A DNA stretch of 20,677 nucleotides from a virus, in IMG/VR virus record IMGVR_UViG_3300017706_001348, positions 1 to 20,677 of that record; one strand, given 5' to 3'. Positions 1-20,677 of the stretch are shown piece after piece. Position 1 is the first letter of the stretch. Every line of letters begins with the position of its first letter. Position numbers and translations under genes: made by a program. Below the pieces are notes generated by a model that was not told where the DNA came from, searched no databases, and saw nothing but the letters and a program-made list of their open reading frames with translations.

Positions 1-539
1 AATCCGGTTTTAGCTTTTTTTGCACCCTCTTTCATCCCCTCAAAATCTAAATCTAAAGCTGATTTGATTACAGAGCCAACCGCTTTAAATGTGTCAATCA
101 ACCCCTCTATTCTATTTACTATATTAGTCTTGATTGCATCCCACAAACCTATTACCGCCTCTTTAGGGTTAGAGAACGCACCAAATATTTTTTCACCTAA
201 ATCAACAGCCACAGATGCGACCTCATTAAATACAATGCTGATAGAATCGAAGACAATACTTAGGGTGTCAACGACTCTTTGGTTTTTCATCATTATTTCT
301 TTAAGGAAATTAAATGCTTCTATTAGCAAACCAATACCGGCACTTTTCATAGCAAGTGCCATACCCTTGAAACCTTTTGTAATACCTTTAATACCGGTTT
401 CAGCCACCTTACTTGATTGCTTTATTGCTTTGAGGTTTTCATTTATATCTTTAGTCCCCTCATTTATTTCACTGATTTCTTCTAACGCTTTATCCATCTT
501 AGCGTTAATCTCCATCTCAAATATTAATTTGTCTGCCAT
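1..539 (-). CDS. Tape measure protein, N-terminal part (cut by the left window edge)
   Basis: The reading frame opens with ATG at 539 (MADKLIFEMEINAKMDKALE) and stays open for 179 codons to the left edge, so the C-terminus is missing. Residues 1-50 are charged and heptad-like (coiled coil). Next comes a small-residue and hydrophobic stretch (KGFKGMALAMKSAGIGLLIEAF, split here as KGFKGMALAMKSAG then IGLLIEAF) and then amphipathic helices rich in Lys, Ala and Gly. This layout is typical of the start of siphovirus tape measure proteins, which set tail length and line the tail tube before DNA ejection. The start overlaps the end of the 82-residue gene by 16 nt. A long opposite-strand frame over the same bases is a shadow. 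The family call rests on composition, motif pattern and tail-gene context, not on a search. Confidence 0.8.
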   Translation of the reverse strand, partial: MADKLIFEMEINAKMDKALEEISEINEGTKDINENLKAIKQSSKVAETGIKGITKGFKGMALAMKSAGIGLLIEAFNFLKEIMMKNQRVVDTLSIVFDSISIVFNEVASVAVDLGEKIFGAFSNPKEAVIGLWDAIKTNIVNRIEGLIDTFKAVGSVIKSALDLDFEGMKEGAKKAKTG

Positions 540-772
540 AGCTTTCCTCTATTTATCCATTCACATTTTTTAGACTCATATCTTCGTTTTAAGCGACTAT
601 AATAATCTTCTATCTTGTTAGGGGTGTATAAGTGTTTATACTCCGGTAAAACCTCAATTAAAATCGGTATAACGGAAACACAATCTTCTAAATGATTGCT
701 TAATGTATCTAATTTAAAAATTACATCCACGTTTACACCTTTGGCTTTTTTATTCGTTATACGATATTCCAT
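524..772 (-). CDS. Small hypothetical tail-region protein, 82 aa
   Basis: An 82-residue protein starting MEYRITNKKAKGVNVDVIF. Its first 16 nt overlap the end of the 1399-residue tail protein and its last 16 nt overlap the start of the tape measure gene, so translation is probably coupled on both sides. The N-terminal half is mixed beta-like and hydrophobic, and the C-terminal half is basic and helical (YYSRLKRRYESKKCEW). I recognise no family. Its position directly before the tape measure gene is where many siphoviruses place tail assembly chaperones, but this phage has a better chaperone candidate around 8.2-8.9 kb. A small tail-assembly role is inferred from position only. Confidence 0.65.
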   Translation of the reverse strand: MEYRITNKKAKGVNVDVIFKLDTLSNHLEDCVSVIPILIEVLPEYKHLYTPNKIEDYYSRLKRRYESKKCEWINRGKLWQTN

Positions 773-3700
773 TTTTGTTTTAAGTATAAAATTACACGAT
801 TTACTTCATCATCTGTTAAGGCTCTTGAATAACAGAATACTTCATATATCTCTCCTTTAAATTCATTCGTATCGGAACCACCACTTGTTGATGCCGCCCC
901 AATTACAAATCTTGAAACTGCTGAATTTAAATCTGCTAATGCGTTGGTGTCAGTACCTCCATTTCCATTTGTTATTTTGGTTGCAGTTCCATCCCTCCGA
1001 CCTACTGCAATACTAACCCTTGTAATAGTCGCACTTGCTATACTACAAGAGTTTTGATTTGTTACAGAACTTTGACTTGAAAAGCAAACCGAATCTAATC
1101 CATCACCACCATTTCCACTTGCGTTAACCCTTAATCCCACCCTACAATCATTTGTGGGTTGTGAATGCCCTACAATTACTTGCCCATTAGTTTCAGATGC
1201 AGTTGCAACAGATTTAAAACAAGCAACAAAAGTATTATTTTGTATTGCTAAAGCTAATAAATCTGTATCAGTACTATAAAGGTTTGCTGATGAACCATCG
1301 AAAAATAAACTTGGTCTATGCCATAAATCAGTTTTATAAATGGGTTTAAATACGCTTGATGGTTGTAGAACACTATTTGTTTCACCACTAATATCTGCCC
1401 ATCCGGAAACTGCTGTACCACTTCGTGTTACGCTTTGTTCATTTGCAGCATCTAACCACAATATGCAATTAGATAATGATGTAGGATTGTTCACCGGTAT
1501 ATTCGGCGTTGATGGTATTGGTGTTGTTTTATAATTAACTTTCAACGTCCAATTCATATCATTCGCATATCTCGCGTGTTTTACCGCAAAAGCTATTCCA
1601 CCCCCACCTTTATTACCTATTGAATAGGGGTTCTTTATCACCGGAATAGCATCAATTTCAAAAGCAGGTAAACCGGCTGATATAACACTACTTACCACGC
1701 TACTTGATAATACAATAGGTTGTGATGATATTGAAAGAATAAACTCAGACTTTATAATTGCTTTATCTACAAAAACGTCCCGTGTTGATGATGATGAAAA
1801 ACCAATCAATTCTGTTTCAACTACCACCGATGTTTTGTATGGAAACCTTATAGCATTTTTATTAGCTAATGAGTTGTTTTTTCCATCTACCAAATCAGCA
1901 ATTCCGTATTGCCCAACTCTATGGTCTTTTGTATTTGCCGGTGTTGTAAATTCTATAATGAACTCACCTTGTTGATTACTTCCTTGAGATACACTTGCTT
2001 TTTGTTGCGACATAACCCTATCACCGGTTATCATTACTTTTGCATAATCGCCTTGACAAATCACATCTCTTAACGTGGTTTCAAAAGTAATATTTTCACC
2101 ATACCTTTCTTCATTTGTTTCAAAGGTTTCAAGGTTGTTTTCATTACCTATAACCAACGACCTTTGAACACCACTTCTCACCCTATTTTTATCACCCTCA
2201 ATTTTGATTTGCCTTCCACCGGTATCACCTACACTTCCACCCTCACCAAGTATTAAATTTCTATTTCCTTTGATTTCAATATCTTTTAGCTTTCCATCTA
2301 TCTTATTGCCATTTCCTTTTATCTTAATTTTATCATCCTTAATAATATGGTCTTGGTGAATAAGGTGGTCGTGATGGAATTGGTGAATAATATCAATAAT
2401 TACATCATCTTGGTCATCAAAATCATCGTGAGGGTTACCGGTAACATTTCCATCATCATCAATATCATCTTGTGTAATCACATCAGTATCTTCATCCGGC
2501 GGGTCTGTCGGGTCGCCATTCGGTAATGAGTTGTAACATTTACCACTACCTCCGGGTGGGTACCAATACAAATCAAAACCGGTACAGCAATCTTGACCAA
2601 TAGTTGCCGGTGCGCCGGTTGTTAAGGTAACAAAACTTGCTTCACCGGTGTTTGAGTCAAAGCCGGTTAAATCAAAATCACACTCAATCACTTCCCCCTC
2701 CGGGTCTTCATCAACTATAACACTATCACCGATAACAACAATCGGTACGCTAATTGAATCAAACGTGGCTAACAACTCAACTTTACATAATCCGGTGCTT
2801 GACACCGGGTAGCCTTTTATTGAATTGACTTTATAGTTTTGAGAATTTACTGTGATAATATTTTTAAAACTGAAATCAGATATATCTTTTGGTGTCAACC
2901 TCATATGGCAACTCAACATCCGGCTATTTACGTTGAAATTATCTAATAAATAGTTTCTCCAATATTTAACTGCTAACCCTTTAAAAGCTAAAGCATCCCA
3001 ATCTTGAGGTGCTATTGTTACACCCGGATGCCAATTAATTGAATACACATTTTGTGCCGCTGTTTCATCAAAACCTTTTTCAGAATATTCACTGAAAAAT
3101 GGCACAACATTTTTTCCGTTGACATCGCCTTGAAACATAAAATATCTATTGTTTGGCAACGTATGTGTTCCGTGGTAAAATGATAAACACATTCCACCGG
3201 CATTTTTAAATGTGTTTTCAACTACGCTAAATCTTGGGCAAGAGTAAAAACCTAAATTATCACTCATTCCATTTAGTGGGTAATTGATAGTTGGACTGAA
3301 TATAGTTTGAAATATTGTATCATTTTCGGCAAATTGATTTTGAACACCCGGTTGTATGTAGCTACCGTAATTAAATGCGTTGGCTGTTGACGTACTGCTA
3401 TTCATTATTGTATCACTTACATAATTGCCATCAGTGGTGTCGCCGAACACAACTTTTTTACCACAATATTTTGTAGGGGGTATTATTTGAACATCCTTAT
3501 TAAAATCTATTTTATCAGACCAATCAACTGTATCACCTGAATCGACATAATCATTATACGTTTCAATTAATAGGTTTCTTGCATCATTTGGGTTTGGTGA
3601 AATTACTAAATTGAATTTGGTCATAATAGCCCTCACCCAATCCTCAACTTTCAAATCACCAAAGAAATTTGGAATCACAACTTGGTTTCCTAAAATAGCA

Positions 3701-4956
3701 GTGAAATTGTTTGATGTATCAACAGTGATTTTGAAATCAGCTATTGTAATAGTTTGTGCATCTCTTTCGTCACTATTCCACCAACCAAATATTACCTCAT
3801 CACCTATGTTACAAAACATTGATGCCGTGAAATTTGCCGCACCGGAAGTATGTTGAACTCCGGGCTGAGTCCAACCATAATTTGCCGAAAATGGATATGT
3901 GCTAAAATTAGGGTTTCGCCAAGCTTTAAAACCATCAGCACCATTACTCGATGGCGATGGGATTGTTAAATTCGCAGCTAACGTAAAGATAAAATCACCA
4001 CTGCGTTGAGCAGTAAATTTTGAATAGGTAGTTGTTCCCGATGTAACTTGACTCCACGCACCACTTACATCTGTTACTTCGGTTGGTGCTTGTAATAGTT
4101 GATTATATTGCCCACTGTAATAAGTAATTTGTTGATTCGTAGAGTTTGTCGCAATAACCTTATAAAATTGAGGCGGAATATCAACAGAATTTGGTGCTTC
4201 TCTTGACCAATTTAAATCACAATAAATTTTATTAAAAAAAGCCGAATCAAGAAACGTAGAAGTGTAAGTGTAATTACTATATTCTAATATCTTTTGGAAT
4301 ATATGTTTTACCTTAACTTGTGGCCTTAATTTTGTGGGGTTTATAGTTTCACCGGGAAACTGATTGTTGAACGCCCAAGGGGGAGTCCATTGTTTAAAAT
4401 AATTATCATACCCGGTAGCCGCATCATTTGACGCAAACCCTTGCCCATAATCCCAAAGCGACCAAATTAGGTTTCCACTGTCAATACTATTTGTGTACCA
4501 AGAATTGTAAATATTTGAAGTTGTAAAATCGTGTTGTAATTCAATGAAATTTAATTGGCTCATATTTAAGCCTTTTAAACTATCCAAGAAATTTACTTCC
4601 GAACTAAACAAAATACACTCGTATTCATATTGGTTTCCGGCTCTTAAAAACACATTTGTAAGTTGAATGAAACCCCTAAAGACTTCAATAGTGTCTTGTA
4701 ACAAATACGCCTCACGCCTTGCAAAAGGGTTATATGAACCACTACCACCCAAATAAGAACCGACCATAAAATAATGTCCGAAATATTTTTCATTTGCCAC
4801 CGATGACGGCAACCTAAAATTGTAAGTAAAAGAACCTTTCGCTTTTAAATCTTTAATGTCCTTAAAATTAAAATCAGCAGTAACCGGTGAACCCTTTAAA
4901 ATATCTAATGGATATTCGTTTGCGTCTTTATCTAAAGCAATTAATTGTACAGCCAT
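757..4956 (-). CDS. Very large tail/baseplate or receptor-binding protein, 1399 aa, with lectin-like C-terminus
   Basis: A 1399-residue virion protein with at least three parts. Residues about 1-760 resemble the large distal-tail proteins of flavobacterial phages. Their start is MAVQLIALDKDANEYPLDI, followed by a segment (LKAKGSFTYNFRLPSS) of the kind that places folded domains at the tail tip. Residues about 800-875 form a hinge rich in Asp, Pro, Gly and then His (HQFHHDHLIHQDHI), which may bind metal. Residues about 875-915 carry GN-rich hexapeptide-like repeats suggestive of a beta-solenoid. Residues about 1160-1399 look like a LamG/concanavalin-type lectin fold, with LWLDAANEQS, W-x-D-x-SG, and RPSLFFDGSS. 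The start lies 1 nt after the preceding gene's stop (TAAGATGG). A role in host glycan recognition is inferred from the lectin-like domain. Exact domain borders are estimates. Confidence 0.75.
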   Translation of the reverse strand: MAVQLIALDKDANEYPLDILKGSPVTADFNFKDIKDLKAKGSFTYNFRLPSSVANEKYFGHYFMVGSYLGGSGSYNPFARREAYLLQDTIEVFRGFIQLTNVFLRAGNQYEYECILFSSEVNFLDSLKGLNMSQLNFIELQHDFTTSNIYNSWYTNSIDSGNLIWSLWDYGQGFASNDAATGYDNYFKQWTPPWAFNNQFPGETINPTKLRPQVKVKHIFQKILEYSNYTYTSTFLDSAFFNKIYCDLNWSREAPNSVDIPPQFYKVIATNSTNQQITYYSGQYNQLLQAPTEVTDVSGAWSQVTSGTTTYSKFTAQRSGDFIFTLAANLTIPSPSSNGADGFKAWRNPNFSTYPFSANYGWTQPGVQHTSGAANFTASMFCNIGDEVIFGWWNSDERDAQTITIADFKITVDTSNNFTAILGNQVVIPNFFGDLKVEDWVRAIMTKFNLVISPNPNDARNLLIETYNDYVDSGDTVDWSDKIDFNKDVQIIPPTKYCGKKVVFGDTTDGNYVSDTIMNSSTSTANAFNYGSYIQPGVQNQFAENDTIFQTIFSPTINYPLNGMSDNLGFYSCPRFSVVENTFKNAGGMCLSFYHGTHTLPNNRYFMFQGDVNGKNVVPFFSEYSEKGFDETAAQNVYSINWHPGVTIAPQDWDALAFKGLAVKYWRNYLLDNFNVNSRMLSCHMRLTPKDISDFSFKNIITVNSQNYKVNSIKGYPVSSTGLCKVELLATFDSISVPIVVIGDSVIVDEDPEGEVIECDFDLTGFDSNTGEASFVTLTTGAPATIGQDCCTGFDLYWYPPGGSGKCYNSLPNGDPTDPPDEDTDVITQDDIDDDGNVTGNPHDDFDDQDDVIIDIIHQFHHDHLIHQDHIIKDDKIKIKGNGNKIDGKLKDIEIKGNRNLILGEGGSVGDTGGRQIKIEGDKNRVRSGVQRSLVIGNENNLETFETNEERYGENITFETTLRDVICQGDYAKVMITGDRVMSQQKASVSQGSNQQGEFIIEFTTPANTKDHRVGQYGIADLVDGKNNSLANKNAIRFPYKTSVVVETELIGFSSSSTRDVFVDKAIIKSEFILSISSQPIVLSSSVVSSVISAGLPAFEIDAIPVIKNPYSIGNKGGGGIAFAVKHARYANDMNWTLKVNYKTTPIPSTPNIPVNNPTSLSNCILWLDAANEQSVTRSGTAVSGWADISGETNSVLQPSSVFKPIYKTDLWHRPSLFFDGSSANLYSTDTDLLALAIQNNTFVACFKSVATASETNGQVIVGHSQPTNDCRVGLRVNASGNGGDGLDSVCFSSQSSVTNQNSCSIASATITRVSIAVGRRDGTATKITNGNGGTDTNALADLNSAVSRFVIGAASTSGGSDTNEFKGEIYEVFCYSRALTDDEVNRVILYLKQKWNIV

Positions 4957-4957
4957 C

Positions 4958-6373
4958 TTAGAAAATTATATCGTTGTATTTAGGTACCGAGTATTCAAAT
5001 GTTAACGCGTATTCTGTTTGCTCGTGTTTATGCGAAACATCAACCGCCTCTATACTTTTGTTTGTTAAAATAACCGCTAAAGCAGTTCCGTCAGTATTGA
5101 TGTAGTTAATCTTAGGGGCTAAAAACATTTCTTTTATTTTGGAAATTTGAACGCTACTAAGATAACCGGTGTTCACGGTGAATGAAGCATTACTATCAGA
5201 AGCCTTTATAATTCTACTTTCGTGAGCTACACCCGGAATATATGATGATTCTTGATATGCCGTCGGTGTAATGGTTGCATAAGATTTTGAATAATCAAAT
5301 ACTGATGTTTTTATTTCGGTGGTTTTTTTGCTTATTTTATCAACCCTTTTTTTATTAAAGGTAATGTATTCCCAAACCCCAAACGAATTGATGTAGGCAA
5401 ATCTTTGGGCGTCATATTTATCGCACCTATCTACGATATTAAATCTATACACTTTTGATACTTGGGCGTTACTACTTGCCCTTACTAATATCGTGTAATA
5501 AGCCAAAGTTGGGAAATCAGATGGGGTGTTTAAACTCGCATCCAACTTGTTAAGGTTGGCCGGGAAGCATCCAAGTGTTAAAACCATTGAATCATCTGTA
5601 ACACCACTCGCATCGTATTTACCCCCGTGGTCAGCGTCTTGTCCTAATAGTGTTTGACCTAATGATGTACCATCTGCTGAATGATATGTTATTGCAAAAT
5701 CAAAAGGTTCAGCGGTTGCGTTCACGTCAGCGGTTCTATTCAATAATGATATTGTACCAAAATCTGACAAAGCCACGTCAAACTCTTTTGTAGTCGCGTT
5801 ATGGTCTTTCGCATATAATGGTGATATAAATTCTTTTGTATTTCCGGTAAGTTTATATTTATCAAAAGTTTCTGCAAGTAATCCGGTGCTTGTTTGATAA
5901 CCCCCAATTACATAATAATAATCTGTTTCCGGTGAGCCTTGTCTTGATGGAACTGCCGATGCGGTTGCCGCATAAAAGTCCCACAATTTTACTTGTATTC
6001 TTTTTACTGATTCACCACCGGTTGATAGATAAGCATCCCTATCAGTACTGTCGTGTATTATGTGAGGCATTGAGTGAATGTTCTGCTGAAATGTGTTACT
6101 TGTTAAAGTTACATCAGCGTCGGGTACTGTTTTTACTTGCTGAACCGAAATAGGCTCAACAACACTTTGTAAAATCTTTCCAACATTTATTAAACCATAC
6201 CCGTTTGCGTTTGGCCTAAATGTATAGGCATAAGTTTTACTATCGTATATCAACTCTAAATAAAATCTGTATTTAAAGTTTGATGCGATAGCATTTGATG
6301 TACACGTGATAACTCTTTTGCTTCCGCTTTTAACAAAAGAACCCGCGTTGAAATTTGGGTTTTGTATTGCCAT
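4958..6373 (-). CDS. Putative tail structural protein, 471 aa
   Basis: A 471-residue protein with no signal peptide or membrane segment, rich in Ser, Thr, Asn, Tyr and short beta-strand-like patterns, as expected for a virion structural protein. It starts MAIQNPNFNAGSFVKSGSKR and ends in an alternating hydrophobic/polar stretch (YALTFEYSVPKYNDIIF). A cluster of aromatic and basic residues around residues 310-350 (RFAYINSFGVWEYITFNKKR) resembles the middle region of tail-tip proteins that pair with very large partner proteins in Bacteroidota phages. It sits between the gp10-like completion protein and the 1399-residue tail protein, with 1 nt gaps (TAAGATGGC) on both sides. A distal-tail or baseplate role is likely. 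I cannot assign a named family. Confidence 0.65.
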   Translation of the reverse strand: MAIQNPNFNAGSFVKSGSKRVITCTSNAIASNFKYRFYLELIYDSKTYAYTFRPNANGYGLINVGKILQSVVEPISVQQVKTVPDADVTLTSNTFQQNIHSMPHIIHDSTDRDAYLSTGGESVKRIQVKLWDFYAATASAVPSRQGSPETDYYYVIGGYQTSTGLLAETFDKYKLTGNTKEFISPLYAKDHNATTKEFDVALSDFGTISLLNRTADVNATAEPFDFAITYHSADGTSLGQTLLGQDADHGGKYDASGVTDDSMVLTLGCFPANLNKLDASLNTPSDFPTLAYYTILVRASSNAQVSKVYRFNIVDRCDKYDAQRFAYINSFGVWEYITFNKKRVDKISKKTTEIKTSVFDYSKSYATITPTAYQESSYIPGVAHESRIIKASDSNASFTVNTGYLSSVQISKIKEMFLAPKINYINTDGTALAVILTNKSIEAVDVSHKHEQTEYALTFEYSVPKYNDIIF

Positions 6374-6374
6374 C

Positions 6375-6947
6375 TTATTTAATTTCTATTGCTGTTCTTA
6401 TATCTTTTAATATACCATCTTTTAAAGCTATTGCAAATCTTCTTTTTGTTTCGTCAATAGCATCAGCCATAAAACTTCTTGCACCCAAACCTTTCTCCGC
6501 TATGCTTTTACCAATCATATACGATGCACTTCTTATGTTTGAATCTGTCATTGGAATAAATTTCCCATCCTTGTCCCTTAGTTTTATTTTCTTTGTTCTT
6601 ATCCACCCCTCAACAACTCCACCCGGTAAATTCTTACTTTTGTATTTGGCTTTAGTCATCCCGGTGGGATATTTCTTTACAGATGGTTTTGTGCTTAACC
6701 TACCTTGAACCCCTTTTTCCATAAAATAGCCATAATCTGTACTTGACTCAAATTTTATGTTAACAGTATTCTTCCCTTTTATAAGCTTATGATACAAGCT
6801 GTTTCTTAGTTTTCCGGTGTTATCTGTTTGAACCCACTTTCCGTCAACTTTCTTTTTTATCTTTAGGTTTCTTTTGGCACGTTTTATTACTTCCTTACCA
6901 TATAAATCAAGTGCTTTCGCTGTGTTATTTAAGTTGAAATTAGACAT
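6375..6947 (-). CDS. HK97 gp10-like / tail completion protein, 190 aa
   Basis: A 190-residue basic protein. A helical N-terminus carries many Lys residues (YGKEVIKRAKRNLKIKKK). It is followed by DNTGKLRNSLYHKL and by the signature-like stretch SSTDYGYFMEKGVQGR at about residues 68-83. In the HK97 gp10-like family, a turn of the type 'Y-x-x-F-x-E-x-G' before a basic loop is the usual hallmark. The C-terminus (GLGARSFMADAIDETKRRF) matches the 'R-P-F-l-x-p-a' helix of that family. These proteins complete the head-tail or tail-tube end after assembly. The ATG overlaps the stop of the upstream tail-completion/lectin gene as TAATG, and the next gene begins 1 nt after its stop. Confidence 0.7.
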   Translation of the reverse strand: MSNFNLNNTAKALDLYGKEVIKRAKRNLKIKKKVDGKWVQTDNTGKLRNSLYHKLIKGKNTVNIKFESSTDYGYFMEKGVQGRLSTKPSVKKYPTGMTKAKYKSKNLPGGVVEGWIRTKKIKLRDKDGKFIPMTDSNIRSASYMIGKSIAEKGLGARSFMADAIDETKRRFAIALKDGILKDIRTAIEIK

Positions 6948-8197
6948 TATCTATATTTTAACCAATCAACCACATTAATAAATTCATCAATATGGTCTGC
7001 CATTCCTTGAATTTTATGTGCAACAACTTCTTGTAAATCGTATAGGCAAGTATCTGTATTTCCATCTCCACCATTACCTATGAGAAATATTTTTAATTCC
7101 GCAGTTGCTATTGTTTGAGTAAGTAAAACTCTACCATCTAAAATTAATTTAACTACACTACTAACATCATCACCACCCACTTGTAAGCCAAAGGTTAAAG
7201 ATTCCTCTCTTATATATTCACCACTACCATCGGTAATATCTTCACCAATTGATATAGATGATTCATCCGCATTTGATAAACATATTCTATTTCTTATTGC
7301 AGTTGTGCTACTTGTTGGGCTTCCGATAAATACTTTTATTCCCTCTGTTGTATCTAAATTAAAAATTGAAAATAAAGCAGTATTTTTTGCATCTTGTGAT
7401 TTGATGTTTTTAACCTTTACTGCAAAATGATAATACCTTTCTGTTGTTGTGTTTATTGACGCAAGTAAATAATATTGCCCACCTACTCCACTAAATCTAA
7501 ACGCTTGATTTTCTTCATTGTATTGTATGCCGGTTGTTTGGGCTGAATGGTTTGATGTTAGGTTTAAAGCCGATAACCAATTACTATGCTTTATATCACC
7601 AATCGTATGTATCTTAGTGCCTACATAGGTTAGGTTACTTTGAACCCAATCGTTTGCACTCCACCAATAAAAACTATCAAATATATCAGTTTCAAATGGT
7701 TTAATCCATTTACGCCCTTCCCATTGTTCTATTAGGTTGGTGGATAATGGATATGGAATAGTACATCTTGTGGCCTCGTTAACACCGGTTACTGACATTG
7801 ATGTACTCCACCCGTACACGCTGTTTTTAAAATCTTCTTGTATTGGTGTACAAGATAATTCTTCGCTACCGCTTAATAAAATAAGTTTCGGGACTACTAA
7901 CCGGCCATCAAAAAATTCTGCCCGTAAATCTTGTAGAATCATAAGTGTTTCTGACAAGGCTGTAATCCTTTGTTTATCATCTTGGTTATTCGCACCGGTT
8001 AATACATACACATCCATATTGTAAATGATTGTTTGGTGTTGTATATCTGTTCCGGTAATATCCAAATGAAGTAGCGGGTATTGGTTTATTTTATCTAAAT
8101 CAATTTTATCCGCCGTACCCTCTGAAAAAGAATTTATTTGCAAGTGTTTATCTGCAAATTCTTTGAAGTAACTAATAATTCCGTTGTATGTAATCAT
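6947..8197 (-). CDS. Tail terminator-like protein fused to a LamG/lectin-like domain, 416 aa
   Basis: Two parts are visible. Residues 1-145 have the pattern of small phage tail-terminator/completion proteins: an N-terminal helix (YFKEFADKHLQ), YPLLHLDITGT, a strand YNMDVYVLTG, a helix DKQRITALSETLMILQDL, and a closing strand SVYGWSTSMSVTG. Residues about 175-410 look like a concanavalin/LamG beta-sandwich (FDSFYWWSANDW, FRFSGVGGQYYLLASI, YYHFAVKVKNI, LILDGRVLLTQ, LYDLQEVVAH). Tail terminators cap the tail at the neck, so this would display a carbohydrate-binding domain there. The start overlaps the stop of the frameshifted chaperone extension (ATGA). The protein is nearly three times the usual length of a terminator, and the extra length is the lectin-like part. 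The fold assignments are pattern-based. Confidence 0.65.
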   Translation of the reverse strand: MITYNGIISYFKEFADKHLQINSFSEGTADKIDLDKINQYPLLHLDITGTDIQHQTIIYNMDVYVLTGANNQDDKQRITALSETLMILQDLRAEFFDGRLVVPKLILLSGSEELSCTPIQEDFKNSVYGWSTSMSVTGVNEATRCTIPYPLSTNLIEQWEGRKWIKPFETDIFDSFYWWSANDWVQSNLTYVGTKIHTIGDIKHSNWLSALNLTSNHSAQTTGIQYNEENQAFRFSGVGGQYYLLASINTTTERYYHFAVKVKNIKSQDAKNTALFSIFNLDTTEGIKVFIGSPTSSTTAIRNRICLSNADESSISIGEDITDGSGEYIREESLTFGLQVGGDDVSSVVKLILDGRVLLTQTIATAELKIFLIGNGGDGNTDTCLYDLQEVVAHKIQGMADHIDEFINVVDWLKYR

Positions 8198-8418
8198 TTC
8201 TTTTTTCTATTTTCTCTCGCCACCTCTTTCATCATTTGTAGCTTAATAAAACACAAACGAAAAGGTAATTCAGTAACTTGTTGAAACCTTAAAATATCTT
8301 CACTCGCTAAAGAATCTATAATTGAGAACCACCCGTACTGACCTCTTGCAGATGGCTCGTTAGATTCTTGTCTAAAAAGTGCTTGGAACTCGTCAAACAC
8401 TTGCTTCCTAAACGATAA
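8194..8418 (-). CDS. Tail assembly chaperone -1 frameshift extension (lambda gpGT-like)
   Basis: This frame has no good start codon of its own (GTG at 8400 is the best) but is open upstream through the T9 run at 8417-8425. A -1 slip there joins residues 1-169 of the chaperone to 74 residues beginning LSFRKQVFDEFQALFR, giving about 243 aa. The extension contains GQYGWFSIIDSLASEDILRF, a 'G-W-x-S-I-I-D-x-L-A-x-x-D-I' pattern typical of the extended chaperone forms in Bacteroidota phages, where the extension recruits tail-tube protein. It ends in a basic tail (ARENRKKK) and its TGA overlaps the next start as ATGA. The -1 shift and the domain order follow the lambda G/GT scheme. A single-base error in the T run would also join the frames. 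Confidence 0.65.
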   Translation of the reverse strand, partial: LSFRKQVFDEFQALFRQESNEPSARGQYGWFSIIDSLASEDILRFQQVTELPFRLCFIKLQMMKEVARENRKKK

Positions 8419-8924
8419 AAAAAAACCATCACGCCATTCACAACATCAATACTTACATCTTTAAATATCCTTGATTGCTGTATGTGTTTTGCGTTATATG
8501 GTTCAATATCATATTTGTTTCCTTTTTCTTCTGTTATTGGCCTATACAAAATTGCAAAAACATTGTGCATATTTTCTATCCCATCTTTGGTTTGTTCTTC
8601 TAAATCTACGAACTCACCTAAAGACATTTCATCAATGTTTGGGTGGAAACCATACTTGACACCTTTTATTTCTATCTTTTCGTATATTTCTTTATTGACC
8701 GGTACAGATATAATTTTAGATAATTTTTTATAAATTGTTTTTATATCGTTCAGTTTCAACCTACTAACTATATCAACCGGTACATTGCATAGAGTACTTA
8801 TTGTGTTCAAAACTATTTCGTCTTCATCTTCTAACCCTGACACATTTTTATGATAATTTTGGTAAGTGGCCAAAGTTACATCAGACCAAGTTTCCGGTAC
8901 AATTATTTCTATTTCTTTTTTCAT
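8316..8924 (-). CDS. Tail assembly chaperone, unshifted form, 202 aa
   Basis: A 202-residue acidic/helical protein beginning MKKEIEIIVPETWSDVTLAT. This is the typical 'VPExWxDiTLxxYQ' start of Bacteroidota-phage proteins that act like lambda gpG. Later landmarks are HPNIDEMSLGEFVDLEEQT (residues about 94-112), NVFAILYRPI (121-130) and a final helix GVMVFFYRLG (164-173). Chaperones of this type coat the tape measure protein during tail assembly. At residues 167-169 the codons GTT TTT TTT run through nine T, and a second frame (-1) is open from there to 8194. The 33 residues after the slip site in this frame look unstructured, as is common for the unshifted product. The gene follows the large terminase after 35 nt and has an A-rich leader. 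Confidence 0.7.
   Translation of the reverse strand: MKKEIEIIVPETWSDVTLATYQNYHKNVSGLEDEDEIVLNTISTLCNVPVDIVSRLKLNDIKTIYKKLSKIISVPVNKEIYEKIEIKGVKYGFHPNIDEMSLGEFVDLEEQTKDGIENMHNVFAILYRPITEEKGNKYDIEPYNAKHIQQSRIFKDVSIDVVNGVMVFFYRLGSKCLTSSKHFLDKNLTSHLQEVSTGGSQL
8416..8427 (-). promoter_or_regulatory. Slippery site for -1 ribosomal frameshifting (T9 run)
   Basis: The coding strand reads GG, nine T, A. In frame 0 this is GTT TTT TTT TAT. A tandem -1 slip on TTT TTT re-pairs perfectly and continues as TTA TCG TTT AGG into the frame that ends at 8194. Poly-T/poly-A slip sites of this kind are accepted in tail assembly chaperone genes. I did not identify a convincing downstream pseudoknot. Confidence 0.6.
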
Positions 8925-8959
8925 TCTATAAATACAAAGGTTAATTTTTCACAAAGTTA

Positions 8960-10282
8960 TTAAATTACTGCGTACTCACCATACGAACCATATACTTCAA
9001 ACCACATCCGCATCATTAAGGCGTCAGCGAAATCGGGGGAACGCCCTAACTTAGTCTTCTGTATATCTTTCCCCTCAATAGCAAGTTTCTGTTGGTCTTT
9101 ATCTATTTTGTCCCTTTTAATTATTTCTAATTCTTCTATTATGTTTTGTCTGTATTGTGTTTCTTCTATATATATTTTATTGGTGTTAACAAGCTCGGCA
9201 AGTTTGTAAAAACATTGTGTCTTTAAGTTTTGGTAGTTTTCCCCTTTTAAAGCTTTACTACCATTGGCAAAACCTTTACAACCACTTATACCATCAACAA
9301 CACCACCCCCGACTCCATCTTGGTCAACTATTATTTTACTATTTGGTATAGAGTTTTGTTTAGATAATAATTTTATTTCATTCACTATTTCTGTGATTGT
9401 GTTTTTTGCGAATGTTATTATTTTCTCAACCCTTAACCCACTCCACAATACAATGACTGTTTTATCAGCACCCAAACGTGCCACATCGCAAGTAATAAAC
9501 CTTGCCCCCGGTTGAACGAAATCGTTAGTGAAAAGGTTCATAACACTATCGTAATCAAATAATAAAGCGTTATCATCAATGTATTCCCAATTTCCAAACA
9601 ACAACCTTTCTTTACTTATTTTGTCAAGCTTTTCTAATTGTTTTACATAATGTTTAGAAATAGCCTTATTATCTGTTACAAGCGATTTAACGAACTTTTT
9701 ATGTTTCGGTAGGGTGTTTTGTAGTGATGGCTTGTAAAACTCTGTGTAAAGCCAATTTTTAGATGGATTACACGTCAATAGGGTTTTTGGTATAAGGTTG
9801 TAATCATCTAACTTGTATCTGATACGTGAATTTAAAATGTTTATTGCCTTTTGTGTTACTTCGGCGCACTCGTCAACAAAACAATCTGTAATTTCCAAAC
9901 CACCTAAAGAAGTAAACAGCGGGTCTGATGGATAATAAAATAAATCTTTTAATAATATTTCAGACTCATTGTAAAACTTAATTGTACTATCACCGGCATT
10001 GAAAACAAAATCAACACCCGGAGTCAATCCGCAATAATTAATTGCCACTTCAAAGAAAGTATTTAGAGTTGTTTGTTTTAAGTTTTTTAATTTAGCCCTA
10101 CCAATTACAGAACGTGTTCCCGGGTAGCGTAATCTTCTGCTTATTTGCCACAGACAACCGGTAAAAGTTTTAGAACCACCGGCTCCACCACCAAACAAAA
10201 TTTCTGTCGTAGTGTTGTCTTCCAAATACTTAAAGCATTCTATCTGTTTTTTAAAAAGCTTAATCTTCGGGTTCTTCATCAA
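8960..10282 (-). CDS. terL: Terminase large subunit, 440 aa
   Basis: This is the ATP-driven DNA packaging motor with endonuclease activity. Residues 31-39 are a Walker A loop of the terminase variant (GGGAGGSKT). Walker B is FVDECAEV at about 135-142 with D137/E138, followed by the coupling motif LLTCNPSKNW at about 168-178. The C-terminal RNase H-like nuclease carries ITCDVARLGADKT (D266), a second acidic strand IIVDQDGVGGGVV and the final RSPDFADALMMRMWF, whose aspartates complete the metal site. Length is normal for a phage terminase. The gene overlaps the small subunit gene by 23 nt if the first of two adjacent ATGs (10282, 10279) is used. Best-supported gene call in the window. Confidence 0.95.
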   Translation of the reverse strand: MMKNPKIKLFKKQIECFKYLEDNTTTEILFGGGAGGSKTFTGCLWQISRRLRYPGTRSVIGRAKLKNLKQTTLNTFFEVAINYCGLTPGVDFVFNAGDSTIKFYNESEILLKDLFYYPSDPLFTSLGGLEITDCFVDECAEVTQKAINILNSRIRYKLDDYNLIPKTLLTCNPSKNWLYTEFYKPSLQNTLPKHKKFVKSLVTDNKAISKHYVKQLEKLDKISKERLLFGNWEYIDDNALLFDYDSVMNLFTNDFVQPGARFITCDVARLGADKTVIVLWSGLRVEKIITFAKNTITEIVNEIKLLSKQNSIPNSKIIVDQDGVGGGVVDGISGCKGFANGSKALKGENYQNLKTQCFYKLAELVNTNKIYIEETQYRQNIIEELEIIKRDKIDKDQQKLAIEGKDIQKTKLGRSPDFADALMMRMWFEVYGSYGEYAVI

Positions 10283-10613
10283 ACGGCATTATATCAATTT
10301 TAATTCTATCATCCGAACTCACATTTATATCTGACCTTTCTATGTAGCCCCTTTTCTTCCCTTTTGTTTTAAGATAAAATATTGTTGCCGATGTGTTTCC
10401 ATCTCCTATTTGTTCGTGGAGTTTTGACTCTGCGAAATCTAAAGCAATATTTTGTATATCGTTAACTGCTTCCGAAAATTCTTTGTCGTCTTTTAACCAT
10501 TGATAATATTGGGTTCTTCCTATGCCAACTTTTTTACAAGCTGTCGTTACTATTCCTAAAGATTTTTCAAGTGCTTCAAGAATAGCTTTTTTATGCTGTT
10601 CGGTTTTGTTCAT
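10260..10613 (-). CDS. terS: Terminase small subunit, 117 aa
   Basis: A 117-residue DNA-binding protein. Residues about 18-40 form a helix-turn-helix (GIVTTACKKVGIGRTQYYQW), the pattern in which terminase small subunits bind the packaging site. This is followed by the typical DDKEFSEAVNDIQNIALDFAE region and GDGNTSATIFYLKTKGKKRGY, the 'N-x-x-A-x-x-F-x-L-k-x-x' stretch used for oligomerisation. An acidic tail (MPFDEEPED) may contact the large subunit. The ATG is 1 nt after the stop of the dioxygenase gene, so packaging genes are read from the same transcript as the modification cassette. The large subunit overlaps its end. Confidence 0.88.
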   Translation of the reverse strand: MNKTEQHKKAILEALEKSLGIVTTACKKVGIGRTQYYQWLKDDKEFSEAVNDIQNIALDFAESKLHEQIGDGNTSATIFYLKTKGKKRGYIERSDINVSSDDRIKIDIMPFDEEPED

Positions 10614-10614
10614 T

Positions 10615-11427
10615 TTATATTCCTTTAAAAGCTTTTAATCCATAGAAGATAAGGCTGTTTCTGTAACCGCCATCTTTCAATGGAACAATAGGTGTTACGC
10701 CGTGTACATTTCGCCAAGCCGGATATACAAGCATAGAATTATCAGCTTGTTCAAATGTGGCGTTATACTCCGGGACATTTAAACACCCGCCATCAGCATT
10801 ACTTCTTTTTGTTAAAATAACATTTACAGAACCTTTTATGTTACCGGTGTCTTTATGGTATGGTGCTGATATATTATAGTTTGAAATACTACTCGTGAAT
10901 AGGTTTCCAAACCGCCATTGCTTTTTCACATCATTGTATAATTCTGTTTGATTTGTATGTAAATGTGGTGTGAGTTGTTTTATTATTTTTTCTGACTCAA
11001 CACAAGCCCCCCACATCGCTTTGATAAATGTTTTAGACCTTTTATCCCTATGTACTTGTGATATGTTTGGGTATGGCCTTTTAAATTGTGGTTTCGGCGG
11101 TATGCTTCCTAAAATAACAGACATTTGACTTGTTCCTAATGCTCTCGCTTGTGCGCGTGTCATACCCGGGTTGGCTTGTTGATGTTTTAAGACATCACTT
11201 CGGTCTAATGGTGTTTTATGTACGTTATCACTATTGAACTCTTTATTCGCTATTAGAAGTAACGCCTTTAGTTTTTTACTATATTTTTCTACATCCTTTA
11301 TATAAAAGCCAATAATTTCACCATCAGATTCTAATAAGCAGTCTTCTGTTACGTTTGGTTTAAAGTATGGGCACTCTTTTCCAATTTTAACATTATTTTC
11401 AACCGGCGTGAGTTTTATGGTTTTCAT
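10615..11427 (-). CDS. TET/JBP-like 2-oxoglutarate/Fe(II) dioxygenase, probable DNA base oxidase, 270 aa
   Basis: The C-terminal half carries a full set of 2OG-Fe(II) dioxygenase residues: H191-x-D193 (APYHKDTG), distal H242 (NVHGVTP) and R256 (GGYRNSLIFYGLK) for 2-oxoglutarate. The spacing and the elements GGCLNVPEY and HGVTPI resemble the TET/JBP family, which oxidises the 5-methyl group of pyrimidines in DNA, rather than prolyl hydroxylases. Residues 1-130 are a family-specific extension with Lys-, Pro- and Arg-rich parts that could bind DNA. The start overlaps the kinase stop as ATGA, and the small terminase follows after 1 nt. The neighbouring P-loop kinase and ParB-like genes match the type of cassette linked to base hypermodification in phages. 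The actual substrate (5-methylcytosine or thymine) cannot be read from the sequence. No DNA methyltransferase or glycosyltransferase is in the window. Confidence 0.75.
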   Translation of the reverse strand: MKTIKLTPVENNVKIGKECPYFKPNVTEDCLLESDGEIIGFYIKDVEKYSKKLKALLLIANKEFNSDNVHKTPLDRSDVLKHQQANPGMTRAQARALGTSQMSVILGSIPPKPQFKRPYPNISQVHRDKRSKTFIKAMWGACVESEKIIKQLTPHLHTNQTELYNDVKKQWRFGNLFTSSISNYNISAPYHKDTGNIKGSVNVILTKRSNADGGCLNVPEYNATFEQADNSMLVYPAWRNVHGVTPIVPLKDGGYRNSLIFYGLKAFKGI

Positions 11428-11885
11428 ACTATTTTGGTTTTAATAAGGTTTAAACAATCACCGGAATTTTTAACCACCTCATTCGGGGTGATGTTTTTAA
11501 CTCTTGTCCGTATTGTTTTTAATTGCCTTTCTGTTTGGTTGCTTCCTCTTTTTATTCTACCGGCCTCACCATCGCCATCAATTTTAATTATGTATGGTTT
11601 TGCTTTTTCTATAAAATTTTTATTCATAAACCTATCGCCCTCAAAGACTGCTGATTTGTTTTTACGTTTTATATACATCAACATTTTATCCAAATCTTTC
11701 ATTACTCCCATACTTAATTTATCGCTTCCCTCAAAAGTGCTTCCATCATATTTTCCTACGATTATGGTGTTATCGTTTTCGTGAAAACAATACAACCCTA
11801 ATTTATACCTCTTTGTGTCTTTTAACATTTGTTTCATTACCCACGTTTTTCCGACACCACATTCGCCAATAATTAATGCTATCAT
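11424..11885 (-). CDS. P-loop kinase-like protein, possible DNA-base or nucleotide kinase, 153 aa
   Basis: A compact P-loop NTPase. Walker A is GECGVGKT at residues 7-14 directly after the first strand. A substrate-side motif IIVGKYDGSTFEGSDKLS lies at about 41-58. A Walker B-like strand SAVFEGDRF is at 78-86. An Arg-rich lid, GRIKRGSNQTERQ and IRTRVK, is at about 109-130. This layout is that of small phage nucleoside/nucleotide-kinase-like proteins. P-loop kinases that phosphorylate hydroxymethyl-pyrimidines in DNA are known from thymidine-hypermodifying phages, and the adjacent dioxygenase would make such hydroxymethyl groups. It is joined by ATGA overlaps to the ParB-like gene before it and the dioxygenase after it. 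A free-nucleotide kinase is the main alternative. Confidence 0.7.
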   Translation of the reverse strand: MIALIIGECGVGKTWVMKQMLKDTKRYKLGLYCFHENDNTIIVGKYDGSTFEGSDKLSMGVMKDLDKMLMYIKRKNKSAVFEGDRFMNKNFIEKAKPYIIKIDGDGEAGRIKRGSNQTERQLKTIRTRVKNITPNEVVKNSGDCLNLIKTKIV

Positions 11886-12451
11886 AGTTTATCTCTTTCT
11901 GATTTTAAATATTCTAATATCATTGAACCAATATCAGCACCCCTTTCTCTAAAAAATTTTATCACCTCTGTTGCTTCATCGTATTGGTCTGACTCAAATT
12001 CTATTTGTATAGCCCTTTTCACATTACCCTCTTTGTCTTCCAACTCACCACCCAAATCAAAATCATCTAAAACACTATAATCAACTACATCATCCGGTTG
12101 CCAAACATCCAAACCCCAATCCGTAATCTGTTGGTTGTCCCAATCGTTAGCCAACTCGTCCCAATCCCACTCACCGAAACCTACATTGTCTTTAATTATA
12201 AATTCTTTCTTTTGTTTTTCAGTTAGGTTTTCAGCTATTTTAACCGGCACCTCTTTTATACCGGCTTCTAAACAAGCTTTATACCTCATATTACCACCAA
12301 GTATAGTAAGCTTTTCGTCAACCACTATTGGCCGTAACTCAAGCATTTCCGGGAACTCTTTTATAGACTTGACAAGTTTATCAAATTTACCCCCGCGTAT
12401 AACTCTTGGGTTACTTTTGTTTGGCTTTAATTCTTTAATTTTCTTTTTCAT
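11882..12451 (-). CDS. ParB/Srx-fold (ParB N-terminal domain-like) protein, 189 aa
   Basis: Residues 1-75 match a ParB N-terminal domain: KPNKSNPRVI near residue 10-18, PIVVDEKLTILGGNMRYKA at about 41-59 (equivalent of the GG-x-R-R-x-x-A ParB box, which binds a nucleotide) and IKEVPVKI. Then comes KKEFIIKDNVGFGEWDWDELANDW at about 82-104, a stretch that phage and mobile-element ParB-like proteins share. The C-terminal third is acidic (VLDDFDLGGELED) and ends in a helical tail. There is no helix-turn-helix as in plasmid-partition ParB and no fused methyltransferase. Phage proteins of this type are often next to DNA-modifying enzymes or terminases. It starts as TAATG on the zinc-protein stop and is coupled by ATGA to the kinase. 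Nuclease, kinase or CTPase-like roles are all possible. Confidence 0.75.
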   Translation of the reverse strand: MKKKIKELKPNKSNPRVIRGGKFDKLVKSIKEFPEMLELRPIVVDEKLTILGGNMRYKACLEAGIKEVPVKIAENLTEKQKKEFIIKDNVGFGEWDWDELANDWDNQQITDWGLDVWQPDDVVDYSVLDDFDLGGELEDKEGNVKRAIQIEFESDQYDEATEVIKFFRERGADIGSMILEYLKSERDKL

Positions 12452-12873
12452 TACTTTTCATATTCTGTTACTATTACTTTTAATCTATCTAAATTTTTCT
12501 TAACACAAGGTGCGCAATTATTACCGCCGGTGTTTAATTTTAATCCTAAATACTTTTCAGATAATCTTCTGACTTGTTGTTGTTGTACGTTTGTGATAGA
12601 AACATTTGTGGAATCTAATAATTGTTTTACTTCAAGGTATTCTTCGTGTGTAAGTTGTAAGCCTTTCCATTTATTTATTGGGCATTTAGCAAATTGTATT
12701 GCAGATTTAACATCCATAAAACAACCGCACAACTCGTATTCTTTTTTATTATACTTAACCTTACCACCAATGATAGGAGTGCCACAAGTACGCGTATTTG
12801 TTTTAAAAAACTTACAAGACTCACATATTTCAATTCGTTCCCTCGCTAAGTTTCTTGATGAAAATATATTCAT
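12451..12873 (-). CDS. Cys-rich probable zinc-binding protein, 140 aa
   Basis: A 140-residue protein with a Cys-rich first half: ICESCKFF (C-x2-C), TRTCGTP, ELCGCFM and FAKCPINKW. Together these give enough ligands for one or two zinc sites. The segment KCPINKWKGL is a recurrent ending of small zinc-ribbon proteins in Bacteroidota phages. The second half is helical with a Gln run (NVQQQQVRRLSEKYL) and another Cys pair (CAPC) near residue 119. It starts on the sigma-factor stop (ATGA) and ends on the ParB-like start (TAATG). Co-translation with a sigma factor would fit a transcription partner, but that is inference. No named family is claimed. Confidence 0.65.
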   Translation of the reverse strand: MNIFSSRNLARERIEICESCKFFKTNTRTCGTPIIGGKVKYNKKEYELCGCFMDVKSAIQFAKCPINKWKGLQLTHEEYLEVKQLLDSTNVSITNVQQQQVRRLSEKYLGLKLNTGGNNCAPCVKKNLDRLKVIVTEYEK

Positions 12874-13397
12874 AATTTTTCTTTGATTTTGTTTCTGATT
12901 TTTCTGACTGTGTTGTATATAGATATTTTTGGTATTCCGGTTTCTTTAGATAATTCTTCGTAAGTCATATCACTTTCGTAATACAATAAAAACAAGGTTC
13001 TTTCGTATTCATCAAATTTTGAAATAATATCTAAAACCTTTTGGTATTTAATTTTGTCGTATGATAAATCTGTCGTTACCTTTAGGTGTAAAACATATTC
13101 CATCTCGTGTGGTTGCATATTTATTGTGTTCTTTTTGTACTCAATATTTTTTTTATAAAATTGAGATTTTTTTGAAAGACACCTCACGGCAATAATTTTT
13201 TTCACATACGACTTAGAAGAACCGGCTGTTTCAACCCACAATAAATGATTAGAGTTTGATGTAATTAATTGCAAGAAAACGTCTTGAACAACATCCTCTG
13301 ATAAATTTTTATCCTTTAAAAAACTATAAGCAAAACCAACGTATTCATCATAATCAATGTATAGAATTTCTGTTATTGTATAGGCTTTACTTTTCAA
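12870..13397 (-). CDS. Phage-encoded ECF-like sigma-70 family factor, 175 aa
   Basis: A two-domain small sigma factor. Residues about 15-60 match region 2, which melts the -10 element and binds RNA polymerase: DEYVGFAYSFLKDKNLSEDVVQDVF, here quoted in two pieces as DEYVGFAYSFLKDK and NLSEDVVQDVF. Residues about 120-175 match region 4, the -35-binding helix-turn-helix: FDEYERTLFLLYYESDMTY then EELSKETGIPKISIYNTV and a basic end (RKIRNKIKEKL). Length is normal for ECF factors. It sits just upstream of the modification and packaging/tail genes, which lack obvious host-type promoters, so it may direct late transcription. It starts 1 nt after the VRR-NUC stop and overlaps the zinc protein by ATGA. 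No anti-sigma gene is visible. Confidence 0.8.
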   Translation of the reverse strand: MKSKAYTITEILYIDYDEYVGFAYSFLKDKNLSEDVVQDVFLQLITSNSNHLLWVETAGSSKSYVKKIIAVRCLSKKSQFYKKNIEYKKNTINMQPHEMEYVLHLKVTTDLSYDKIKYQKVLDIISKFDEYERTLFLLYYESDMTYEELSKETGIPKISIYNTVRKIRNKIKEKL

Positions 13398-13398
13398 A

Positions 13399-13800
13399 CT
13401 ATCCTAAGTATTCGTCTATAATTTCAATGGCCTCATCTAAACCGGTGCATACTTCTGCTCGGTAGCCGGAATCATTTAAAATTGATAGAACTTTTTTCTG
13501 ATTTGGGCTTGGGTAATTTCCTTTAACCTTTAATTCGATAGCAAGTCCGTGATACTTTCCGTTGGGTTTGTAAATAAATATATCCGGGAACCCTGATTTG
13601 TAACCGGTTTCTTTCATTCTTTTGGCCACAGATAAGTAAGTCCTCATCCCACCGGCTGAACCATTGTAAAAAACTTTGTTGTATTTTATATCAAGGTATC
13701 GACAAACAGCCCTCTGTAATTCATATTCCGGTTGCTTGTTCTTTGATTTTGTCCGAGTGAATTTTTTGTAACCACTCTTTATACTTTTTCTTATCACCAT
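13399..13800 (-). CDS. VRR-NUC domain nuclease, 133 aa
   Basis: A small nuclease of the PD-(D/E)xK superfamily. After a basic N-terminus, E25/E27 lie in a helix (PEYELQRAVCRYL). FYNGSAGGMR is at about 44-53. The catalytic core is SGFPDIFIY (D73) followed by HGLAIELKVK (E89, K91). Helix QKKVLSILNDSGY and the strand RAEVCTGLDEAIEII close the fold. The spacing fits VRR-NUC, a stand-alone form common in phages and probably a structure-specific (Holliday-type) nuclease used in recombination, replication or packaging. Its start overlaps the HNH gene by 80 nt in another frame, more than for any neighbour. No later ATG would keep the N-terminal helix, so the overlap seems real. Confidence 0.85.
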   Translation of the reverse strand: MVIRKSIKSGYKKFTRTKSKNKQPEYELQRAVCRYLDIKYNKVFYNGSAGGMRTYLSVAKRMKETGYKSGFPDIFIYKPNGKYHGLAIELKVKGNYPSPNQKKVLSILNDSGYRAEVCTGLDEAIEIIDEYLG

Positions 13801-13984
13801 ACTTAATATGACAGCTTCTACAAACTGCCATAAGATTTTCTATTTTATCTTTTTCTGTTCCACCCATACCCCTCGCTTCTATGTGGTGTATATCAACTGC
13901 CCTACAACCACAAACCTCACAAGGAATGAAATCGTCTGCAATATAGGAAAAAAATTTTAGATAAACTTTCGTGTGCTTTTTCAA
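13721..13984 (-). CDS. HNH endonuclease, 87 aa
   Basis: A short, complete HNH nuclease. The zinc Cys pairs are C22-x2-C25 (PCEVCG) and C55-x2-C58 (VCRSC). The catalytic ββα-metal motif is VDIHHIEARGMGG (H33/H34), N50 in KIENLMAVC and H59 in SCHIKYGD. Phage HNH proteins often lie next to terminases and are needed for packaging cleavage in some siphoviruses. This one is separated from the terminase by seven genes but shares its transcript. It begins 5 nt after the 58-residue gene and overlaps the VRR-NUC gene. It could also be a homing-type nuclease, but it is not inserted in another gene. Confidence 0.87.
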   Translation of the reverse strand: MKKHTKVYLKFFSYIADDFIPCEVCGCRAVDIHHIEARGMGGTEKDKIENLMAVCRSCHIKYGDKKKYKEWLQKIHSDKIKEQATGI

Positions 13985-13989
13985 TGGTG

Positions 13990-14166
13990 TTACGCTATGT
14001 AGTGGTCATCAACAATTATCTTAAATTCCAAATGTTCCTTTCCGGGTTGGTTTTTGTATTCTTTAATTTTTTGTCTTGCCTCATCTAATGAATTAGTTTT
14101 TTCTAATTCTTCCCACCGCTCTAAAATTTCTTTAGTTCTGTAAAATATAATACAAGGTAATTTCAT
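13990..14166 (-). CDS. Small hypothetical protein, 58 aa
   Basis: A 58-residue frame starting MKLPCIIFYRTKEILERWEE and ending KIIVDDHYIA. Its ATG overlaps the upstream gene's TGA as ATGA and its stop is 5 nt before the HNH start, so it fills the space between two real genes exactly. A first strand (LPCIIFY), a long charged helix (residues about 11-39) and a final strand (LEFKIIVDD) suggest a small folded domain. I recognise no family. The tight coupling and codon pattern are the evidence that it is expressed. Confidence 0.7.
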   Translation of the reverse strand: MKLPCIIFYRTKEILERWEELEKTNSLDEARQKIKEYKNQPGKEHLEFKIIVDDHYIA

Positions 14167-14693
14167 TTTAAATAATCTTTTAATCGTTGAACACTACTTC
14201 TTTCAGATAAAGCACTCCATTCTGAATTTTGTTGGGCTTTTTGGTTTTCCCTTTCTGTTACTATAAGACCGGTTCTTGTTATATCGTGTAGAGTTAAGTA
14301 TTCTAATATCATACCGCCATCTACCCGGTCATATATTTTATGGTTCATTTTCGCTTGTTTTAGGGCATAACCTATATCGTAATAATTAAAGTGCCGAAAT
14401 TGTTGTATGATGATGTTAGCTGTTTCTAATAGCTGTATTTTATCCATCTTTGTTTTACAATTATAAAAGTCTTGGAATTGTATAAGCATCAGCATAATTA
14501 TATCAGTAGTCTTTTCTTGTTCCTTTTTGTGTAACTTATAAATTGAAACCGGCTTGGTGTCTAATATAAATGAAACCAAATTTTTATCATTCATTTTTAA
14601 AACATCCAACCGGAAATCTTCGCTTATTGGGTTACTGATATTTTGCAAGTATCTCTGATGCGATACTATTGCTATTTGATTTTGTTTTTCCAT
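14163..14693 (-). CDS. Probable replication accessory protein, DUF6633-like, 176 aa
   Basis: A 176-residue mostly helical protein. The part NCKTKMDKIQLLETANIIIQ, followed by ALKQAKMNHKIYDRVDGGMILEYL (split as ALKQAKMNHKIY and DRVDGGMILEYL), matches my memory of the DUF6633 family of Bacteroidota phages and mobile elements: a helix, an aromatic link, then 'Y-D-R-x-D-G-x-x-I-x-x-W/Y-L'. Those proteins sit next to replication initiators, as here, where the start overlaps the initiator gene by 62 nt in another frame. A helicase-loader or primosome-like role is plausible but not shown. The ATG at 14693 has an A-rich leader, and the end couples to the 58-residue gene by ATGA. Confidence 0.65.
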   Translation of the reverse strand: MEKQNQIAIVSHQRYLQNISNPISEDFRLDVLKMNDKNLVSFILDTKPVSIYKLHKKEQEKTTDIIMLMLIQFQDFYNCKTKMDKIQLLETANIIIQQFRHFNYYDIGYALKQAKMNHKIYDRVDGGMILEYLTLHDITRTGLIVTERENQKAQQNSEWSALSERSSVQRLKDYLK

Positions 14694-15393
14694 TTTTTAG
14701 GTTGTTTATAATGTTTGTAATATTAGAGTTGATTTGAGATAATTTAATTTGCTTTTGATAAAAGGGTTCAATATTTGCCCAATTATTTAAGATATACTTG
14801 AAAGCGTTTTCAATAGCCAAATCAGAATCATCACCTTTAGCCTTACAAACAACTTTTAAGTAATTGATTATTTGCTTTAGTGCCTTACCCTCTTGTCCGT
14901 TTATTTTACAAGGGGCATCAAATTCTTTTAAACAAAAGCCATCATAGATGGCAATCATATTTGTATATAGTATATTTTGTTTTTTAATTGGTTTTACATT
15001 TGGTATAGGTTGTTGTATATCAACATTTGCATTATTACTTTTTGACACTTCCATTGTTGGTTTTTTAATATTGCATTGTTCGATATGAACAAATGTTTGT
15101 TCATCTACAAAAGAATACCATTTTGTCCTATCGTATTTGGCCTTATTGTAATTACCGGTTAGTAAAATTTTTTGATTAACAAGTGATGCCAATATCCTTT
15201 TTATTTGGTTGTAATTCCAAAAAGGGAAAAGCGTTGTAAAAGAATCAACAGAGTTGTAAGTCCAAGTTCGGCCATCATTAAAGTTAAGTTCATTGGACTT
15301 GTTTTTCCTAATCCAATACTGAAAGTTCTTAATCATTATGGCCTGATTGACACCGTATTTTTCAGCTAACTCTATATCAAATGAGTATTCCAT
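14632..15393 (-). CDS. Phage replication initiator/replisome organiser (DnaD-like), 253 aa
   Basis: Residues 1-95 form the winged-helix domain of phage replication proteins: FDIELAEKYGVNQAIMIKNF, then RTWTYNSVDSFTTLFPFW, YNQIKRILASLVNQKILL and a wing ending DRTKWYSFVDE. These proteins bind the origin and load the helicase. A polar linker (about 110-150) leads to a helical C-terminal part (about 150-235, with IINYLKVVCK, AIENAFKYILNNWANIEPFY), which resembles the helicase-interacting half of DnaD-like proteins. The last 20 residues are Ser/Asn-rich and overlap the next gene. The start has a long A/C leader of CAAAC repeats. No iteron-like origin was found inside the gene by eye. Confidence 0.82.
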   Translation of the reverse strand: MEYSFDIELAEKYGVNQAIMIKNFQYWIRKNKSNELNFNDGRTWTYNSVDSFTTLFPFWNYNQIKRILASLVNQKILLTGNYNKAKYDRTKWYSFVDEQTFVHIEQCNIKKPTMEVSKSNNANVDIQQPIPNVKPIKKQNILYTNMIAIYDGFCLKEFDAPCKINGQEGKALKQIINYLKVVCKAKGDDSDLAIENAFKYILNNWANIEPFYQKQIKLSQINSNITNIINNLKNGKTKSNSNSIASEILAKYQ

Positions 15394-15425
15394 TTTTTGT
15401 TTTGTTTTGTTTGGTTTGGTTTGTT
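15394..15425 (-). promoter_or_regulatory. CAAAC-repeat leader before the replication initiator
   Basis: The 32 nt before the initiator ATG consist only of A and C on the coding strand, with repeats of AAACC, AAACA and AACAAA ending at ATGG. It is an extended version of the ACCAAACAAAATG leader seen before four other genes. Such an unstructured A-rich leader favours Shine-Dalgarno-independent initiation, which Bacteroidota use. Confidence 0.5.
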
Positions 15426-15448
15426 AAATATAAAAAAATTATTTTACA
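15425..15448 (-). promoter_or_regulatory. Weak candidate promoter for the replication operon
   Basis: The coding strand reads TATATTTA at 15432-15425, one base off the TANNTTTG box. It lies in the only gap before the replication operon. No clear TTG element is found 18-19 nt upstream (the nearest is TGT), so activity would be low or activator-dependent. Confidence 0.25.
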
Positions 15449-15664
15449 TTACTTTAGCCGGTTTAAATTTCTAATAATTTCATCAACGCTAACTTTACAA
15501 GACTTGGCTATGATAGGTATGTATTTATAAAACAAATCACCCTCTTTACATATTTTGTCTATCGTTGGCCTTGTTACACTAAGTTTCCGCATAGCTTCTG
15601 CTTTGCTATCAAAATACAAGGCTATAATTCTTCCGTGTTTATGTGTAGGTATAAATATTTTCAT
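15449..15664 (-). CDS. Small helix-turn-helix protein, possible regulator, 71 aa
   Basis: A 71-residue basic protein. After a first strand (MKIFIPTHKHGRIIALYF), residues about 20-43 read SKAEAMRKLSVTRPTIDKIC. This is a helix, a turn (SVTR) and a recognition-like helix. A second helical pair follows (YIPIIAKSCKVSVDEIIRNL). This resembles small phage Cro- or excisionase-like DNA-binding proteins and could regulate early or replication genes. It lies between a structured intergenic segment on its 5' side and the replication initiator on its 3' side. No exact family is assigned. Confidence 0.6.
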   Translation of the reverse strand: MKIFIPTHKHGRIIALYFDSKAEAMRKLSVTRPTIDKICKEGDLFYKYIPIIAKSCKVSVDEIIRNLNRLK

Positions 15665-15794
15665 AGTATTATTTTAAAAAAAAAGGGGGGGCGTAGCTGT
15701 GGGTTATGCCTTTGTCTTTTTATCCCTTAAAGCAATGGTTAAATTGCTACTTTTAGAACGTGTACTTTGTTCTCGCTACTCACCTTTTTTATGA
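15665..15794 (-). other. Intergenic stretch with possible RNA hairpins and a C7-T9 tract
   Basis: This 130-nt gap has no open frame worth calling. On the transcribed strand it can form AGAAC/GTTCT with a 9-nt loop, and AGCAAT/ATTGCT at 15748-15731 with a 6-nt loop. GTAGC (15779-15775 and again 15750-15746) is complementary to GCTAC (15697-15693). It ends in seven C and nine T (15691-15676) shortly before the next start. AAGGG at 15728-15724 could pair with part of the C/T tract as a weak terminator. Folding was done by eye. Confidence 0.4.
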
Positions 15795-15941
15795 TTAACC
15801 TTGTAGTGATGTTTTAAGTTCTGACAACATCCTTAAAACGACATTTGATATTTCAAACTTGTTAAGGTTGTTCTCGTCATTATCTTTAATAATAAACAAC
15901 TCAATATCAGTTATTTTTTTTCTTAATTTTTCTGTTTCCAT
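15795..15941 (-). CDS. Small hypothetical protein, 48 aa
   Basis: A 48-residue frame starting METEKLRKKITDIELFIIKD and ending LSELKTSLQG. Its ATG is 3 nt after the stop of the SSB-like gene, so translation is probably coupled. The whole sequence is amphipathic helix with Leu/Ile every three to four residues and could form a helical hairpin or a coiled-coil dimer. It has no Cys or Trp. A role with the SSB-like protein is suggested only by coupling. Too short for a family assignment, but the A-rich coding pattern matches the neighbours. Confidence 0.6.
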   Translation of the reverse strand: METEKLRKKITDIELFIIKDNDENNLNKFEISNVVLRMLSELKTSLQG

Positions 15942-15944
15942 AAT

Positions 15945-16469
15945 TTAGAATGGTAAGTTATCTTCGGGGCTTGAAACGAACCCACTCTGTTCGGCCGCCG
16001 AAATTACGTCAAGTGAGTTTCCTTTGGTTTTGGTTTCTGTAAATTCTTTACTGAATTGTGGCTCTGTGTTACCATTAACAAATAGAACAAACCTTTCCGC
16101 CGTTTTAAGCACGTCAGCCTCTGTTGGTTTTAATTCCGGGTTGATAGCGTGGTAATCAACTGAAGCCTTTAACATACTCTGTCTAACAATCTTAATCTGT
16201 ACATCATTAGATTTACCAAATGACATACCGGGACTTGAACCCGCTTGAGGCTTTACATAAACCGGCTTTACTTTTGGAAACTTACCACCGGTGTATTCGT
16301 ATTCAGTTTCAGCACCTACCTCAAATTTGTTTTGGTCTTTATTCTTAGATGAGTACTCACCTACATCACCATTTTGAAATACGATTTCAAATTTAAACAT
16401 TACTCCGTAGTTACCCTCCCAAGTTCCATTTGGGGTTACCGACATTACTTTACTTTTCTTGATTTCCAT
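15945..16469 (-). CDS. SSB-like single-stranded DNA-binding protein with acidic tail, 174 aa
   Basis: A 174-residue protein. Residues 1-75 look like an OB-fold: strands KVMSVTPNGTWEGNYGVMF, KFEIVFQNGDVGEYSSKNK and EVGAETEYEYTGGKFPKVK. A Pro/Gly/Ser linker follows (VKPQAGSSPGMSFGK). The rest includes a helical region (ADVLKTAERFVLFVNG). The last residues, SPEDNLPF, are an acidic tip ending in Pro-Phe, like the D-D-x-I-P-F tail through which bacterial SSB recruits repair and replication proteins. It probably protects single-stranded DNA during phage replication. Together with the initiator it forms the replication module. It is preceded by the ACCAAACAAAA leader. Confidence 0.75.
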   Translation of the reverse strand: MEIKKSKVMSVTPNGTWEGNYGVMFKFEIVFQNGDVGEYSSKNKDQNKFEVGAETEYEYTGGKFPKVKPVYVKPQAGSSPGMSFGKSNDVQIKIVRQSMLKASVDYHAINPELKPTEADVLKTAERFVLFVNGNTEPQFSKEFTETKTKGNSLDVISAAEQSGFVSSPEDNLPF

Positions 16470-16483
16470 TTTTGTTTGGTTTA
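16470..16483 (-). promoter_or_regulatory. ACCAAACAAA-type translation leader before the SSB-like gene
   Basis: The coding strand reads TAAACCAAACAAAA directly before ATG. The TAA is the stop codon of the preceding gene. Same motif as before the genes starting at 16765, 16992 and 19446. Confidence 0.55.
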
Positions 16484-16765
16484 GTTTAATATTCCTTTTG
16501 TAATATTTTTATTTGATTTTTGCAATTCTATTTCTTGTTCTACGTGGGCTTTTAATTCGTGCCAATTAATACCGGAAATATCAAGGGTATCACTAAAAAA
16601 CATATGCACTTTCTCACCAAGAAATGCAGATACTTGTTCGTGGGTTTTTATCAAATTGTTTTTGTGAAATTCAAAGTCTTCTAATGTTTCAATTTCATCT
16701 CCGAAATGTAGTTGGAATAAATATGTATTTCTGTTAGTCCAACCATTGTATTTAGTATCACTCAT
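16481..16765 (-). CDS. Conserved phage protein with NGWTNRNT signature, 94 aa
   Basis: A 94-residue protein whose N-terminus is KYNGWTNRNTYLFQLHFGDE. The motif 'NGWxNRxTWxVxLxxxN' recurs in small proteins of many phages and plasmids, and I recognise it as that family, whose function is unknown to me. After it come a helix (LEDFEFHKNNLIK), another (HEQVSAFLGEKVHMFF) and a helix with Glu/Gln (WHELKAHVEQEIEL). No catalytic residues are evident. Many Lys/Asn residues at the end resemble a flexible tail. It is preceded by the ACCAAACAAA leader and ends just before the SSB-like leader, so it is expressed with the replication genes. Confidence 0.65.
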   Translation of the reverse strand: MSDTKYNGWTNRNTYLFQLHFGDEIETLEDFEFHKNNLIKTHEQVSAFLGEKVHMFFSDTLDISGINWHELKAHVEQEIELQKSNKNITKGILN

Positions 16766-16779
16766 TTTGTTTGGTTTTA
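16766..16779 (-). promoter_or_regulatory. ACCAAACAAA-type translation leader
   Basis: The coding strand reads TAAAACCAAACAAA directly before the ATG at 16765. TAA is the stop of the preceding 71-residue gene, so the same bases end one gene and lead the next. Confidence 0.55.
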
Positions 16780-16992
16780 AGATAATTTGTTAATATCAAA
16801 GTTTACTTTGTTGTTCCAATCGTTGTTTACTATTATATTAGCTTGACCGTTAGATATAAAGTTGATAATAACGCTTCTGTTGATTATTGAATAATCTAAA
16901 TTTAAGTAGTTTGCTATTTTTTTCTGTAAGTTAACCCTGTATTGAGCTCCGTTTAAAACTACTTTGTTGATTTGTCTTTGTGAATTTGTCAT
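16777..16992 (-). CDS. Small hypothetical protein, 71 aa (first gene after a promoter)
   Basis: A 71-residue protein starting MTNSQRQINKVVLNGAQYRV. The first half is basic and helical (residues about 3-30), and the rest contains alternating strand-like Ile/Val/Asn runs (SIINRSVIINFISNGQANII). I recognise no family. It could be a small nucleic-acid-binding protein, but nothing in it proves this. It is the first gene behind the promoter at 17026-17055, so it opens the SSB/replication transcript. Its ATG follows the shared AAAACCAAACAAA leader, which supports the start choice. Confidence 0.6.
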   Translation of the reverse strand: MTNSQRQINKVVLNGAQYRVNLQKKIANYLNLDYSIINRSVIINFISNGQANIIVNNDWNNKVNFDINKLS

Positions 16993-17008
16993 TTTGTTTG
17001 GTTTTAAT
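16993..17008 (-). promoter_or_regulatory. ACCAAACAAA-type translation leader
   Basis: The coding strand reads AATTAAAACCAAACAAA before ATG (16992), inside the untranslated leader of the transcript that starts near 17020. No Shine-Dalgarno sequence is present. Confidence 0.55.
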
Positions 17009-17025
17009 TAATAACTAATGATACA

Positions 17026-17055
17026 CAAATATAAAAAATATTTTTTATATACCAA
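17026..17055 (-). promoter_or_regulatory. Bacteroidota-type vegetative promoter for the SSB/replication genes
   Basis: On the minus strand TTG at 17055-17053 is followed after 19 nt by TATATTTG at 17033-17026, matching the -33 TTG and -7 TANNTTTG consensus of Bacteroidota. TGTATCA follows the -7 box, similar to TTCTATCA in the other two promoters of this window. Transcription should start near 17020-17023, 28-31 nt before the start codon. Confidence 0.75.
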
Positions 17056-17367
17056 CTATTTCATAGAATTTATTTCTTGTTTCACTATCTCTTTTTCTTT
17101 ATGCCGAATAGCATAGGCTTTACCTCTAAGTTCCGGGTACAATTCTTGTAGTTTGGCTCGGCATCTTCTTATAGATTCTGAATTACTTAGCTTGGCTTCT
17201 GATATAACTTTTAACAACTCGTACCCGGTCATATTATGTAAGTCATACCTTTTTTCTTTTAACTCGTAAAACCAAACAGAAGCAAGTAATTTGTTGTCGT
17301 TATCTCTTAGGTGCGGTAACTTGGTCAACAATTCCTTAACCCTATCTTTAGACTTCGCTATTTTCAT
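17056..17367 (-). CDS. Hypothetical phage helical protein with PELRGK motif, 103 aa
   Basis: A 103-residue, strongly basic, helical protein. I take ATG at 17367 (MKIAKSKDRVKELL), which overlaps the upstream TGA as ATGA, rather than the ATG 27 nt earlier inside the previous gene. Key parts are KLPHLRDNDNKLLASVWFYE, LLKVISEAKLSNSESIRRC and RAKLQELYPELRGKAYAIRH. The 'L-R-D-x-D-x-x-L ... S-I-R-R-x-R-x-x-L-Q-E-x-x-P-E-L-R-G' layout is one I have seen in small proteins near phage replication genes in many hosts. The function is not known to me. It is the last gene of its cluster, since the next promoter starts 2 nt before its stop. Confidence 0.7.
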   Translation of the reverse strand: MKIAKSKDRVKELLTKLPHLRDNDNKLLASVWFYELKEKRYDLHNMTGYELLKVISEAKLSNSESIRRCRAKLQELYPELRGKAYAIRHKEKEIVKQEINSMK

Positions 17368-17708
17368 TTTCCAAATGGTTTTAAGTGTTGGCAAGTTTCT
17401 GTTTTATTATACCACCGGCTGTTCTTTGGGTTTGTGTTCATATCGTGTTCTGCAACCCTTTTACTTGCATCTTTATCAAATAACTCAATATCTAATTTAC
17501 TACTATCACTCATTTTTTCGTGTAGCCAATCCGGTATTTCAAACCAAAAATATGGTATATCATCTTCCGGTTCTTCTTCCATCTTTACAAACTTTTTAGA
17601 AAGGAACATAATGTTTCCATCTCCAAATCTGCTATACTGAACAGCATAACATTTATCTGTATCTAATTTTTTTAGGTATTGCGTTCTATCGCATCTGATT
17701 AATTTCAT
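17364..17708 (-). CDS. Hypothetical protein, 114 aa
   Basis: A 114-residue protein beginning MKLIRCDRTQYLKKLDTDKC. It has a mixed strand pattern (CYAVQYSRFGDGNIMFLSKK), an acidic loop (MEEEPEDD), aromatic IPYFWFEIPDWLHEK, and a polar, basic end (NTNPKNSRWYNKTETCQHL). The final part has two His and one Cys but no clear zinc pattern. The TGA overlaps the next gene's start as ATGA. Upstream, a 9-nt gap with AAAACAAAGCT leads from the 59-residue gene. I recognise no family. It belongs to the early cluster read from the 18784 promoter. Confidence 0.65.
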   Translation of the reverse strand: MKLIRCDRTQYLKKLDTDKCYAVQYSRFGDGNIMFLSKKFVKMEEEPEDDIPYFWFEIPDWLHEKMSDSSKLDIELFDKDASKRVAEHDMNTNPKNSRWYNKTETCQHLKPFGK

Positions 17709-17717
17709 AGCTTTGTT

Positions 17718-17897
17718 TTAATAAATGTTACTTCCGTTAAGTTTTCCACCGGATGTTCTTGGCTTTTCGTACACCTTAATCCGTGTATAAAATTGGGACG
17801 CATCTTTCCACCCGGTAACAAGTTCCCAAGCTGTTCTCGTTTCATATTTTACTTTCTTTTGGTTTTGCTTTTCCAACGACTTTTTTGTTTTCCTCAT
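17718..17897 (-). CDS. Small hypothetical protein, 59 aa
   Basis: A 59-residue frame starting MRKTKKSLEKQNQKKVKYET. Its aromatic middle is TAWELVTGWKDASQFYTRIK and its end is SGGKLNGSNIY. It overlaps the previous gene by 56 nt, and the next gene starts 9 nt after its stop. Another frame over the same bases (17705-17845, 46 aa) has ATGA overlaps on both sides. I prefer the 59-residue frame because codon position 1 is purine in nearly three-quarters of codons (against about 62% in the rival) and its sequence looks more like a folded protein (two Trp, four Tyr, Gly turns). The function is unknown. Confidence 0.55.
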   Translation of the reverse strand: MRKTKKSLEKQNQKKVKYETRTAWELVTGWKDASQFYTRIKVYEKPRTSGGKLNGSNIY

Positions 17898-18078
17898 CCT
17901 CGTTTATTTTTGAATCAAAATTTACCACCCTATGTTCCCTGAACGCCACCCGTGTACCCCTTAATTTAGCCTCTTGGTATATGGCCGGTTTACACAAAGC
18001 AAGTAAACACTCTGAATGAAATTCAGCTATAACCTCAATAGAGCCTTTTTTATGAAAATATACTTTAATTACTGACAT
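17842..18078 (-). CDS. Hypothetical protein, 78 aa
   Basis: A 78-residue protein. The first 60 residues look like a small beta-rich fold: MSVIKVYFHKKGSIEVIAEF, a helix with two Cys (HSECLLALCKPAIYQEA), and strands GTRVAFREHRVVNF. The last 20 residues are a charged, Lys/Glu-rich tail (DEENKKVVGKAKPKESKI). It starts inside the end of the upstream gene (10-nt overlap) and its tail overlaps the 59-residue gene. I recognise no family. Early expression from the 18784 promoter is inferred from continuity. Confidence 0.6.
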   Translation of the reverse strand: MSVIKVYFHKKGSIEVIAEFHSECLLALCKPAIYQEAKLRGTRVAFREHRVVNFDSKINEDEENKKVVGKAKPKESKI

Positions 18079-18272
18079 AACTTAGGCCTCCCTACCCATT
18101 CCCACTCTTTTATAGAATGTGTCTTAGGTGTTCTTATTCCTTTTTCCCACTCATCTTTGACGTGGTGAAAATATTTGTAATCTGCATCTAATTTAGCTTG
18201 TTGCATTTCTTCGTATAAATGTGGGTTACCACAATATATATTCTGAATAAGTTTTTCAAATAGTCTGCTCAT
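18069..18272 (-). CDS. Small hypothetical protein, 67 aa
   Basis: A 67-residue protein beginning MSRLFEKLIQNIYCGNPHLY. I use ATG at 18272, because the ATG at 18302 would run 23 nt into the upstream gene and lacks an A-rich leader, while the later ATG follows AATAATCAAACA. Features: helix LYEEMQQAKLDADYKYFHHV, then DEWEKGIRTPKTHSIKEWEW, rich in Trp and His, and a Gly-Arg end (VGRPKLCQ). I recognise no family. It lies in a run of four small early genes with short gaps. Confidence 0.55.
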   Translation of the reverse strand: MSRLFEKLIQNIYCGNPHLYEEMQQAKLDADYKYFHHVKDEWEKGIRTPKTHSIKEWEWVGRPKLCQ

Positions 18273-18279
18273 TGTTTGA

Positions 18280-18504
18280 TTATTTAATATTAAACATATC
18301 ATACACTTCCATAGGGTTTACACCACTACCTTTTCCAAGGTATAGATTAAGTATATGGCATTCCTCTAAGGTTAACTCGGCTACATAATTTTTAGCCGAT
18401 AAGAACTCGCATATAGCGGTATGTATTGATGGAAATTCCAACACATTAAGTTCTGATAATTTTTCTTCGGTAAGTTTTTCGTATAAATTCATTTGATAAA
18501 TCAT
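18280..18504 (-). CDS. Small hypothetical acidic protein, 74 aa
   Basis: A 74-residue acidic protein starting MIYQMNLYEKLTEEKLSELN, with a second possible ATG 12 nt downstream (MNLYEKL). It is mostly helical: VLEFPSIHTAICEFLSAKNY, LTLEECHILNLYLGKGSG and NPMEVYDMFNIK. Small acidic early phage proteins often act against host proteins, but no motif here supports a target. It begins 15 nt after the previous stop and is followed by the 67-residue gene after 7 nt. I recognise no family. Confidence 0.6.
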   Translation of the reverse strand: MIYQMNLYEKLTEEKLSELNVLEFPSIHTAICEFLSAKNYVAELTLEECHILNLYLGKGSGVNPMEVYDMFNIK

Positions 18505-18519
18505 TTAAAGTTGGTTAGA

Positions 18520-18753
18520 TTATTTAAAAGGATAACCCATACAGAAATTGACGTGGTTAGGGTTGACACCGGCTTGTTCAATCAAGCGACAAATTTTTAA
18601 CATAATAGAATCACTACAACACTCAATGTAAATTTTACCATCAATAAACCTTGTTTCTCTGTGTCTAAAATTGTTAGTGATTAAGGCGTGTTGAATAAAA
18701 GCGTAATCTTTAGATGTGTAACTCATTTTGTTCGGAGATGAAATAGAAACCAT
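18520..18753 (-). CDS. Small hypothetical protein, 77 aa (first gene after a promoter)
   Basis: A 77-residue protein starting MVSISSPNKMSYTSKDYAFI. The frame is open further upstream to a TTG at 18786, but that lies in the promoter, so ATG at 18753 is chosen. A second ATG at 18726 is also possible, and both follow AACAAA. Visible pattern: helix SKDYAFIQHALITNNF, strands RFIDGKIYIECC, then helix IMLKICRLIEQAGVNPNHV. The end CMGYPFK is aromatic. The leader from the promoter is only about 30 nt long. No family is recognised. An early host-takeover role is possible but unproven. Confidence 0.65.
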   Translation of the reverse strand: MVSISSPNKMSYTSKDYAFIQHALITNNFRHRETRFIDGKIYIECCSDSIMLKICRLIEQAGVNPNHVNFCMGYPFK

Positions 18754-18783
18754 TTTGTTTTTTTTAATTGTTGTTTGATAGAA

Positions 18784-18812
18784 CAAATATAAAATAAAAT
18801 TTCTATATGCAA
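18784..18812 (-). promoter_or_regulatory. Bacteroidota-type promoter for the 17.4-18.8 kb early cluster
   Basis: On the minus strand TTG (18812-18810), 18 nt and TATATTTG (18791-18784). The flanks ATCATTG on the left and TTCTATCAAA on the right are identical to those of the promoter at 19575-19603 with the same spacing. Transcription should begin near 18780, giving a leader of about 30 nt before the 77-residue gene. Confidence 0.78.
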
Positions 18813-18822
18813 TGATGTAACG

Positions 18823-18966
18823 CTAATTTTCTTGAATGATTTTATACCCGCCCCACCTTGTAGCGTAATCGTATGAAAAAGGTTGTATTCGTTGTAGTTT
18901 ATATAAGCACTCAAATTGGCTTCCTCTAAAGACCTCTTTTTCTTCGTGTAATAATAAGTATATCAT
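18823..18966 (-). CDS. Small hypothetical protein, 47 aa
   Basis: A 47-residue frame beginning MIYLLLHEEKEVFRGSQFEC and ending YATRWGGYKIIQEN. Its ATG overlaps the stop of the upstream gene as ATGA, and it ends 11 nt before the -33 element of the next promoter, so it fills the remaining space exactly. A hydrophobic strand start, a helix with Arg/Gln (LYKLQRIQPFSYDY) and Trp/Gly turns suggest a small folded protein. A longer frame over part of this region (18723-18914) would cross the promoter and is not believed. The function is unknown. Confidence 0.65.
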   Translation of the reverse strand: MIYLLLHEEKEVFRGSQFECLYKLQRIQPFSYDYATRWGGYKIIQEN

Positions 18967-19202
18967 TTGGCTATGGCTTTTGCTAAGTAGTTAAAAAAAT
19001 GTAACACATCGCCATTCTTAAAATCAATTTTGACAAGCGTGTTTCTAATTTGTTTTTGTTGGTTTCTTGGGGCAATCAATATATGTTCAATGACAACCTC
19101 TAAAGGAATATAATTTACACCCCAATCTTTTCCCTCAACCTCAAACGTATAACACCGGTCAATTCCTTTTTCTTCTATTAGTTGGTTTAGATACTTTTTC
19201 AT
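18963..19202 (-). CDS. Small hypothetical protein, 79 aa
   Basis: A 79-residue protein starting MKKYLNQLIEEKGIDRCYTF. A helix leads to EVEGKDWGVNYIPLEVVIEH, then helix APRNQQKQIRNTLVKIDFKN, strand GDVLHFFNYLAKAIAK. The order strand-helix-strand with a conserved-looking GKDWGVNYIPL turn suggests a compact fold. I recognise no family. It lies 4 nt after the previous gene and couples to the 47-residue gene by ATGA. It would be read from the 19575 promoter only if transcription passes the leader terminator. Confidence 0.65.
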   Translation of the reverse strand: MKKYLNQLIEEKGIDRCYTFEVEGKDWGVNYIPLEVVIEHILIAPRNQQKQIRNTLVKIDFKNGDVLHFFNYLAKAIAK

Positions 19203-19206
19203 TTGT

Positions 19207-19446
19207 CTATTTGTTATAATTAAGATTGATTTGTTTTACTATTGCTTTACAGATTTTATTTATTTCTTTCATCCGTTTTATATGCTTGTCTGTAACGTTG
19301 TCCGGGTTCCCTTGTCGTATTAATATTATTTCGGAAACGTCTTTTCTAAAAAGGTTTGAACAAGTGTCATCTAATGTGGCGTTACAGTGCATTTCAAATT
19401 TGCAACTTAGACGAGTTAATTTTTGGTAGTTTTTAATTTTTTCCAT
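19207..19446 (-). CDS. Small hypothetical protein, 79 aa (first gene behind a terminator-bearing leader)
   Basis: A 79-residue protein starting MEKIKNYQKLTRLSCKFEMH. It has three Cys in the first half (SCKFEMHCNATLDDTC), a helix SNLFRKDVSEIILIRQGN and a basic helical C-terminus (DKHIKRMKEINKICKAIVKQ). The Cys/His set (C, H, C, C) might bind zinc but fits no known spacing. The ATG follows an AAACCAAACCAACAAA leader. The only promoter seen upstream lies beyond a 12-bp terminator-like stem, so expression may depend on read-through. I recognise no family. Confidence 0.65.
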   Translation of the reverse strand: MEKIKNYQKLTRLSCKFEMHCNATLDDTCSNLFRKDVSEIILIRQGNPDNVTDKHIKRMKEINKICKAIVKQINLNYNK

Positions 19447-19464
19447 TTTGTTGGTTTGGTTTAA
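19447..19464 (-). promoter_or_regulatory. ACCAAACCAACAAA translation leader
   Basis: The coding strand reads AATTAAACCAAACCAACAAA, A/C-rich, directly before ATG at 19446. A variant of the leader seen before the genes starting at 16469, 16765, 16992 and 15393. Confidence 0.5.
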
Positions 19465-19477
19465 TTAATTATAAGCT

Positions 19478-19567
19478 AAAAAAAAAAGGGGCTAAAATTG
19501 GTTTCTATTGATTTGATTTCCATTTAGGTTAGGTTAGCATTTCAATTATTCTTTATTAACCCCTTTT
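19478..19567 (-). terminator. Intrinsic terminator/attenuator formed with the transcript's 5' end
   Basis: A 12-bp stem (A4G4UUAA with UUAGC4U4) with a 60-nt loop, followed by a run of T (ten T in all, six unpaired). It lies between the promoter and the 79-residue gene. The large loop is unusual for a terminator but the AAAAGGGG...CCCCTTTT core plus T run is strong. Confidence 0.6.
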
Positions 19568-19571
19568 GATA
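19478..19571 (-). ncRNA. Self-terminating leader/small RNA of about 94 nt
   Basis: Transcription from the promoter at 19575-19603 should start near 19571. The first bases contain AAAAGGGGTTAA (19567-19556), which pairs over 12 bp, with one G-U, with TTAGCCCCTTTT (19495-19484). Five more bases (AATTG at 19547-19543 with CAATT at 19500-19496) extend the helix past an 8-nt bulge. The stem is followed by six T (19483-19478). The RNA thus closes on itself, its 5' end being part of its terminator. It could be an independent small RNA or an attenuator for the gene at 19446. All folding is by eye. Confidence 0.6.
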
Positions 19572-19574
19572 GAA

Positions 19575-19603
19575 CAAATATAGAAAATTTATTTTATATA
19601 CAA
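19575..19603 (-). promoter_or_regulatory. Bacteroidota-type promoter for the leader RNA and rightmost small genes
   Basis: On the minus strand TTG (19603-19601), 18 nt, TATATTTG (19582-19575). Flanked by ATCATTG and TTCTATCAAA exactly as at 18784-18812. It lies 20 nt after the metallophosphoesterase stop. Confidence 0.78.
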
Positions 19604-19622
19604 TGATAAAAAAAAGAATTTC

Positions 19623-20677
19623 TTAGAAAAAATGCGTTAGCCTCGCAACTTGGCCTTGATTATAATGGTGTATAAACCCCTCTACTGCTGTTTGTGAAAC
19701 GAAACCTTTTCTGTGATGCCAAGAGTCAGCTGATGATGGGCTTCTAAGGTATTCAACTGTGATGCCTATAAAATCTTTGGCATCACGCCATTTGTATTTT
19801 ACTTTGTGGTGTAAATGATGTAAATACCAATACCGGTGTTTACTTTCCGCCCATTCTTTAGGCTTTTCTTGTGCCATAAGTAGGGGTAAATTATCCATCT
19901 TAGCCCCGTCCCCGTGTTCTAAGCCTATAAGATTATTCCCGTATTGATAATATTTGCGATGTGATACACCAACCTCAACCGAAACATCATTAGTATTTCT
20001 AAACCAAGATTTTAAAGCGTGAGCCAAATGAAACCCACTCATATAATCGTGGTTACTCATAGAATGAACACAATCAACCGGTGCTATCTCTCGTAGCATT
20101 TCAACACATTTAACGTATAATTGTAACGCGATTTCGTAATGTTCCCAAAACTTTCCGTCTGTATCTTGATGTGTTCCTTTTGTGGTTGTGTTATAAACTG
20201 AATCAACGTGTAAAATATCGTTCCCTATACAGAATAAAATTTTTTCAATGTAAAACCCTTTAGATTTAGAAATAATACCTCTAACACCCTCTAAAACTCT
20301 TTCAAACGCTATTTTATTGTTGTAACTATCCCCGGTTTCTTTTTTTTGGGCGTATTTCCCTATGTGTATATCGGCGGGGTTGATAACCAAAAGGTGATTA
20401 CCTTTTTTTCGTTTTATTTTTGGATAGGTTGGTGCGTGTCCGGAAATGAATTTGTTAAGCCTTTTGAATAAATTGGTTTCATCTATTCCTTTGTCTTTTT
20501 TTGTTACAATGGAAAACCTTAATTCGCCATTGAAATTTTGCCAATGCTTAACCGATACAACATCTTTTTTATTTATACCCCTTTCTTTTAGGTGTATATC
20601 TAATGCCGTGTTATCATTTATATTATCAATGGAGTTGGCTCTATGTTCTTTGATTATATCAACCTCGTGAGGTTGTA
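19623..20677 (-). CDS. Calcineurin-like metallophosphoesterase (Mre11/SbcD-like), 5' end outside the window
   Basis: The frame is open from the right edge (first full codon 20675-20673) to the stop at 19623, about 350 residues. The N-terminus lies beyond the window; a TTG at 20390 is not the start. From about residue 100 of the visible part, the five metal-binding blocks of two-metal phosphoesterases occur in order: ADIHIGK (D-x-H), IGNDILHVD (GD-x-x-x variant), SNHDYMSG (GNHD variant), GLEHGD (His) and LHHLHHK (GHxH variant). The N-terminal ~95 residues, including KHWQNFNGELRFSIV, are polar and possibly DNA-binding. Phage members of this family act in DNA processing like the Mre11/SbcD nuclease or as phosphatases. 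The promoter 20 nt downstream starts the next unit. Confidence 0.82.
   Translation of the reverse strand, partial: QPHEVDIIKEHRANSIDNINDNTALDIHLKERGINKKDVVSVKHWQNFNGELRFSIVTKKDKGIDETNLFKRLNKFISGHAPTYPKIKRKKGNHLLVINPADIHIGKYAQKKETGDSYNNKIAFERVLEGVRGIISKSKGFYIEKILFCIGNDILHVDSVYNTTTKGTHQDTDGKFWEHYEIALQLYVKCVEMLREIAPVDCVHSMSNHDYMSGFHLAHALKSWFRNTNDVSVEVGVSHRKYYQYGNNLIGLEHGDGAKMDNLPLLMAQEKPKEWAESKHRYWYLHHLHHKVKYKWRDAKDFIGITVEYLRSPSSADSWHHRKGFVSQTAVEGFIHHYNQGQVARLTHFF

What the first reader, a model, noticed from the sequence alone, without database searches (positions are those of the whole stretch)
10615..12451. ParB-like protein, P-loop kinase and TET/JBP-like dioxygenase as a candidate DNA hypermodification cassette
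Seen: three genes joined by ATGA overlaps. One is a ParB-fold protein (LGGNMRYKA box), one a P-loop kinase (GECGVGKT, Arg-rich lid), and one a dioxygenase with H191-x-D193, H242 and R256 in TET/JBP-like context. They lie directly upstream of terS. Known: phage TET/JBP enzymes oxidise 5-methylpyrimidines in DNA, and P-loop kinases phosphorylate hydroxymethyl bases in thymidine-hypermodified phages. Inference: the dioxygenase makes a 5-hydroxymethyl base, the kinase activates it, and the ParB-like protein is a target-binding or further chemistry partner. I do not know of a described flavobacterial system with exactly this trio and no methyltransferase or transferase next to it.
Basis: partly seen in the sequence, partly recalled or inferred. 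Interest (0 to 1): 0.78.

Follow-up and report, generated by a model that had tools for sequence, protein, structure and literature searches.

The report
Swappable phage DNA base-modification cassette
A marine phage carries a compact three-gene set that probably oxidises a base in its own DNA (most likely thymine) and then puts a phosphate on it; close relatives keep the first and last genes but swap the middle one for a sugar- or methyl-transferring enzyme, so these phages seem to change the chemical coat of their DNA by exchanging one gene.

Summary
The three genes are real and correctly read. The dioxygenase is a TET/JBP enzyme: its AlphaFold model (pLDDT 93.9) matches TET2 at Z 19.1 and NgTet1 at 18.7, ahead of every other 2OG fold. 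The kinase has a nucleotide-kinase fold and shares signature motifs with phage kinases linked to base hypermodification; 48-62% identical relatives sit beside, or are fused to, amino acid:DNA transferase (ADDT). The ParB-fold protein is confirmed, its role inferred. New here: ParB-[X]-TET-terS is conserved in dozens of marine phage contigs, and X is interchangeable: TAGT-type glycosyltransferase (71), kinase (6, window included) or FkbM methyltransferase (2). Near-identical phages show clean kinase-for-glycosyltransferase swaps. No such phage examined encodes a C5-methyltransferase or thymidylate synthase, whereas the Melnitz-type TET clade has a C5-methyltransferase next door in 64 of 64 informative loci; thymine is therefore the likelier substrate. 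A probably complete 28.6-kb relative has ParB, kinase and TET but no detected transferase, so the phosphate may be the final cap rather than an activated intermediate. The general kind (phage TET/JBP + ParB + kinase before terminase) is already described in actinophages; this short, slot-swapping version is a new variant.

The parts
11882..12451 (-). ParB-fold protein (189 aa): ParB_N domain, no HTH found, short conserved C-terminal domain; presumed DNA-binding or targeting partner, constant first gene of the cassette
   Evidence: Pfam ParB_N 29.2 bits (cut-off 26.3); profile hits Spo0J/Noc/ParB structures over residues about 1-100, best E 1.6e-9; also matches the N-terminal part of ParB-DNA methyltransferase fusions: phrog_498 E 8e-27, PADLOC MTase_II E 2.8e-10
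11424..11885 (-). P-loop kinase (153 aa), predicted kinase of the 5-hydroxymethyl group of a base in DNA; occupies the exchangeable middle slot
   Evidence: AlphaFold pLDDT 89.8, nucleotide/nucleoside-kinase fold, Z about 10; hhalign 98.5% to the Melnitz phage kinase and 96.9% to the PF18751 kinase of Tonitrus; 48-62% identical relatives beside or fused to ADDT
11844..11867 (-). Walker A of the kinase, residues 7-14 GECGVGKT
   Evidence: nearly invariant in 19 relatives
11709..11756 (-). kinase signature, residues 44-59 GKYDGSTFEGSDKLSM (followed by E82-G-D-R-F86)
   Evidence: G44, G53, S54, D55, E82-G83-D84-R85 invariant in 19 relatives; G44, F51, G53, D55, E82, G83 and R85 also in the Melnitz and Tonitrus kinases
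10615..11427 (-). TET/JBP 2OG-Fe(II) dioxygenase (270 aa), predicted to hydroxylate the 5-methyl group of a pyrimidine in DNA
   Evidence: Pfam Tet_JBP E 2.8e-8 and only Tet_JBP in all 36 relatives; PDB profile hits only TET2 and CMD1; VIA Z 19.1 to TET2, 18.7 to NgTet1, next class FTO 14.3
10840..10857 (-). Fe-binding H191-x-D193 and N196 (HxDxxN; HxDxxD in the C5-methyltransferase-linked clade)
   Evidence: invariant H and D; N in all 123 window-type and actinophage TET loci, D in all 71 Melnitz-type loci with the motif
10702..10704 (-). third Fe ligand H242
   Evidence: invariant in 36 relatives
10660..10662 (-). 2-oxoglutarate-binding R256
   Evidence: invariant in 36 relatives
10260..10613 (-). 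terminase small subunit, conserved downstream neighbour (context, not part of the chemistry)
   Evidence: PHROG terminase small subunit E 5e-9; directly after TET in nearly all loci long enough to show it
8960..10282 (-). terminase large subunit (context)
   Evidence: Pfam Terminase_3; nearest isolates Flavobacterium phage 11b and Cellulophaga phage phi10:1, 46%

Best explanation
It is a compact post-replicative DNA base-hypermodification module of a flavophage-like marine phage. The TET/JBP enzyme hydroxylates the 5-methyl group of thymine in replicated phage DNA (T to 5-hydroxymethyluracil); the kinase phosphorylates that hydroxyl (5-phosphomethyl- or pyrophosphorylmethyl-uracil); the ParB-fold protein guides or couples the enzymes on DNA shortly before packaging. 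The kinase sits in an exchangeable 'cap' slot that relatives fill with a TET-associated glycosyltransferase or an FkbM O-methyltransferase, so related phages can change the group hung on the same hydroxymethyl base, presumably to escape restriction. Shown here: TET/JBP fold and catalytic residues; kinase fold and family motifs; conserved order; clean gene-for-gene swaps; no detected C5-methyltransferase, thymidylate synthase or ADDT in these contigs. Inferred: thymine as substrate, phosphate as final product, ParB function, protective role.
For: TET identity. Kinase: Melnitz phage C5-MTase-TET-x-kinase, ADDT linkage in L099/L100/L102/L104/L105/L107/L109/L110/L112/L113 and ADDT-kinase fusions in L099 and L100, kinase fold. 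Swaps: L085 (kinase) and L076 (glycosyltransferase) are 92.6% identical in ParB and 95.1% from 12 nt before TET through terS, with nothing alike between; L080 and L059, 94% and 90%; on the TET tree the kinase label needs 6 changes, at least 4 forced by well-supported branches. Slot families: TAGT in 22 of 26 glycosyltransferase representatives, FkbM. Thymine: no PF00145 and no PF00303 in the flavophage-like contigs searched or in complete phages MED4-184, Tonitrus, Serendipitous, LittleMunchkin and LilMcDreamy, with Melnitz and M6 as positive controls (PF00145); C5-MTase in 64 of 64 Melnitz-type TET loci not cut at the TET gene against 0 of 123 others. Precedent: the known 5-HMU DNA kinase phosphorylates hmU but not hmC in DNA (PMC6457204), and phosphorylated 5hmdU blocks many restriction enzymes (PMC7653180).
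Against: No biochemistry. The kinase does not match the HMUDK Pfam model, and hhalign to M6 gp54 is weak (42%). HxDxxN also occurs in TET2, a 5mC enzyme, so the residue does not prove thymine. The window is a fragment, so a distant C5-methyltransferase or transferase is not excluded; the 28.6-kb relative is complete only by a 148-nt end overlap. The presence/absence counts come from related sequences and from searches biased to close relatives.
Confidence: 0.6

Rival explanations
1. Same pathway, but the phosphate is only a leaving group: a host amine or amino acid, or a transferase encoded elsewhere, displaces it to give an aminoalkyl- or amino-acyl-type thymine as in phages M6, ViI and PhiW-14.
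For: More distant relatives of the kinase are linked or fused to ADDT, with a PLP-fold enzyme beside them in some; Tonitrus carries ADDT plus kinase; PhiW-14 uses a pyrophosphoryl-hmU intermediate (PMC5977210).
Against: No ADDT in the window (20.7 kb), G016 (24.3 kb), G021 (29.8 kb) or G020 (28.7 kb, probably complete); no ADDT, PLP-type, FAD, FkbM, TAGT or C5-MTase homologue in the window or G020; slot-mates are single-step cappers.
Confidence: 0.3
2. The TET enzyme acts on 5-methylcytosine (made by a host or an unseen phage methyltransferase), giving 5hmC that the kinase phosphorylates.
For: The Melnitz-type relatives pair a C5-methyltransferase with TET, and in Melnitz with a homologous kinase; TET2 has Asn at the HxDxxN position; 5mC is the best-known TET substrate.
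Against: C5-methyltransferase not found in any flavophage-like contig searched or in the complete MED4-184 genome and four actinophages; the clade with C5-methyltransferase has a different active-site residue (Asp); the characterised 5-HMU kinase ignores hmC (PMC6457204).
Confidence: 0.2
3. The kinase is an unrelated accessory gene that merely inserted between ParB and TET, and acts on a small molecule, RNA or protein.
For: Swaps show the slot is a recombination site; the fold is a generic nucleotide-kinase fold.
Against: The slot is filled by enzyme classes that can modify a hydroxyl, including the TET-associated glycosyltransferase family; translational overlap on both sides; repeated ADDT linkage and fusion of the same kinase family; co-occurrence with TET in Melnitz and actinophages.
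Confidence: 0.07

Closest known systems
Actinophage ParB-TET/JBP-(pyrophosphorylase/ADDT)-kinase operon before terminase (Gordonia phage CaiB, PMC9302106; Rhodococcus phage Tonitrus, PMC11955845), predicted in Iyer et al. 2013 (cited there; not read here)
   Same: ParB-fold gene, TET/JBP gene and P-loop kinase in overlapping genes just before terminase; no C5-methyltransferase or thymidylate synthase in the genomes checked (Tonitrus and Gordonia phage LittleMunchkin)
   Different: In Tonitrus and CaiB the kinase comes after TET and a pyrophosphorylase/ADDT gene is present; here the kinase is between ParB and TET and no transferase is found. TET proteins are 25-35% identical.
TET-associated glycosyltransferase (TAGT, PF20691) cassettes, e.g. 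Mycobacterium phage Serendipitous and most marine relatives of the window
   Same: ParB + TET + one tailoring gene + terminase; identical flanks in near-identical marine phages
   Different: The tailoring gene is a glycosyltransferase, not a kinase
Thymidine hypermodification of phages M6, ViI, SP10, PhiW-14 (HMUDK, ADDT)
   Same: A P-loop kinase that phosphorylates the hydroxymethyl group of a base in DNA
   Different: Those start from hmdUTP made by a phage synthase (M6 has PF00303) and carry transferases; here the hydroxymethyl group would be made in DNA by TET and no transferase is seen
Phage C5-methyltransferase-TET systems (Methylophilales phage Melnitz type)
   Same: TET plus a homologous kinase
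   Different: C5-methyltransferase adjacent in all loci with upstream sequence, HxDxxD active site, GIY-YIG/ParB-like gene; the window lacks the methyltransferase and has HxDxxN

Membership tests
TET/JBP (PF12851) | HxD...H...R double-stranded beta-helix active site | tested here: met
   H191, D193, H242, R256 invariant; best fold matches are TET2, NgTet1, CcTet and CMD1
TET/JBP (PF12851) | Pfam gathering score | tested here: inconclusive
   33.6 bits against cut-off 34.9 for the protein, but over the cut-off in the six-frame search (34.7; 35 with its frame neighbours); all 36 relatives match only this family, best 3.1e-24
TET/JBP (PF12851) | oxidises a 5-methylpyrimidine in DNA | not testable with these tools
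   needs enzyme assay
5-hmU DNA kinase (HMUDK, PF18748) / Ploopntkinase3 (PF18751) | match to the family model | tested here: not met
   no PF18748 or PF18751 match for the window protein at E 0.1; PF18751 reaches only 5 of 19 relatives, best 0.006; hhalign 96.9% to a PF18751 member, 42% to M6 gp54; shares phrog_800 with M6 gp54, E 1.7e-4. Works like one; not filed as a member
5-hmU DNA kinase (HMUDK, PF18748) / Ploopntkinase3 (PF18751) | P-loop kinase fold with Walker A | tested here: met
ParB superfamily | ParB N-terminal domain | tested here: met
   29.2 bits > 26.3; PDB profile hits to Spo0J/Noc
ParB superfamily | HTH parS-binding domain of partition ParBs | tested here: inconclusive
   most structure matches cover only residues about 1-100 and no HTH model was hit
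M6/ViI-type thymidine hypermodification | dUMP hydroxymethylase (thymidylate-synthase family) | tested here: not met
   PF00303 absent from the window and all relatives searched, found in M6 control
M6/ViI-type thymidine hypermodification | amino acid:DNA transferase (PF18724) | tested here: not met
   absent from the window and close kinase-type contigs, present in more distant ones and controls
Phage C5-MTase-TET system | C5-cytosine methyltransferase gene | tested here: not met
   PF00145 absent in the window and relatives

The most novel reading that the evidence does not exclude
Some marine phages carry a phosphomethyl (or pyrophosphomethyl) thymine as the finished base modification of their DNA, made entirely after replication by TET oxidation plus one kinase, and phages switch between phosphate, sugar and methyl caps by exchanging the single middle gene of a fixed ParB-X-TET cassette.
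Probability: 0.4. Interest if true: 0.82.

Novelty: new variant of a known kind. Interest (0 to 1): 0.66.

Why it matters
I found no report of in-DNA thymine oxidation shown in a phage, and a phosphate-capped base as an end product would be a new DNA chemistry that adds negative charge in the major groove. The natural gene swaps give matched pairs of phages that differ in only the cap enzyme, which makes the question of why phages diversify base modifications directly testable. The kinase could also be a new reagent, and the Asn/Asp position next to the Fe-binding motif offers a testable rule for thymine versus cytosine choice in TET/JBP enzymes.

Tried and rejected
A close-relative scan with the single kinase sequence found nothing; an alignment-based scan was needed. 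The first count of the residue after HxD was wrong because an earlier HRD motif was picked up; redone with the correct motif. The label 'queuine tRNA-ribosyltransferase' (phrog_6059 and RefSeq records) for the dioxygenase was rejected: fold and Pfam say TET/JBP. The label 'terminase small subunit' (phrog_800) for the kinase was rejected: that group holds M6 gp54, which matches the HMUDK model. A defence-system reading was considered; PADLOC gives only the ParB-MTase similarity and weak chance hits. Nonlabens phages appeared among TET hits by organism name, but no cassette was found in P12024S. Isolates nearest by terL (Cellulophaga phi10:1, Flavobacterium 11b) show no cassette gene annotated near terL. 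Iyer 2013 and Lee 2022 were not held; Lee 2018 was not looked up; what I say of them is from citing papers or memory.

Full report
What is there. The window is a 20.7-kb IMG/VR viral fragment. On the minus strand, 12451-10615, three overlapping genes encode a ParB-fold protein, a small P-loop protein and a 2OG-Fe(II) dioxygenase, followed by terS and terL. Both junctions within the trio are ATGA overlaps; the dioxygenase-terS junction is a 1-nt gap. The large terminase is nearest to Flavobacterium phage 11b and Cellulophaga phage phi10:1 (46%), so a Bacteroidota host is likely (inference).

The dioxygenase is TET/JBP. The Pfam search finds only Tet_JBP, at E 2.8e-8, slightly under the curated score and over it in the six-frame search. 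All 36 aligned relatives match Tet_JBP and nothing else. A profile of them hits only TET2 and the algal 5mC enzyme CMD1 among solved structures. The AlphaFold model (pLDDT 93.9) aligns with TET2 (Z 19.1), NgTet1 (18.7), CcTet (16.9) and CMD1 (16.4) before FTO (14.3) and AlkB relatives.

The kinase. Sequence models give only generic P-loop hits. The model (pLDDT 89.8) has the nucleotide-kinase fold, Z about 10 to guanylate, uridine and polynucleotide kinases. Profile comparison links it to the kinase of Methylophilales phage Melnitz (98.5%), which lies near a TET gene, and to the PF18751 kinase of Rhodococcus phage Tonitrus (96.9%), but only weakly to M6 gp54, a match to the HMUDK model (42%). 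Relatives with 48-62% identity lie in ParB-...-kinase-TET or TET-...-kinase loci together with ADDT (PF18724) and, in some, a PLP-fold enzyme; in L099 and L100 ADDT and kinase are one protein. This ties the family to modification of a hydroxymethyl base.

The slot. Among 80 viral contigs with a 63-75% identical TET (the best 80 of 123 found, so biased to close relatives), ParB comes first, TET third and terS next wherever the contig is long enough. The gene between is a glycosyltransferase in 71, the kinase in 5 and an FkbM methyltransferase in 2. Of 26 glycosyltransferase representatives 22 match TAGT. On the TET tree the kinase label needs 6 changes, at least 4 forced by well-supported branches (quick method, SH-aLRT only). 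The nucleotide picture is cleaner: L085 (kinase) and L076 (glycosyltransferase) are 92.6% identical through ParB and 95.1% from 12 nt before TET through terS, with no similarity between; L080 and L059 repeat this at 94% and 90%. A second scan, with the kinase alignment, added more contigs with the exact order ParB-kinase-TET-terS (L093-L098). The MED4-184 cyanophage record has ParB-FkbM-TET-terS-terL.

Substrate. Neither a C5-cytosine methyltransferase nor a thymidylate-synthase-family gene was found in the window, in 19 other marine contigs, in MED4-184 (38 kb) or in four complete actinophages; C5-methyltransferase was also absent from the kinase-type contigs. Melnitz and M6 served as positive controls. 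In the Melnitz-type clade 64 of 64 TET genes that keep their upstream sequence have a C5-methyltransferase next to them; the seven rows without it are contigs cut at or just before the TET gene. That clade has Asp three residues after the Fe-binding Asp, all 123 others have Asn. TET2 also has Asn there, so this is a correlation, not proof. The known 5-HMU DNA kinase phosphorylates hmU but not hmC (PMC6457204). I conclude thymine is more likely than 5mC, about 70:20, with 10 for neither.

End product. No ADDT was detected in the window (20.7 kb), G016 (24.3 kb), G021 (29.8 kb) or G020 (28.7 kb). The ends of G020 overlap by 148 nt at 99.3% inside the kinase gene, so it is probably a complete circularly permuted genome of about 28.6 kb. 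Homologues of TAGT, ADDT, the PLP enzyme, FAD oxidoreductase, FkbM, PIG-L and C5-methyltransferase were not found in the window or G020. Phosphorylating 5hmdU in SP8 phage DNA makes it resistant to many type II enzymes (PMC7653180), and pyrophosphoryl-hmU accumulates in DNA of a PhiW-14 mutant (PMC5977210). A phosphate cap as final product is therefore chemically plausible and the most novel reading not excluded; an undetected next step remains the main rival.

ParB. The profile matches Spo0J, Noc and ParB over residues about 1-100 and the N-terminal part of ParB-DNA methyltransferase fusions (phrog_498; PADLOC MTase_II). No HTH was found. A role in bringing the enzymes to DNA is inference.

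Kinase tree. In a tree of 23 kinases the short-cassette and the ADDT-linked kinases are intermingled with weak support, so I draw no conclusion on whether the short form lost ADDT or never had it.

Compared with the known. ParB-TET/JBP-pyrophosphorylase-adenylate kinase before terminase is published for Gordonia phages (PMC9302106) and Rhodococcus phage Tonitrus (PMC11955845), following Iyer et al. 2013. So the kind is known. What I did not find described is the short flavophage-like version without a transferase and the one-gene cap exchange; the library searched lacks most subscription papers, so this is a limited statement.

Noticed in passing
phrog_6059; e.g. L001:5980-6765 and L004:813-1730: TET/JBP enzymes of phages are named 'queuine tRNA-ribosyltransferase' in PHROGs and many RefSeq phage records; this is a misannotation.
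   Followed up: yes
phrog_800; L086:41685-42248 (phage M6 gp54): Hydroxymethyl-base kinases, including M6 gp54 (PF18748 HMUDK match), are named 'terminase small subunit' in PHROGs and RefSeq.
   Followed up: yes
L099:4887-6419, L100:4960-6468: ADDT (amino acid:DNA transferase) fused to a kinase of the window's family, with a PLP-fold gene upstream and TET downstream: apparently a TET-based amino-acyl hypermodification locus.
   Followed up: partly
L104:1891-3159, L105:2-931, L107:2745-4022: Two tandem ParB genes in front of TET.
   Followed up: no
L115:7075-8004: In a beta-proteobacterial MAG contig the ParB-TET slot holds a 309-aa protein with no Pfam match, possibly another sugar-transfer enzyme; L116 (Oscillatoria MAG) has ParB directly followed by TET.
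   Followed up: partly
window 12870-13397: Phage-encoded ECF-like sigma factor (Sigma70_r4_2), with a conserved Cys-rich small protein (12451-12873), precedes the cassette here and in about half of the relatives.
   Followed up: no
L001 (phages MED4-184, MED4-117, P-HS2): Phages recorded on Prochlorococcus MED4 carry a 45% identical TET with the same ParB-X-TET-terS order as the marine flavophage-like contigs.
   Followed up: partly
L103/L108 (record G020): IMG/VR lists this 28.7-kb record as linear, but its ends overlap by 148 nt at 99.3% identity; it is probably a complete genome.
   Followed up: yes
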